Assembly: GCA_021296095.1 (NCBI GenBank)
Contig: JAGWBB010000018.1
Coordinates: 1 to 48,669, forward strand
Source: Desulfurellaceae bacterium
GTDB taxonomy: Bacteria; Desulfobacterota; Binatia; Bin18
DNA length: 48,669 bases
Reading direction: 5' to 3'
Shown here: positions 1 to 48,669 of the stretch, piece by piece
Position numbering within the stretch: the first letter of the stretch is position 1
How the letters are laid out: the number at the start of each line of letters is the position of its first letter
Made by a program: the position numbers and the translations under genes
Notes under the pieces: generated by a model
Seen by the model: the letters and a program-made list of their open reading frames with translations, nothing else
What the model was told of the DNA's origin: nothing
The model's database searches: none

Positions 1-128
1 GTATCTCTTATGCCAATGGCTTGGCGGATACGTTCAAGCTTGCGTTGTAGGAACCGCTCGGGCAAGCCGCAGATCGGAAACGCCATGACCCGATTACAGG
101 TGTACCCGGCAACCCTGAGGGAGCCAGC

Positions 129-393
129 ATGGGAGTCCTGATTGACGGCACGTGGGAAAAAGACCGAGACGGAGGCAGACTGGCGCGTATTCCCAACGCT
201 GGTGCGTTTCGACGCGGTGTATCACGGCCACTTCTGCAACCTGCGCCGACTGATCGACTGTCCCAATCTGTGGGCCTACACGAAACGCCTGTACGTCCTG
301 CCCGGCGTCAAAGACACGGTGTTTCTCGACCACATCAAGAATCACTACTATGCGAGCCACGCGATTATTAGAGCGTTTTACGTTAGGCTGTAG
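129..393 (+). pseudogene. Glutathionyl-hydroquinone reductase remnant with internal deletion
   Basis: The ATG at 129 opens with MGVLIDGTWEKD, which looks like the amino end of glutathionyl-hydroquinone reductases (Xi-class GST, YqjG/ECM4 type). After 12 codons the similarity jumps, with a +1 frame change near 165, into the family's C-terminal helical domain: EADWRVFPTLVRFDAVYHGH, then CNLRRLIDCPNLWAY and HIKNHYYASH. The whole thioredoxin-like domain, with its catalytic cysteine, and the first half of the C-terminal domain are missing, roughly 200 of about 320 residues. The usual ending after YYxSHPxINP is also lost. Intact enzymes reduce glutathionyl-hydroquinones in the cytoplasm; this copy cannot. 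Family assignment rests on recalled conserved motifs and is fairly firm. Confidence 0.75.
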
Positions 394-464
394 CCAAGCC
401 GTTCCGCTCTCGTCTGGTGGGGCCTGTAAGCTCTCCCGGCGGTGGGCCGTCACCCCAAATTGTT

Positions 465-875
465 CTAGCTATCGAATGTCCCGCCAATAGCGGCCGTGTC
501 GTTGTATTCGCGCAGGTAGGCGAGCTTCCCATCCGGCGCGAATCGGAACTCCCACACGAACGGCATGTCGCAGGCGCGACCCGTTTCTATCGATCTGCCG
601 TTTTTTTCGACCCCGGGCGCCGCCAGAATGCGCGTCTCCGGGTCGTAAATAAAATCGTGGAAGACGAGTTCGCCGTTGGCCGCCTTCTCTGTCAGGTGCG
701 CGAAATAGTGTTGTAGTCCCGACACACCCTCGTAGCGGCCGCCAAACGGCACATGGGACGGCAGAAAATTTTCCCAGACGAAATCGTCGGTCATCATTTT
801 CACGCACTCGGGGAAGTCGGTCAGGAGGAGTTTCAGATACCTGTTGACTGTGTCGATCGCCTGTTGTTTTGTCAT
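465..875 (-). CDS. SnoaL-like / NTF2-fold protein
   Basis: 136 residues, about the usual length of a single SnoaL-like (NTF2-superfamily) domain. An N-terminal helix (TKQQAIDTVNRYLKLL) is followed by an aspartate-rich segment, MMTDDFVWEN, and the GRYEGVSGLQHYF pattern typical of the cone-shaped alpha+beta barrel. The last third alternates short strands (VWEFRF, LAYLREYNDT), as in nuclear-transport-factor-2-like polyketide cyclases and limonene-epoxide-hydrolase relatives. Members bind small hydrophobic molecules and may be enzymes or binding proteins; the substrate cannot be told here. The ATG at 875 has a strong upstream site (GAGGAGAGGAT). It lies just downstream of a P450 remnant on the same strand, so it may be the survivor of a broken catabolic operon. 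Confidence 0.75.
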   Translation of the reverse strand: MTKQQAIDTVNRYLKLLLTDFPECVKMMTDDFVWENFLPSHVPFGGRYEGVSGLQHYFAHLTEKAANGELVFHDFIYDPETRILAAPGVEKNGRSIETGRACDMPFVWEFRFAPDGKLAYLREYNDTAAIGGTFDS

Positions 876-944
876 ATCCTCTCCTCGGTCATATACCTGT
901 GGAGGTTGGTGAGCACCATCTGCTCCTCCTTTTTTGTCCGAACC

Positions 945-1245
945 TTACGCTCCTGCCGTATCAAATTGGAGCGGCCAAGTCTGTGGGCCTCGGACAACCA
1001 TCGACGTAATCTGCTCGACCCGTTCTATCGCACGGGTAAAAGGCGGACACTCGAACAACAACTCTCCGGCCTTCCAGCCGAGCCCACGGCGCGCCCAAGC
1101 GATAATGGATGCCATAGCCAAAGGCGATGTGATCTTGCGGATTGCGGGCGATGTCAAAGCGGTCCGGCTCAGGGAATTGAGCACGAGCACGTTCTGTCCG
1201 GCTGGAATCTTCCCGCCTTCCAACTCTACTAGCGTGAACACGCCC
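945..1245 (-). pseudogene. Cytochrome P450 C-terminal remnant, frameshifted
   Basis: About the last 100 codons of a bacterial cytochrome P450, in pieces. One frame reads VELEGGKIPAGQNVLVLNS (the strand before the heme loop). A second frame reads FPEPDRFDIARNPQDHIAFG and then YGIHYRLGAPWARLEG. The first frame resumes with RAIERVEQITSMVVRGPQ and a typical C-terminal PLQFDTA. The heme-ligand loop should read FGxGxHxCxG, but the cysteine is an arginine here, so the gene would be dead even without its two compensating frameshifts. A stop codon sits directly before the first segment and no upstream P450 sequence is seen. The host gene was presumably a CYP of the soluble bacterial class. Confidence 0.8.
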
Positions 1246-1340
1246 TAGCGAAACCGCGCGCAAGTCTTGACCCGCCATGACCGAGTGGCGTACAGGATAA
1301 GGAGTCGTTCGGAGTCTCACATCAGGAAGGAGGGATTGTT

Positions 1341-1841
1341 ATGGCAAGACCAAGAGGAATGTCCCATGTTGCGCTGTGCGCCCGCGACTTTGACCGCTCG
1401 CTGCATTTCTACCGCGATCTGCTCGGCTTCAAGGTCGCCCAGGAGGGCACCAACGTCGAAGGCCAAGGCGAGGATGCGGGCATCTACCGGGTCAAAAACC
1501 GCAAGATCAAATTTGCCACCCTGCGCTACGGTCGGGTGAAAAAGGGGCCGTACGGCATGACTGAGGACGCCCCGATCGTGGTCATCATCGCGCCGGAAGG
1601 CAAGCCGCCGACCGGCCGAAGCATCAAGGTCGATCAGGTCGGCATCTCGCATATCGGCTTCTGGGTCAAAGGGCTCAACGCGATGTACAGAGACCTCAAG
1701 GCCAAGGGGGTGAAGTTCGCCGCCGCGCCGCACGTCCTGGCCAAGACCAAAGAGGGCACCATCCGCAGCGCGTTTGCCGAAGACCCGGATGGCATCCTGA
1801 TCCAGCTCGACGAAATGGTCCCGGCCAAGCAGGCCGCCTAA
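1341..1841 (+). CDS. VOC-family (glyoxalase-fold) protein
   Basis: 166 residues with two beta-alpha-beta-beta-beta modules of the vicinal-oxygen-chelate fold. Module one starts MSHVALCARDFDRSLHFYRD (candidate ligand His9) and module two VGISHIGFWVKGLNAMYRDL (His104). The second module ends DPDGILIQLDE, where the usual metal-ligand glutamate of LIEL is a glutamine (Gln155), which some glyoxalase I enzymes tolerate. Relatives include glyoxalases, fosfomycin-resistance thiol transferases, extradiol dioxygenases and epimerases; the substrate cannot be predicted. The ATG is preceded by a strong site, GGAAGGAGGG. It stands alone between the P450 remnant and the convergent TPR gene. Confidence 0.85.
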   Translation: MARPRGMSHVALCARDFDRSLHFYRDLLGFKVAQEGTNVEGQGEDAGIYRVKNRKIKFATLRYGRVKKGPYGMTEDAPIVVIIAPEGKPPTGRSIKVDQVGISHIGFWVKGLNAMYRDLKAKGVKFAAAPHVLAKTKEGTIRSAFAEDPDGILIQLDEMVPAKQAA

Positions 1842-1851
1842 ACCTGCGGGC

Positions 1852-2604
1852 TCAGGCATTCCGGGCGCGGATTGCCTGAGCCCGAGCTTCCGCCTCTTGG
1901 GCCTCGGCCTCACGCTCCATCTTCCTCAGCAGTCGCGCCTCGGCCTCCAGCACGGCCGCCACCGCTGGGTGCTCCGGGCCGAGCGCCTCTTCCCTGACGC
2001 GCAGCGCCCGCTCAAAAACCGCCCGAGCCTCCGGGTAGTGCCCTTGGCCGACGTAGGTCTCGCCCAGGCCAACCAGACTGCTGGCGACAGACGGATGGTG
2101 GGGGCCAAAGGCGTCCTGTCTGATGTCCAACGACCGCTTGAACAGCTCCTCGGCCTCGGCATAACGGCTCTGGTCGCCATAGATCGCGGCCAGGGTGTTG
2201 ATGCTGTTGGTGAGGCTCATGTGACGCGCGCCGTGAAGGTTTTCCTTGATCGCCAGCGAGCGCTTGATCAGGCTTTCGGCCTCGGCGTATTGACTGCGGT
2301 CACGGCACAGCGAGGCCAGGTTGTTGAGGCTCTGGGCGACGAGCAGATGGGTGGGCTCGAGCAGCGCTTCGCGAATGGCCAGGGCGCGTCGATACAAGGG
2401 CTCGGCCCGGTCATATTTGTTCTGATTATGGTACAGATTGGCCAGATTGTTCAGGACCAACGCCAGGCGCAGGTCTTCCTGACCGGACTGTTCGACCTCT
2501 TCGAGGGCGGCCACAAAGAGGTCCTCGGCTTCGGCGTAGCGGCCCTGCAGGTGGAGTTGGGTCGCGGCGTGATTCTTGGCCTCCCAGGATGAATCGTCAC
2601 TCAT
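1852..2604 (-). CDS. Kinesin-light-chain-type TPR protein
   Basis: 250 residues made almost wholly of about five 42-residue tetratricopeptide repeats (for example NLANLYHNQNKYDRAEPLY and SLNNLASLCRDRSQYAEAE), followed by a short charged C-terminal helix rich in Ala and Glu. The 42-residue period and the A-x-A-E pairs are those of kinesin-light-chain/TPR_12 repeats, which form protein-binding superhelices. No enzymatic domain, signal peptide or membrane segment is seen. The frame is open further upstream, but ATG 2604 is preferred because AGGAG lies 8 bases before it and the upstream translation is low-complexity. It follows the Nramp-related transporter by 11 bases on the same strand and is probably co-transcribed. 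Confidence 0.85.
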   Translation of the reverse strand: MSDDSSWEAKNHAATQLHLQGRYAEAEDLFVAALEEVEQSGQEDLRLALVLNNLANLYHNQNKYDRAEPLYRRALAIREALLEPTHLLVAQSLNNLASLCRDRSQYAEAESLIKRSLAIKENLHGARHMSLTNSINTLAAIYGDQSRYAEAEELFKRSLDIRQDAFGPHHPSVASSLVGLGETYVGQGHYPEARAVFERALRVREEALGPEHPAVAAVLEAEARLLRKMEREAEAQEAEARAQAIRARNA

Positions 2605-2615
2605 GGTTCGTTCTC

Positions 2616-4517
2616 CTATGGCAGCAGGTCGCCGCGCAGACTCCAGCCCAGCTGGGCGTCGAGCCGGGCGTCGAGCGCCATGAAACTCATGAAAAAGTAC
2701 CAGCCCGAGCAGCCCAGCAGGGCCAGCTGTTTCCACCACCGGGGTTGCAGGGCGGGCGGCAGAAAGCGGCGGTTGACGTACAGCGTATGCAGGGCGCTGA
2801 CCGCCAGCAGAAACCCGGCGATATTCGACATGATCAGAATCATCGTCAGCGGTCGGGCGATCTGCATGGCGATGGAACACCAGGTGACATACATGCCGAT
2901 GATCAGGTAGTAGATCTTGTACACGTTATGGGGCGGCATATGGCGGGCCAGAATAAAGGCCGAGCCGACCAGCCAGGCCGTGCCGAACACGAAGACGCTG
3001 ACGGTCGTGCGCCACTCGACCCACATGCCGTCGGCGCCGGCCGTCTGGCCGACCCTGAGCGCCGACATGGCGACGCAGCCGAGCACGCTGAACAGGTAGA
3101 TCAGCACCAGCGGGGTCAGGACACGGGTCTCAAGCCGGTCGGCCCGCATGCTGGCGGCCAGCCGTCGCACGGCCCATATCGCGGCCGGCACGCCGTACAC
3201 AAAGGCGGTCGCCAGCAGCAGCTGGGGGCTGGACAGGAGCCCGGACCGCCACACGCCCAGCAGCCCGAGCCCGACCAGGCCGGCCGTCGCCGACCACACC
3301 AGGCGCGATCCCCTGGCCGTCCGCTCCGGCTGGCTGCCGGTCCAGATCATATCGCTCCAGCGCCGGCCGATGGCGTCCATACTGCCGAGCTGGCTGGAGA
3401 ACAACACCCAGAAGCCGCACACCAGGGTGAGATACCAGAAGACGGCGCCATAGCGGCTGGCAATGCCCTCGGCCTGAAACGCCGCCGCCTGCCACTGGCC
3501 CAGACTCCGGCTCGGATCGATGAACTCAACGGCCAGGATAGCCGGCAGGGCAATGCCCAGCATGGCCCCTCCGCCCCAGATCAGAGCCTGGTCGAACAGA
3601 ATGTACTTCCACCACTCCCGAAAGCGACGCAGGCTGTCTGGGGTGACCGGAAAGACCATGCCCAGGTGCGACAGGCTGATCTCTTTGCCGCCGACCGCAG
3701 ACGGAATGGCGCCGACCAGAGAGCCCATGCCCCAGCCTTTGTCGCGGACATAATTGCTGATCGCCGCGTTGCCCAAACCGCCCGCCCCGGCAAAGGCGGC
3801 AAAGCCGGCAATCAGCGCCCAGTCGAGGGCCTGTCCGTCGGGGAAGTAGCCGAAGTTGACAAAACCGGCCAAGACCAAGCCCCACGACCGGCCGCTGACC
3901 ATAAAAAGGTCAACAAACAGCAGATAGCTGAAGATCCACACGACCATGAAGGTGATCGTCACCTGGAGCATGGTGTAGACCTTGCCGCCAAACAGCACCA
4001 GGCCGGCGCACACGGCAAAAATCGCGTAGGCACAGGCGGTGACCAGAACGGCGTCAGCCTGGCTCGGCATGACGTAGGCGTCGTGCTGCACGCTCAGGAT
4101 GCCGGCGGCGACTGCGGTGGCGGCATTGGTGGCCAGGCCCGGCCACAGCACGCCGGCGTCCAGGCTCAGATACCACATGCTGTACCACTTGCTACCGGGC
4201 CAGCAGCGCATATAGCCGGTGAAGATCGGCTCACCGGTGGCCAGGGCGTAGCGGGCGACCTCCTGGTTCAGACACGACTGGAGGACGACCGAAACCGTGG
4301 CGATCCACAGCATGCTGCCGGCGTATTTGGCGGTCAGGGCCGGGCCGAGCAGCCACTCGCCGCTGCCGATGGCGGCCCCGACCAGGATGACCCCGGGCCC
4401 GATTTCGCGTAGGGCATTGCGGACGCTGAAGCGCGGCGGGGCGGGCAGCTCGCCGACGTTCCAGGCCGGCAGACGGCCCGGGTCGGGAAATGCCTGGCTG
4501 TCGCGGCGGCTAGGCAA
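2616..4517 (-). CDS. Nramp-superfamily-related transporter without DPGN motif
   Basis: 633 residues with many hydrophobic segments (first near residues 40-60), related to the Nramp/MntH group in overall pattern but much longer than a typical 400-450-residue Nramp. In Nramp the first membrane segment carries DPGN, which binds the metal ion. Here the equivalent stretch reads GPGVILVGAAIGSGEWLLGP, with no Asp-Pro-Gly-Asn, and no MPHN motif is found in the middle of the protein. Mn2+/Fe2+ transport is therefore doubtful and the substrate unknown. Translation probably starts at TTG 4517, because no ATG lies before the first membrane segment. That start overlaps the upstream LLM gene by 8 bases (TTGCCTAG), suggesting translational coupling. 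Confidence 0.75.
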   Translation of the reverse strand: MPSRRDSQAFPDPGRLPAWNVGELPAPPRFSVRNALREIGPGVILVGAAIGSGEWLLGPALTAKYAGSMLWIATVSVVLQSCLNQEVARYALATGEPIFTGYMRCWPGSKWYSMWYLSLDAGVLWPGLATNAATAVAAGILSVQHDAYVMPSQADAVLVTACAYAIFAVCAGLVLFGGKVYTMLQVTITFMVVWIFSYLLFVDLFMVSGRSWGLVLAGFVNFGYFPDGQALDWALIAGFAAFAGAGGLGNAAISNYVRDKGWGMGSLVGAIPSAVGGKEISLSHLGMVFPVTPDSLRRFREWWKYILFDQALIWGGGAMLGIALPAILAVEFIDPSRSLGQWQAAAFQAEGIASRYGAVFWYLTLVCGFWVLFSSQLGSMDAIGRRWSDMIWTGSQPERTARGSRLVWSATAGLVGLGLLGVWRSGLLSSPQLLLATAFVYGVPAAIWAVRRLAASMRADRLETRVLTPLVLIYLFSVLGCVAMSALRVGQTAGADGMWVEWRTTVSVFVFGTAWLVGSAFILARHMPPHNVYKIYYLIIGMYVTWCSIAMQIARPLTMILIMSNIAGFLLAVSALHTLYVNRRFLPPALQPRWWKQLALLGCSGWYFFMSFMALDARLDAQLGWSLRGDLLP

Positions 4518-5547
4518 ACTCCGGCATCACTTCCTGGGCGAAGACCTCCAGCCCATGCTTGGCCCGGGCCGGATCCCGCGCCCCGGCGTGCATGTAGAAG
4601 GCTACCTGCTCAATGCCGAACTCGTCCCGTAGCTCCCCCAGCCGCCGCCGGCAGTCTTGCGGGTTGCCGACAATCGCCCGCTCCTCCAGATTGTCGGGCA
4701 GGGATTGCATCAGCTCGAGGAAGGCCCGGAGCGGATCGCCCGAGCGCAGCTGGGCCATCGCCTCGGGCGGCGCAAATGACGAGACCAAGTCAATATAATT
4801 GCGGGTACACTCTTTGGCCTCGGCCAGGGCCCGCTGTCGGTCGTGATCGACAAACAGGAAAAAGATAAAGGTTTCCTGCTGCCCGGTGTGGCCGTGCTCT
4901 TTGAGCAGCGCCCGGTAGCGCTCGACCCGACGCCGCACCTCGGGGTGGGGCGCGGACAGCCACGGCACGACAAAGGCGTTGTCGCCCAGCCGCCCGGCGG
5001 TTTCAAACGATTCCAGGCTGAGCGTACCGCGATAGATCGGCGGATGAGGTTTCTGGGCCGGCTTGGGCGACACCGACAGTTCCGGTACCTGCCAGAACTG
5101 GCCCTGGTAGGAAAAACTGTCCTGGGTCCAGGCCCGGCGGATAATCTCCAGAGCCTCTTCGTAGCGCGCCTGACTCTCCTGGGGCGGAATGCAGAAACCC
5201 TCAAAATGCTTGGGAATGATTCCGCGTCCCGCCCCGAAGTCGAGCCGGCCGTTGCTCAGAATGTCGAGCATGGCGAAGTCCTCGGCCTTGCGCAGCGGGT
5301 TCTCGAACGGCAGCAGGCTGATGGCGGTGCCCAGCCGCAGGGTCGTGGTCTCGCGGGCCAGGGCGGTCAGAAACAGCTGGGGGCTGGGACAGATGCCGAA
5401 GGAGTAGAAGTGTTCCTCGCCCAGCCAGACCGAGTCAAAGCCGAGCTGTTCGGAGCGGATGACGAGGTCGAGGGTGTCCTGATAATAGCGACCCTCGTCC
5501 TGGCGATCCTGGAAAAAGTCGAACAGGGAAAACAGTCCGAATTTCAT
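4510..5547 (-). CDS. LLM-class flavin-dependent oxidoreductase
   Basis: 345 residues of the bacterial luciferase-like monooxygenase fold. It starts MKFGLFSLFDFFQDR; FDSVWLGEEHFY matches the family's early strand-helix unit, and LRLGTAISLLPFENPLRKAE and GRLDFGAGRGIIPKHFE match the conserved core. The C-terminal part contains the usual VGNPQDCRRRLGEL segment. Such proteins use FMNH2 or F420 to oxygenate or reduce small organic molecules; neither cofactor nor substrate can be fixed from sequence. ATG 5547 is chosen over the longer open frame because AGGAAG lies just upstream. It lies 28 bases after formate-THF ligase and overlaps the Nramp-related gene, forming one apparent transcript. Confidence 0.88.
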   Translation of the reverse strand: MKFGLFSLFDFFQDRQDEGRYYQDTLDLVIRSEQLGFDSVWLGEEHFYSFGICPSPQLFLTALARETTTLRLGTAISLLPFENPLRKAEDFAMLDILSNGRLDFGAGRGIIPKHFEGFCIPPQESQARYEEALEIIRRAWTQDSFSYQGQFWQVPELSVSPKPAQKPHPPIYRGTLSLESFETAGRLGDNAFVVPWLSAPHPEVRRRVERYRALLKEHGHTGQQETFIFFLFVDHDRQRALAEAKECTRNYIDLVSSFAPPEAMAQLRSGDPLRAFLELMQSLPDNLEERAIVGNPQDCRRRLGELRDEFGIEQVAFYMHAGARDPARAKHGLEVFAQEVMPEFA

Positions 5548-5575
5548 GATGCTTCCTCGTGTTGCGCGTTGCGGC

Positions 5576-7249
5576 CTAGAACATGCCCGAAATCCTGCCG
5601 GTCGCATCCATCTTCATGCCCAAGGCGGCCGGCTTGGCGGCCAGGCCCGGCATGGTCAGCATGTCTCCGGTCAGCGGCACGCAGAAACCCGCCCCGGCCG
5701 ACAGCCGAATCTCACGTACCGACAGGGTGAAGTCGCGCGGCCGGCCGTAGCGCTTGGGGTCGTCGGACAGCGACATCTGGGTTTTGGCCATGCAGACCGG
5801 AAAATGGCTGTAGCCGAGGTCGTCGATACGTCTGAGATCGGTCCGGGCGCGCGGTAGCAGGCTGATGTCGGCGGCGCCATAGATCTTCTGGGCGATGGCG
5901 CGAATCTTGTCCTCAATCGGCATGTCCGAGGGGTACAGAAAGCGCGGCGGCGGTGGGTCGTCCTGACACGCCTCGACAATCGCCTCGGCCAGGGCCAGGC
6001 CGCCCTCGCCGCCCTGACCGAACACGTCGATGACCGTGGCCGGCACGCCCAGGGCCTGGCACTCGTCTACGATGAGCTGGAGTTCGTCCGGGCTGTCGGC
6101 CGCAAAGCGGTTGACCGCAATGAGCGGTTGCAGGCCATAGGTGCGGATGCTCTCGGCGTGCTTGGCCAGATTGTCCATGCCCGCCTTGAGGCTGGTCAGG
6201 TCTGGTTTGGTGACCTCGGCAACGGGCGTGCCGCCGTGCATTTTCAGCGCTTTGGCGGTGGCTACCAGCACCACCGCCGACGGCCAGATGTTGGCCTCGC
6301 GGCACTTGATATCCAGAAACTTCTCGCCGCCCAGATCGAAGCCGAAACCGGCCTCGGTGACCACATAGTCGGCGTAGCTGAGGGCCAAGCGGGTTGCCAG
6401 CACGCTGTTGCAGCCGTGGGCAATGTTGGCGAACGGTCCGCCGTGGACAAAGGCCGGCACGCCTTCGACGGTCTGGACCAGATTCGGTTTCAGGGCGTCC
6501 CTGAGGATGATGGCCATGGCGTCAGGCGCCTGAACGTCGCGGGCCAGGACCGGCTGGCGCCCGCGGGTAAAGCCGACCACAATCCGCGACAGGCGTTCGA
6601 GCAGATCGGCCGGGCCGCTGCTCAGCGACAGAATGGCCATGATCTCAGACGCGGCGGTGATATCAAAGCCGTCCTCGCGCGGCACGCCCATCAGCCGGCC
6701 GCCCAGACCCAGGACGATCTGACGCAGCGCCCGGTCGTTCATGTCCATAACCCGCCGCCAGCGAATCTGACGCACGTCGCAGTCGGTCTGGCCGTGAAAC
6801 AGGGCGTTGTCGAGCATGGCGGCTAACAGGTTGTGGGCTGAGCTGACGGCGTGGATGTCGCCGGTGAAGTGCAGGTTGATGTCCTCCATCGGCAGGACCT
6901 GTGAGCGGCCGCCGCCACAGCCGCCGCCTTTGACGCCGAACACCGGTCCCATCGACGGCTCGCGGACGGCGACAGCGGCGTTTTTGCCCAGCCGCGCCAG
7001 GGCTTGGCCGAGGCCGATGGTGGTGGTGGTCTTTCCCTCACCCGCCGGGGTTGGGGTAATGGCGGAAACAAGAATGAGTTTGCCCTGGGGACGGGCGGCT
7101 GCGTCCGACAGCGCTTCGAGTCCGACCTTGGCTTTGACCCGACCGTAGAGTTCAAGGTGTTCAGGGGGAAGGGATAAGCGGGCCGCGATCTCCTCAATCG
7201 GTTTGAGGCTCACGGCTTGGGCCACCGCCAGATTCTGCTCACGGCTCAT
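5576..7249 (-). CDS. fhs: Formate--tetrahydrofolate ligase
   Basis: 557 residues, full length for 10-formyl-THF synthetase (EC 6.3.4.3), which makes 10-formyl-THF from formate, ATP and THF in the cytoplasm and feeds one-carbon units into purine synthesis, or the Wood-Ljungdahl methyl branch in acetogens. The ATP-binding loop TPTPAGEGKTTT is at residues 65-76. Further family blocks are REPSMGPVFGVKGGG, GGPFANIAHGCNSV and, near the end, VCMAKTQMSLSDDP. ATG 7249 follows GAAAGGA by about 10 bases; an in-frame TTG 18 bases upstream is less likely. It is the first gene of the minus-strand run and is divergent from the UPF0104-like gene. No other Wood-Ljungdahl gene is in view, so a biosynthetic role is more likely. 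Confidence 0.96.
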   Translation of the reverse strand: MSREQNLAVAQAVSLKPIEEIAARLSLPPEHLELYGRVKAKVGLEALSDAAARPQGKLILVSAITPTPAGEGKTTTTIGLGQALARLGKNAAVAVREPSMGPVFGVKGGGCGGGRSQVLPMEDINLHFTGDIHAVSSAHNLLAAMLDNALFHGQTDCDVRQIRWRRVMDMNDRALRQIVLGLGGRLMGVPREDGFDITAASEIMAILSLSSGPADLLERLSRIVVGFTRGRQPVLARDVQAPDAMAIILRDALKPNLVQTVEGVPAFVHGGPFANIAHGCNSVLATRLALSYADYVVTEAGFGFDLGGEKFLDIKCREANIWPSAVVLVATAKALKMHGGTPVAEVTKPDLTSLKAGMDNLAKHAESIRTYGLQPLIAVNRFAADSPDELQLIVDECQALGVPATVIDVFGQGGEGGLALAEAIVEACQDDPPPPRFLYPSDMPIEDKIRAIAQKIYGAADISLLPRARTDLRRIDDLGYSHFPVCMAKTQMSLSDDPKRYGRPRDFTLSVREIRLSAGAGFCVPLTGDMLTMPGLAAKPAALGMKMDATGRISGMF

Positions 7250-7426
7250 ACGGCTGATTCCTTTCAAAAACGGACGCTGATGACCCCCCGAGCCGGAAGA
7301 CTTCCCCGTCCGCCTGTCTGGTCTCTGCTGCCGGATTGTTCACCCGGAGGCAAAGGCTTGTCAAGCAGGCAGCGCGTGATATACACAGGGCCGCCTGCAC
7401 GGCAGCCCACGGAATTCGGAGGAAGC

Positions 7427-8452
7427 ATGGCAGCGGCACGGGGCGACTCGCATCGCGTACGGAATCTGGCGCTCAGCCTGGTCGTCAGCGGCGGTTTTCT
7501 GTACCTGGCCTTTCGGAATGTCGAACTCGACGAGCTGGGCCAGGCCCTGGCCCGGGTGGATGGCGGCTGGCTGCTGGTGGCGGTGATTGTCAGCCTGCTG
7601 ATCATGGTGTTCCGCGCCTGGCGCTGGCAACTGGAACTCCGCCCCCTCGAACATGTACCGGTCGGTCGGCTGTGGGTCGTGACCTCGGTCGCCTATATGG
7701 CCATCAATCTGCTGCCGGTCCGCCTGGGCGAGATCGTCCGGCCCTGGCTGCTGTCGCGCCGCTCGGGCGTGTCATTCTCGAATGTGATCGGCAATCTGGT
7801 GGTCGAGAAGATGATGGATTCGATTTGCATCGTCTTGTATATGCTGGCCGGCCTGCTGTTTATTGAAAGCCTGCCCGTCTGGGTCCGCCAAGGCGCTCTG
7901 GTCCCGGCCACGATTGCCGGCGTCTTCGTGTCCGTGGTCGTGCTGTTCTGGTGGAAGGGTGAGGCGTTCATTGATCGCTGGGTCCTCCGCCTGCTGCCGG
8001 CACGCTTTGGCGGTCGGGTCAAAAGCATTCTGGCTGCGGTGACTGCCGGGATGCGGATTCTGCCCAATCCCGGCCTACTGCTAGCGGTGTTTGTGGTCTC
8101 GCTGGCGCTGTGGTTTCTGCCGATTGTGTCGAGCTATATCATGATCCGCGCCTTCGATCTGAACGCCCCGTTCAGCGCTGCCCTGGTGGTGTTCATTTTC
8201 ATCGGCTTTGGCACGGCGCTGCCCAATCTGCCGGGCATGATCGGCCCCTATCAATACGCCTGCCAGCTGGCGTTGGGGCTGTTCGGGGTCAGTCAGGTAG
8301 ACGGGCTGGCCTATGGTATAGTGCTGAACGCCGTCCAGTTCCTGACCCTGGTGGCCCAGGGTCTGTGCGCCCTGCCGATTGCCGGTGTCCGTTTTGCCGA
8401 TATTCGCAAGGCCGGTGATGAGGTGAAGCTGGAAGGCGCACCGGCCAGCTAG
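7427..8452 (+). CDS. UPF0104/LPG-synthase-type membrane protein
   Basis: 341 residues with about seven or eight hydrophobic segments, resembling the integral-membrane flippase-like half of lysylphosphatidylglycerol synthases (UPF0104, AglD2-like). Recognisable features are the start NLALSLVVSGGFLYLAFRNV, then MVFRAWRWQLELRPL, LLPVRLGEIVRPWLL (the LP-x-RxGE signature) and GTALPNLPGMIGPYQ. The soluble aminoacyl-transferase domain of MprF is absent, as is usual for this stand-alone family. Members are thought to move lipids or lipid-linked sugars, but function is not established. ATG 7427 is chosen for its GGAGGAAG site. Its TAG overlaps the TAG of the convergent phosphatidyltransferase in a shared CTAG, and both proteins plausibly act on membrane lipids. 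Confidence 0.85.
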   Translation: MAAARGDSHRVRNLALSLVVSGGFLYLAFRNVELDELGQALARVDGGWLLVAVIVSLLIMVFRAWRWQLELRPLEHVPVGRLWVVTSVAYMAINLLPVRLGEIVRPWLLSRRSGVSFSNVIGNLVVEKMMDSICIVLYMLAGLLFIESLPVWVRQGALVPATIAGVFVSVVVLFWWKGEAFIDRWVLRLLPARFGGRVKSILAAVTAGMRILPNPGLLLAVFVVSLALWFLPIVSSYIMIRAFDLNAPFSAALVVFIFIGFGTALPNLPGMIGPYQYACQLALGLFGVSQVDGLAYGIVLNAVQFLTLVAQGLCALPIAGVRFADIRKAGDEVKLEGAPAS

Positions 8453-9078
8453 TCCCGGCGCGGCCCAAGGCGCCGAGCGTGCAGGAAAAAGCGCAGCCGC
8501 AGACCCATCGCCAGCAGCAGATAGACCAGCCACAGGCCGAGCAGGCCCTGCGTGGCGAGCTCGGGCAGGAGCTGCTGGCCGGTGGCCGTATGCAGCCCCA
8601 GCACGCCGGTGCCGATGAAATTGAGAATTCCGGCCCAGTGACCGATCGGGTTGGACACCAGGACAACGCTCGTATCGCGGTCTGACAGCAGCCAGGAGTC
8701 CAACACGTACTGGCCGAAGGCCACGGCCACGGCTGTCGGAATCCACCACGGGACCGTCCCCAGGTGAACCAGATAGCCGAGCGTGACCAGCAGGAAGCTG
8801 ATATCGGCCAGGTTATCGAAGATTTTTCCCCGCCCGGAACTCAGACCCAGCGTCCGGGCAACCGGCCCGTCGTAATAGTCGCTGGCGCAGATCAGGAGGA
8901 ACAGCCCGGTCACCAGCCCGGCGTTCAGCAGGCTTGGCCGCCGCCAGCCGGTGTCGATGGCGTACACAAAGAGCGGGGTCAGGACGAGCCGCAGGCCGGT
9001 CAGCACGTGGGCAAAATTAAACGGCCGCCGGTCAGGCAAAAAGAGCGCTTTTCTGTTGACAGACTGCTCTGTCGTCAT
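8449..9078 (-). CDS. CDP-alcohol phosphatidyltransferase family protein
   Basis: 209 residues, membrane-embedded. The complete family signature D-x2-DG-x2-AR-x8-G-x3-D-x3-D is present at residues 67-92 (D67, D70, G71, A74, R75, G84, D88, D92), providing the two metal ions and the nucleophile-activating aspartate. Several hydrophobic helices follow. Enzymes of this family join a CDP-linked lipid or alcohol to an alcohol acceptor, making phosphatidylglycerophosphate, phosphatidylserine, phosphatidylinositol phosphate or similar; which reaction occurs here is not decidable. ATG 9078, with GGGAG close upstream, is preferred to the longer frame, whose translation runs through a repetitive hairpin region. 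Confidence 0.85.
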   Translation of the reverse strand: MTTEQSVNRKALFLPDRRPFNFAHVLTGLRLVLTPLFVYAIDTGWRRPSLLNAGLVTGLFLLICASDYYDGPVARTLGLSSGRGKIFDNLADISFLLVTLGYLVHLGTVPWWIPTAVAVAFGQYVLDSWLLSDRDTSVVLVSNPIGHWAGILNFIGTGVLGLHTATGQQLLPELATQGLLGLWLVYLLLAMGLRLRFFLHARRLGPRRD

Positions 9079-9142
9079 AGCTCCCAGTGTAGAGGGAAAA
9101 AGGCCGAAACGGAACCGAGGCGACACCTGCATCGCGCGTCTG

Positions 9143-9173
9143 GCAGGCTGGAGGCCTGTGCTCCGGAGCCTGC
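9143..9173. repeat. REP-like hairpin
   Basis: An imperfect inverted repeat: GCAGGCT plus GGAG on the left pairs with CTCC and AGCCTGC on the right, giving 11 pairs with a 7-base loop and a 2-base bulge (GG). It lies in the 212-base spacer between the divergent phosphatidyltransferase and zinc-ribbon genes. It has no T-tract, so it is unlikely to be a terminator. It looks like an extragenic palindromic element; no second copy was noticed in this window. Confidence 0.45.
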
Positions 9174-9290
9174 GCCATTTTCCCCAGGCTTCACACGATC
9201 CGAAAAAAGATGCTATAGCCGGATGTCTGCGGCCTATTCGGGAAAGATAGAGAGTAGGCCGCGCGGGTTGATGGAGATGAGGAGGAGCGG

Positions 9291-9512
9291 ATGTGGCGAA
9301 AGGAAACCTGCGCCTATCAGTGTCAGGAGTGTGAGGAATCATTCCCCAGTATTCCTCAAGGAAACTGTCCTTACTGTGGCTCGGAAGCCATACTCACATT
9401 AGGCTGGGATCGGGTGTCCTCGGATGAACGGGGCAACTGGCTTAACCGTATTCGGGGTCGGTCGCGCCAAGCCTCCCGGGACGCGGACGCACTTGCATCG
9501 CGACGGCGTTGA
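9291..9512 (+). CDS. Small zinc-ribbon protein
   Basis: 73 residues. The N-terminal half carries two CxxC knuckles, CQEC (residues 11-14) and CPYC (26-29), 11 residues apart, typical of a rubredoxin-like zinc ribbon. The C-terminal half is basic (RIRGRSRQASRDADALASRRR) and may contact nucleic acid or be disordered. A strong ribosome-binding site, GAGGAGCGG, precedes the ATG, which supports translation. No specific family is recognised. It stands just upstream of the VapB locus on the same strand. Confidence 0.6.
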   Translation: MWRKETCAYQCQECEESFPSIPQGNCPYCGSEAILTLGWDRVSSDERGNWLNRIRGRSRQASRDADALASRRR

Positions 9513-9572
9513 CGGCCGTCAAGTGCCGGAGCCCCCGCATATCTTCAAGGGCGGCCGGGAAGGGAGGTGACC

Positions 9573-9812
9573 ATGCCTTCCGAGCGGCGAGTTCGTCTAT
9601 TTCGGGATGGCCGTAGCCAGGCGTTGCGTATTCCGCGAGAGTTCGAGCTGGAGAGCGATGAGGTCATCATCCACAAGGAAGGAGACCGTTTGATCGTCGA
9701 GCCTGTCAGAAAAGGTCGGTTGCTGGACTTGCTCGCAACCTCGGAGCCGCTTGACGAAACTTTTCCAGATGTGGATGAAGCACTCCCCCTGCTGGATGAT
9801 ACGGAGCTTTGA
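9573..9812 (+). CDS. VapB-type antitoxin (AbrB-fold)
   Basis: 79 residues. The N-terminal swapped-hairpin AbrB/SpoVT-like DNA-binding domain is clear: RVRLFRDGRSQALRIPREFE followed by VIIHKEGDRLIVEPV. The C-terminal tail (LLDLLATSEPLDETFPD) matches VapB antitoxin tails that wrap around the PIN-domain toxin. It would normally bind and neutralise VapC and repress the operon. ATG 9573 follows a near-perfect GGAGGTGA; a GTG 6 bases earlier is in frame but overlaps that site. The partner toxin downstream is only a stub (9818-9858), so this is an orphan antitoxin. Confidence 0.85.
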   Translation: MPSERRVRLFRDGRSQALRIPREFELESDEVIIHKEGDRLIVEPVRKGRLLDLLATSEPLDETFPDVDEALPLLDDTEL

Positions 9813-9817
9813 TTCTG

Positions 9818-9858
9818 ATGCCGGGTCCCCGCTACCTCTTGGATACCAGTATCCTCTG
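9818..9858 (+). pseudogene. VapC toxin stub
   Basis: Six bases after vapB stops, an ATG opens MPGPRYLLDTSIL and then TGA. This is the first strand of a PIN-domain VapC ribonuclease, including the first catalytic aspartate (LDTS). About 120 residues of toxin should follow; instead the sequence runs within 30 bases into the 3' end of the opposite-strand FKBP gene. No further PIN motif is seen in any frame. The locus therefore kept its antitoxin and lost its toxin. Confidence 0.75.
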
Positions 9859-9888
9859 AAGATATGGTCCCGGTTCCTATTGAGCCGG

Positions 9889-10464
9889 CTATTGCTCCGG
9901 TTGAGTGGGAACCGTGATGGCGGGCGGCATCTCTATGCGGTTGCCACCCTCTTCGACGGTGAGGACGGTGATATCGAAGGTCAACTCCTGGCCGGCCAGG
10001 GGGTGATTCGTATCAATCGTGGCGTTGGTGTCGTCAAGCGCGGTGATCTTGGCAAACCGCATCTGCCCGTCCGGCCCCACACCCTGGAGTTGGGCGCCGA
10101 CCTTACGCGCCTGCTCCGGGATTCTGTCCAGCGGCACCTGCTGGGTGCGGCCGGGGTCAACCTCGCCGTAGCCGTCCTGGGGAGACACCACGACCTTTTT
10201 TGTGTCGCCGACCTTGAGGCCGAGCAGCCCCTGCTCAAGTCCGCTGACCAACTCGCCTCTGCCGTGGATATAGACCAGCGGCTCCTGCCCGACGTTGGTG
10301 CCGGCTTGGCTGCCGTCGCCCAGGGTTAAGGTGTATTCCAGTGAGACCTGTCTGCCGTCGGCAATCGTCATTGCTTCGGCGGCCTGATCCTCAGCCCATG
10401 CGCTCCAGCTCCCTATGAGGAGAGCCATGACAAGCGCGCTCATGCTCCAGATTGGACGTGTCAT
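9889..10464 (-). CDS. Exported FKBP-type peptidyl-prolyl isomerase
   Basis: 191 residues. An N-terminal signal peptide (hydrophobic core SMSALVMALLIGSWSAWA, likely cut near residue 24) is followed by a SlyD-like FKBP domain: SLEYTLTLGDGSQAGTN, PLVYIHGRGELVSGLEQGLL and VVVSPQDGYGEVDP, the last being the start of the inserted-flap region, then HPLAGQELTFDITVLTV. It should catalyse proline isomerisation and chaperone proteins in the periplasm; SlyD itself is cytoplasmic and lacks a signal peptide. The metal-binding His-rich tail of E. coli SlyD is absent. ATG 10464 has GAAAGGAAA upstream and starts exactly at the signal peptide. Confidence 0.9.
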   Translation of the reverse strand: MTRPIWSMSALVMALLIGSWSAWAEDQAAEAMTIADGRQVSLEYTLTLGDGSQAGTNVGQEPLVYIHGRGELVSGLEQGLLGLKVGDTKKVVVSPQDGYGEVDPGRTQQVPLDRIPEQARKVGAQLQGVGPDGQMRFAKITALDDTNATIDTNHPLAGQELTFDITVLTVEEGGNRIEMPPAITVPTQPEQ

Positions 10465-10590
10465 TGTGTGTTTCCTTTCAAAAAAGGGTATGAAAATGTG
10501 ATTCATCCTCTCTTGCTGCTCAGACAGGCGAGGATGAATCACCCCGTCCACCCTGGGGCAGAACGCCGGGGCTGAGAAGCGTCGTGTGCG

Positions 10591-11493
10591 CTACAGCATA
10601 CGCGGCGGATTCAGATGGGAGCCGAGGGTGCCCTTGAACACCTTGAACAGGTGGTCGAGATCCCACGGACCCGGGCTGTAAATCGTCTTTTCCGGCTCAA
10701 GATGGGTATAGACGGAGATCCGGTAACCGCTGGCGCCAAACGCCTGACCCGTCACCTCCTGGGCGTCGTCGCTGGCCAGGAAAACCACAATCGGGGCGAC
10801 ATTGGCCGGGTCCATGGGGCTGGCTTGTTCCTGGGCGGCATCACTGCTCTCGGTCAAGCCCATCTGCTGGGCAAAATTGGCCGGGATGGTGTCGGTCATA
10901 CGGGTCGCCGCACCGGGCAGGATGGCGTTGCAGGTCACGCCGTATTTCTTGAGGGCGTTGGCGCAGCTGTAGGTCAAACCCAGGATGCCCGCCTTGGCGG
11001 CCGCATAGTTGGGCTGGCCGGGTGCGCCGAGGGCCGAGCCGGACGAAAAATTGATGATACGGCCGCCCTTTTGCTGGCGCATCAGCGCCGAAGCCGGACG
11101 AATGGTGCAAAAGTGGCCCTTCAGATGGACCGCGACCACCGCGTCCCACTCTTCTTCGCTCATATTGAAGATCATGCGGTCGCGCAGAATCCCGGCGCAG
11201 TTGACCAGAATATCCAGTTTGCCGAAGCTATCGACCGCAGTCTGGATCAGCGCCTCGCCGCCCTCGACGGTGGCGATATTGCTGGTGTTGGCCACGGCCT
11301 GACCGCCAGCCGCGCTGATCTCATCCACCACCTGCTGGGCCGGACCGGTGTCCTGCCCCTCACCGTCCACGCTGGCGCCGAGATCGTTGACCACGACCTT
11401 GGCCCCTTCTTTGGCCATGAGGGTGACAATTCCGCGTCCGATGCCGCGGCCCGAGCCGGTCACGACTGCAACTTTTCCGTCAAGTTTGCCCAT
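10591..11493 (-). CDS. Short-chain dehydrogenase (HSD17B4-like)
   Basis: 300 residues of classical SDR type. The NAD(P)-binding loop TGSGRGIGRG is at 12-21, NCAG (variant of NNAG) near 98-101, the catalytic Ser at 150-151 and YAAAK at 163-167, so the active site is complete. The extended N-terminal region (NDLGASVDGEGQDTGPAQQV) and C-terminal extension resemble the 3-hydroxyacyl-CoA dehydrogenase domain of peroxisomal multifunctional enzyme 2, suggesting a hydroxyacyl-CoA or steroid-like alcohol substrate. It lies 20 bases downstream of an acyl-CoA dehydrogenase on the same strand, consistent with consecutive beta-oxidation-type steps. A strong AAGGAGGAACA site precedes the ATG. Confidence 0.9.
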   Translation of the reverse strand: MGKLDGKVAVVTGSGRGIGRGIVTLMAKEGAKVVVNDLGASVDGEGQDTGPAQQVVDEISAAGGQAVANTSNIATVEGGEALIQTAVDSFGKLDILVNCAGILRDRMIFNMSEEEWDAVVAVHLKGHFCTIRPASALMRQQKGGRIINFSSGSALGAPGQPNYAAAKAGILGLTYSCANALKKYGVTCNAILPGAATRMTDTIPANFAQQMGLTESSDAAQEQASPMDPANVAPIVVFLASDDAQEVTGQAFGASGYRISVYTHLEPEKTIYSPGPWDLDHLFKVFKGTLGSHLNPPRML

Positions 11494-11513
11494 TGTTGTT
11501 CCTCCTTATGATG

Positions 11514-12698
11514 TCATCCTTTTGGTAATCCCAGGACCCGGTCGCCCAGGATGCCACGCTGAATCTCTGAGGTCCCGCCGGCTATGGTCAGCAAACGGTA
11601 GGCCAGGGCGGCCTTGGGCCAGCGCCCGCTTCTGAGCGCGTGGTCCGAGCCCTGAACGAGCTGGGCGTAGGGACCGAGCAGTTCGGTGGCAAACATGGCC
11701 AGCCGCATGTTCAGCTCCGAGCCGGCCAGTTTGTTGACCGAGCCTTCGGGGCCGGGCGGATTGCCCTGAATACGCTTGCTGAGGCTGCGGAACATATTGT
11801 AGGTGATGGCCTTGCACTCAATCGAGAACTGGGCCAGCTGTTGGCGAACCGCAGGGTCCTGGCTGGCCGGTTTGCCGCCCAGGTCAAGTTCTTTGGCCAG
11901 GTCGATGAGTTCGGCCAGATGGCGGTGGACGGGCAGCTCGTTGCCAATCCCGGCCCGCTCGTGCATCAGGGTGGTGACCAGGACCTTCCAGCCTTCGTCC
12001 TTGGGACCGATCAGATTTGTGCGGGGTACGCGCACATCTTCAAAAAAGACCTCGTTGAACTCGGCGTCTCCGGTCATCTGCACCAGCGGCCGCAGGCTGA
12101 GGCCGGGCGTCTTCATATCGACCAGCAGACAGCTGATGCCCTTGTGCTTGGGGGCGTCCGGATTGGTGCGTACAAACAGTTGGATATAGTCGGCGCGGTG
12201 GGCGAAGCTGGTCCAGACTTTCTGGCCGTTGACCACAAAATAGTCGCCCTGTTCAACGGCCCGGGTCTGCATCGAGGCCAGGTCGGAGCCGGCGCCCGGT
12301 TCCGACAGCCCCTCACACCAGATTTCGTCCCCAGACAGAATCTTGGGCAGATGGTCTTTTTTCTGCTCGTCCGTGCCCCAGTGGATCAGTGTCGGGCCGG
12401 CCATCATCAGGCCCAGGGTATTGGCAAAACGCGGCGCGTGAGCCTTGGCCATTTCCTGGTTGTAGATGAACATCTGCATCAGACTCGCCCCGCGGCCGCC
12501 GTACTCCTTGGGCCAGTGGATGCCGACCCAGCCGTCCTTGGAGGCGGTCTTTTGCCAGGCGCGTTGATACTCGAAGCGGGCGTCGACATCAATATCGTCG
12601 AAGTGCTGGGGGTCGTAACCCTCGGGCAAATTGGCCTGCAGCCAGGTCTGGACCTCCTGACGAAAGGCTTCCTCTTCGGGGGTAAAGTTGAAATCCAT
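11514..12698 (-). CDS. Acyl-CoA dehydrogenase
   Basis: 394 residues, full length. The FAD/substrate signature EGLSEPGAGSDL is at 129-140, VNGQKVWTSFAHRADY follows the beta-domain entry, and the C-terminal nucleotide-contact block is AGGTSEIQRGILGDRVLGLP. The enzyme would alpha,beta-desaturate an acyl-CoA and pass electrons to ETF. The sequence resembles the long/branched or polycyclic-substrate ACAD groups found in soil bacteria, but chain length cannot be told. GGAGGAACAGC precedes the ATG. It is the first gene of a two-gene operon with the SDR and is divergent from the LLM gene at 12832. Confidence 0.93.
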   Translation of the reverse strand: MDFNFTPEEEAFRQEVQTWLQANLPEGYDPQHFDDIDVDARFEYQRAWQKTASKDGWVGIHWPKEYGGRGASLMQMFIYNQEMAKAHAPRFANTLGLMMAGPTLIHWGTDEQKKDHLPKILSGDEIWCEGLSEPGAGSDLASMQTRAVEQGDYFVVNGQKVWTSFAHRADYIQLFVRTNPDAPKHKGISCLLVDMKTPGLSLRPLVQMTGDAEFNEVFFEDVRVPRTNLIGPKDEGWKVLVTTLMHERAGIGNELPVHRHLAELIDLAKELDLGGKPASQDPAVRQQLAQFSIECKAITYNMFRSLSKRIQGNPPGPEGSVNKLAGSELNMRLAMFATELLGPYAQLVQGSDHALRSGRWPKAALAYRLLTIAGGTSEIQRGILGDRVLGLPKG

Positions 12699-12831
12699 GC
12701 TGTTCCTCCGCGCCGGCCAGCTTAACCGCTTCGCCAGCCAGGGTAAAGGGTTGCGGGGGCGAACAGGGCTTGCGGTTTCGACTGCCGGGCGTCATAAGGG
12801 CGTCTACAAGCAGGCACGACAGGAGATCAGG

Positions 12832-13857
12832 ATGGCGATCAACGGCAAGCGGTATTGGGGTATTCTGCCGCCACAAACGGCGGTCCAGATTCTTGACGCG
12901 GCCAAAAGTGCCGAAGAGCTGGGGCTGGACGGGCTGTGGGGCATTCAGCTGCCCGGCCCGCCGTTTTTGCCCCTGGCCACCGCCGCGGGCGGAACCCAGC
13001 GGCTGAAACTCGGCACCGGGGTGACGCTGGCCTTTACCCGGAGTCCGTTTGAAACGGCGTTGTCGGCCCTGGACCTCGACCTGATCAGCGGCGGCCGGAC
13101 GGTCCTGGGCATCGGTCCCAGCGTGCGCCGCTTTAACGAGAACTGGCACGGCGTGGCCTACGACCCGCCCCTGGCGCGTCTGCGCGAGGTCATTACCCTC
13201 ATCCGTCTGATCATTGAACAGGGCCATCTGGGCAAGCTCGGCAAATGGCAGGGCGCGTACTACACGGTCGATTTCAGCGACCTGAATATCCTGCGCCCGC
13301 CGGTCCGGCCCAGTATTCCGATCTACCTGTCGGCCCTGTTCACCGGTGCGGTGCGGCTGGCCGGCGAACTCGGCGACGGGCTGGCCGGCCACCCGATCTG
13401 GTCGGCGGAGTGGATTCGAGACCGGGTGGAGCCGAATCTCGAGGCGGGGCTGGCCACGGCCAACAAAAACCGCCGCGATTTCGATCTGAACATCTGGGCC
13501 TATGTGGCGATTCATCCTGACCGACGCCAGGCGATTGCCGATGCGCGGGGCACGGTCGCCTTTTATTCGTCCATCGCCCAGTATGAGAAGTATTTTGCCG
13601 CCCACGGGTTTGGCGAGGCCGCCCGTCGGGCTGCGGCGGCCGCTCAGGCCCAGGATCCCAAGGCCATGATTACGGCCATTCCGGACGCCATGGTCGAAAC
13701 CTTTGCGGTGGTCGGAACGCCGGACGAGGTGCGTGCTCAGATCAACGCGCGCTGGGAAGTGGCAGATTCACTGACCCTGATGGAGCCCTCGTTTTTCCTC
13801 AAGGCCGAGCAAGTACGCGCCTATCAGCACGCCCTGGTCGAGACGCTGTACCGTTGA
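12832..13857 (+). CDS. LLM-class flavin/F420-dependent oxidoreductase
   Basis: 341 residues with the luciferase-like TIM-barrel pattern: AAKSAEELGLDGLWGIQLP, KLGTGVTLAFTRSPFETAL, LISGGRTVLGIGPSVRRFN and, later, IPIYLSALFTGAVRLAGELG. The C-terminal part reads FAVVGTPDEVRAQINARWE, the common ending of the F420-like subgroup. The frame is open for 48 codons upstream, but ATG 12832 with AGGAGATC is the sensible start and the family's usual amino end. It is divergent from the ACAD/SDR operon and may oxidise a related metabolite; the substrate is unknown. It is one of three LLM genes in the window. Confidence 0.88.
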   Translation: MAINGKRYWGILPPQTAVQILDAAKSAEELGLDGLWGIQLPGPPFLPLATAAGGTQRLKLGTGVTLAFTRSPFETALSALDLDLISGGRTVLGIGPSVRRFNENWHGVAYDPPLARLREVITLIRLIIEQGHLGKLGKWQGAYYTVDFSDLNILRPPVRPSIPIYLSALFTGAVRLAGELGDGLAGHPIWSAEWIRDRVEPNLEAGLATANKNRRDFDLNIWAYVAIHPDRRQAIADARGTVAFYSSIAQYEKYFAAHGFGEAARRAAAAAQAQDPKAMITAIPDAMVETFAVVGTPDEVRAQINARWEVADSLTLMEPSFFLKAEQVRAYQHALVETLYR

Positions 13858-13880
13858 GTGTCGAACCGATCCGGGGCCAC

Positions 13881-14120
13881 TTATTTGTCCTGATACAGTT
13901 TGTCCAACTGGCTCAGCAGATCCGCCCGGCTGCCGGGAGGAGCCTCTTCGGACGCTGGGGGCGGCTGTGGCGGGGATGACTCGCCCGCACCGGCTTCGGC
14001 CCCGAGTTGGGCCAGCTGGCGTTGCAACTGGGCGATGAGCCGCTCCTTGTCGGCCAGCTCCTGACGTAGCTGTCGAACCAGGGCCTCAAGCTCGGCCGTA
14101 CTTGCCTGGTGGGCTGCCAT
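13881..14120 (-). CDS. Small coiled-coil protein
   Basis: 79 residues from ATG 14120; a TTG 12 codons upstream is a possible longer start. Residues 8-45 form a clear heptad coiled coil (LEALVRQLRQELADKERLIA, then QLQRQLAQLG), followed by a Pro/Ser/Glu-rich linker and a short C-terminal amphipathic helix (RADLLSQLDKLYQDK). No known family or enzymatic motif is recognised. It is divergent from the AmgK-like kinase gene with only 80 bases between starts, so the two may share a regulatory region. It could be an adaptor or a division/envelope-associated scaffold, but that is speculative. Confidence 0.55.
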   Translation of the reverse strand: MAAHQASTAELEALVRQLRQELADKERLIAQLQRQLAQLGAEAGAGESSPPQPPPASEEAPPGSRADLLSQLDKLYQDK

Positions 14121-14200
14121 ACGCCCTGTCTCATCATACGCCTGGGGCGTTTGCAAGGCGGCTTTGACAAGCCGCAGCCCGGTTGCTAGTCGGTACGGCT

Positions 14201-15268
14201 ATGGATACCAGCGTGCCGGATGGGCTGAGGGCGGCGGTTGAGCGAACCTGGGGGGCTGAGATTGCGGCGGTCGAGCCCTTGGCCGGTGACGCCTCAAGCC
14301 GCAGCTACCTGCGTCTGCGTTTGCGCGACGGCGGGCCGCCGAGTGTGGTGGTGATGGTGCTGGCCGATAGCGCCCTGCCCCTGTCGTCGGAAGAACTGGC
14401 GGTGTTTTCCGAGCCGCTGACCGAGCTGCCGTATGTGAATGTTGACCGCTTTCTGCGACCGCTCGGCATGCGTATTCCAGACCTGTATTACGACGGCCAA
14501 AAAGAGGGCTTTCTGCTGCTCGAAGATATCGGCGATACGCCGCTCCGCGAGGCCGCCCAGGCCGGTTCGGCAGCCGATACGGAAGCCCTGTACCGCCAGG
14601 CCATTGACCAGCTGCTGTTGCTCCAGATTAGCGGCACCCGTAAACGCGACAGCACCTGCATCGCCTTTCAGCAGCGCTTTGATCGGCGGCTGTTCGCCTG
14701 GGAGTTTGAGCATTTTGTCGAGTGGGGGCTTGAAAAGCGAACCGGCAGGCCGCTGCCCGAGGCTGATGCCAAGGTGCTGCGGCCCCTGTTTGAGGACATT
14801 GCCGGGCGGCTTGATCGTGCGCCGGCGTTTCTCAACCACCGCGACTATCACAGCTGGAACCTGTTTGTGCACGACCGCGAGATTCGGGTCATTGACTTCC
14901 AGGATGCGCTGCTGGGTCCCGCCACTTATGACTTGGCGACCCTGCTGAACGACCGCGATACGCCGGCAGTGATCGCCCCGGATCTGGAGCACCGGCTGGT
15001 CGAGTATTACTATGACGCCTGGCACCAGGCCGGTGGAGATCCGCTGTCACACGACACGGTGTGGCACGAGTACAACCTGTGCCTGTTGCAGAAAGCGTGT
15101 AAAGTGGTCGGCCGGTTTTATTATCTGGAGCTGGAAAAGCACAAGACCGGCTACAGCCGCTATATTCCGCCGACCCTGGCAACCATCCGCCGGGTGCTCG
15201 AACGCCTGCCCGAGTATCGTCCCTTGCAGGATATTGTGGCCCGACATTTTCCCCAAGCTGAACGATGA
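14201..15268 (+). CDS. AmgK-like sugar kinase (aminoglycoside-phosphotransferase fold)
   Basis: 355 residues. The APH/choline-kinase fold is shown by the N-terminal LAGDASSRSYLRLRL, a glycine-poor loop typical of AmgK, by FLLLEDIGDTPL (hinge), HRDYHSWN at 213-220 (catalytic Asp and Mg-binding Asn) and DFQD at 232-235 (second Mg ligand). AmgK phosphorylates the anomeric position of N-acetylmuramic acid and N-acetylglucosamine in the MurNAc-recycling shunt described in Pseudomonas. The next gene is a MurU-like nucleotidyltransferase, exactly the known amgK-murU pairing, which makes this reading likely. The start is ATG 14201; its ribosome-binding site is weak. Confidence 0.85.
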   Translation: MDTSVPDGLRAAVERTWGAEIAAVEPLAGDASSRSYLRLRLRDGGPPSVVVMVLADSALPLSSEELAVFSEPLTELPYVNVDRFLRPLGMRIPDLYYDGQKEGFLLLEDIGDTPLREAAQAGSAADTEALYRQAIDQLLLLQISGTRKRDSTCIAFQQRFDRRLFAWEFEHFVEWGLEKRTGRPLPEADAKVLRPLFEDIAGRLDRAPAFLNHRDYHSWNLFVHDREIRVIDFQDALLGPATYDLATLLNDRDTPAVIAPDLEHRLVEYYYDAWHQAGGDPLSHDTVWHEYNLCLLQKACKVVGRFYYLELEKHKTGYSRYIPPTLATIRRVLERLPEYRPLQDIVARHFPQAER

Positions 15269-15311
15269 GAGCCACTTCATCGAGAAGAGACCTCCGTTCG
15301 CCTTGCTCGCC

Positions 15312-16043
15312 ATGCGTGCCATGATTCTGGCCGCCGGGCTGGGGACCCGCCTGCGGCCGCTCACCAACACGACGCCCAAGGCGCTGGCCCCGGTGGCGGA
15401 CCGCCCGCTGATCGAGTACGCCCTGCGTTTTGTGCGCGCGCAGGGCATCCACGAGGTGGTGATCAACCTCCATTACCTGGGCGATCAGATTCGGGCCAGG
15501 CTGGGGGACGGGCGAGACTACGGCGTGCGGATTACCTATTCTGTTGAGGAGCGGCTGCTGGAGACCGGGGGCGGGGTGAAGCAGGCTCAGGCGTTGCTGG
15601 ACGGCGGAACGTTTCTGGTCGTCAACTCTGACGCCATTCTCGATCTCGATCTGGCTGCGGTGCTCGACGCCCACCGACGTAACCGGGCCGTGGCTACCCT
15701 GGTCCTACGGCCCGATCCCGACGCGGCCAGCTACGGTCTGTTGGAGATTGACCAGAGCGGCCGCCTGCGCCGTTTACGCGGCCAGCCGGCCGGGGTGGAT
15801 GAGCCGCTGTCGGCCTATATGTTCACCGGCTGTCAGATTCTTGAACCCAGGGTTTTTGATTTCATGCCCACGCCGACGCCGTTCAGCCTCACCCGTCAGA
15901 CCTATGTCGAGATGCTCCGGGCCGGGGAGCCGCTGTACGGCTTTGTCCATACCGGGCCGTGGATGGTGGTGGACGATGCCGAGGGCATGGCCCGGGCAAC
16001 GCAGGCCATCCGCTCAGGACGGCTACGTCTGTCCTATCTCTGA
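15312..16043 (+). CDS. MurU-like sugar-1-phosphate nucleotidyltransferase
   Basis: 243 residues of the NTP-transferase fold. The signature GLGTRLRPLT-x4-PKAL is at residues 9-25 (Lys23 contacts the sugar phosphate), and a Mg-binding NSD follows near 105. The short length, without a C-terminal left-handed helix, fits MurU (MurNAc-alpha-1-phosphate uridylyltransferase) rather than GlmU or RmlA. Together with the AmgK-like kinase 43 bases upstream it would convert salvaged MurNAc to UDP-MurNAc, bypassing de novo synthesis and the fosfomycin target MurA. Alternatives are mannose-1-phosphate guanylyl- or glucose-1-phosphate-type transferases. The start is uncertain between ATG 15312 and 15321. Its 3' end overlaps the convergent amidotransferase by 21 bases. 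Confidence 0.85.
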   Translation: MRAMILAAGLGTRLRPLTNTTPKALAPVADRPLIEYALRFVRAQGIHEVVINLHYLGDQIRARLGDGRDYGVRITYSVEERLLETGGGVKQAQALLDGGTFLVVNSDAILDLDLAAVLDAHRRNRAVATLVLRPDPDAASYGLLEIDQSGRLRRLRGQPAGVDEPLSAYMFTGCQILEPRVFDFMPTPTPFSLTRQTYVEMLRAGEPLYGFVHTGPWMVVDDAEGMARATQAIRSGRLRLSYL

Positions 16044-16775
16044 TCTGTGTTGGCCCAGGCCGATGCGGGCAAAGTTCTCCAGACAGCGCTGGGCCGCCGG
16101 AGCTTCCCGGACGCTCGTCAGCAGCCACTCGCGCAGGGCCAGGGCGGCCGGCTTGGCGGGAAACGCCTCGGGTGGCAGGGCGGCGCTCAGGGAATGAATC
16201 AGGTTGTGGAGAATCGTCGGGGTGAACTCGGGGTGAAACTGGGTGCCCCAGATACGCTCGCCGAGCCGAAACGCCTGGTACGGCCAGTGTTCATTGTCGG
16301 CCAGGCTGACCGCGCCCGGGGGCAGGCTGGTGACCACGTCGCCGTGGCTCATGTGGGCCAGAAAAGAGTCCGCCAGGTCTGCAAACAGGCGGTCGGCCCG
16401 TCCCTCGGCAGTCAGGCTGAGGCCGACCGTGCCCAGCTCCCAGCCCCGGGGACATTTCTCGACCCTGCCGCCAAAGGCTTGAGCCACAAGCTGATGGCCA
16501 AAACACACACCGTAGATCGGCACCTCGCGGTCTGCGGCCCGTCTCAGAAAGCCCTCGCTGCGGGCGATCCAGGCATCGCCGTCGTAGGTCGAGGCCGGCG
16601 AGCCGGTGGCGATAATACCGGCCCAGTCGGTCTCGGCCAGCGTGTCCTTACGGGCGTCGAGCACCACGCACCGCTCGTCACCCAGCAGGTTCAGAAAGGC
16701 CCGTTCATAGCGGCCCAGCTGTTCGGTCACCCGCCGGGGCAGGTCGCCAGTCTTGAGGATGAGCAGGGGCTTCAT
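16023..16775 (-). CDS. Class I glutamine amidotransferase
   Basis: 250 residues, a stand-alone GATase class I domain like the GMP-synthase amidotransferase half (GuaA1/YfeJ group). The nucleophile Cys91 sits in YGVCFGHQLVAQAFGG, and the His181-x-Glu183 dyad in GTQFHPEF completes the triad. Such lone proteins hydrolyse glutamine to supply ammonia, or have turned into peptidases acting on gamma-glutamyl compounds; the partner is not visible. Its ribosome-binding site (GGAGAT) lies inside the 3' end of the hicA remnant, so it may be expressed from the HicB promoter. Confidence 0.88.
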   Translation of the reverse strand: MKPLLILKTGDLPRRVTEQLGRYERAFLNLLGDERCVVLDARKDTLAETDWAGIIATGSPASTYDGDAWIARSEGFLRRAADREVPIYGVCFGHQLVAQAFGGRVEKCPRGWELGTVGLSLTAEGRADRLFADLADSFLAHMSHGDVVTSLPPGAVSLADNEHWPYQAFRLGERIWGTQFHPEFTPTILHNLIHSLSAALPPEAFPAKPAALALREWLLTSVREAPAAQRCLENFARIGLGQHRSEIGQT

Positions 16776-16781
16776 GAGATT

Positions 16782-16877
16782 TTATATCTCCTGCAATATT
16801 CTCCGGAATTCCTCAAACTTCAGATGGAACAGCACTTTTTCCATGGTGGAAGCGCTGATGATCGGGAGTTTGCTCAC
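16782..16877 (-). pseudogene. HicA toxin remnant with internal deletion
   Basis: Immediately after hicB, and overlapping its TGA by 4 bases (GTGA), an open frame of 31 codons starts MSKLPIISASTMEKVLF, the amino end of HicA mRNA interferases, and closes with EEFRRILQEI and TAA, like the C-terminal helix of the family. The central 40-50 residues, including the double-stranded-RNA-binding-like fold and the catalytic histidine (GSH motif), are missing. Reading frame and coupling are intact, so a mini-protein may still be made, but it cannot be an active RNase. Assignment rests on both ends and on the hicB partner. Confidence 0.65.
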
Positions 16878-17104
16878 ACGCTTACTGAAATCTGCTGAAT
16901 ACCGATGAACGGGGTGAGTTCAAGCTCTTCTCCTTGCTCTCGCCTTTCTTCCAGACACACTTCAACAACTTCCTGAAGATTGTGTCGCAGCTCATCAAGG
17001 GTTGCGCCTTGCGTATGCGCTCCGGGGAGCGCTGGAATAGTGCCGACAAAAAGCTGTGTATCAGGATCGAACTCGATATAGGCAGTCAGGGTGTGTTTTT
17101 GCAT
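16874..17104 (-). CDS. hicB: HicB-family antitoxin
   Basis: 76 residues forming the partial RNase H-like fold of HicB: YIEFDPDTQLFVGTIPALPG followed by AHTQGATLDELRHNLQEVVE and a charged tail. The GxxPxLPG and T-x-GxTxxEAxxN-type blocks are those of HicB antitoxins that inhibit HicA. There is no C-terminal DNA-binding domain, as in many short HicBs. ATG 17104 is the natural start. The frame extends upstream through the epimerase gene but is not family-like there. Its toxin partner is reduced to a 31-codon remnant, so the antitoxin is orphaned. Confidence 0.85.
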   Translation of the reverse strand: MQKHTLTAYIEFDPDTQLFVGTIPALPGAHTQGATLDELRHNLQEVVEVCLEERREQGEELELTPFIGIQQISVSV

Positions 17105-17117
17105 CACTGGTCCTCTC

Positions 17118-18221
17118 TCACCGGTCCCGATGGTCGCGCGTCTGGCCGGGAGCCTTGGGGTGGGCGTAGGGGTGGGGGCGCTCGGTGGCCACCTCAAACG
17201 GAATGGCCTCCAGGTGGGCCATGCTGTCCCGGTAGGCGGCGACCAGGCGGTCTTCGCCCTCGTAATTAAACGGGTCTTGGAGGCGTTTCTCGATTTCCCC
17301 GCCCCGTTCCGGTTGATGCTCGACATACCACCTGACGGTGCTGGTCAGGGCGTCTTCGACCGTGTGGACATCGGTGTAGCCGAGCTGCTTCTTGATCTTG
17401 GTCAGATCGACGACCCGGTGGTGGGAGCTTTGCTGCATGGCATACGGATGGGACGGGCGGGCGATATGGTGCGGCATGCTGACAATATCCCACTCGTAGT
17501 CCAGCTCCTTGGAGATGACCTCAACGACCTGACGCAGGCTGAACTGCTGCTCGTCGCCACAGTTATACAGCTGGCCGGCCGAGGCTTCGGGCTGATCCAC
17601 GGCCAGCAGAACGGCGTGGGCCAGATTGCCCGCATAGCCGTGGGTAAACAGCATCAGCCCGGCATCCGGCAGAATGATATACGGCCGCTTATCCAGGATA
17701 CGCCGGATGACGCTCCACTCGCGGGGGACGAGTTGGTACGGGCCGTAGACGTAGGGATAGCGGAAGTAGGCGGCGGTCGGGTGGGTTTCCAGGACGGCCT
17801 GCTCGGTCTGGGCAATCAGATACGCAAAGCGCAGTTCCTCCTCGCTATCGACCACCGGCGCGTCTTCGGGAACCGCCCCCTTCAGGCCGGGCGGGAACAG
17901 CGCATAAGCGTCCATATAGCCCCGATAGCTGGCCACCCCACCGACCCCGACAAAGCGGCCGACTTTGCCGACCAGGGCTTCGGCCACAAAGCGGATGCGA
18001 CCATAGGTCACCACGGCCAGATCAAAGGTTCGTGTGCCCAGGGCCTCATCAATGGTTTCCCGAAAGTGCGGGTCGCCGTGAATATGTTCGACCTGGGGCG
18101 GTATCTCGGGAATTTCGTGGGTTCCGCGGTGAAAAATCGTGACCTCATAGCCCCGTTCGATCAGGCCATTGACGATAAACGGGCCGGTTGGGCCAGTCCC
18201 TCCGACGACAAGTGCTTTCAT
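17118..18221 (-). CDS. NAD(P)-dependent epimerase/dehydratase-like protein
   Basis: 367 residues, extended SDR. The dinucleotide loop is GGTGPTGPFI (7-16), followed by GYEVTIFHRG. The region that should hold the catalytic YxxxK reads AYLIAQTEQA, with Tyr134 but glutamine at 138 in place of lysine. It resembles isoflavone-reductase/CSP41-type atypical SDRs that have diverged active sites. FRYPYVYGPYQLVPREW and the later LYNCGDEQQFSLRQVVEVI are typical substrate-side motifs. Redox activity on a nucleotide sugar is therefore not assured. It sits 13 bases upstream of hicB on the same strand; the pairing is probably accidental. Confidence 0.8.
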   Translation of the reverse strand: MKALVVGGTGPTGPFIVNGLIERGYEVTIFHRGTHEIPEIPPQVEHIHGDPHFRETIDEALGTRTFDLAVVTYGRIRFVAEALVGKVGRFVGVGGVASYRGYMDAYALFPPGLKGAVPEDAPVVDSEEELRFAYLIAQTEQAVLETHPTAAYFRYPYVYGPYQLVPREWSVIRRILDKRPYIILPDAGLMLFTHGYAGNLAHAVLLAVDQPEASAGQLYNCGDEQQFSLRQVVEVISKELDYEWDIVSMPHHIARPSHPYAMQQSSHHRVVDLTKIKKQLGYTDVHTVEDALTSTVRWYVEHQPERGGEIEKRLQDPFNYEGEDRLVAAYRDSMAHLEAIPFEVATERPHPYAHPKAPGQTRDHRDR

Positions 18222-18243
18222 TTGTCCTCCCTATTCTTCGGCA

Positions 18244-18564
18244 TCAGTCCCCACCATCCAGAATCCGAGCGATATCTCGTCCACCGTACAGGACACGCTC
18301 GATGAAAACGGTCTGCTCTGTGACACGGTAAAAAATAAGATGTCTGGTAAACCCTCGAATGCGCCAGATGCGGAGTCCCTGTAACCGTGGATGGGAAGTC
18401 TGGTACTGTCTGCCCATTTCCGGTTGTTGCGCTAACTGTTCAAACGTCCTGCGTGCGGCTGTAACAAATCGCCTGGCAGCAGACGGACTATCTTGCAGAA
18501 TATCCGTGGTCGTTGCAACGAGGTCTTCTTCCACCGCTCGCTCAACAACAAGCTGCCGTTTCAC
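18244..18564 (-). CDS. parE: ParE/RelE-superfamily toxin
   Basis: 106 residues, full length for the ParE/RelE fold. It begins with a strand and helix (QLVVERAVEEDLVATTTDIL), then SAARRFVTAARRTFEQLAQQPEMG, and ends with the beta-sheet RIWRIRGFTRHLIFYRVTEQ and VLYGGRDIARIL, the classic ParE ending. The ParE branch poisons DNA gyrase whereas RelE cuts mRNA; the pattern FxxFxxxLxxxPxxG and the ParD-like partner favour ParE. It overlaps the antitoxin gene by 4 bases (ATGA). Unlike the other toxin loci here, both partners look intact. Confidence 0.88.
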   Translation of the reverse strand: MKRQLVVERAVEEDLVATTTDILQDSPSAARRFVTAARRTFEQLAQQPEMGRQYQTSHPRLQGLRIWRIRGFTRHLIFYRVTEQTVFIERVLYGGRDIARILDGGD

Positions 18565-18851
18565 GACTTTCCAGGCTGATTTTTTCGTGCCGTCGGCTCT
18601 CGGACGATCCCTTCAAGGCGATCCCAAAACTCTGGGGTCAACTCGCGGTAGTCGCCCCGTTCCACCGCTTCCAGCAACTTCGCTTCCAGCTGCTGCCGGG
18701 TTGCTTGGTCCTGGTCGGCACGAATGAGGGAGCGGACATACTCGCTCACCGTATGAAAGCCCTGACTGGCGATACGCTCCTTAATGAACATTTCCATCGT
18801 CGCTGGAACAGGGACGCTCAAGATTTTCTTTGCATGGATTTCGGCGCTCAT
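18561..18851 (-). CDS. parD: ParD-like antitoxin
   Basis: 96 residues. The N-terminal ribbon-helix-helix reads LSVPVPATMEMFIKERI followed by GFHTVSEYVRSLIRADQD, the ParD DNA-binding dimer; a disordered, charged C-terminal tail would wrap ParE. It would neutralise ParE and repress its own promoter. No Shine-Dalgarno sequence precedes the ATG (AGACTGCGCTT), and a promoter-like TTGTGA-N17-TAGACT lies so close upstream that the transcript may be leaderless. The start is divergent from the restriction-modification gene, 118 bases away. Confidence 0.85.
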   Translation of the reverse strand: MSAEIHAKKILSVPVPATMEMFIKERIASQGFHTVSEYVRSLIRADQDQATRQQLEAKLLEAVERGDYRELTPEFWDRLEGIVREPTARKNQPGKS

Positions 18852-18857
18852 AAGCGC

Positions 18858-18886
18858 AGTCTATCAGTCGTCTGATTTATTCACAA
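18858..18886 (-). promoter_or_regulatory. Putative leaderless promoter of parDE
   Basis: On the minus strand, TTGTGA (18886-18881) and TAGACT (18863-18858) are separated by 17 bases. A start about 7 bases past the -10 would fall on the parD ATG. The same arrangement, TTGTGA-N17-TACGCT, occurs in the second copy of the direct repeat, upstream of the gene ending at 22492. The hexamers match sigma-70 consensus only moderately. Confidence 0.4.
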
Positions 18887-18893
18887 GAAATCA
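18862..18893. repeat. Direct repeat copy 1 flanking the RM block
   Basis: 32 bases matching 22864-22895 at 26 positions, in the same orientation: TATCAGT, ten variable bases, then the identical 15-base core ATTCACAAGAAATCA. The two copies lie 4.0 kb apart and enclose the restriction-modification gene and the small gene after it. Each copy also lies directly before a minus-strand gene, so a shared promoter or operator is an alternative explanation. Confidence 0.65.
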
Positions 18894-18901
18894 TATCCTG
18901 A

Positions 18902-18927
18902 AGAGTGTCCTGGTCCTTGTACACTCT
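18902..18927. promoter_or_regulatory. Inverted repeat and weak promoter upstream of the RM gene
   Basis: A 7-bp perfect inverted repeat, AGAGTGT (18902-18908) and ACACTCT (18921-18927), with a 12-base spacer lies in the parD/RM divergent region. It overlaps the candidate -35 (TTGTAC, 18917) of a weak plus-strand promoter whose -10 is CATAAA (18940, 17-base spacing). This would suit a dimeric repressor controlling the restriction enzyme, perhaps ParD or another ribbon-helix-helix protein. No regulator binding is demonstrated. Confidence 0.4.
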
Positions 18928-18969
18928 GCTGTTCAAGGGCATAAAAGCTCCTGTTGCGAGGGAACACCC

Positions 18970-21900
18970 ATGCCGATTGCCGCGGCTGCCAAACCAAAAG
19001 ACATCAAGGACTACTACGCGGCTCTGGACGCCTACGCTGAGCAGGGCGTGACGCATGAAGGGGCGGTGCGTTCGGCCTTTCAAAATCTGCTGGTCGAGAC
19101 CGGTCGGCGGGCCGGCTGGACGCTCATCCCGGAGTTGCCGCTGGGGTCCATCCGGCCTGACGGGACGTTTCGGGATGAGTATTTCCTCAACCGCGGCTAC
19201 TGGGAAGCCAAGGACACGAAAGATCGGCTTGAAGCCGAAATCGAGAAGAAAAGAGCCAAAGGCTATCCGCTGACAAACACGATTTTTGAAGACACCCGAC
19301 ACGCCTACCTGTACCAGAACGGTCAGGTCGCCATGCAGGTTGACCTGACCGAGCGGGAACAGCTCAGCAACCTGCTCATCACCTTTTTCTCGTACACGGA
19401 ACCCGCCCATGAGGACTTCGGCACGGCGGTGGGCGATTTCAAGCAGCGCGTGCCGGACCTGGCCCGCGGCCTTGTCCAGATCATCCAGGCTGCCCACACC
19501 ACCAACGCCAGATTCAAGCGGGCGGTTGCCAGTTTCTTTGAGCTGTGCCAGGACTCGCTGAATCCCAACATCAGTGAAGCGGCGGTTGACGAGATGCTGG
19601 TGCAGCATCTTTTGACCGAGCGGCTCATTCGGACGATTTTTGACAGTCAGGATTTTACCCGCCGGAACGTGATTGCGGCCGAGGTGGAAAAAGTCATCGA
19701 CGCCTTGGTCAGCAGGGCGTTCAACCGGCATGAATTTCTGAAACGGCTCGACCCGTTCTATCTGGCTATCGAGTCCGCCGCCCGAACGATTACGGATTTC
19801 AGCGAGAAGCAGCACTTCCTGAACGCCGTCTACGAGCGCTTCTTTCAGGGCTACTCAATCAAGGCAGCCGATACCCTTGGCATCGTCTACACGCCCCAGG
19901 AAATTGTCGATTTCATGTGTTCAAGCGTCGAGCAGGTGCTCAAGGAAGAGTTTGGCAAGCAGCTCAGCGACCCGGGCGTGAACATTCTCGACCCCTGCAC
20001 GGGAACCGGGAATTTCGTGGTGAACCTCCTGCGCCGCATTCCCAGGCGCGACCTGCGGCGCGTGTACACCGAGCAGCTGTTTGCCAACGAGGTCATGCTG
20101 CTGCCGTACTACATCGCCGCGCTCAACATCGAACATGCCTACTACGAACGCACCGGCGAGTATGAGCCGTTCGACGGCCTGTGCTTTGTTGACACGCTCG
20201 AACTGGCAGAGGGCAGCGAGCAACAATTTGCCTTTATGACCGAGGAGAACACCGCACGGGTAGAACGCCAGAAGACCGCCCCTATTACCGTTATTATCGG
20301 CAACCCGCCCTACAACGTCGGACAGATTAACGAAAACGACAACAACAAAAACCGGAAGTACAAAGTCATCGATGAGCGTATCAGAGTCACGTATGCCAAG
20401 GATTCCAGGGCGAGCAATGTCAACAAGCTCTCTGACGCCTACGTGAAGTTCTTTCGCTGGGCTGTAGAGCGGCTGGAAGAGCGGGACGGGATTGTATGCT
20501 TTGTGACCAATAACAGCTTCGTGGATCAAACCACTTTCGATGGCGTAAGGAAAAACCTGTTGCAAGATTTCACGAGTATTTACCACGTCGATCTGCACGG
20601 CAACGTCCGGGAGAATCCCAAGCTCAGCGGGACAACTCACAACGTATTCGGTATCCAGGTTGGCGTCGGCATTACGGTTGCTGTTCGTAAGGGGCAGCAC
20701 GTGGACCGTACCTTGCTGTATCATCGCGTTCCCGAAGGCTGGCGTAAGGAAGAGAAGCTGTCTTGGCTGACAAAGAAGCAGAACGTTGCAGGGGTAGAAT
20801 GGCGGACCCTGCAACCGGACGAGAGACACACCTGGATTCTTCCTCCACACGCTGATGAGTTCAGGGCACTACTCCCCATCGGGAGTCGAGAAACGAAAGC
20901 GAATAAGCAAAGAGACGAAGAGGCACTTTTCAAAACGTTCTCCATTGGCGTCAATACCAACCGGGATGCGTGGGTCTATTGCTTTGATAAAAATCAACTG
21001 GCCGATCAAGTCCAAAGGAGCATCGAAACATATAACAGCGAGATTGACCGTTGGAAGCGAGCAAAGATGCCGAAGGACATCGATAATTTCGTTGTCAATG
21101 ATGAATCAAAGCTCAAGTGGAGCAGCAGGCTTAAGGAGACATTTGCGCGTGGCCTCTATACGGATTTTGAAGAAGGAAAAATGAGGAACGCCCTCTATCG
21201 CCCTTTCACGAAACGCTTCTTATTCTTTGATTCCATCATGAATCATCGCCAAGGCATCTCGCCCTACATCTTTCCGACAACGGATGCCGAGAAGGAAAAT
21301 CTTCTTATTTGCGTTCCAAGCGTAGGAAATCGTAAAGATTTTGGTTGCATGGTCACCAATCTGATTCCTCCTTTAGACCTAGCCTTTGAGAAAGCCCAAT
21401 GCTTTCCCTTCTACGTCTACAACGAAGACGGCACGAACCGGCGTGAGAACATTACCGACTGGGGGCTTCAGCAGTTCCGCGACCATTACAACGACAATAC
21501 CATAACCAAATGGGACGTTTTCTATTACGTCTATGGCCTGCTGCACCATTCCGGCTATCGGGAGAAGTTCGCCGATAACCTGAAACGTGAGCTGCCGCGC
21601 ATTCCGTTTGCCCCAGACTTTCAGGCCTTCGCTTCTGCCGGTAAACAGCTTGCCCGGCTGCATCTCGAATACGAAGACCTTGAGCCGTATGATTTGCAAT
21701 GGATCGAATCGGACGAGGTGCCGCTCTCGTACCGCGTAGAGCGCCTAAAGCTCAGCAAGGACAAAACCGCCCTGATAGTCAACGATTCGCTCACCCTGGC
21801 CGGGATTCCCCCGGATGTGTTCGCCTATCGCCTCGGCAACCGCAGCGCCCTGGAGTGGGTCATCGACCAGTACCGTGTCAAGACGGACAAACGCAGTGGC

Positions 21901-22026
21901 ATCCGCTCCGACCCCAACCGTCTCGACGACGAAGAATACATCGTCCGCCTCGTCGGCCAAGTCGTCCGCGTCAGCCTGGAAACGGTAAGCATCGTCCGCG
22001 GTCTACCGGAAGATAGTGGATCATAA
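18970..22026 (+). CDS. Single-chain restriction-modification protein (N6-adenine MTase, type ISP/IIG-like)
   Basis: 1018 residues. At the N terminus, D64 (IRPDGTF) and E79-A-K81 (GYWEAKD) form a PD-(D/E)xK-like nuclease signature. Motif I of an N6-adenine methyltransferase is DPCTGTGNF at 341, and motif IV NPPY is at 445-448 (IIGNPPYNVGQ). The C-terminal third (about residues 630-1018) should be the target-recognition domain. The domain order and C-terminal half resemble type ISP enzymes (LlaBIII group), but no helicase motifs (GxGKT, DExx) are seen, so translocation is unlikely and a type IIG-like cut-and-methylate enzyme is inferred. The ATG has GAGGGA upstream. Bases 20850-21420 are visibly AT-richer than the flanks (24 G+C in the 60 bases from 21301), suggesting a transferred recognition domain. 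Confidence 0.85.
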   Translation: MPIAAAAKPKDIKDYYAALDAYAEQGVTHEGAVRSAFQNLLVETGRRAGWTLIPELPLGSIRPDGTFRDEYFLNRGYWEAKDTKDRLEAEIEKKRAKGYPLTNTIFEDTRHAYLYQNGQVAMQVDLTEREQLSNLLITFFSYTEPAHEDFGTAVGDFKQRVPDLARGLVQIIQAAHTTNARFKRAVASFFELCQDSLNPNISEAAVDEMLVQHLLTERLIRTIFDSQDFTRRNVIAAEVEKVIDALVSRAFNRHEFLKRLDPFYLAIESAARTITDFSEKQHFLNAVYERFFQGYSIKAADTLGIVYTPQEIVDFMCSSVEQVLKEEFGKQLSDPGVNILDPCTGTGNFVVNLLRRIPRRDLRRVYTEQLFANEVMLLPYYIAALNIEHAYYERTGEYEPFDGLCFVDTLELAEGSEQQFAFMTEENTARVERQKTAPITVIIGNPPYNVGQINENDNNKNRKYKVIDERIRVTYAKDSRASNVNKLSDAYVKFFRWAVERLEERDGIVCFVTNNSFVDQTTFDGVRKNLLQDFTSIYHVDLHGNVRENPKLSGTTHNVFGIQVGVGITVAVRKGQHVDRTLLYHRVPEGWRKEEKLSWLTKKQNVAGVEWRTLQPDERHTWILPPHADEFRALLPIGSRETKANKQRDEEALFKTFSIGVNTNRDAWVYCFDKNQLADQVQRSIETYNSEIDRWKRAKMPKDIDNFVVNDESKLKWSSRLKETFARGLYTDFEEGKMRNALYRPFTKRFLFFDSIMNHRQGISPYIFPTTDAEKENLLICVPSVGNRKDFGCMVTNLIPPLDLAFEKAQCFPFYVYNEDGTNRRENITDWGLQQFRDHYNDNTITKWDVFYYVYGLLHHSGYREKFADNLKRELPRIPFAPDFQAFASAGKQLARLHLEYEDLEPYDLQWIESDEVPLSYRVERLKLSKDKTALIVNDSLTLAGIPPDVFAYRLGNRSALEWVIDQYRVKTDKRSGIRSDPNRLDDEEYIVRLVGQVVRVSLETVSIVRGLPEDSGS

Positions 22027-22066
22027 GGACTCAGAGGTCATGTTCATTGTGCTTGAAGGAAAGCCT

Positions 22067-22453
22067 ATGCCGGAGCATTCTATAACGCTCACACTCCCTG
22101 ATGCGCTCTACCGACAAGCCCAGCAGGTCGCAAAAACAACCCAACAGGCAATCGAAGAGGTTGTCTTGGCATGGATACATCCTGCTCCAGAAGAGGGCCT
22201 GATGGGACTTGATGGGTTATCGAACGATGAGTTGCTCGCCGTCGCCCGAACGACCGTTCCCCCGGTTCACACCCGCCGGCTGCAAGACTTGCTCACTGCC
22301 CAGCGCCAGCGGAACCTCACCGAGAGCGAGCAACAGGAAGCGACAAAGCTTGTTGAACAAGAAGATCTGCTGACTCTTCGCAAATCGAAGGCTTTGTTAC
22401 TCCTCAAGCGGCGAGGCGCTCTCACTGGGAACCTCTCCGCCTTCGGTGTGTGA
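22067..22453 (+). CDS. Unrecognised small protein downstream of the RM gene
   Basis: 128 residues from ATG 22067, chosen because GAAGGAAA lies 6 bases before it; an upstream frame overlapping the RM stop by 11 bases could give 145. The N terminus SITLTLPDALYRQAQQVAKT looks like a ribbon-helix-helix or antitoxin-type start. The middle has SNDELLAVARTTVPP, and the C-terminal half is helical and leucine-rich (LTESEQQEATKLVEQEDLL, then LLLLKRR). Similar small proteins occur in cyanobacteria and other phyla, often beside toxin or defence genes; this is from memory and unnamed. It may be co-transcribed with the RM gene and regulate or modulate it. Confidence 0.65.
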   Translation: MPEHSITLTLPDALYRQAQQVAKTTQQAIEEVVLAWIHPAPEEGLMGLDGLSNDELLAVARTTVPPVHTRRLQDLLTAQRQRNLTESEQQEATKLVEQEDLLTLRKSKALLLLKRRGALTGNLSAFGV

Positions 22454-22491
22454 TGGCGTCGCTGGCCGATTGGCTTCGGTTGGGAAACGTT

Positions 22492-22848
22492 CTAAGACTG
22501 GTCAGATTGCGGTCGGGCGTCGGCTGTCCATTCTTCTTCGCTAAAGAAAACCAAGGAACAGAACTGTTCCGAATCTTCCTTCTCTTCTCGTGCAAGGACT
22601 CTGAGGGATGCAGCGCTACATTGAGCAACAGCGTCTTGCCAGTGCGCTGCTTGCAGAAAAGGCGACCAGTCCGCCGAATTGATCGGGACGTGAGGCTGAA
22701 CCTTGCCCTCTCGGATGTGCACAAAATCGATGCCAATGACCGCAATCCTCTTTTGTGAACATTCCTCCGCAAGCCGTGTGGCCTCTCGCAGCGGAAGGTA
22801 TTGCTCGTTCCCTCTGTCCATCGAACCTTTCTTCTCTTGGGTCTCCAT
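22492..22848 (-). CDS. Unrecognised acidic small protein, immunity-like
   Basis: 118 residues from ATG 22848; the frame is open to ATGs at 22875 and 22878, but those lie inside the direct repeat. A helix (YLPLREATRLAEECSQKRI) leads to a strand AVIGIDFVHI, then VPINSADWSPFL and a C-terminal helix and strand ending CSLVFFSEEEW. The composition is acidic with several Trp residues, as in many immunity proteins, but I recognise no family. No ribosome-binding site is seen. A promoter-like element identical in layout to that of parD lies immediately upstream. It is convergent with the small gene after the RM enzyme. Confidence 0.55.
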   Translation of the reverse strand: METQEKKGSMDRGNEQYLPLREATRLAEECSQKRIAVIGIDFVHIREGKVQPHVPINSADWSPFLQAAHWQDAVAQCSAASLRVLAREEKEDSEQFCSLVFFSEEEWTADARPQSDQS

Positions 22849-22863
22849 GCTCGTGAGATAGCG

Positions 22864-22895
22864 TATCAGTGACATCATTGATTCACAAGAAATCA
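22864..22895. repeat. Direct repeat copy 2 flanking the RM block
   Basis: Second copy of the 32-base repeat at 18862, with the same 15-base core ATTCACAAGAAATCA (22881-22895) and TATCAGT (22864-22870). On the minus strand it reads as TTGTGA-N17-TACGCT, with the -10 hexamer 11 bases before ATG 22848. The region right of it, to about 23030, has no clear coding potential and may be decayed. Confidence 0.65.
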
Positions 22896-23033
22896 GATGA
22901 GGAGGGAAGTGCTCGGGCAGGGGTAGGAGACCTCTCTCACAGCTCTTGTCAACAGGAATCCTCCTTAGTACGCTTCGCCAAGTGGCACGAACTCCCCGGC
23001 TGATTTTGGCCCCTCGTTCCTTAGCTCAGTCAC

Positions 23034-23221
23034 GGGTTATTGCGAAGGGGAATCGCATCCGGGATGTTCAACGATTGGTGGAGACATGTGGCGGCAGGAG
23101 ATCAAAGCGGGTCAAAAAAAGCAGCCTGCCCTTCGACACGGAGAGGAACCGCTACGAGTACCATTGGTATGAACATCCGGGTATTGGGCGCGTCGAGGTC
23201 AGACGTAAAAAGGTTGGCTGA
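23034..23221 (+). pseudogene. Toxin-C-terminal-like module without N-terminal start
   Basis: From about 23034 the frame reads VIAKGNRIRDVQRLVETCGG, then RRSKRVKKSSLPFDTERNRY and EYHWYEHPGIGRVEVRRKK, ending at TGA 23221. I recall closely similar segments at the C-terminal tips of polymorphic (RHS/CDI-type) toxins: K-GxxIRDVxRLVxxYGG followed by a basic stretch and HWYExxGIGR. No convincing start codon or ribosome-binding site exists: the frame is open back to TTG 22946, but that upstream part is not family-like. This is therefore best read as a displaced toxin tip rather than a working gene. Family assignment is tentative. Confidence 0.45.
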
Positions 23222-23224
23222 AAG

Positions 23225-23548
23225 ATGATCGTCAAGCTCCGTAGGCGAAACGCTCGCTATCCCGACCTCTCTTCGCACCAGCAGTATATGGTGATCGGGG
23301 TTGAGGCCGATGCGTTTCGTATCCTCAACGATGAAGGGCGTCCGTATCTGTATCCGGCTCGGCTCTTTGAGGTCCTTGATCCACGCGAGCCGGCGGATTG
23401 GGCCACCGAATTTGGTGAAGACGGCGAACGCTACGCTTATCCCCCCCCACTGAATAGCAACGGCTTTTTCGAGGACTTCTTTGAGTCCGACAAGGAAGCG
23501 GTAGCGACCTTCTGGCGCGTAGTGAACCAACGCCTTGCTGCGGCGTGA
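23225..23548 (+). CDS. Immunity-like small protein
   Basis: 107 residues, starting 3 bases after the toxin-like module. Pattern: YPDLSSHQQYMVIGVEADAF, RILNDEGRPYLYPARLFEV, then WATEFGEDGERYAYPPPL and a C-terminal GFFEDFFESDKEAVATFWR. I recall this SH3-like beta-barrel plus acidic tail (YPxL...YxVIGIEAD...ILxDEGxPxLYPxxLFEV) as a widespread family found beside polymorphic-toxin tips. Toxin-then-immunity order with near-zero spacing is the hallmark arrangement. It is intact whereas the toxin tip has lost its carrier, which fits an orphan immunity gene kept for protection against neighbours. Confidence 0.6.
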   Translation: MIVKLRRRNARYPDLSSHQQYMVIGVEADAFRILNDEGRPYLYPARLFEVLDPREPADWATEFGEDGERYAYPPPLNSNGFFEDFFESDKEAVATFWRVVNQRLAAA

Positions 23549-23582
23549 TTAACCAGCTTCTTCAAAACCGTGGTGGCCTTCC

Positions 23583-23828
23583 TCATCCTGTCCGCTTTCC
23601 TTCAGCCACAAACGGCGCCAAGGCGATGAGCACTCCTGTTTTCTCGACAATGTCCGCCCCAACCGGCGCCATGTTGTCTCCTGCCGCAAAGGTTTCCTCT
23701 TCTGTCCTATACCCTGCCTCGACATAGACCACCGTGTCTTCTCCCTGAATGGCTTTAGGGGGAACGATAAACCGGCTCAGAGCGTCGAGTGTTTTCGCGT
23801 CTCCAGTGAGAGCAAGCTGTGTTTTCAT
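23583..23828 (-). CDS. Unrecognised small protein after CocE hydrolase
   Basis: 81 residues, starting 16 bases after the CocE-type hydrolase ends and on the same strand, so probably co-transcribed. It opens MKTQLALTGDAKTLDALSRF, then a beta-rich part (DTVVYVEAGYRTEEETFAAG), and ends with IVEKTGVLIALAPFVAEG. No domain, signal peptide or membrane segment is clear. The ribosome-binding site GGGAGCGG is mediocre. It is most likely a small cytoplasmic protein of unknown role; overprediction cannot be excluded. Confidence 0.5.
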   Translation of the reverse strand: MKTQLALTGDAKTLDALSRFIVPPKAIQGEDTVVYVEAGYRTEEETFAAGDNMAPVGADIVEKTGVLIALAPFVAEGKRTG

Positions 23829-23844
23829 TCCGACGCCCGCTCCC

Positions 23845-25602
23845 CTAACGCGGAATCACCGGCAGCACCAGGTGTGACGGATACCGGCTGTCATGAAAAA
23901 TCGTCTGCTGGGCGGTCTGGAGTTCGCTATCGACCCCGAAGTCGTGGCCGGTGTTCGGGTTGCGGTCGTAGTGGGGGAAGTTGCTCGATGAGACTTCGAG
24001 CCGGAAGCGGTGGCCGGCCTTGAACACGTAGCTGGTAGCCCACAGGTCGATGGTATAGGCGTACACCTCGCCCGGTGTAATCAGGGACGGTGCGGTATGC
24101 GACTCGCGGAAGCGGGCTCGGATCACGCCCTCGGCAATGTTCTGGGCATAGCCGTCCGGGCGCAGGTCGATGAGCTTGGCGGTAAAGTCGGTGTCGGGCG
24201 CCGAGGACGCCGCGTAGAGGCTGAGGGAAATCGGGCCGGTGACTTCGACAGCGTCGTTCAGCGCCTCCCCGGTGTACACCAGCACGTCTTGCCGTTGCTC
24301 AATCTTGGTTTGATCCAGCACGCCCATAGCCATGCCCAGGGTGCTCCCGCCCCGGGTCGGCACCGGGTCGTGCGGGTCGTACACATAGCCGTCCTGGGGC
24401 TCTTCGTTCGGTGCCGAGTCAGACAGGCCGCCGTCGCCGTTGAGGCTGTTGGCCTTCCCGCCGCTGTGCAGATACAGCTTGGTGTAGCGCGTGCGCGCCA
24501 GCGGCCACTCGTTTTCGTCCCGCCAGCGGTTGTCGCCCATCACAAACAGCCGAATCGGCGCTTCGTCGGTCACGCCGTTGTCTATGCCCTTGAGGAAATA
24601 ATCGAACCAGCGCAGCTGCACGTCGTGTAGCTCGATCAGGGCTTCGGGACCGAAGTCGATGTCGCCCGTTCCCCGTGAGGTGGGCTGGGCGTAGGGCAGC
24701 AGATGGGCCCAGGGACCCATCAACAGGCGTTGGTTGCGGCGCGCTTCCTGGGTCAGGGCCTGCTGCCGCAGACCGCTGTACATGCTCAGGGTGTCATACT
24801 GAAACACGTCGTACCACGAACCCACGTGCAGCATCGGCACGTTGATGTTGTGGAACTGGCGGCGCAGGTCGAGCGCCTGCCAGTACGGGCCGTCTGTTGG
24901 ATGGCGGAGAAAATCGGCAAAATACGGTGCGCCATCTTTGAAGCGTTCGGCCCAGTCGCTGAGCGGCAGATGCCGGTATTCCTCCTTTTTGAGCGGAGAC
25001 ATGGGCATGTCCGGATACGCGACCCGGGCGTCCAGCAGCGGCTTGTACTGCTCATACAAACCTTTACGCTCCAGGGTGTTGCGCTGCATGGTGGTGAAGT
25101 AGGCCAGCATCCAGCCCAGCTCGAACACCCCGCGCCGATAGGTACAATTTTCGTAATAGCTGACCGGACCCGAGACCGGGCTCATGGCCCGCAGATGGGG
25201 TGGCCGCTCGGGCGCGGCAAAGTACTGCACCAGACCCAGATACGACTGGCCGACCGTGCCGACCTGGCCGTCCGACCACGGCAGGCCAGCCGCCCACTCA
25301 ATCGTGTCGTAGCCGTCCCGGCCCTCATGGATAAAAGGATAAAAGTCGCCCTCTGAACGAAAACGACCCCGGGTGTCCTGGACCACCACGACATAGCCGC
25401 GCGACGGGAAATAGTCCTTCTCGGTCAGCGCCATATCGACGCTTTTGTCATACGGCGTGCGGACCACCAGCACGGGAAACCGTCCGTCCGCATCCGGCCG
25501 GTACACATCCGCGTAGAGCGTGACCCCGTCACGCGTCTGCATGGCGATGTCTCTGTCTACAACAACGCGATAGCTGGCTTGGCTGGGCTGCGGGCTGGTC
25601 AT
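23845..25602 (-). CDS. CocE/NonD-family serine hydrolase
   Basis: 585 residues with the X-Pro dipeptidyl-peptidase (S15) catalytic domain: DGVTLYADVYRPDADGRFPV, VVRTPYDKSVDM, then WSDGQVGTVGQSYLGLVQYF, in which the Ser of GxSYxG is the nucleophile. A cap domain follows, and a C-terminal jelly-roll lectin-like domain contains LYAASSAPDTDFTAKLIDL and FRLEVSSSNFPHYDRNPNTG, typical of PepX_C. Members cleave esters or amides such as cocaine, glutaryl-7-ACA or acyl-peptides. It overlaps the upstream lipoprotein gene by 4 bases (ATGA). No signal peptide is seen, so it is likely cytoplasmic. Confidence 0.93.
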   Translation of the reverse strand: MTSPQPSQASYRVVVDRDIAMQTRDGVTLYADVYRPDADGRFPVLVVRTPYDKSVDMALTEKDYFPSRGYVVVVQDTRGRFRSEGDFYPFIHEGRDGYDTIEWAAGLPWSDGQVGTVGQSYLGLVQYFAAPERPPHLRAMSPVSGPVSYYENCTYRRGVFELGWMLAYFTTMQRNTLERKGLYEQYKPLLDARVAYPDMPMSPLKKEEYRHLPLSDWAERFKDGAPYFADFLRHPTDGPYWQALDLRRQFHNINVPMLHVGSWYDVFQYDTLSMYSGLRQQALTQEARRNQRLLMGPWAHLLPYAQPTSRGTGDIDFGPEALIELHDVQLRWFDYFLKGIDNGVTDEAPIRLFVMGDNRWRDENEWPLARTRYTKLYLHSGGKANSLNGDGGLSDSAPNEEPQDGYVYDPHDPVPTRGGSTLGMAMGVLDQTKIEQRQDVLVYTGEALNDAVEVTGPISLSLYAASSAPDTDFTAKLIDLRPDGYAQNIAEGVIRARFRESHTAPSLITPGEVYAYTIDLWATSYVFKAGHRFRLEVSSSNFPHYDRNPNTGHDFGVDSELQTAQQTIFHDSRYPSHLVLPVIPR

Positions 25603-25991
25603 GGCTCCCTCCTGTGTGTCTGGCGGATCTCTATCCGGCCGGCGAGCGTATCCTGCTGGCGGACGCGGCGGATGGCCTGTTGTCGCTCGATTTCATACTG
25701 ACGGCGGGCCGCGTCCCGTTCGGCGGCTTTGTCTGCACGCTCTTCTTTAGTATCGAACCAGGCTGCCACGCTTTCTTGTATGCCCTGTGCCGCGCGCGTG
25801 TAAAAGGCTTGTCGGGAAGAATCCCGGCCAAACCCGGCGCGGAGTTCTTCCCAGACGCTGTCTTCTCTGGCAGGCGGGGCATACGGACGCTGGCTGAGGC
25901 GTTCGGTCTGGGTCACACACGCGCAGGGGAGGAAGACGAGAGCCAGCGCCAGCAAAAGGCTTGGTTTGGATTTTGAGCTGAGCGGTAGCAT
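25599..25991 (-). CDS. Putative small lipoprotein
   Basis: 130 residues. A hydrophobic N-terminal signal (SLLLALALVFLPCACVTQ) ends with two cysteines; neither gives a canonical lipobox, so lipidation is likely but not certain. The mature part is soluble, charged and helical (EERADKAAERDAARRQYEIE, then RQQAIRRVRQQDTL). No known domain is recognised. Its stop codon overlaps the CocE ATG by 4 bases, so both are translated together, which suggests a periplasmic or membrane-anchored partner of the hydrolase. Confidence 0.65.
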   Translation of the reverse strand: MLPLSSKSKPSLLLALALVFLPCACVTQTERLSQRPYAPPAREDSVWEELRAGFGRDSSRQAFYTRAAQGIQESVAAWFDTKEERADKAAERDAARRQYEIERQQAIRRVRQQDTLAGRIEIRQTHRREP

Positions 25992-26070
25992 GGGCGCAAA
26001 GCCGTGTCGTACTTTAAGACAGCCAACTCAAAATGATATGTCTTCTTTTAGTCCAGGTTCGCCTGAGTGT

Positions 26071-26112
26071 CGAAGACAAGGCGTGAAAATCCAGGGAATT
26101 TCCTTGTTTTCG
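26071..26112. repeat. Long hairpin in AT-rich spacer
   Basis: CGAAGACAAGG (26071-26081) pairs with CCTTGTTTTCG (26102-26112): 11 pairs including one G-T, with a 20-base loop. It lies in the AT-rich 199-base spacer between the divergent lipoprotein and 149-residue genes, about 80 bases before the latter's ATG. It may be a leader hairpin or regulator site; it lacks the T-run of a terminator in either direction. Confidence 0.4.
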
Positions 26113-26190
26113 CCTTTTATTCGTCTCAAATTTTTGGTACGCTTTGTGCTTATACATCTGGTATCGCTCAGGACGAAGCGAGGAGAAATA

Positions 26191-26640
26191 ATGTCCGACA
26201 TGACACACAAGTACAGCGTAGCAGAACTCGAAGCCGATATCCTGGTCCCCTCCCAGTTCTTTGACCGGCGTCAGGCCGAGGGCTCGGCCCAGCCAGAAAG
26301 ACGCTTGATGCTGGCGGTCATGGAAGACGCCATCGCTACCTTTCAGAAGTCGCTTCCCGAAGCCAACCGGCGGCAGCGCCGCCTGCTGCGGGAAACCGAA
26401 GAGTGGATTCAGTCGAACGATACCTCGTGGCCGTTCTCCTTTGAGAACATCTGTGCAGCCCTGGATATTGAAGCAGACTATCTGCGCCAGGGGCTGTTCA
26501 AATGGAAGACCGTCCAGCAGACGCGCTACCGGGAGCATGACGACATCCCCGCCCCGGCCCTGCACTCTCCTTTCCGACGCATCAGCGGACGCCGACACAG
26601 CCTGTCGGTGCACCACGCCGCCCCGGCAAAAGCCGCCTGA
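26191..26640 (+). CDS. Conserved protein of unknown function (149 aa)
   Basis: 149 residues from ATG 26191, which has AGGAGA upstream; the longer open frame is not credible. The N-terminal part (SVAELEADILVPSQFFDRR, ERRLMLAVMEDAIATFQKSL) is helical and the core is RQRRLLRETEEWIQSNDTSW followed by PFSFENICAALDIEADYLRQ, then a basic tail. I recall the W-I-x-S-x-D-x-x-W-PFSFxNxCxALGxD block in many unannotated delta-proteobacterial and related proteins. It resembles a helix-turn-helix or sigma-like DNA-contact region, which would suit a small regulator, but no function is established. Confidence 0.65.
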   Translation: MSDMTHKYSVAELEADILVPSQFFDRRQAEGSAQPERRLMLAVMEDAIATFQKSLPEANRRQRRLLRETEEWIQSNDTSWPFSFENICAALDIEADYLRQGLFKWKTVQQTRYREHDDIPAPALHSPFRRISGRRHSLSVHHAAPAKAA

Positions 26641-26653
26641 CGGCCCTCCCCCG

Positions 26654-27379
26654 CTACTCCTGGGCGTCAAGCTGCTGGCGAAAGCCGGCCGAGCGCTCGA
26701 CGATGTCCGCGTACCGGTCCGGCGTCAGGCGTCCCTGCACGAGTTCGAGCCGCAGGAACAGAAAATAGGTCTGGATCACATCGTGGCGGCAGTAGCGATG
26801 AATCTCGGGCAGACGCCCGGCTTCCCAGTACTGCTGGACCAGCGAACCGTCAATCCCGACCTTGCCCGGTAGGCCGATCATTTTTGCCAGCAGATTGAGA
26901 CCGCCCCGCAGGCGCTGGGCGCCGTAGTTGGTGACAAAGTCGTACAGGTCGTAGTGGCCGTCCTGGCTGAAACGATAGCGGGCCTTGCCGCCAAAGTACT
27001 GCGGAGCCGGGCAGCCGTACTTGAGAGCCTGGAGTTCGAGGACGGGCAGGTCGAAGCCGCGGCCGTTAAACGTAACCAGCGTGCCCCGAAAGCGGTCCAG
27101 ACGCTGCCAAAAGGTCCGCACTATGGTTTCTTCGTCGGCGTCCTCTCCAGCCAAGGTCTCGACTGCGGTCAGGACGTGCTCCTCATCGACCTGACCCACG
27201 GCAATGGAGACCGGGATGTGGAACGAGATGGGAAAGAAGTCGCTGCCCTGCTCCTGCCTGAGTTGTTGCCGGACCTGGCTGTAGGCGTCCTCGTCCGAGA
27301 GTTCGGCGTCCGGGTGATACACTTGCCGGACCAGCCGTTTGTCGATGCGGGTCTCAATATCGAGAATGGTGTAACGCAT
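26654..27379 (-). CDS. PolB-like 3'-5' exonuclease
   Basis: 241 residues of the DnaQ/RNase H-like fold. Exo I is LDIET near the start (Asp7, Glu9), Exo II lies in VTFNGRGFDLPVLELQAL, and Exo III in the late RYCRHDVIQTYFLFLRL, where the YxxxD-type aspartate sits. This matches the predicted PolB-like 3'-5' exonuclease family (a free-standing polymerase-B exonuclease relative). Two metal ions would remove nucleotides from DNA or RNA 3' ends; the role in repair or RNA processing is not known. It starts 10 bases after the MBL hydrolase ends, so dodecin, MBL and exonuclease form one run. Confidence 0.85.
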   Translation of the reverse strand: MRYTILDIETRIDKRLVRQVYHPDAELSDEDAYSQVRQQLRQEQGSDFFPISFHIPVSIAVGQVDEEHVLTAVETLAGEDADEETIVRTFWQRLDRFRGTLVTFNGRGFDLPVLELQALKYGCPAPQYFGGKARYRFSQDGHYDLYDFVTNYGAQRLRGGLNLLAKMIGLPGKVGIDGSLVQQYWEAGRLPEIHRYCRHDVIQTYFLFLRLELVQGRLTPDRYADIVERSAGFRQQLDAQE

Positions 27380-27389
27380 GGACCCGGGG

Positions 27390-28388
27390 CTAATGCGACA
27401 CGAACTTGATGTAGCCGTCTTCGTGGAGCCGTTCGACCTTGCCCTCGTACATGAGCAGATGGAGGTGCGACAGGGTCTCAAACGCGGCCGCCATGATATG
27501 AAAAATGGGCGGTTTCTCCTTGCCGAAGTCAAAGATGTTCATGGCGATGTCAAACGCGGTGATGGGCGTGGCGTGAGTCTGGTCGTGAATCTCCTTGAGC
27601 CGATAGACGTGGTGCTGAATGATCTGTTTGGCCCGGTAGCGGTGGTCCTTGAAGTTCCCGCCGTGGGCGGGCAGGACCAATTCGACGTCAAGCTCCTGGA
27701 TTTTTTCGTGCGAGCGGATGAAATCCTGCAATGGATTTTGGGGACCGGAGTAATACACGCCGACGTGGGGGGTGATTCTGGGCAAGAGATGATCGCCGGC
27801 AATCATGACCTTGTCCTGGGGAAAATAAAAGCAGCAGTGGCCGGGGGTATGACCCGGCGTCCAGACGGCCTGCAGCGCCCGGTCTCCGACATGCAGCGTA
27901 TCGCCGTCTTCAATCGGATGATCGGGCATGACGGGCATATAGCGGCTGCCAAAATGACTGGCCGGGGAGGGCAGACCGTTTGGAAACTCGTCCAGCGGAA
28001 TACCGTGGGCGCGAAAGAACTCCATGGCCTCGGGCGAGGGCAGGCTGGACTGCATGCGCTCGACCCGCTGTTGCTCCAGCGGGTTGAGATACACCTCGGC
28101 GCCGGTCATTTCCTTGTAGGTTCGCGAGGTACCGAAGTGGTCGGCGTGGTGGTGGGTACAGATCAGCTTGCGAATGGCCGAGGGTGGACAGCCGACCTGC
28201 GCAATGGCCGATTTCAGGGTCGCCACACTCTCTTCGGTGTGCATGCCGGTGTCGAACAGCGCCCATTCGTCCTGGTCGCGGACGAGGTGGATATTGACGA
28301 TGCTGGGCCGCATCGGCAGCGGCATGTGGATCTGGTAGATATCTGCGGCAACTTCACGAATTTTGGCGTCTTGCATCGCTTTACTCAT
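27390..28388 (-). CDS. MBL-fold metallo-hydrolase
   Basis: 332 residues. The dinuclear-zinc motif THHHADH is at 78-84, followed by GHTPGHCCFYFP (third metal His), MIAGDHLLP (bridging Asp) and a late LVLPAHGG (last His). The C-terminal helical region resembles the winged-helix end of LACTB2/hydroxyacyl-glutathione hydrolase-like members. Substrates in this group range from glutathione thioesters and lactones to RNA. ATG 28388 overlaps the dodecin stop by 8 bases; a GTG two codons upstream is possible. It may act on CoA or thioester compounds handled by neighbouring genes. Confidence 0.88.
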   Translation of the reverse strand: MSKAMQDAKIREVAADIYQIHMPLPMRPSIVNIHLVRDQDEWALFDTGMHTEESVATLKSAIAQVGCPPSAIRKLICTHHHADHFGTSRTYKEMTGAEVYLNPLEQQRVERMQSSLPSPEAMEFFRAHGIPLDEFPNGLPSPASHFGSRYMPVMPDHPIEDGDTLHVGDRALQAVWTPGHTPGHCCFYFPQDKVMIAGDHLLPRITPHVGVYYSGPQNPLQDFIRSHEKIQELDVELVLPAHGGNFKDHRYRAKQIIQHHVYRLKEIHDQTHATPITAFDIAMNIFDFGKEKPPIFHIMAAAFETLSHLHLLMYEGKVERLHEDGYIKFVSH

Positions 28389-28593
28389 GGACACGATCTT
28401 TGACCGGGAAGGTCGCTTTGATTTTGACCTTCCACAGTGCGACGTTGCCGTCCTCGACCAGCGCTTTGATATCGGTCACCTCGACTTCTTGGATGCCGCT
28501 GATGGTGGAAGCCGCCCGAGAGACGGCCAGCGACACGGCGTCCTCAAGCCCGGCTTTTGAGATGCCGGTGAGTTCTATTGTTTTCTCAACCAT
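28381..28593 (-). CDS. Dodecin
   Basis: 70 residues, the exact size of dodecins, which assemble as hollow 12-mers and bind and buffer flavins (or CoA in some bacteria). The pattern is EKTIELTGISKAGLEDAVSL, then STISGIQEVEVTDIKALVED and VALWKVKIKATF; the Trp in LWKV is the residue that stacks on bound flavin. It is translated into the MBL hydrolase through an 8-base overlap. With three LLM enzymes and two other flavoproteins nearby, flavin storage is plausible. Confidence 0.9.
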   Translation of the reverse strand: MVEKTIELTGISKAGLEDAVSLAVSRAASTISGIQEVEVTDIKALVEDGNVALWKVKIKATFPVKDRVHE

Positions 28594-28624
28594 GGTCGAA
28601 CCTCCTTACCCGCAGGGCGGGGAT

Positions 28625-29269
28625 TTAGCGCTGAAGGGACGCCGGATCAGCCGCGGACGGCTCCAACGGGGGAGGGGGCAGCCTGGTGTCTGGCGATCCC
28701 GACAGGTGGGCATGGATGACCTGCCTGGCCCGGGTCAGGAGGCCGCGCAGCGTCTCGGCGTTGTCCGGCTCGACAATCTGCTGGACCAGAACCCCGTTCA
28801 GGGTGGCCATGATCAGGGCCGCGTCTTCGGTCGGCTTGACCAGGCTGGTGAAGTGTCCGGTCTGCCGACCGCGCTCAAGAATGGTGGCCAGCAGGCTGCG
28901 GTAGACCCGGTAGAGTTCGCTCACGTAGGCCACCATATCTTTGGCGTTTTCTTCTTCGCGCGCGACCTGGCCGAGCATGAACTTCACCGAGCCAACATTT
29001 TCGGCAATGAAGTCCGAGTAATCGGTGATCAGCTTCTCCAGCTGCTGGCGGGCGTTCAAGCCGCGCAGCATGTTTTCGTCGATCGCGTAGGGGGCCAGAA
29101 AGTGTTGCAGGGCGGTCTGGAACAGCCGCTCTTTGGTCTCGAAATACCACAGAATCAGGGCTTTGCTGACCCCGGCTTCCCGAGCGACCTGGGACAGTGA
29201 GGTATCGGCATAGCCGTGGATGGCAAACAGCTGCCCCGCCGTTTGCAGTATTCTTTCGCGCGCCGCCAC
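28625..29269 (-). CDS. TetR-family regulator
   Basis: 214 residues. The N-terminal helix-turn-helix is RERILQTAGQLFAIHGYADT, then SLSQVAREAGVSKALILWYF (recognition helix), then ETKERLFQTAL, a textbook TetR start. The C-terminal ligand-binding half is all-helical and diverged. GTG 29269 is taken as start because it gives the usual MAARERIL-type amino end; the frame also opens from TTG 29362. No ribosome-binding site is evident. It precedes the dodecin/MBL/exonuclease genes on the same strand and may control them; the ligand is unknown. Confidence 0.85.
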   Translation of the reverse strand: MAARERILQTAGQLFAIHGYADTSLSQVAREAGVSKALILWYFETKERLFQTALQHFLAPYAIDENMLRGLNARQQLEKLITDYSDFIAENVGSVKFMLGQVAREEENAKDMVAYVSELYRVYRSLLATILERGRQTGHFTSLVKPTEDAALIMATLNGVLVQQIVEPDNAETLRGLLTRARQVIHAHLSGSPDTRLPPPPLEPSAADPASLQR

Positions 29270-29364
29270 GGGGGCAGCGTATGGAAAATGCCCGCCAGTG
29301 TCAACGAGAATGGCGGCGCGCGTAGCCGCCCAAGGCTTGGGGTCTGGCGGCCGCGCGTGCAAGC

Positions 29365-31983
<2,619 letters not shown>

Positions 31984-32028
31984 GTGTGTCCTCCAGCGGT
32001 GCGGGCCAGCCGGCCCGGGCTTGTCCAA

Positions 32029-32056
32029 AAGCTAAGCCGGTTTGCAGGCCTGTCAA
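32029..32056 (-). promoter_or_regulatory. Putative clpB promoter
   Basis: On the minus strand a perfect -35 TTGACA (32056-32051) is followed, 16 bases on, by a weak -10 TAGCTT (32034-32029), 45 bases upstream of the clpB ATG. No sigma-32 consensus (CTTGAA...CCCAT) or CIRCE repeat was found. Confidence 0.35.
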
Positions 32057-32084
32057 GCCGGACGAAAAACCTGGAGTGAGGTGT

Positions 32085-32114
32085 GGCCGGGCTGGACGGA
32101 GAAGCAGCCCGGCC
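32085..32114. repeat. GC-rich hairpin between clpB and the VOC gene
   Basis: Nine-pair perfect inverted repeat, GGCCGGGCT and AGCCCGGCC, with a 12-base loop. It sits 36 bases after the stop of the extradiol dioxygenase-like gene (minus strand) and before the clpB promoter. It may act as a weak terminator for that gene, although no T-run follows. Confidence 0.4.
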
Positions 32115-32149
32115 CGGTCGTGCCGGGTCGGGAAGCGGACGGCTGGGGG

Positions 32150-33061
32150 CTAGGTCAGATAGGTGTTGAACCGCTCGTTGACTTCCTGCTGGATGTAAAA
32201 TATCGCCCGGCCGATCTGATCGGCCGTCCAGGTGATGCACGGAAAATCGGGGTAGGTCGTATAGCCGCCCGAGAAAACCTCGTTGCGGTTGCCGTTGGGA
32301 CCGAAGAAATAGATCGTCGTCCCGCGGGTGATGCCGTGGCGGGTCGGTCCCATATCGATGGTGAGCTTGTTGCGCGACAGGGTGTCGCCGGCCCGCAGAA
32401 TATCGTTCCAGCTGTCGAGCCAGAAGGCGTAGTGGTGCAGCTTGCCGTTCGGGCCTTTGACAAAGGCGATATCGTGAGCCTTGTTGGAGCAGAACAGAAA
32501 CGCCGCCAGCAGCTCCTGGCTGTGCTGGTCGGGCACGATGCGCTCGCTCATCCGAAAGCCGAGCACCTGGGTGAAAAAGTCAACCGTGGTCTGCACGTCT
32601 TCGGCCGTCAGCAGCAGATGGTCGAGACGCGACGGGGCGATACCCGTCTGTTGGCTGGGCCAGGGGTCGGGGTTGAGCACGCCGACGCTGGTGCCCGGCT
32701 GCTCGGCTTCGGCGTACAGTTCCAGCACGTGGTCTGAGGGCAGGATACACCGCAGCGCCTCGCCCTGACCCAGGTTGTCGCCCTTCGACACCCGCTCGAC
32801 GCTCAGGCCAAAGGTCTGGGCGGCGCGCTCGATGCGCGCGAGGTCGTCCGGGCTCTCGACCTTGTAGCCCATTTTGACCAGCCCCAGGCCGCCGTTTTCT
32901 ATCACCAGACTGTGGTGGTCGTACTCGTCCCAGCACTTGAAGTAGTGCCTGCCGTCCTGGCGGGTGACCTCCTGGAGGCCCAGAACCTGCGTATAGTACT
33001 GGCTGGCTTTCTCAAGATCGGTTTCACGGACGTGGACAAAGCCCAGTCGCATAACACCCAT
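32150..33061 (-). CDS. Type I extradiol dioxygenase (catechol 2,3-dioxygenase-like)
   Basis: 303 residues, two-domain type I extradiol dioxygenase of the VOC superfamily. N-terminal domain: LGFVHVRETDLEKASQYYTQ. C-terminal domain: the metal ligands His148 (RLDHLLL), His209/210 (KLHHYAFW) and Glu261 (NRNEVFSGG) form the 2-His-1-Glu iron site, so it looks active. It would cleave catechols next to the hydroxyl pair with Fe(II) and O2. ATG 33061 follows GGAGGAA. It is alone on the strand and could take part in aromatic catabolism, for which no other genes are seen here. Confidence 0.9.
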   Translation of the reverse strand: MGVMRLGFVHVRETDLEKASQYYTQVLGLQEVTRQDGRHYFKCWDEYDHHSLVIENGGLGLVKMGYKVESPDDLARIERAAQTFGLSVERVSKGDNLGQGEALRCILPSDHVLELYAEAEQPGTSVGVLNPDPWPSQQTGIAPSRLDHLLLTAEDVQTTVDFFTQVLGFRMSERIVPDQHSQELLAAFLFCSNKAHDIAFVKGPNGKLHHYAFWLDSWNDILRAGDTLSRNKLTIDMGPTRHGITRGTTIYFFGPNGNRNEVFSGGYTTYPDFPCITWTADQIGRAIFYIQQEVNERFNTYLT

Positions 33062-33138
33062 GACACATTCCTCCGGTGCGGTAATGGCCAAGATGTAGCA
33101 GGAAAGCGGTCCAGGGGAAATCGGCTAACGGTGTCGTC

Positions 33139-33191
33139 AAAAGTGAACGATGATGACCACCTTGATCAGGAAGAGATCATCGTTCACTTTT
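33139..33191. repeat. 16-bp perfect inverted repeat with half copy elsewhere
   Basis: Perfect arms AAAAGTGAACGATGAT (33139-33154) and ATCATCGTTCACTTTT (33176-33191) around a 21-base loop containing TTGATCAGGAAG. It lies between two divergent genes, so a terminator role is unlikely. The right half and loop recur in degenerate form at 40172-40197, upstream of the RND pump. Confidence 0.7.
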
Positions 33192-33218
33192 CAGCCTGGA
33201 GCGGCTAAGGTCTTTGGC

Positions 33219-33557
33219 ATGCGATGTCGCTACTGCTACGAGCGGGCCGGCTGGTTTCGTCGGGTGTGTGCCGGCTGTCGGCGCCTGCTGGCCATTTATA
33301 CCCGGCACCGGGGGCAGCTCGGCCTGTTGCAGTTCCTGGATCTGTTCATCGACACGGGTTTGCCGCAGGAGAAGATCGAGGCGTTCATGAATGCCGATCC
33401 CAGCGGCCGGGGCAGCGTCAAGGATCAGATTACGGCCGACATGAGTACCGAGCTGCTGGGAGCGATGGGGGTCAACGCGCGGCAAACCGCCCACGACGTC
33501 AAACAGTTGCGGCGTCAGGGCAACTGGCGGGGGATGGGTGAGCGGCCGGACGAATGA
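33219..33557 (+). CDS. Zinc-ribbon protein of unknown function
   Basis: 112 residues. The start CRYCYERAGWFRRVCAGCRR gives two CxxC pairs (residues 3-6 and 16-19), a small zinc finger; the rest is helical with LLQFLDLFIDTGLPQEKIEA and DQITADMSTELLGAMG. I recognise the family only as a conserved small protein with an N-terminal zinc ribbon. The start is inferred from the finger's position; a weak AAGG lies upstream. The perfect inverted repeat (33139-33191) lies 28 bases upstream and may regulate it. It is convergent with the DUF1992 gene. Confidence 0.6.
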   Translation: MRCRYCYERAGWFRRVCAGCRRLLAIYTRHRGQLGLLQFLDLFIDTGLPQEKIEAFMNADPSGRGSVKDQITADMSTELLGAMGVNARQTAHDVKQLRRQGNWRGMGERPDE

Positions 33558-33567
33558 GGCCGGGCGG

Positions 33568-33951
33568 TCAGCGGGGGCGACGGAGGAATTTGCGGATCAA
33601 CTTGCGGCCGTAGAAACGGCTTGTGCCGAGCGACAATGAGCGCCGTTTGGACAGATCGAGACGGATCATTTTCCACTCGATTTCTTTGACCAGGGCTTTG
33701 CGCTGGCCGTCTTCCTGAATGTATTGCAGCAGATCTTGCAGCTGGTGGATCTCTTTGTGGAGGGCGGCTTCGGGCGGCAGGATGTGGGCGTTTTTCAGAA
33801 TATGGTAGGCGAGGCGCAGGTCTTCGGGCACCGTTCTCTGGTCGTGGGACGGAATGGGTTTGCCCCGGCCGGGCAGATTGTCGAACACGCCCCGCTGCTG
33901 GGCGTCGTGAATCCGCTCCTCGGCAATCCGGCTCAAAAAGGAAGACGCCAC
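33568..33951 (-). CDS. DUF1992 family protein (DnaJ-homologue subfamily C28 type)
   Basis: 127 residues with the DUF1992 signature ERIHDAQQRGVFDNLPGRGK followed by PIP and then helical DLRLAYHILKNAHILPPE. The FDNLPGxGKP block is diagnostic. The C-terminal half is basic and coiled (WKMIRLDLSKRRS). The family's function is unknown; the eukaryotic relative DNAJC28 carries the same domain without clear chaperone data. The start is GTG 33951 with a weak GAGCGG. It is divergent from the LLM gene at 34058. Confidence 0.88.
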   Translation of the reverse strand: MASSFLSRIAEERIHDAQQRGVFDNLPGRGKPIPSHDQRTVPEDLRLAYHILKNAHILPPEAALHKEIHQLQDLLQYIQEDGQRKALVKEIEWKMIRLDLSKRRSLSLGTSRFYGRKLIRKFLRRPR

Positions 33952-34057
33952 GGCCGCTCAGCATAGTGGTCCGTGTCGAAACGTGTCAACTCGGCTTGAT
34001 TCCCCCGGCCCTGCGGGGCTATGAAGGGGAGCACTTTCACACGCAGGAGGACGCTCA

Positions 34058-34972
34058 ATGGCGAACATCGAATTTGGCACCGCGCTGCCGGGAACCGATA
34101 AGACTGCGGAATTTGCCCGCCGGGCGGAAGAGTTGGGCTTTGACTATCTAGGCTGTGGCGAGCACGTGATGTTCCACGGGCCGGTCGGGAATACTTTTAT
34201 CTCGCTGTCGGTGGCGGCTGGGGCGACCCAAAAGATCAAGCTGATCAGCTCGATCGTGTTGCTGCCGCTGTATCCGGCAGCCCTGGTCGCCAAGATGGGC
34301 TCGGCGCTCGATGTGGCGTCCAACGGCCGCTACAATTTCGGGGTCGGTGTCGGCGGGGAGTTTCCCAAGGAGTTCGAGGCCTGCGGGGTGCCGGTCAAGC
34401 AGCGCGGCTCGCGGACCAATGAAGCCCTGGAGGTGATCAGCCGTCTGTGGACCGAGCAGAAGGTGTCTTTTAGCGGCAGGTATACGACCCTGAACGAGGT
34501 CACGATCGAGCCCGCCCCGGTCCAGAAACCCCGGCCGCCGATCTGGGTTGCGGGTCGTAAAGACCCGGCCATGCGGCGCACCGCCACCTACGCCGATGGC
34601 TGGTTGCCGTATATGTATACGCCCGAGCAGCTGCACGACAGCATCGAGAAAATCAAAGCCTACCGCCAAGAGGCTGGCCGCGATGTGGAGTCCTTCATTC
34701 CCGGCGTGTTCATTTTTACCGCCACCCACGCCGACGGCGACACCGGCCGCGAGATGGTCGCCACCCGGCTGGGCAGGCAGTACGCCCAGGATTTCTCAAA
34801 GCTGGCCGGAAAATACGCCCTGGCCGGTACGCCCGAGGACTGCCGCAAGCGCCTGCAGGAGTACATCGACGCCGGAGCAAAGATGGTCATGCTGCCGTCG
34901 GCCTGTCCCGCCGATTATATCGAGGAAAATACCCGTCTCATCGCCCAGGAGATCATTCCGGCATTTCGCTGA
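34058..34972 (+). CDS. LLM-class F420-dependent oxidoreductase
   Basis: 304 residues, the third luciferase-like protein here: FARRAEELGFDYLGCGEHVM, then KIKLISSIVLLPLYPAALVA, DVASNGRYNFGVGVGGEFPK and PPIWVAGRKDPAMRRTATYA. The length and ending (ALAGTPEDCRKRLQEYIDAG) fit the F420-dependent N5N10-methylene-THMPT reductase-like subgroup. Cofactor preference (F420 or FMN) cannot be proven without F420 biosynthesis genes, which are absent from the window. A strong GCAGGAGGACG precedes the ATG. It is convergent with the hflKC operon. Confidence 0.88.
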   Translation: MANIEFGTALPGTDKTAEFARRAEELGFDYLGCGEHVMFHGPVGNTFISLSVAAGATQKIKLISSIVLLPLYPAALVAKMGSALDVASNGRYNFGVGVGGEFPKEFEACGVPVKQRGSRTNEALEVISRLWTEQKVSFSGRYTTLNEVTIEPAPVQKPRPPIWVAGRKDPAMRRTATYADGWLPYMYTPEQLHDSIEKIKAYRQEAGRDVESFIPGVFIFTATHADGDTGREMVATRLGRQYAQDFSKLAGKYALAGTPEDCRKRLQEYIDAGAKMVMLPSACPADYIEENTRLIAQEIIPAFR

Positions 34973-35242
34973 TCAGGAATCAGGTCTGCCCCGAGGGTCG
35001 CCGGCCCGGCACTCGGGGCTGCAGAAGGTGCGTCGCGCGTCGCCTATGGACGCCCGAATGGCTTCCGGCTCGGGGATGAACTGCCCACACTCGGCGCACT
35101 GGACCAGCGGCGTGCCAACCCTGTCCAGGGGATCTTTGTGATCGCTGGCCAAGCGGTCGGTCGGCCGCAACAGGCTGCGTACCCCACGATAGATGAGGTA
35201 GGCCGCCGCAGCCAGCAGCAGGAGGCGCAGCAGCCCTGGCAT
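34973..35242 (-). CDS. PP0621-like membrane/zinc-finger protein
   Basis: 89 residues. One N-terminal membrane helix (LLRLLLLAAAAYLIYRGVRS) is followed by a cytoplasmic treble-clef-like region VQCAECGQFIPEPEAI and FCSPECRAG, with two CxxC pairs (48-51 and 74-78 region). This is the PP0621 family layout, whose function is unknown. It starts 2 bases after the hflC stop and is surely co-transcribed with hflKC, suggesting work beside the HflKC/FtsH quality-control complex. Confidence 0.75.
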   Translation of the reverse strand: MPGLLRLLLLAAAAYLIYRGVRSLLRPTDRLASDHKDPLDRVGTPLVQCAECGQFIPEPEAIRASIGDARRTFCSPECRAGDPRGRPDS

Positions 35243-35244
35243 GC

Positions 35245-36204
35245 CTAGCCCTCGCCTGCGTCCTGGGCAGTGCCGAGCGCGGCAGACGGATCACCGTTGC
35301 CGGTCGTGCTCTCCTGTACCGCCGGCAGCTCATTCTCCTGGTTGTAATCGCTGCCGGGGCTTTGCAGGTAGTTGAGCAGTTCCGAGTTGGCCGGCAGCAC
35401 CAGGGTAGTGCCGTTGGTCAGAATTTTTTCGTAGGTCTGCAAACGGCGGGTAAAGGCGTAGAACTCTTCGTCCTGACCAAACGCGTCGCCGTAGATTTGG
35501 GTCGCCTCGGCGTCGCCCTCACCCTTGAGCTTTTCGCTCGTTTCGTAGGCTGTGGCCAGGATGATCTCGCGCTCACGTTCCGCCCTGGCCCGGACTTCGC
35601 GGGCTTGTTCGTCGCCCTCGGCCCGATAGCGTTTGGCGATCCGTTCCCGTTCGGCGCGCATGCGGGCAAAGACGCTGGCCTGGACTTCCTTGGGCAGGTC
35701 GAGGCGTTTGATCCGGACATCACGGACCTCGATGCCAAACGACTTTGAGGTCTCAATGGTGTCTTTGGTCACCACCTGCATGATATTTTCCCGCTCTTCT
35801 CGAATCACGTCCAGAAAATTATGCTTGGCGAGTTCTTGGCGGAGACGGGCAGAGATAATGGCGTCGAGGCGGGTCCGGGCCTGATCCGGGTTACGGACGC
35901 TACGGTAGAACTCAAGCGGGTGTTCAATCCGCCAGCGCGACACATGGTCGATCAACACCCGCTTTTTGTCCAGGGTCAGATACTCCGCCGGACGGGCGTC
36001 GGTTGTCAGGACGCGCTTGTCAAAGCGAATCAGCTGTTGCATGAAGGGGATTTTGAAATACAACCCCGGGTCGCGCAGGGTCCGTTGCCACTGGCCGAAC
36101 TGGAGGATGATCCCCTGCTCCCACTCGCCAATGGTGAAGGCCGGTCGCAAAATTGCAAAGGCAAAAACCACGACTAAACTGATACCAACCAGCAGGCGTG
36201 CCAT
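35245..36204 (-). CDS. hflC: HflC, FtsH-modulating stomatin-like protein
   Basis: 319 residues. One N-terminal membrane segment (LLVGISLVVVFAFAILRPAF), the SPFH/band 7 domain (residues 20-180: EWEQGIILQFGQWQRTLRDP, VLTTDARPAEYLTLDKKRV) and a long helical C-terminal coil with YETSEKLKGEGDAEATQIYG. With HflK it forms a large cage around the membrane protease FtsH. The C-terminal tail carries an extra acidic, Gly-rich stretch. The SD of this gene (AAGGAGGGAC) overlaps the hflK stop codon. Expressed in an hflK-hflC-PP0621-like operon; hfq and hflX are not adjacent. Confidence 0.92.
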   Translation of the reverse strand: MARLLVGISLVVVFAFAILRPAFTIGEWEQGIILQFGQWQRTLRDPGLYFKIPFMQQLIRFDKRVLTTDARPAEYLTLDKKRVLIDHVSRWRIEHPLEFYRSVRNPDQARTRLDAIISARLRQELAKHNFLDVIREERENIMQVVTKDTIETSKSFGIEVRDVRIKRLDLPKEVQASVFARMRAERERIAKRYRAEGDEQAREVRARAEREREIILATAYETSEKLKGEGDAEATQIYGDAFGQDEEFYAFTRRLQTYEKILTNGTTLVLPANSELLNYLQSPGSDYNQENELPAVQESTTGNGDPSAALGTAQDAGEG

Positions 36205-36215
36205 GCTGTCCCTCC

Positions 36216-37286
36216 TTAGTTGTTGGGCGCGGCCTGGACCGCTCCGCCGGCCGCCGCCATGCCCCCCAGCTCTTTGAGCGGCAGCAGGGGCACGACGCCG
36301 TTGCTGTTGCCGGCGTCAAGAATGATTTTTTCCACATCGGGCATGATCCGCTCAACGCTCTCCAGATACAGGCGGTCACGGGTGACCTTTTTGGCCTTTT
36401 TGTACTCGCCCAGGATCTGCAAGAAGCGCTCAGCATCGCCCTGAGAGCGGATGACCCGCTGGGCTTTGTAGGCCTCGGCCTGTTGGAATACTTCGGCGGC
36501 TACACCCCGGGCCTTGGGCACGATATCTTCGCGGTAGCCCTCGGCCTCCTTGATCAGACGGTCGCGGTCTTCCAGCGCCCGAACCACGTCATGAAAGGCG
36601 TCCTGGACCTCGCCCGGCGGATCGACGGCCAGCAGTCTGGCCTCGGTGACGAACAGACCCGTCTGATAGGCGTCAAGCAGCTCTTGGAGGGCGGCGTGCG
36701 CCTGCTGCTGGACCTCCAGGCGACCGTCGGTCATGGTGTGGTCGATTGTGTTGCTGCCGACCGCGCCGCGCAGGGCAACCTCTGCCGAGGAGTGCAGAAT
36801 GCCCTCCGGGTCGGACGCCCCAAACAGAAACTTGACCGGATCGTTGACCACATACTGGACAAACAGCTGGAGTTGGACGATGTTCTCGTCGCCGGTCAGC
36901 ATCAGGGCTTCTTCCGGTCGGGGGTCGGCCTGACCGCGTATGCCCCGGCCCGGCACGCCACGGGTCCGAAAGCCGACCTCGGCGTTCCGAATCTGTTTGA
37001 CATCGACCACCGCATAGCGCTGAATCGGCCACCAGCGCCAGCGCAGGCCCGGCTCGGTCAGTGCTGACACCCGTCCGAACATCAGTTCAACGCCCTGTTC
37101 TCCAGGCCCGACAATGTACAGGCCAACATAAAACCACAGAGCCAGGGCCAGGACGCCGATCAGGCCAAAGGCTCCCCAACCTCCTTTGAAGCCCTTGAAC
37201 CGCTGGGCTTTTCTTTTGAGCTCCTCGACGGCTTGGAAGAGTTCATCAGCCGGTGACGGGCCGTCATTTCGCCATTGATCTGACAC
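36216..37286 (-). CDS. hflK: HflK, FtsH-modulating stomatin-like protein
   Basis: 356 residues. The N-terminal cytoplasmic stretch precedes a membrane helix (GAFGLIGVLALALWFYVGLY), then the SPFH domain (VELMFGRVSALTEPGLRWRW, EALMLTGDENIVQLQLFVQY) and a coiled C-terminal region. It partners HflC in the FtsH regulatory complex on the periplasmic side of the inner membrane. The start is GTG 37286 with AAGGAGG. A short inverted repeat (GCTCA/TGAGC, 37301-37316) lies in the leader. No Pro/Gly-rich N-terminal extension like E. coli's is present, which is common outside Enterobacteria. Confidence 0.92.
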   Translation of the reverse strand: MSDQWRNDGPSPADELFQAVEELKRKAQRFKGFKGGWGAFGLIGVLALALWFYVGLYIVGPGEQGVELMFGRVSALTEPGLRWRWWPIQRYAVVDVKQIRNAEVGFRTRGVPGRGIRGQADPRPEEALMLTGDENIVQLQLFVQYVVNDPVKFLFGASDPEGILHSSAEVALRGAVGSNTIDHTMTDGRLEVQQQAHAALQELLDAYQTGLFVTEARLLAVDPPGEVQDAFHDVVRALEDRDRLIKEAEGYREDIVPKARGVAAEVFQQAEAYKAQRVIRSQGDAERFLQILGEYKKAKKVTRDRLYLESVERIMPDVEKIILDAGNSNGVVPLLPLKELGGMAAAGGAVQAAPNN

Positions 37287-37457
37287 GATTAGCCTCCTTC
37301 CGCTCAGAGAAATGAGCAGAATGTGTGAATGTTCCCGCTATCCTACCCCATCCCCTGCGCCAACTCCAGTGTTAAATTTCGGTTGACTGGACACGGCAGG
37401 CTGCCCCAGGCTATTGTTCTCCCCACACCGGCACCCGTGACGGGGAAGGAGGACGCC

Positions 37458-38249
37458 ATGCCTGATCACGCCCTGCTCTTACACAAGGAGCCACCGCTCG
37501 CCTGGCTCGTGTTTAACCGGCCCGAACGACGCAACGCCGTCAGTCTGGAAATGTGGCAAGCCCTGCCCGATCTCGTCGCCGATGCCGCCGCCGACCCGGC
37601 CGTGCGGGTGCTGCTTCTCCGTGGCGGGGGAGAGGAGTCGTTTATTTCCGGGGCCGATATCTCGCAGTTCGGCAAGGTCCGCTCCTCAAAAGAGACCATG
37701 GGCGTCTATAATCGCGCCACCGGCGCGGCCCTGCGCTGCCTCGAACAGCTGGAAAAGCCGCTGGTGGCCATGATTCACGGCTTCTGCCGGGGCGGCGGCT
37801 GCTCTGTGGCCCTGATGTGCGACCTGCGGCTGTGTGCCGATGACGCGAGTTTCGGCATTCCGGCCGCCCGGCTGGGCATTGCGTATGCCATTGAGACCGG
37901 CGTGGAGCGCCTGGTGCAGGTCGTGGGAGCGGCCAACGCGGCAGAGATTCTGATGACCGCCCGGACCTACGGGGCGGAAGAAGCCCGCCACATGGGCCTG
38001 GTGAATCGGGTCATCCCCAAAGCCGAACTCGAATCCTTCACCCGCGAGTACGCCACCAAGATGGCCGACAACGCCCCGCTCAGCGTGGCCGCCCACAAGT
38101 TCTTTGTCCGCGAGAGCACCAAGGCCGCAGCCCTGCGGGACGCAGACAAGATCCGCGCCTTATCGACCGCGTGCTCCGAGAGCCAGGACTACCGTGAAGG
38201 CGTGCGCGCCTTCATGGAAAAGCGCCGCCCCCAGTTTCAGGGCAAGTAG
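37458..38249 (+). CDS. Enoyl-CoA hydratase/isomerase homologue lacking catalytic glutamates
   Basis: 263 residues, crotonase fold: LVFNRPERRNAVSLEMWQAL, the oxyanion-hole motifs FISGADIS (62-69) and GFCRGGGCSVAL (108-119), and FGIPAARLGI (132-141). In hydratases Glu144 and Glu164 (rat numbering) are the catalytic bases; here the matching positions are Ser116 (GCSVAL for GCELAL) and Ala136 (PAARLG for PExxLG). Hydration of enoyl-CoA by the classic route is therefore unlikely; isomerase, decarboxylase or hydrolase variants of the fold fit better. A strong GGAAGGAGG precedes the ATG. Confidence 0.88.
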   Translation: MPDHALLLHKEPPLAWLVFNRPERRNAVSLEMWQALPDLVADAAADPAVRVLLLRGGGEESFISGADISQFGKVRSSKETMGVYNRATGAALRCLEQLEKPLVAMIHGFCRGGGCSVALMCDLRLCADDASFGIPAARLGIAYAIETGVERLVQVVGAANAAEILMTARTYGAEEARHMGLVNRVIPKAELESFTREYATKMADNAPLSVAAHKFFVRESTKAAALRDADKIRALSTACSESQDYREGVRAFMEKRRPQFQGK

Positions 38250-38328
38250 GCCCTCCAAAGAGCGGAGCTGAATCAGGCCACGCCACCTGAGGGGCTTGCC
38301 ATCCTCACGCCATGATTGACATTGGCTG

Positions 38329-38364
38329 TTGACGGTATTGATGACTGACTGTATAGTCAGTCAT
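38329..38364 (+). promoter_or_regulatory. Promoter and TetR-type operator of the efflux operon
   Basis: -35 TTGACG (38329-38334), 17-base spacer and -10 TATAGT (38352-38357) form a good sigma-70 promoter. A perfect palindrome with 10-bp arms ATGACTGACT and AGTCAGTCAT around a 4-base centre (38341-38364) covers the spacer and -10. Its length and placement are typical of TetR operators, so the TetR protein encoded next should repress its own operon. The predicted start falls on or next to ATG 38365, so the transcript may be leaderless. Confidence 0.8.
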
Positions 38365-39000
38365 ATGACTAAAAATTCAGCCAGTACGAAAGAGGAGATG
38401 CTACGCGAGTTCCGCGTCCGGGAAATCCTGGACGCGACGTGTCGGGTGGTGTCGCGGTACGGCTTTCAGGGGGCAACCGTTGATCGCGTAGCAGAAGAGG
38501 CCAAGATCGCCAAGGGCACGATCTACCTGTATTTCCACAAAAAAGAAGAGCTGTTCAAAGCCGCAGTTGAACAGGGGATGGAAAACTTCACCAACCAGGT
38601 GCGGGGCGCCCCGCTCGAAAAAATCGTGTGTCTAGTCGAAGCCGTTCTGAAGTTGAGCGATACCAACCGCGACTTTTTCAAGATGCTGCTGCTTGAGCGT
38701 AACCTGCTGGCCGCCTCTCCAGACCATCCCGAGGCGTCCCATACGCTGGACCTGTACCTCGACTACATCCGCTTCATTGAGGAGACGCTCCAAGAGGCGG
38801 TCGATGCCGGAGTGCTGCGTCCGCATGACACCGAAGCCTCGGCCTTTGCCCTGAGCGAGTCGATGCGGGGCTGTTTCCAGCAGCGGGCGCTTGGGCTGAC
38901 GGCGCGCTCAGCCTCGGAAGATGCCGAGATTCTGCTCGACCTGCTGATGCATGGGGTGCTCAGTCCCGACTATAACGGCTACAAGGAGTTGTCATCGTGA
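38365..39000 (+). CDS. TetR-family repressor of the RND operon
   Basis: 211 residues. The N-terminal helix-turn-helix: REILDATCRVVSRYGFQGAT, VDRVAEEAKIAKGTIYLYFH, KKEELFKAA, canonical TetR. The C-terminal domain (EETLQEAVDAGVLRPHDTEA, LSESMRGCFQQRALG) should bind an effector, presumably a pump substrate. ATG 38365 abuts the palindromic operator with no SD; ATG 38398, behind AGAGGAG but with almost no spacing, is a possible downstream start. Its stop overlaps the adaptor start by 4 bases (GTGA), locking expression of regulator and pump together. Confidence 0.92.
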   Translation: MTKNSASTKEEMLREFRVREILDATCRVVSRYGFQGATVDRVAEEAKIAKGTIYLYFHKKEELFKAAVEQGMENFTNQVRGAPLEKIVCLVEAVLKLSDTNRDFFKMLLLERNLLAASPDHPEASHTLDLYLDYIRFIEETLQEAVDAGVLRPHDTEASAFALSESMRGCFQQRALGLTARSASEDAEILLDLLMHGVLSPDYNGYKELSS

Positions 39001-40118
39001 GCCGTCTGGTGTCGGTCGTTGTGGTGCCGCTGTTGGCACTGCTGGGCGGTTGCCAGTACGGGGACTCCGAGGGCGTCCAGGCCGAAGCGGCCAAAGCCGG
39101 CCAGGCTGATCAGGCTGCGGCGGCAGGCCCGCCAGCCCTGACGGTCCAGGTCGCCTCGCCGGTCACGCGTCTCATCCAACGCACCGGCCGCGGCCAGGGG
39201 GCCTTGTTTGCCCATGAGACGATCATCCTGTCGAACAAGCAGGAGGGCTATGTCAGCACGGTCGCGGTGGACTTTGGCGATCAGGTCAACCGTGGCCAGA
39301 TGCTGGCCCAAATGGAAAAGGAAGAACTGGCTCTTGAGGTTGATGTGGCAGAGAGTGCCGTCACACAGGCCGAGGCGCTGTATATCCGGGCCGCCGCCGA
39401 AAACGAACGCATCCAGGAACTGTTTGCCGAGCAGATTATTCCTCCCCAGCGCCGCGATACCGCCGAAGCCGAGTACAAAGTCGCCGCCGCCCAGGTCGAA
39501 ACGGCAAAGAAAGCCCTGGCCCTGGCCGAAAAGCGCGTGCGCGATACCCGGATTGTGTCGCCGGTCAACGGTTTCGTCCAAGAGCGGTTCGCCAATCCGG
39601 GTGAGTATAAAACCGCCGCCTCAAAGCTGTTTGAGGTGGTGGTGGTGAATCCGCTCAAGCTGCGGGCGCCCGTCCCGGAACGGTTTGCCGCCGTGGCCCG
39701 GATCGGCATGGCGATGCATGTCGAGGTCGAAGCCCTGCCGGGTGAGATGTTCGAAGGCCGGCTGACCCGCATGGCCGCTCAGGTCGATCATCGAACCCGT
39801 ACCCTGCTCATCGAAGCCGAGATTCCAAATCCGGACCGCAAACTGCGGCCCGGCTATTTTGCCCACATCACAGGGGTGTTGGGCGAAGAAGAAGCCCTGT
39901 TCATCCCGCGTCTGGGCCTGTCGCGCTATGCCGGGGTGGAGCGGGTGTTTGTGGTCAAAGAGAGTGTGGTGACTTCGCGCGAGGTGCGGTCTGGGGTCGA
40001 GGACGGGGAGTGGATTGAAATTGTGGAAGGACTTGCTGCGGATGACGTGGTCGCGGTCAGTCGCCTGAACCGTCTGGCGGATGGCATGGCCGTGCAGACC
40101 GAGCAAAGCGAAGGATGA
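38997..40118 (+). CDS. RND efflux periplasmic adaptor lipoprotein
   Basis: 373 residues, membrane-fusion protein. A lipoprotein signal ends in LALLGGC (Cys near residue 18). It has the split lipoyl half-motif GYVSTVAVDFGDQVNRGQML, an alpha-hairpin of helices between about 105 and 170, a second lipoyl part TRIVSPVNGFVQERFANPGE, then the beta-barrel and membrane-proximal domain (LIEAEIPNPDRKLRPGYFAH). It links the inner-membrane RND pump to an outer-membrane channel. The start is GTG 38997. The hairpin is short, as in many HAE-1 adaptors. No TolC-like gene is in the window, so the channel lies elsewhere. Confidence 0.93.
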   Translation: MSRLVSVVVVPLLALLGGCQYGDSEGVQAEAAKAGQADQAAAAGPPALTVQVASPVTRLIQRTGRGQGALFAHETIILSNKQEGYVSTVAVDFGDQVNRGQMLAQMEKEELALEVDVAESAVTQAEALYIRAAAENERIQELFAEQIIPPQRRDTAEAEYKVAAAQVETAKKALALAEKRVRDTRIVSPVNGFVQERFANPGEYKTAASKLFEVVVVNPLKLRAPVPERFAAVARIGMAMHVEVEALPGEMFEGRLTRMAAQVDHRTRTLLIEAEIPNPDRKLRPGYFAHITGVLGEEEALFIPRLGLSRYAGVERVFVVKESVVTSREVRSGVEDGEWIEIVEGLAADDVVAVSRLNRLADGMAVQTEQSEG

Positions 40119-40171
40119 CACAGCGGATCGTGCCTGAGAGACAAGCAGCACTCAGCGTCCAGTGTGTGACC

Positions 40172-40197
40172 TGATCAGGAAGCTCCCCGTTCACTTT
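40172..40197. repeat. Half copy of the 33139 inverted-repeat element
   Basis: TGATCAGGAAG, five bases, then CGTTCACTTTT match the loop and right arm of the element at 33139-33191, here with a 5-base rather than 7-base link. Like the full copy it is followed by GCCTG or a near match and lies just upstream of a gene (RND start at 40214). The left arm is absent. Confidence 0.55.
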
Positions 40198-40213
40198 TGC
40201 CTGCGGAGGCCCA

Positions 40214-43200
40214 ATGATTCTCGCCGATATCTGTGTTCGCCGGCCGGTCTTTGCCACCATGCTGATCGGGGTCCTGGTGGTGGCCGGGTGGTTTTCGTAC
40301 CAAAGCCTGACTCTGGAACTGATGCCCAAGGTGGAGATGCCCGTCGTGACCGTGACCACGACCCTGCCGGGTGCCGGGCCTGAAGAAATTGAAGCCCAGA
40401 TCACCAAGATCGTTGAGGAAGCGATCAACACGGTCAGCGGGATTGACGAGCTGCGCTCGGTGACCCGTGAGGGGCTGTCGCAGGTGGTGGTCCAGTTCGT
40501 GCTGGAGAAAGAACTCGGCATTGCGGCCCAGGAAGTGCGGGACAAAGTCGGCACGATTCTGGCCGACCTGCCCGAAGACGCCGACCCGCCGATTGTGGAG
40601 AAGTTCGATATTGACGCCACGCCGATTGCGACGATTACGGTTTCCGGCTTCCGGGGCCTGAAAGAACTGACCGAAATCGCCGAGAACCAGGTCAAGGAGC
40701 CCCTGGAGTCGGTGTCCGGGGTGGGAGCGATTGATATTCTTGGCGGCCGCAAGCGTGAGATTCAGGTCTTGCTCGACCACGAGCGGCTGCTGGCCTATCG
40801 GCTGTCGATACGGACGGTGGCCGAGGCGCTGGCCAAACAAAACGTCGAGTTTCCCGGCGGCCGGATCACCCAAGACAGCGGAGAGACCGTCCTGCGCACG
40901 CTGGGCCGGGTCAAATCGGTCCGCGAGTTCGAAGATATTGTGGTGGCGACCAGAGACACCGTGCCGATTACCATCGCCGACATCGGCCGGGTCGAGGACG
41001 GGGTGGAAGAGCCCCGCTCACTGTCGCGCTACGACGGCAAGAACGCCGTGTCGCTGGTCATTCGCAAACAGTCGGGCGCCAACACCGTGGATGCGGTCGA
41101 GGCCGTCCAGGAACGCCTGGCCGAGGTCCGTAAACTCCTGCCGCCCGGGCTGGAAGCGCTCGTCACCCGCGACCAGTCGGAGTTTGTCATAGCCTCGGTC
41201 CACGAGGTCGAACAACATCTCATCCTGGGTTCGATCTTTGCCAGCATCATTGTGTTTTTCTTTTTGGGCAACCTGCGCTCAACCATCATTGCCGCAATCT
41301 CCATCCCGGTCTCGATCATTGCCACCTATACCCTGCTGGCGGCGGCCGGCTACTCGCTGAACCGGGTCACGCTGCTGGGCCTGACCCTGGCCGTGGGTAT
41401 CGTAATTGACGACGCCATCGTCGTGCTGGAAAACATCTACCGCTATATCGAAGAGAAGGGCATGAGTCCGTTTGAGGCGGCCCGGGCTGCGACGGCCGAG
41501 GTGGGCCTGGCCGTCAGCGCCACGACCCTGTCGCTGGTGGTGATTTTCATTCCGGTCGGCTTTCTCAAGGGCATCATTGGCATGTGGCTCAGCAGCTTCG
41601 GCTTTACCATGGCCTTCGCCATCATGGTCTCACTGCTGGTGTCGTTCACCCTGACGCCGATGATGTGTGCCCGTTTTCTGCCCAAAAACATCGATCACAA
41701 GGAACATTCGTCCCGCGAATCCATCTTTTACCGGCTCATCGACCGCAGCTATACAGCCATGCTGGCCTGGTCGATGCGCCACCGCTGGGTGGTGGTGTGT
41801 CTCACCTTGGGCCTGTTCATCGGCACCCCGTGGATTGCCGGCCTGGTCCGTCCCAGCCTGATGGCCAGCGATGACCGGGGGGAATTTGAAATCAATATCA
41901 AGACCCCGCCGGGCTACTCACTGGCCCAGACCGATGCGGTGACCGCCCAGATTGAGGCCGAGATTGAGCCGCTGCCGGGGGTGGCCCATCTGTTGACCGA
42001 AATCGGCTCGGTCGTCGGCGAATCGGTCACCAAGGCCAAAATTGTAGTCACCCTGGATCACTACACCGAACGCGAGCTGAAGCAGTACGAAGTCATGGAT
42101 CTGGCCCGCCAGAAGGTTGACGGCTTTCCGGGGCTGCGGATCAGCGTCGATCAGATTCTGCCGGTCAGCGGTGGCGGCGTGCAGAACGTTGACGTGTCAT
42201 ACAACCTGCGCGGCCCGGAGCTGGAGATCCTGCAAGACTACGCCGAGGAGCTGAAAACGGGCGTGCAGCAGATCGCCGGGCTGCGGGACGTCGATTCGAC
42301 CTACGAGGGCGGTAATCCCGAACTGCAAGTCCACCTCAACCGGCGCAAGTCTTCCGACCTCGGGGTTGAGGCGGCCGATATCGCCTCAACCATCCGCATC
42401 ATGGTCGCCGGCGAGAAGATTACGACCTACCGCGAGGGCGATGAACTCTACGACGTGCGGCTGCGGCTGGCACCCGAGAGCCGTAACCGGCCGGAAGTCA
42501 TTCAGCAGACCTCCATCCCCTCGGCTGCGGTCGGCCAAGTCCAGCTCAGCAGCCTGGTCGATATGATTCCAGGCACCGGACCGGTCCAGATTGATCGCCA
42601 GGAACGCCAGCGCCAGATCACGATTACGGCCAACCTGGCCAAAGGCAAAGCGCTGAGCGACGCGATCGCCGATATTGATGCCAAGGTCGAGGACATGGGT
42701 CTGCCGCTCGGCTATACGACCGGCGTATCGGGCATGGGAAAAATGTTTGCCGAGATGATAGAGAGCTTTCAGCTCGCCTTTCTGCTGTCCATCATCGGCA
42801 TGTACATGATTCTGGCCGCCCAGTTCGAGAGCTTTCTGCACCCCATCACCATCATGCTGTCGCTGCCCCTGGCGGTGCCGTTCGCCCTGCTGTCGCTGTG
42901 GATGTTTGACCAGCATCTGGCCCTGTTTGCGATTCTGGGCATGTTGCTGTTGTTTGGCATTGTCAAGAAGAATTCGATTTTGCAGATCGACCACACGATC
43001 AATCTGCGGGCTCAGGGCATTCCCCGCGACGAGGCCATCCTGCGGGCCAACCGGGAGCGCCTGCGGCCGATTCTGATGACGACCCTGGCCCTGGTGGCGG
43101 GCATGGTGCCGATCCTGATCGGCCAGGGTCCGGCGGCCGAGAGCCACCGTGGCATTGCGGTGGTGGTGATCGGCGGCCAGAGCCTGTGTCTGCTGATTAC

Positions 43201-43357
43201 CCTCCTGGTGACGCCGGTCGCCTACTCGCTGTTCGACGATATGGAAGCCGGCCTGGCGCGGGTGTTCGAGCGGCTGCGACGGCTGGGCGGCTGGCGACGG
43301 TGGCGACGCGCGGGCGGCCAGGTGGCCCAGGTCAGCGAAGATCCGGTCGGAGACTGA
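40214..43357 (+). CDS. RND efflux transporter (AcrB/HAE-1 family)
   Basis: 1047 residues, full length. The N-terminal membrane helix after RRPVFATMLIGVLVVAGWFS, porter subdomains, the TM4 proton-relay pair Asp399-Asp400 in GIVIDDAIVVLENIYRYIEE, and the second repeat with LFGIVKKNSILQIDHT in TM10-TM11 are all present. It exports hydrophobic compounds using the proton gradient with the adaptor upstream. The substrate class is unknown; catalytic aspartates and the pair of large periplasmic loops argue for HAE-1 rather than metal (CusA) export. Expressed from the TetR promoter, 95 bases after the adaptor, with a repeat-derived sequence in between. Confidence 0.95.
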   Translation: MILADICVRRPVFATMLIGVLVVAGWFSYQSLTLELMPKVEMPVVTVTTTLPGAGPEEIEAQITKIVEEAINTVSGIDELRSVTREGLSQVVVQFVLEKELGIAAQEVRDKVGTILADLPEDADPPIVEKFDIDATPIATITVSGFRGLKELTEIAENQVKEPLESVSGVGAIDILGGRKREIQVLLDHERLLAYRLSIRTVAEALAKQNVEFPGGRITQDSGETVLRTLGRVKSVREFEDIVVATRDTVPITIADIGRVEDGVEEPRSLSRYDGKNAVSLVIRKQSGANTVDAVEAVQERLAEVRKLLPPGLEALVTRDQSEFVIASVHEVEQHLILGSIFASIIVFFFLGNLRSTIIAAISIPVSIIATYTLLAAAGYSLNRVTLLGLTLAVGIVIDDAIVVLENIYRYIEEKGMSPFEAARAATAEVGLAVSATTLSLVVIFIPVGFLKGIIGMWLSSFGFTMAFAIMVSLLVSFTLTPMMCARFLPKNIDHKEHSSRESIFYRLIDRSYTAMLAWSMRHRWVVVCLTLGLFIGTPWIAGLVRPSLMASDDRGEFEINIKTPPGYSLAQTDAVTAQIEAEIEPLPGVAHLLTEIGSVVGESVTKAKIVVTLDHYTERELKQYEVMDLARQKVDGFPGLRISVDQILPVSGGGVQNVDVSYNLRGPELEILQDYAEELKTGVQQIAGLRDVDSTYEGGNPELQVHLNRRKSSDLGVEAADIASTIRIMVAGEKITTYREGDELYDVRLRLAPESRNRPEVIQQTSIPSAAVGQVQLSSLVDMIPGTGPVQIDRQERQRQITITANLAKGKALSDAIADIDAKVEDMGLPLGYTTGVSGMGKMFAEMIESFQLAFLLSIIGMYMILAAQFESFLHPITIMLSLPLAVPFALLSLWMFDQHLALFAILGMLLLFGIVKKNSILQIDHTINLRAQGIPRDEAILRANRERLRPILMTTLALVAGMVPILIGQGPAAESHRGIAVVVIGGQSLCLLITLLVTPVAYSLFDDMEAGLARVFERLRRLGGWRRWRRAGGQVAQVSEDPVGD

Positions 43358-43572
43358 GCCTGGCGAGAAAAGAGCATTGAATGTTGAAAAGAACAAGGGG
43401 GGCTTTCGACGATAGCATGAGGAAGCCGAATGGCTCGACTGCCCGCTATGCAAAGTCCAGGAGCCCGGAATAGCGTGGAAGCTAAGCTTTGGCCTATGAC
43501 TTCCCTATAGATGAGCTTCAATAGCGCGTTACGATTCGCTCACCCGACCCGTGGAACTCCATAGGTCGCCGG

Positions 43573-43596
43573 TTGACATGCTATAAATAGTATAGA
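43573..43596. promoter_or_regulatory. AT-rich regulatory tract upstream of the XRE gene
   Basis: TTGACA (43573-43578) and TATAGA (43591-43596) are present but only 12 bases apart, too close for a normal sigma-70 promoter. Between them CTATAAATAG is an inverted repeat (CTAT/ATAG, 2-base centre), a plausible operator half-site pair for the XRE protein. The remaining 43358-43572 spacer holds no recognisable gene. Confidence 0.3.
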
Positions 43597-43628
43597 GGCT
43601 CCTTCCGCATGACTATCGGAGAAGATAA

Positions 43629-43892
43629 ATGTCTGAGTACCGGAGAGCCAAGAAGCGCGTTGAGCTATCAGTCGGCGAGTCGGTCCGTATCATTCGTGAA
43701 CTCCAGGAACTCAGCCAGAATGAATTGGCCGCAGCGACCGGCATCCCGCAATCCACGATTTCGGCCATAGAAAGAGATCGGGTCAAGCTCGGCCTGGAGC
43801 GGGCGAAAATACTCGCCCGTGCCTTGCGTGTACATCCGGCGGTTCTTATGTTTCCGGGCTGGGACGTTGAGCGCGAGTCAACTGCCGCATAG
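43629..43892 (+). CDS. XRE-family HTH protein, orphan antitoxin-like
   Basis: 87 residues. The Cro/C1-type helix-turn-helix is VGESVRIIRELQELSQNELA, AATGIPQSTISAIERDRVKL, and a short C-terminal tail ends LMFPGWDVERES. I recall the KKRxExSVGESVRIxRELQxLSQNxLA...HPAVLxFPGWD pattern as an XRE antitoxin that normally follows a RelE/ParE-type toxin. No toxin is seen in the 271 bases upstream in any frame. GGAGA precedes the ATG. It is probably an autoregulating orphan antitoxin; a free-standing repressor is the alternative. Confidence 0.75.
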   Translation: MSEYRRAKKRVELSVGESVRIIRELQELSQNELAAATGIPQSTISAIERDRVKLGLERAKILARALRVHPAVLMFPGWDVERESTAA

Positions 43893-43908
43893 CACCTCTG
43901 ACACCTCC

Positions 43909-44394
43909 TCATTCCTCATCGCGGGCCAGCGCCCGCAGGGCTGGTCCGTCAACCCGGTACAACAGCCACTCCTGCATGTGTTCCAGGCCAAGGCGTTGGT
44001 AGAACTCCCGGGCCGGGTTCCAGTCCAGAACCTGAAGTTCCAGGCGCGCGCAGCCCCGCTCAAGCGCAATGGCTGCCAGGCGCTGCATCAGCCCTTGGCC
44101 GACGCCGTGCCGGCGCGCCGCCTCTTCGACAAAGATGTCTTCGAGATGGATGCCGGCCGTGCCTTCCCAGGTCGAGTAGGTGTGGAAGAACAGGGCGAAG
44201 CCGACCGGCGCCCCGTCCATGTCGGCAATCAGGGTTTCAAATTTGGGTCGCTCTCCAAAACCGTCACGCAGCAGGTCGGCCGGCGTTGTCTTGACCGCCT
44301 CGGGCTCGCGCTCAAACGCCGCCAGACTCCTGATGAAGTGCAGGATGGTATCCACGTCGGCGGCAGTGGCGGGGCGGATGCTGAGCGACGGCAT
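43909..44394 (-). CDS. GNAT-family N-acetyltransferase
   Basis: 161 residues. Acetyl-CoA-binding motif A is ARRHGVGQGLM (93-103; consensus R/Q-x-x-G-x-G/A), preceded by GIHLEDIFVEEAA (motif-A strand). WNPAREFYQRLGL near the end is motif B. The N-terminal SIRPATAADVDTILHFIRSL and the ending resemble spermidine/spermine- and thialysine-acetyltransferase-like members. It begins 7 bases after ccr ends and is the last gene of that operon, so it may acetylate a small molecule made or carried there; the substrate is unknown. Confidence 0.88.
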   Translation of the reverse strand: MPSLSIRPATAADVDTILHFIRSLAAFEREPEAVKTTPADLLRDGFGERPKFETLIADMDGAPVGFALFFHTYSTWEGTAGIHLEDIFVEEAARRHGVGQGLMQRLAAIALERGCARLELQVLDWNPAREFYQRLGLEHMQEWLLYRVDGPALRALARDEE

Positions 44395-44401
44395 GATCTT
44401 T

Positions 44402-45787
44402 TTACGGTTCTGTCTTCACCAGTCGGAATTCACCCTTGACCGCGTTCCGGTACAGGTTGATCTGCCCGATATGCCGGGCCCGGCCCTCTTCGTCGCTGAC
44501 CCCCAGGCCGTCTTGGGGAGCCAGGCACAAGACCCCCATCTTGCCGATCTGTTTATTATGGTGGACTTGCAGGGCGGCCTCGCCCGTTCTGTCCAGCGGA
44601 TAGGTCTCCGACAGCAGGGGGTGAATCGCGCGTTTGACGACCAGACGGTTGGCTTCCCAGGCTTCGCGGTAGTTGGCAAAGTGTGAGCCGATGATCTGTT
44701 TTTTGTTCATCCACAAATAGCGGTTGTCGTACTCGTGCTCGTAGCCCGAGGTCGAGGCGCAGGTCACGATCTTGCCGCCCGGCCGGGCCACAAAGACGCT
44801 GGCGCCGAAGGTTTCCCGGCCCGGGTGTTCGTACACCACATCGGGGTCTTCCCCGCCGGTCAGGTCACGGATGTCTTTGCCGAACCGGCGCAGTTCACGG
44901 GCATTCTGCGACCCGTCCTCGTTCCAGAACCGATAGCCCTGGGCGTTGCGGTCAATGACCCACCGGGCGCCAATGGTTTCACACAGCTTGACCTTGTCGG
45001 GTGACGACACCACACAAATCGGAAAGGCGCCGGCGTTCAGCGCATACTGGAGGGCAAAGCCGCCCAGCCCGCCGACCGCACCCCAGATCAGGACAATATC
45101 GCCCTGTTTGATCTGGGTCCCGTTGGGGCTGACCAGCATCCGGTACGAGGTGGAGTTGACCAGGGGCATGGACGCGGCTTCTTCCCAGGTCAGATGGGGC
45201 GGCTTGGGCATCAGCTGGTTGGCCCGCACCAGGGCGATCTCGGCCAGCCCGCCAAAGTTCGTCTCAAAGCCCCAGATGCGCTGGTCGGGGTCGAGCATGG
45301 AGTCGTCGTGGCCGTCCGGGGCCTGCATATCGACGTAGTTGCAGTGGATGGTGACCTCGTCGCCGGGTTTGAACAGGGTCACCCCGGGGCCGACGCGCAG
45401 GATCACCCCGGCCGCATCGCTGCCCAGGATGTGGTAGGGCAGGTCGTGGCGCTGATCCCAGGGGCTGCGTTTGGCCGCCCGTTTCAGAAACTGAAAGGTC
45501 GAAATCGGCTCAAAAATCGCGCTCCAGACGGTATTGAAATTGATGGACGAGGCCATGACCGCGACCAGGGCTTCATTCGGGCCGACCTGGGGCAGGGCGA
45601 CCTCGTCAACGTGCAGACTCTGCCTCGGGTCTTTGTCCCAGGACTCCAGGCCCTCGAACATGTCGGTTTCGTCTCGGTGGGTGGTCACCGCCCGCATGGA
45701 ATCCGGCAGCGGGAGGGCCGCATAGTCTTTCGGGCCGGCCTGACCGGACGTGATGGCGTGTTGGATGTTTTGCATCGGGTTGGTCAT
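44402..45787 (-). CDS. ccr: Crotonyl-CoA carboxylase/reductase
   Basis: 461 residues, MDR superfamily. The NADPH-binding loop is WGAVGGLGGFALQ (235-247). All four CO2-binding residues known from Kitasatospora Ccr (N81, F170, E171, H365) are present at a constant +4 offset: Asn85 in INFNTVW, Phe174-Glu175 in IWGFETNFGG and His369 in GSHFANYREAW. The enzyme reductively carboxylates crotonyl-CoA (or another enoyl-CoA) to ethylmalonyl-CoA-type products, serving the ethylmalonyl-CoA pathway or polyketide extender-unit supply. The start is ATG 45787 or the second Met. It is preceded by the AGPS-like flavoprotein, 47 bases upstream. Confidence 0.95.
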   Translation of the reverse strand: MTNPMQNIQHAITSGQAGPKDYAALPLPDSMRAVTTHRDETDMFEGLESWDKDPRQSLHVDEVALPQVGPNEALVAVMASSINFNTVWSAIFEPISTFQFLKRAAKRSPWDQRHDLPYHILGSDAAGVILRVGPGVTLFKPGDEVTIHCNYVDMQAPDGHDDSMLDPDQRIWGFETNFGGLAEIALVRANQLMPKPPHLTWEEAASMPLVNSTSYRMLVSPNGTQIKQGDIVLIWGAVGGLGGFALQYALNAGAFPICVVSSPDKVKLCETIGARWVIDRNAQGYRFWNEDGSQNARELRRFGKDIRDLTGGEDPDVVYEHPGRETFGASVFVARPGGKIVTCASTSGYEHEYDNRYLWMNKKQIIGSHFANYREAWEANRLVVKRAIHPLLSETYPLDRTGEAALQVHHNKQIGKMGVLCLAPQDGLGVSDEEGRARHIGQINLYRNAVKGEFRLVKTEP

Positions 45788-45834
45788 TGTCGAGACTTCT
45801 CTCCTTGTGTCAGTTGCGGCTGCGTTGTGTCCGC

Positions 45835-47442
45835 TCAGGGGTCAATCAGCACGCCGGGATTCAGCAGACCCTTGGGGTCGAACGACTGCTTGGCGGCGCG
45901 CAGGGCGGTGGCGAACAGCTCGGGGCGCTGGCGGTCGTACTGGGGTCGATGGATGCGCCCGACCGAATGGTGGTGGGTCACCGTGCCGCCGTATTTGACC
46001 ACCGCGTCGGCGGCGGCGGTCTTGATCTCCTGCCACTGCCGGATGGCGCCGGCGTGGGTGCCGATGCCGGTAAAGGTGTAATATGGGGCGGGTCCGTCGG
46101 GATAGACGTGGGTGAAGCGACACGACAGCAGGCCGCCACCGCACACCTCGTCAAGCGCTTTTTGGATATCGGTCGTCACCCCGGCGTGAAACTCGGCAAA
46201 ACCCTGCCACGGAATCGCGCTCTCGACCGTATCGAAAATCGCTCCCATGGCCGCAATCGTACCCATCTGGTAGGGCATGCGCAGAAAGGCGTCGCGCCAG
46301 TCGCCGACCGAGCCGCCGCGGCCGGTGGTCTCGCCGGCGCCGCGAACGACCACGCCGTTGGGGGTTGTTCCGCCGTGGTCGGCGCAGCACTCCAGGGCGC
46401 GCTCGATCCAGGTCTGCAGCCCGTGGTCGGCCGATTCAAAGCCGAGCATCAGCATCGCCCCCGGGCTGTCGCTGACCTTGTTGCGCCTGACCTCGGCCGG
46501 GTCCAGCAGCCGGCAGTTGGCCGGGTATAGCCCGGCCTGGCTGAGCGCGCGGACCGCCTCCACGCCGGACTCGAAGCGCTCAAAATGCACGCCTGCGGAG
46601 GCGCGGTAGACCGGACGGTCCTGCAAGCGCATCCACGCCTCGGTGATAACACCCAGAATCCCCTCTGAGCCGATAAACATGCGGTCCGGGCTCGGCCCGG
46701 CCCCGGAGCCCGGCAGGCGGCGCGACTCGAGCGTGCCGCTCGGAGTCACCACCCGCAGGGATTCGACAAAGTCGTCAATATGGGTGTACAGGGTGGCGAA
46801 GTGGCCGCCCGAACGGGTCGCAATCCAGCCGCCCAGACTCGAGAACTCGAACGACTGCGGGTAGTGACGCAGGGTATAGCCGTGCGGCCGCAGCTGGTCT
46901 TCCAGTGCCGGTCCGTACACGCCGGCCTGAATGCGGGCGGCGCGCGAGCTGGCGTCGATGTCTAACACCTTGTTCAGATGGCGCAGGTCGACCGACACGC
47001 TGGCCGGATAGGTATCGCCGGGCGGTGGCTCGACCCCGCCGGCGGCGCTCGATCCCCCGCCAAACGGAATCGCCACCGCTCCGGCCTGATAACACCAGTC
47101 GAGCACCGACACCACGTCGTGCTCAGTCTCGGGAAAGGCGACCACATCCGGCGGATTGGGAAACTCGGCGTGGACGGCCCGCAACAGGTCCGGGCAGGCC
47201 TTGCCGTAGGAGTGGGCCGCGCGGTCGTAGGTCGTGGTGGAACACACGGCCTGCAAGGACGCCGGCGGCGCGATGCGCGGCGGGCGCAGCTCCAGGTCTT
47301 CGACCCTGGGCAGGGAGCGCAGATCGACATCTGTTTTGCCCAAGCCGGCGGCCAGAGCCTTGGCAATGGATTTTTGCTGGTCGGGCGTGGGTTGTTCGTC
47401 TTCGTAACCCCAACCCCAAATCGCTGTGCGACGCTGTGACAT
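45835..47442 (-). CDS. FAD-linked oxidase, alkyl-DHAP-synthase-like
   Basis: 535 residues, PCMH/VAO-type flavoprotein. FAD-binding core: PPDVVAFPETEHDVVSVLDW, IPFGGGSSAAGGVEPP, and FSSLGGWIATRSGGHFATLY. The C-terminal end has VTHHHSVGRIHRP followed by LRAAKQSFDPKGLLNPGV. The TRSGG and HHHSVG blocks are those of alkyldihydroxyacetonephosphate synthase (ether-lipid enzyme), where the His-rich loop contacts substrate; they also occur in related lactate/glycolate dehydrogenases. Ether-lipid synthesis or oxidation of a 2-hydroxyacid are therefore the main options. ATG 47442 has GAGGAATCC upstream. It is in an operon between a TPP enzyme and Ccr. Confidence 0.88.
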   Translation of the reverse strand: MSQRRTAIWGWGYEDEQPTPDQQKSIAKALAAGLGKTDVDLRSLPRVEDLELRPPRIAPPASLQAVCSTTTYDRAAHSYGKACPDLLRAVHAEFPNPPDVVAFPETEHDVVSVLDWCYQAGAVAIPFGGGSSAAGGVEPPPGDTYPASVSVDLRHLNKVLDIDASSRAARIQAGVYGPALEDQLRPHGYTLRHYPQSFEFSSLGGWIATRSGGHFATLYTHIDDFVESLRVVTPSGTLESRRLPGSGAGPSPDRMFIGSEGILGVITEAWMRLQDRPVYRASAGVHFERFESGVEAVRALSQAGLYPANCRLLDPAEVRRNKVSDSPGAMLMLGFESADHGLQTWIERALECCADHGGTTPNGVVVRGAGETTGRGGSVGDWRDAFLRMPYQMGTIAAMGAIFDTVESAIPWQGFAEFHAGVTTDIQKALDEVCGGGLLSCRFTHVYPDGPAPYYTFTGIGTHAGAIRQWQEIKTAAADAVVKYGGTVTHHHSVGRIHRPQYDRQRPELFATALRAAKQSFDPKGLLNPGVLIDP

Positions 47443-47475
47443 GTCTGGATTCCTCGTGACGTTTCTTCTTGTTCT

Positions 47476-48669
47476 TTAGTAGCGCCCGAACGGCGGAGCA
47501 TCAATTGTCGTTTGCAGCTCAATCAGGTGCATGTCGCCCCGACTGAGTGCCTGTTCGAGCGCCTCGGCCAGACCCTCGGGTGAATCGACCCGGCTGGCGG
47601 CCACGCCAAAGGCATTCGCCAAGGCGACAAAGTCCGGGTTGGTCAGGCGGGCCTGGTACTCTTCCTGATAGGCGCTGCGCTGCAAGTAGCCGATCACGCC
47701 ATAGGTGTTATCATTCACCACAATCAGCGGAAAGCCGATCTGGTGACGCACACAGGTGGCCAGCTCCTGGGCGGTGTACAAAAAGCCGCCGTCGCCAATG
47801 ATGGCCGCGACCGGTGTGTCCGGGCAGGCGGCTTTGACGCCGATTGCGGCCGGGAAGCTGAAGCCCAGGAGGCCCGAGCCCTTGGCGCCGACCAGGCCGT
47901 TTGGCCGGTAGGACGGGTAAAAATACTCGGCCCAGTAGGCGAGCTGGGTGTTGTCAGTCACCAGCGCGCTGTCCCGGGCCAAAACCTGGCGGATCGCTGT
48001 GAGATAGCGCATGACGCCCAACTCGTGTTCGAGTTGGGCGGTTGTCTCATCCGCCTGCCGGCGCCAGGCTGCGACCCGTTCCTGGCGGGGGCCGGTGTAC
48101 GGCTCGCCTTCCAGGCGGCTGCGCAGCGCGCGGACAATCGCCGGCACGTCGCCGACCAGCGACAGCGTGGTCGGGTAGTTTCGGCCGATCCAGCGTTCGT
48201 CCCAGTCAACATGAATGACCTGCTCGGGCAGCACCAGCCCACGGCGCTTGGCATCGACCTCACGCAGCCGGGTCCCTACGACCAGGGCTGCGTCGCAGCC
48301 GGGCATGACATCGCGGACGGCCAGCCGCCGGGCCGCGTTGCCCAGCGACAGGGGGTGGTCTTCGGCCAGCACTCCTTTGCCCGGCGTGCTGGTCAGGACC
48401 GGGGCGCACAAGGCTTCGGCCAGCGCGGTCACATCGGCCGCCAGCTCGGAGCGGACCGCATCCGTCCCGGCCAGTATGATCGGCTGCTTGGCCCGGCGCA
48501 GGATGGCGACGGCGTCGTCGAGCTGACTCGGCATGGGCGCCGGTGGCGGAGAGTCGGGAACGGCCGGCGTCGGGTCCGGTGGGGTGACCTCGCCACCGAG
48601 GACATCGGTCGGAACTTCTATGCACACCGGGCCGGGCCGTCCGCCCGTGGCCAGCCGGATCGCCTCGGC
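47476..48669 (-). CDS. TPP-dependent enzyme, acetolactate-synthase-like (5'-truncated by window)
   Basis: 398 residues are visible, running to the window edge; the N-terminal PYR domain with the catalytic glutamate lies outside. The middle domain (VAILRRAKQPIILAGTDAVR, LGNAARRLAVRDVMPGCDAA) is followed by the TPP-binding domain with AAIIGDGGFLYTAQELATCV and IVVNDNTYGVIGYLQ (GDG-x25-N motif). This is the acetolactate-synthase/benzoylformate-decarboxylase superfamily; no quinone-binding or oxalyl-CoA-specific mark is evident. An ALS-like ligase, decarboxylase or glyoxylate carboligase are options. First visible gene of the operon with the AGPS-like oxidase (33 bases downstream), ccr and GNAT. 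Confidence 0.9.
   Translation of the reverse strand, partial: AEAIRLATGGRPGPVCIEVPTDVLGGEVTPPDPTPAVPDSPPPAPMPSQLDDAVAILRRAKQPIILAGTDAVRSELAADVTALAEALCAPVLTSTPGKGVLAEDHPLSLGNAARRLAVRDVMPGCDAALVVGTRLREVDAKRRGLVLPEQVIHVDWDERWIGRNYPTTLSLVGDVPAIVRALRSRLEGEPYTGPRQERVAAWRRQADETTAQLEHELGVMRYLTAIRQVLARDSALVTDNTQLAYWAEYFYPSYRPNGLVGAKGSGLLGFSFPAAIGVKAACPDTPVAAIIGDGGFLYTAQELATCVRHQIGFPLIVVNDNTYGVIGYLQRSAYQEEYQARLTNPDFVALANAFGVAASRVDSPEGLAEALEQALSRGDMHLIELQTTIDAPPFGRY

Follow-up and report, generated by a model that had tools for sequence, protein, structure and literature searches.

A parD promoter-like element with a second copy ahead of a 118-residue protein gene in a Desulfurellaceae bacterium

The antitoxin ParD of plasmid RK2 represses its own operon; its likely binding site is a pair of adjacent palindromes, and Vibrio cholerae ParD2 binds a fragment upstream of its gene (PMC8251345). 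Antitoxins can also control promoters beyond their own operon: in the Shewanella oneidensis ParE_SO-CopA_SO system, CopA additionally represses pemK/pemI via a highly similar motif (PMC8706911). In Mycobacterium tuberculosis, a primary start was assigned to 37 toxin-antitoxin pairs, 32 of which were leaderless, and a TANNNT box is centered 7 to 12 bp before the transcript start (PMC3898074).

The locus described here lies in a 48,669-nucleotide stretch of DNA (the window) from a Desulfurellaceae bacterium. As in the ParDE systems of RK2 and V. cholerae (PMC8251345), the antitoxin gene comes first, the candidate operator is upstream, and self-repression is expected. Unlike those systems, a single 21-bp dyad lies over the −35 box in a leaderless geometry. 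CopA offers an antitoxin precedent for a second target promoter. Its second target, however, is a toxin-antitoxin operon, whereas the second gene here has no recognized toxin-antitoxin role, and the motif here, unlike that in the CopA case, seems to have come with parD coding DNA (PMC8706911). Leaderless starts in M. tuberculosis were measured by 5′ RNA ends, whereas those described here are predicted, in an uncultured lineage (PMC3898074). Direct repeats also lie beside a ParE/ParD-like module of Microcystis aeruginosa; in that case two identical repeats flank the pair itself, whereas the copies described here each precede a gene, and parDE is outside the block that they enclose (PMC7935541).

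Two copies of one element

An earlier, sequence-only reading of this region had reported a direct repeat bracketing a restriction-modification (RM) gene. A repeat search confirmed it: copies 1 and 2 lie in the same orientation at a spacing of 4002, are identical at 28 of 35 positions (80%; 26 of the first 32), and share a perfect 15-base core, ATTCACAAGAAATCA, at 18879-18893 and 22881-22895. The block between them contains the RM gene and one small gene, also as described. The features are as follows.

18244-18564, minus strand: ParE-type toxin, 106 aa (PF05016, 52.6 bits; cut-off, 23)
18561-18851, minus strand: ParD-type antitoxin, 96 aa (TIGR02606, 37.5 bits, under the cut-off of 46.2)
18862-18896, minus strand: repeat copy 1, predicted parDE promoter-operator (repeat search, site comparison)
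18970-22026, plus strand: Type ISP/IIG RM enzyme, 1018 aa (PF18135, PF22240, PF02384, and PF07669 over cut-off; PADLOC REase_MTase_IIG)
22070-22453, plus strand: small gene inside the block, 127 aa (open reading frame [ORF]; no family over cut-off)
22492-22848, minus strand: 118-aa acidic protein (start taken at ATG 22848; body common to relatives from ~22814)
22828-22898, minus strand: copy 2 with its extension, orphan parD-like 5′ end (22864-22898 followed by sequence that matches approximately the first nine parD codons)
22864-22898, minus strand: repeat copy 2, promoter-operator part of the orphan parD-like 5′ end (repeat search)

Each copy precedes a minus-strand gene and reads TTGTGA-N17-TAGACT (copy 1) or TTGTGA-N17-TACGCT (copy 2), as had been claimed. 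The similarity between the copies runs on for ~35 nt into the downstream genes. Upstream of the dyad, 10 of 20 positions match, a level equaled or bettered at 1522 of 97,378 positions, and we claim no extension on that side. In the organism's own genome (4.3 Mb), the exact 15-mer occurs at copies 1 and 2 only; with two mismatches allowed, 4 further sites appeared, versus 2 for a reversed-pattern control. A core search of relatives gave sites with one mismatch in G002 and G006. The core is very rare and linked to parD, not spread over many unrelated places, and on this count the earlier reading is not refuted.

The parDE operon and its upstream element

The parD gene precedes parE and overlaps it by 4 nt. 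ParD is related to two antitoxin families at scores below the cut-offs of both (PF03693, 16.2 bits, cut-off 21; TIGR02606, as listed above). A sequence search of the PDB gave no match to ParD and one match to ParE (6x0a, "Plasmid stabilization system"; E = 2.2e-6). Homologues of ParD were found at 66% and 63% identity; the two closest found, in G015 and G007, belong to other genera and have unrelated flanks.

In copy 1, TTGTGA is followed by a 17-nt spacer, a −10-like TAGACT overlapping the repeat end, 6 nt, and the parD ATG. This is the layout of a leaderless promoter, with a −10 box ending ~6 nt before the start, a −35 box at 16 to 18 nt, and no Shine-Dalgarno sequence. The spacing predicts a leaderless parD mRNA with the ATG as its first base, as in some other ParD genes. 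A strict sigma-70 scan of 18200-23600 called no promoter (shuffles average 2.2); scored by hand, the hexamers reached 8 of 12. The earlier proposal of a promoter-like element without a Shine-Dalgarno sequence is nonetheless largely supported, because the element recurs with the same spacing before parD in the two other genera amid unrelated flanks: at all three parD starts (window, G015, and G007), TTGTGA stands exactly 35 nt upstream of the ATG. At the G007 locus, DNA similarity to the window begins at 18896, the second box (TACACG) lacks the final T, and the toxin frame after parD, read by eye, stops early. Both window copies carry C where G015 and G007 carry A.

The −35 box of copy 1 lies within a near-perfect dyad, TGATTTcTTgtgAAtAAATCA (8 of 9 pairs), which spans 18873-18893 and reads TGATTTCTTGTGAATAAATCA on the minus strand. 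The three parD sites, which alone define the candidate operator, form 8, 8, and 7 of 9 pairs, and among 1652 AT-rich 21-mers in the window only copy 1 reaches 8. We searched 148 genomes of the class, the organism's own included, with the pattern TKATTTMTTGTGAATNNNTSA. Exact matches fell at four places, the three parD starts and copy 2; these matches are circular, the pattern having been derived from the four sites, but the near-absence elsewhere is not. Allowing one mismatch added a single place, in G514, which no ParD-like frame follows, and a reversed-pattern control gave no match at up to one mismatch in the same genomes.

A profile search of 395 genomes of the phylum (E, 1e-8) returned the window only and no further ParD of this type; G015 and G007 probably lie outside this sample, in which many genomes were scored on 12 candidates only. 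A ParD scan of genome contigs found one locus, the G007 record, while viral contigs gave neither a ParD nor an exact dyad and phage records gave no ParD. In a survey of 30 loci, two (L088 and L096) lacked a usable start and were counted as misses. Among distant plasmid ParDs, the 4 records read out of 13 have different upstream sequences, and a megablast search of the region against plasmids gave no match.

Taken jointly with the grafted origin of copy 2 proposed below, copy 1 would be the native promoter-operator of parDE, a reading that we consider reasonably probable. RNA polymerase would use TTGTGA and TAGACT across the 17-nt spacer and start at or beside the parD ATG, so that the mRNA would lack a leader. 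The ribbon-helix-helix antitoxin ParD, alone or with ParE, would bind the dyad across the −35 box to repress its own operon.

Copy 2 and the 118-aa gene

Copy 2 has the appearance of an orphaned 5′ end of parD. An nhmmer model built only from the G015 and G007 parD starts matched the window parD at 1.3e-16 and copy 2 at E = 0.0018 (aligned 22899-22836), with the next match at 2.5; when the window parD was added, copy 2 reached E = 3.7e-6 (aligned 22902-22828). The two models differ in gap placement, and the coding-side similarity is short. The first 30 nt of parD match copy 2 at 18 of 30 positions, one base out of register, a level reached at 5 of ~97,360 positions, parD itself and copy 2 included. 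In copy 2, ACG stands in place of the parD start codon, and the sequence is one base short. A tblastn search near copy 2 revealed no further ParD or ParE remnant beyond chance.

The longest ORF at copy 2 starts at ATG 22878, within the repeat. At ATG 22848, the start that we adopted, 11 nt separate the −10-like box from the ATG, a near-leaderless arrangement only. A possible alternative start within the repeat, ATG 22875, would place MSLIRYLTSM beside MSTISQRIEM of G001; the DNA does not align there, and the −10 box would fall inside the gene. The 118-aa protein had no match over thresholds in Pfam, PADLOC, NCBIfam, or PHROGs (a loose Pfam scan gave FdtA only, at E = 0.03, under the cut-off), its gene had none among plasmids, and a single-sequence AlphaFold2 model (mean pLDDT, 52.6) was too poor for a fold search.

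Homologues of the 118-aa gene occur in five other family members, and the element is missing before all five. Three of these relatives (G001, G004, and G007) instead have a Shine-Dalgarno-like GAGG whose end lies 6 nt upstream of the ATG, and the parD signal therefore probably replaced the gene's own start signal. DNA similarity to all five stops at 22800-22814, at least ~14 bases from the parD-like end at 22828.

We propose that copy 2 is a promoter-operator plus about nine parD codons that was joined in frame to a small, unrelated gene at a distance of 4 kb, displacing that gene's own ribosome-binding-site start. It would most likely drive the 118-aa gene as a near-leaderless transcript from ATG 22848. 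Control by ParD may be weaker at this copy because one dyad half has decayed; 6 of 9 pairs are kept, a level reached by 24 of the 1652 AT-rich 21-mers. From these patterns we infer that the copies act as promoters, that ParD binds them, that translation is leaderless, that control is shared, and in which direction the replacement went. The earlier suggestion that one regulator governs both parDE and the 118-aa gene is plausible.

Copy 2 could instead be the inactive, decayed remainder of another parDE module that formerly lay next to the 118-aa gene, the gene then being silent or read from another start. We regard this as unlikely, although the lost dyad pairs, the ACG codon, and the missing base all fit it and broken parDE modules exist, as the short toxin frame of G007 illustrates. 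Copy 2 nevertheless retains the −35 box and an extended −10 (TGATA..CT) at the 17-nt spacing, and the native start region of the 118-aa gene is gone. The gene itself is intact, and its body seems constrained (dN/dS of 0.19 versus G001 over 85 codons, a pairwise value that perhaps reflects older selection); G005, whose homologue is divided between two frames, was left out.

To our knowledge, the origin of a new antitoxin target has seldom been caught in sequence, and our literature search on promoter capture with toxin-antitoxin systems found nothing related. If copy 2 was grafted, a plausible first step of target gain is visible here: an operator and antitoxin codons copied onto a neighbor whose relatives show the gene without the element. 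The locus also offers a candidate operator for this type of ParD, found in a lineage not in culture, where leaderless antitoxin messages are predicted. More tentatively, the toxin-antitoxin module may have seeded a satellite, with the grafted leaderless promoter-operator and first codons giving the 118-aa protein a new parD-derived N terminus and letting ParD/ParE levels set its expression. In that case, the 118-aa protein would join the pair as a third partner, its expression following that of the toxin, with the RM enzyme nearby.

Other explanations for the repeat

A host regulator, or an alternative sigma factor, might recognize both copies and control parDE and the 118-aa gene, with no shared descent. 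This would account for one element before two unrelated genes, but it is improbable: a single one-mismatch place beyond the four sites in 148 genomes is unlike a host regulon, and the similarity extends into parD codons. A host regulon was rejected as the main reading on the basis of the few other sites in the own genome or class.

Still less probable is a recombination or insertion boundary, in which the direct repeats bracket a mobile or deletable RM block. The copies do share an orientation, and the enclosed 4-kb block is lower in GC and carries the RM gene, with coupler (PF22240), N6-methyltransferase (PF02384), and Type ISP C-terminal specificity (PF18135) domains. However, both copies adjoin a gene start, the element goes with parD in G015 and G007 despite different flanks, and no recombinase was found among the scanned genes of the block. 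The sequence-only reading had proposed that recombination between the copies would delete the block, leaving an empty junction. A recombined copy would retain the exact 15-mer; it is missing in the 57 other relatives searched, none of which has the empty junction, and the repeat is short and imperfect, so the deletion idea is unsupported. The suggested regulatory link to the RM gene is likewise unsupported, as that gene runs in the opposite direction from copy 1 and we found nothing tying it to the dyad. RM remnants in relatives end at other points (G001, 19259-22171; G007, 19304-20040 and 20235-21394), and the orthologous G001 locus has no repeats and is broken elsewhere. The boundary was rejected on the core search of the own genome and relatives and on this G001 locus. 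In G007, the counterpart of the 127-aa gene adjoins another ORF (L044 5118-5543) that the window lacks.

That two AT-rich gene starts are alike by chance is hardly credible: the count of the 15-mer at up to three mismatches in the whole window (2 found versus 0.53 expected; 10 of 100 shuffles reach 2) is indecisive alone, but 0 of 100 dinucleotide shuffles of 18000-23600 gave a direct repeat scoring this high under either scoring (log-odds of 35.9 versus a shuffle mean of 23.1, standard deviation of 2.2, and maximum of 29.6), and the model built from foreign parD starts ranks copy 2 second in the window.

The repeat and the parD starts

The repeat lies in the following arrangement:
18244-18564 (-), parE
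18561-18851 (-), parD
18862-18896 (-), copy 1 of the repeat
18970-22026 (+), restriction-modification (RM) gene
22070-22453 (+), small gene, 127 aa
22492-22848 (-), 118-aa gene for an acidic protein of no recognised family
22864-22898 (-), copy 2 of the repeat

The sequence-only reading had described a direct repeat with a perfect 15-base core, and a repeat search confirmed it. Copies 1 and 2, in the same orientation and 4002 nt apart, are identical at 28 of 35 bases and at 26 of the first 32, they share the exact core, and no direct repeat of equal or higher score arose when 18000-23600 was shuffled 100 times with dinucleotides preserved. Across the 185 contigs (4.3 Mb) of the host genome, these copies are the only exact occurrences of the core; at two mismatches there were four more places, versus two for a reversed-pattern control. 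With at most one mismatch, the core was present in 4 of 58 genomes (the host and 57 relatives), as the two exact copies and one single-mismatch place each in G002, G006, and G015. The repeat search also returned an overlapping inverted repeat at 38344-38385 (ACTGACTGTATAGTCAGTCATATGAC).

The place in G015 sits immediately 5′ of the gene for the closest ParD homologue, and G007, the relative with the second close homologue, has TTATTTATTGTGAATATATCA at the equivalent position. At all three parD starts (window, G015, and G007), TTGTGA begins exactly 35 nt before the ATG. Comparison of G015 and G007 with the window by blastn revealed no convincing similarity outside parDE and the element, and in G007 the similarity begins at the outer boundary of the repeat (18896). 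Since the parD flanks differ, the element travels with parD. A 21-bp dyad around a GTG centre spans the TTGTGA −35 box, with 8, 8, and 7 of 9 pairs at the three parD sites; among 1652 AT-rich 21-mers in the window, only copy 1 reaches 8 pairs. The pattern TKATTTMTTGTGAATNNNTSA, derived from the three parD starts and copy 2, was found with at most one mismatch at five places in 148 genomes of the class: those four sites and a single-mismatch place in G514, which no ParD-like frame follows. The reversed control of the pattern was found at none. The exact match at the four sites is circular because the pattern was drawn from them, and its scarcity elsewhere is the informative part. An exact form of the dyad was absent from viral contigs.

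Counted back from the ATG, the window parD start reads TTGTGA-17-TAGACT-6-ATG, that of G015 reads TTGTGA-17-TATGCT-6-ATG, and that of G007 reads TTGTGA-17-TACACG-6-ATG, its second box being without the final T. Another sequence, TTGCCA, has an equal layout at the more distant ParD genes of G002, G004, a second G007 gene, and two Rhizobium plasmid genes (spacing in G004 and the second G007 gene was counted by eye on printed sequence). TTG and TA stand at these distances in 8 of 11 ParD starts inspected, the exceptions being Paludisphaera, Pseudanabaena, and G011; these eight are not independent cases, because the TTGCCA set is probably related. A strict layout (TTG, spacer of 16-18, TANNNT, 5-8 nt, start codon) was present at 6 of the 30 TIGR02606 loci returned across the class, and a loose test found no Shine-Dalgarno-like stretch at any of the six. 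When the sequence upstream of the 48 candidate starts was shuffled (200 rounds), the layout turned up 0.14 times on average and at most twice; in the reversed control it turned up once. A Shine-Dalgarno-like stretch accompanies a candidate start at 15 of the 30 loci, so ParD genes of the leaderless type are common here without being the rule. The layout is comparable to that of Mycobacterium tuberculosis toxin-antitoxin promoters, where 32 of 37 pairs with a primary start were leaderless in published 5′-end maps (PMC3898074). Counting against a promoter, a strict sigma-70 scan of 18200-23600 found none.

We conclude that copy 1 is very probably the parDE promoter-operator. The earlier proposal of a promoter without a Shine-Dalgarno sequence was thus mostly correct, and it can be sharpened to this element plus a probable grafted copy. 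RNA polymerase would start at the parD ATG, and ParD, probably with ParE, would bind the dyad that spans the −35 box and act as repressor; the model for this is the repression published for ParDE and related systems (PMC8251345 and PMC8706911).

At G007 locus L057 (2768-2940), the parE frame behind the parD homologue stops early by eye, and what remains, with its promoter, may be a solitary antitoxin. A second ParD type, in Binatia relatives and Rhizobium plasmids (L051, L052, L053, L059, and L060), has TTGCCAAnTTTTGCCA-like repeats directly 5′ of a leaderless-type start, a candidate tandem TTGCCA operator spread across phyla.

Copy 2 and the 118-aa gene

A DNA model built from the G015 and G007 parD starts only (60 nt upstream and 90 nt into the gene) matched the window below E 1 at parD (1.3e-16) and copy 2 (0.0018, aligned 22899-22836), the next match being at E 2.5. 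With the window parD added, copy 2 scored 3.7e-6 and the alignment ran from 22902 to 22828, about nine parD codons, with the gap placed differently in the two models. Aligned one base out of register, copy 2 agrees with the first 30 nt of parD at 18 of them, a level reached at 5 of ∼97,360 positions on both strands, parD itself and copy 2 included. The codons are ATG AGC GCC GAA ... AAG AAA in parD versus ACG AGC ATG GAG ... AAG AAA in copy 2. One dyad position is C in both window copies and A in G015 and G007, which suggests an origin close to the parDE of the window itself. No ParD or ParE remnant was detectable further along near copy 2, and upstream of the dyad the similarity between copies is not convincing. 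We consider it likely that copy 2 descends from a parD 5′ end.

Homologues of the 118-aa gene are found in 5 of 15 other family genomes (G001, of the same genus, G004, G005, G006, and G007), and none of the five has the element upstream. G001, G004, and G007 share an upstream stretch in which GAGG ends 6 nt short of the ATG, and the stretch in G005 and G006 differs from it. DNA similarity to all five ends at 22800-22814, and in G007 it resumes from 22969, in the divergent neighbour; therefore, the window has different DNA over ∼155-160 bases, covering the gene start and the intergenic region, and copy 2 falls inside them. Querying 22800-22975 against 16 family genomes at E 0.001 returned only the self-match. 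The gene body is intact, with dN/dS of 0.19 versus G001 (85 codons compared; a gap of N cuts into the G001 copy) and 0.12-0.15 versus G004, G006, and G007; the G005 copy, split over two frames, was left out.

Copy 2 retains the −35 box, the spacing, and an extended −10, and the first ATG beyond is at 22848. If translation began instead at the ATG within the repeat (22875), MSLIRYLTSM would stand in register with MSTISQRIEM of G001, but the DNA fails to align there and the −10 box would fall within the gene; we regard this start as less likely. For a promoter at copy 2 serving the ATG at 22848, weaker control is expected, because only 6 of 9 dyad pairs are left, a level seen in 24 of the 1652 AT-rich 21-mers. 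A precedent is the antitoxin CopA, which represses a second promoter (pemK/pemI) through a similar motif (PMC8706911). Control of copy 2 by ParD in vivo is conceivable, if somewhat doubtful.

The RM gene and its neighbourhood

The RM gene product is a Type ISP/IIG enzyme. A regulatory link between this gene and the repeat, also proposed, found no support: the gene is divergent from copy 1, and nothing was found tying it to the dyad. The idea that recombination between the copies could delete the block was rejected, as none of the genomes examined supports it. RM pieces with differing break points lie near the 118-aa gene in G001, G004, G005, G006, and G007, and no close parD homologue was found in G001 (87% complete), which has other DNA at the position of the window parDE; hence, the RM gene seems part of an older island. 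At L042 (G001:C697), L043 (G006), L044 (G007), and L045 (G004), blastn detects the Type ISP/IIG gene only as pieces; the enzyme has apparently been lost repeatedly, with the first 230-460 bp of its gene left in place.

At L044 (4725-5543), the small gene of the RM neighbourhood is followed, by eye, by an ORF resembling an HNH endonuclease (CEYCQS...HIEHIFPEALGG); in the window (22070-22492) this partner is missing, and only ∼40 bp separate the small gene from the 118-aa gene. Two small ORFs of 91 and 107 aa at 22946-23548 gave no family match over the cut-off, and resemble a toxin-immunity pair. Four family members (L043, L044, L045, and L046) keep them, whole or partly and in varying order, close to pieces of the RM gene.

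What the first reader, a model, noticed from the sequence alone, without database searches (positions are those of the whole stretch)
18970..22453. Compact all-in-one RM protein without helicase, followed by an unknown small gene
The 1018-residue protein has an N-terminal D64...E79xK81 nuclease-like signature, adenine-MTase motifs (DPCTGTG, NPPY) and a long target-recognition end, resembling type ISP enzymes but missing helicase motifs. The AT-rich recognition domain suggests separate transfer. The following 128-residue gene is tightly placed and may be a controller or modulator of this unusual single-chain system.
Basis: partly seen in the sequence, partly recalled or inferred. Interest (0 to 1): 0.6.

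Follow-up and report, generated by a model that had tools for sequence, protein, structure and literature searches.

The report
Ordinary one-protein restriction-modification enzyme (DrdV-like)
The long gene encodes a single protein that both cuts foreign DNA and marks the cell's own DNA, a well-known kind of bacterial defence enzyme with a solved close relative (DrdV), and the small gene after it is an unrelated leftover of another gene pair, so the locus is ordinary.

Summary
Window 18970-22026 (+) encodes a 1018-aa protein with an N-terminal D64...E79xK81 nuclease, an N6-adenine methyltransferase and a C-terminal recognition domain, and no helicase. It is not an unusual system. It is a full-length relative of DrdV (PDB 7lo5), a Type IIG/IIL enzyme: phmmer E 2.6e-224, 43% identity over the 861 aligned positions shown, and the same fold from end to end. 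A PADLOC Type IIG model is covered at full length. At least 561 relatives turned up in the genome collection.

The 128-aa gene is not a controller. Its homologues are almost always (16 of 18 places) the first gene of a separate pair with an HNH endonuclease, and the window's copy has lost its HNH partner. None of the 79 loci of other relatives carries it.

The AT-rich recognition domain is real, but all orthologues examined share it. It is the fastest-changing part (37-62% identity against 69-88% elsewhere), which fits change of specificity. Several Candidatus Binatia relatives have the same flanking genes, and five have decayed copies, so the locus was not recently imported as a unit.

Verdict: a new member of a known kind, low interest.

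The parts
18970..22026 (+). Type IIG/IIL (DrdV-like) restriction-modification enzyme, 1018 aa
18970..19359 (+). N-terminal PD-(D/E)xK endonuclease domain (about aa 1-130; E30, D64, E79, K81 invariant)
   Evidence: isolated DrdV nuclease chain 7lvv_C matches with TM 0.89 by target length, rmsd 1.4
19435..19797 (+). Coupler domain (Pfam ISP_coupler, aa 156-276)
19810..20769 (+). Gamma-class N6-adenine methyltransferase domain (about aa 281-600), motif I DPCTGTG and motif IV NPPY
20827..21399 (+). AT-rich, fast-diverging part of the target-recognition domain (aa 620-810)
   Evidence: Pfam Type_ISP_C aa 653-993
21400..22023 (+). Conserved C-terminal 'guide' part of the recognition domain (aa 811-1018)
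   Evidence: name of subdomain from PMC4872093
22067..22453 (+). Orphan first gene (128 aa) of a two-gene cassette whose HNH endonuclease partner is missing here; not part of the restriction system

Best explanation
The gene encodes a stand-alone Type IIG (IIL) restriction-modification enzyme of the DrdV kind. The C-terminal domain reads a short asymmetric sequence. The methyltransferase domain methylates one adenine in it to protect host DNA. On unmethylated DNA the N-terminal nuclease, probably after several site-bound copies assemble, cuts a fixed short distance from the site without ATP or translocation. Domain make-up, catalytic residues and (predicted) fold are shown here. The cutting mode, one-strand protection and multi-copy assembly are inferred from DrdV. 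The 128-aa downstream gene is an unrelated orphan from an HNH-endonuclease gene pair.
For: Full-length match to DrdV, E 2.6e-224, query 20-1015 to chain 15-1027; 43% identity over 861 aligned positions shown, with all catalytic residues shared. AlphaFold model (mean pLDDT 83.6) matches DrdV over 979 residues, Z 45.8 (rmsd 10.2, taken as different domain orientation), and the isolated DrdV nuclease domain at rmsd 1.4, TM 0.89. PADLOC REase_MTase_IIG model covered 6-1010 of 1024, E 3.7e-203. 561 confirmed relatives. Low dN/dS against two orthologues (0.12/0.98 and 0.16/1.04), so the gene has been kept under selection. 7LO5 is DrdV and is called Type IIL in PMC11842806; its mode of action is described in PMC10201449.
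Against: No activity or methylation data exist for this organism. Decayed copies in five relatives (G001, G002, G006, G013, G015) show that the locus is dispensable, so activity here cannot be taken for granted.
Confidence: 0.95

Rival explanations
1. A Type ISP enzyme that has lost its helicase and is now only a methyltransferase or a defective nuclease.
For: aa 184-1014 align to LlaGI and LlaBIII, and RefSeq labels such proteins 'type ISP restriction/modification enzyme'.
Against: The N-terminal 130 aa align to the DrdV nuclease, which works without a helicase, with all catalytic residues invariant in 43 relatives. Relatives of the same length occur in many phyla, so this is a stable architecture and not a recent deletion.
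Confidence: 0.04
2. An unusual single-chain system with a dedicated small controller or modulator protein (the 128-aa gene).
For: The small gene follows on the same strand after 40 nt, and a homologue also follows the broken copy in G015.
Against: The gene is absent next to the four intact family orthologues examined and from all 79 loci of other relatives. 16 of 18 homologues elsewhere are directly followed by an HNH endonuclease. No controller-type DNA-binding family is found.
Confidence: 0.03

Closest known systems
DrdV (Type IIG/IIL, Deinococcus wulumuqiensis, CATGNAC, PDB 7lo5/7lvv)
   Same: Length (1029 aa), domain order nuclease-coupler-methyltransferase-recognition, catalytic residues, fold over the whole chain
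   Different: 43% identity overall; recognition core only 34% identical, so a different target sequence is expected
LlaGI and LlaBIII (Type ISP)
   Same: Coupler, methyltransferase and recognition domains (aa 184-1014 align)
   Different: Type ISP carries an additional SF2 helicase-like ATPase between nuclease and coupler; absent here
MmeI and BpuSI (other Type IIL/IIG)
   Same: Same general layout and mode of action
   Different: Only 11-13% identity in structure alignments; a more distant branch

Membership tests
Type IIG/IIL (DrdV-like) | Nuclease, methyltransferase and recognition domains in one chain | tested here: met
Type IIG/IIL (DrdV-like) | PD-(D/E)xK catalytic residues in the N-terminal domain | tested here: met
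   D64, E79, K81 invariant and shared with DrdV; nuclease fold
Type IIG/IIL (DrdV-like) | Gamma-class N6-adenine methyltransferase motifs I and IV | tested here: met
   DPCTGTG and NPPY
Type IIG/IIL (DrdV-like) | Cleavage at a fixed distance without ATP; protection by methylation of one strand | not testable with these tools
   needs biochemistry or native methylation calls
Type ISP | SF2 helicase-like ATPase between nuclease and coupler | tested here: not met
   No helicase family in Pfam or NCBIfam; the nuclease domain ends near aa 130-145 and the coupler match starts at aa 156, so there is no room for one
Restriction controller protein (C protein) for the 128-aa gene | Conserved linkage with the enzyme | tested here: not met
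   Absent beside intact orthologues and from 79 relatives' loci
Restriction controller protein (C protein) for the 128-aa gene | Helix-turn-helix (Xre-type) domain | tested here: not met
   No match above cut-off in Pfam, NCBIfam or PADLOC
Two-gene HNH cassette (unnamed) for the 128-aa gene | Homologue of the small gene directly followed by an HNH endonuclease | tested here: inconclusive
   True of 16 of 18 homologues, but the HNH gene is missing in the window

The most novel reading that the evidence does not exclude
The orphan 128-aa protein, cut off from its HNH partner, has been taken over as a regulator of the DrdV-like enzyme in this lineage.
Probability: 0.03. Interest if true: 0.35.

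Novelty: new member of a known kind. Interest (0 to 1): 0.1.

Why it matters
It adds one more DrdV-type enzyme, probably with its own target sequence, in the little-studied Candidatus Binatia. The family comparison shows the methyltransferase part kept at 83-93% identity among the closer orthologues while the recognition core falls to 38-62%, the usual sign of specificity change. Nothing about the system itself is new.

Tried and rejected
Controller gene: rejected. Recent import of the whole locus: rejected, because the flanks 22526-22814 and 22969-23557 are conserved near the enzyme or its remnants in several relatives. A recurring partner gene next to the enzyme in other phyla: none; the commonest neighbour family is in 5 of 78 loci. 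Single-sequence folding of the N-terminal 150 aa gave a poor model (pLDDT 61) and was not used.

Predicting the target with the published Type ISP code (PMC4872093), mapped by hand from the alignments, gave conflicting hints. In that paper's numbering: no reading at -1 (V and N at 1118 and 1131); an Asp at the +3 residue as in DrdV; Asn at 1228 suggesting A:T at +4, but Asn at 1056 and 1058 suggesting a GC or CG step at +4/+5; Arg at 1327 suggesting C:G at +6. This is too weak to state a motif.

A paper search for the HNH pair found nothing.

Full report
Observation. The frame from ATG 18970 to the stop at 22026 is intact and gives 1018 residues. A plausible ribosome-binding site (GAGGGA) lies just before the ATG. 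Pfam finds N6_Mtase, Eco57I, ISP_coupler (aa 156-276) and Type_ISP_C (aa 653-993) and no helicase. The nuclease signature is real: E30, D64, E79 and K81 are invariant in 43 relatives and align with E25, D64, E79 and K81 of DrdV.

What it is. phmmer against the PDB gives DrdV (7lo5) at E 2.6e-224 over almost the whole protein. LlaGI and LlaBIII follow, but only from aa 184 onward. The entry 7LO5 is DrdV, named Type IIL in PMC11842806. PADLOC's REase_MTase_IIG model PDLC03621 is covered from end to end (6-1010 of 1024, E 3.7e-203). The AlphaFold model (pLDDT 83.6) matches DrdV over 979 residues with Z 45.8. PMC4872093 states that Type ISP enzymes resemble Type IIL enzymes apart from an inserted helicase-like ATPase. 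A single chain without a helicase is therefore the normal Type IIL layout and not a gap.

How it works. By analogy with DrdV (PMC10201449), the recognition domain binds an asymmetric site, the methyltransferase slowly methylates one adenine, and rapid cleavage follows only when several site-bound copies assemble and supply nuclease domains in trans, a short fixed distance downstream. Only the domain make-up, catalytic residues and predicted fold were shown here; the rest is inference.

How common. The best 79 lie in Planctomycetota, Poribacteria, Chloroflexota, Cyanobacteria, Acidobacteriota and others. On plasmids, proteins of the same length are already annotated as 'type ISP restriction/modification enzyme'.

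The recognition domain. In four intact orthologues the window protein is 69-82% identical in aa 1-130, 79-88% in aa 131-580 and 73-88% in aa 811-1018, but only 37-62% in aa 620-810. Between G010 and G012 the methyltransferase part is 93% identical and the recognition core 46%. G+C in aa 620-810 is 44-50% in all five proteins. So the AT-richness belongs to the domain and is no mark of a recent import into this genome. The fast divergence does fit exchange or rapid change of specificity.

The locus through time. Downstream flanks 22526-22814 and/or 22969-23557 lie near the enzyme or its remnants in G001, G002, G010, G012, G013 and G015. The gene is cut down to N-terminal pieces in G001, G002 and G013, broken in G015 and internally deleted in G006. 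In the window it is intact, with dN/dS far below 1 against G010 and G012. Titles of the nearest loci name Candidatus Binatia.

The small gene. The 128-aa protein has no family match above cut-off. Apart from a short remnant in G001, its relatives in the same family of genomes were fetched from 18 other places; in 16 of these the next gene on the same strand is an HNH endonuclease. In G015 the 80%-identical homologue is followed by such an HNH gene. In the window the HNH gene is missing: about 71 bases separate the homologous blocks ending at 22455 and starting at 22526, against about 650 in G015. Intact enzyme copies in G003, G007, G010 and G012 have no small gene beside them, and none of the 79 loci of other relatives has one (some of these contigs have short flanks). 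It is an orphan of another cassette that happens to sit here.

Verdict. The description is accurate, the system is a known kind, and interest is low.

Noticed in passing
22067-22453; L003, L100-L117: A family of two-gene cassettes (about 128-aa protein with a ribbon-helix-helix-looking start, then a 140-aa HNH endonuclease with weak similarity to PtuB) is present in many copies in some Candidatus Binatia (8 matches each in G008 and G011). Function unknown; toxin-antitoxin-like by layout.
   Followed up: partly
18244-18851 (-): A ParD/ParE-type toxin-antitoxin pair lies directly upstream of the enzyme gene. It is absent in the sister species G001, which carries unrelated DNA at that place.
   Followed up: partly
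18862-18896 and 22864-22898: A 35-nt direct repeat (80% identical) flanks the enzyme and small gene. Its 15-nt core occurs only at these two places in the whole genome, even allowing one mismatch, and was not found in relatives' loci. Each copy lies just upstream of a minus-strand gene. Unexplained.
   Followed up: partly
22492-22878 (-): A second, unrelated 128-aa frame on the minus strand is conserved (62-77% identity) at the same locus in several relatives; no family match above cut-off.
   Followed up: no
L123 (G006:C12): The G006 copy of the enzyme has an internal deletion joining about aa 1-362 to aa 872-1013 in one open frame of 532 aa, so it lacks the NPPY motif and the recognition core.
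   Followed up: no
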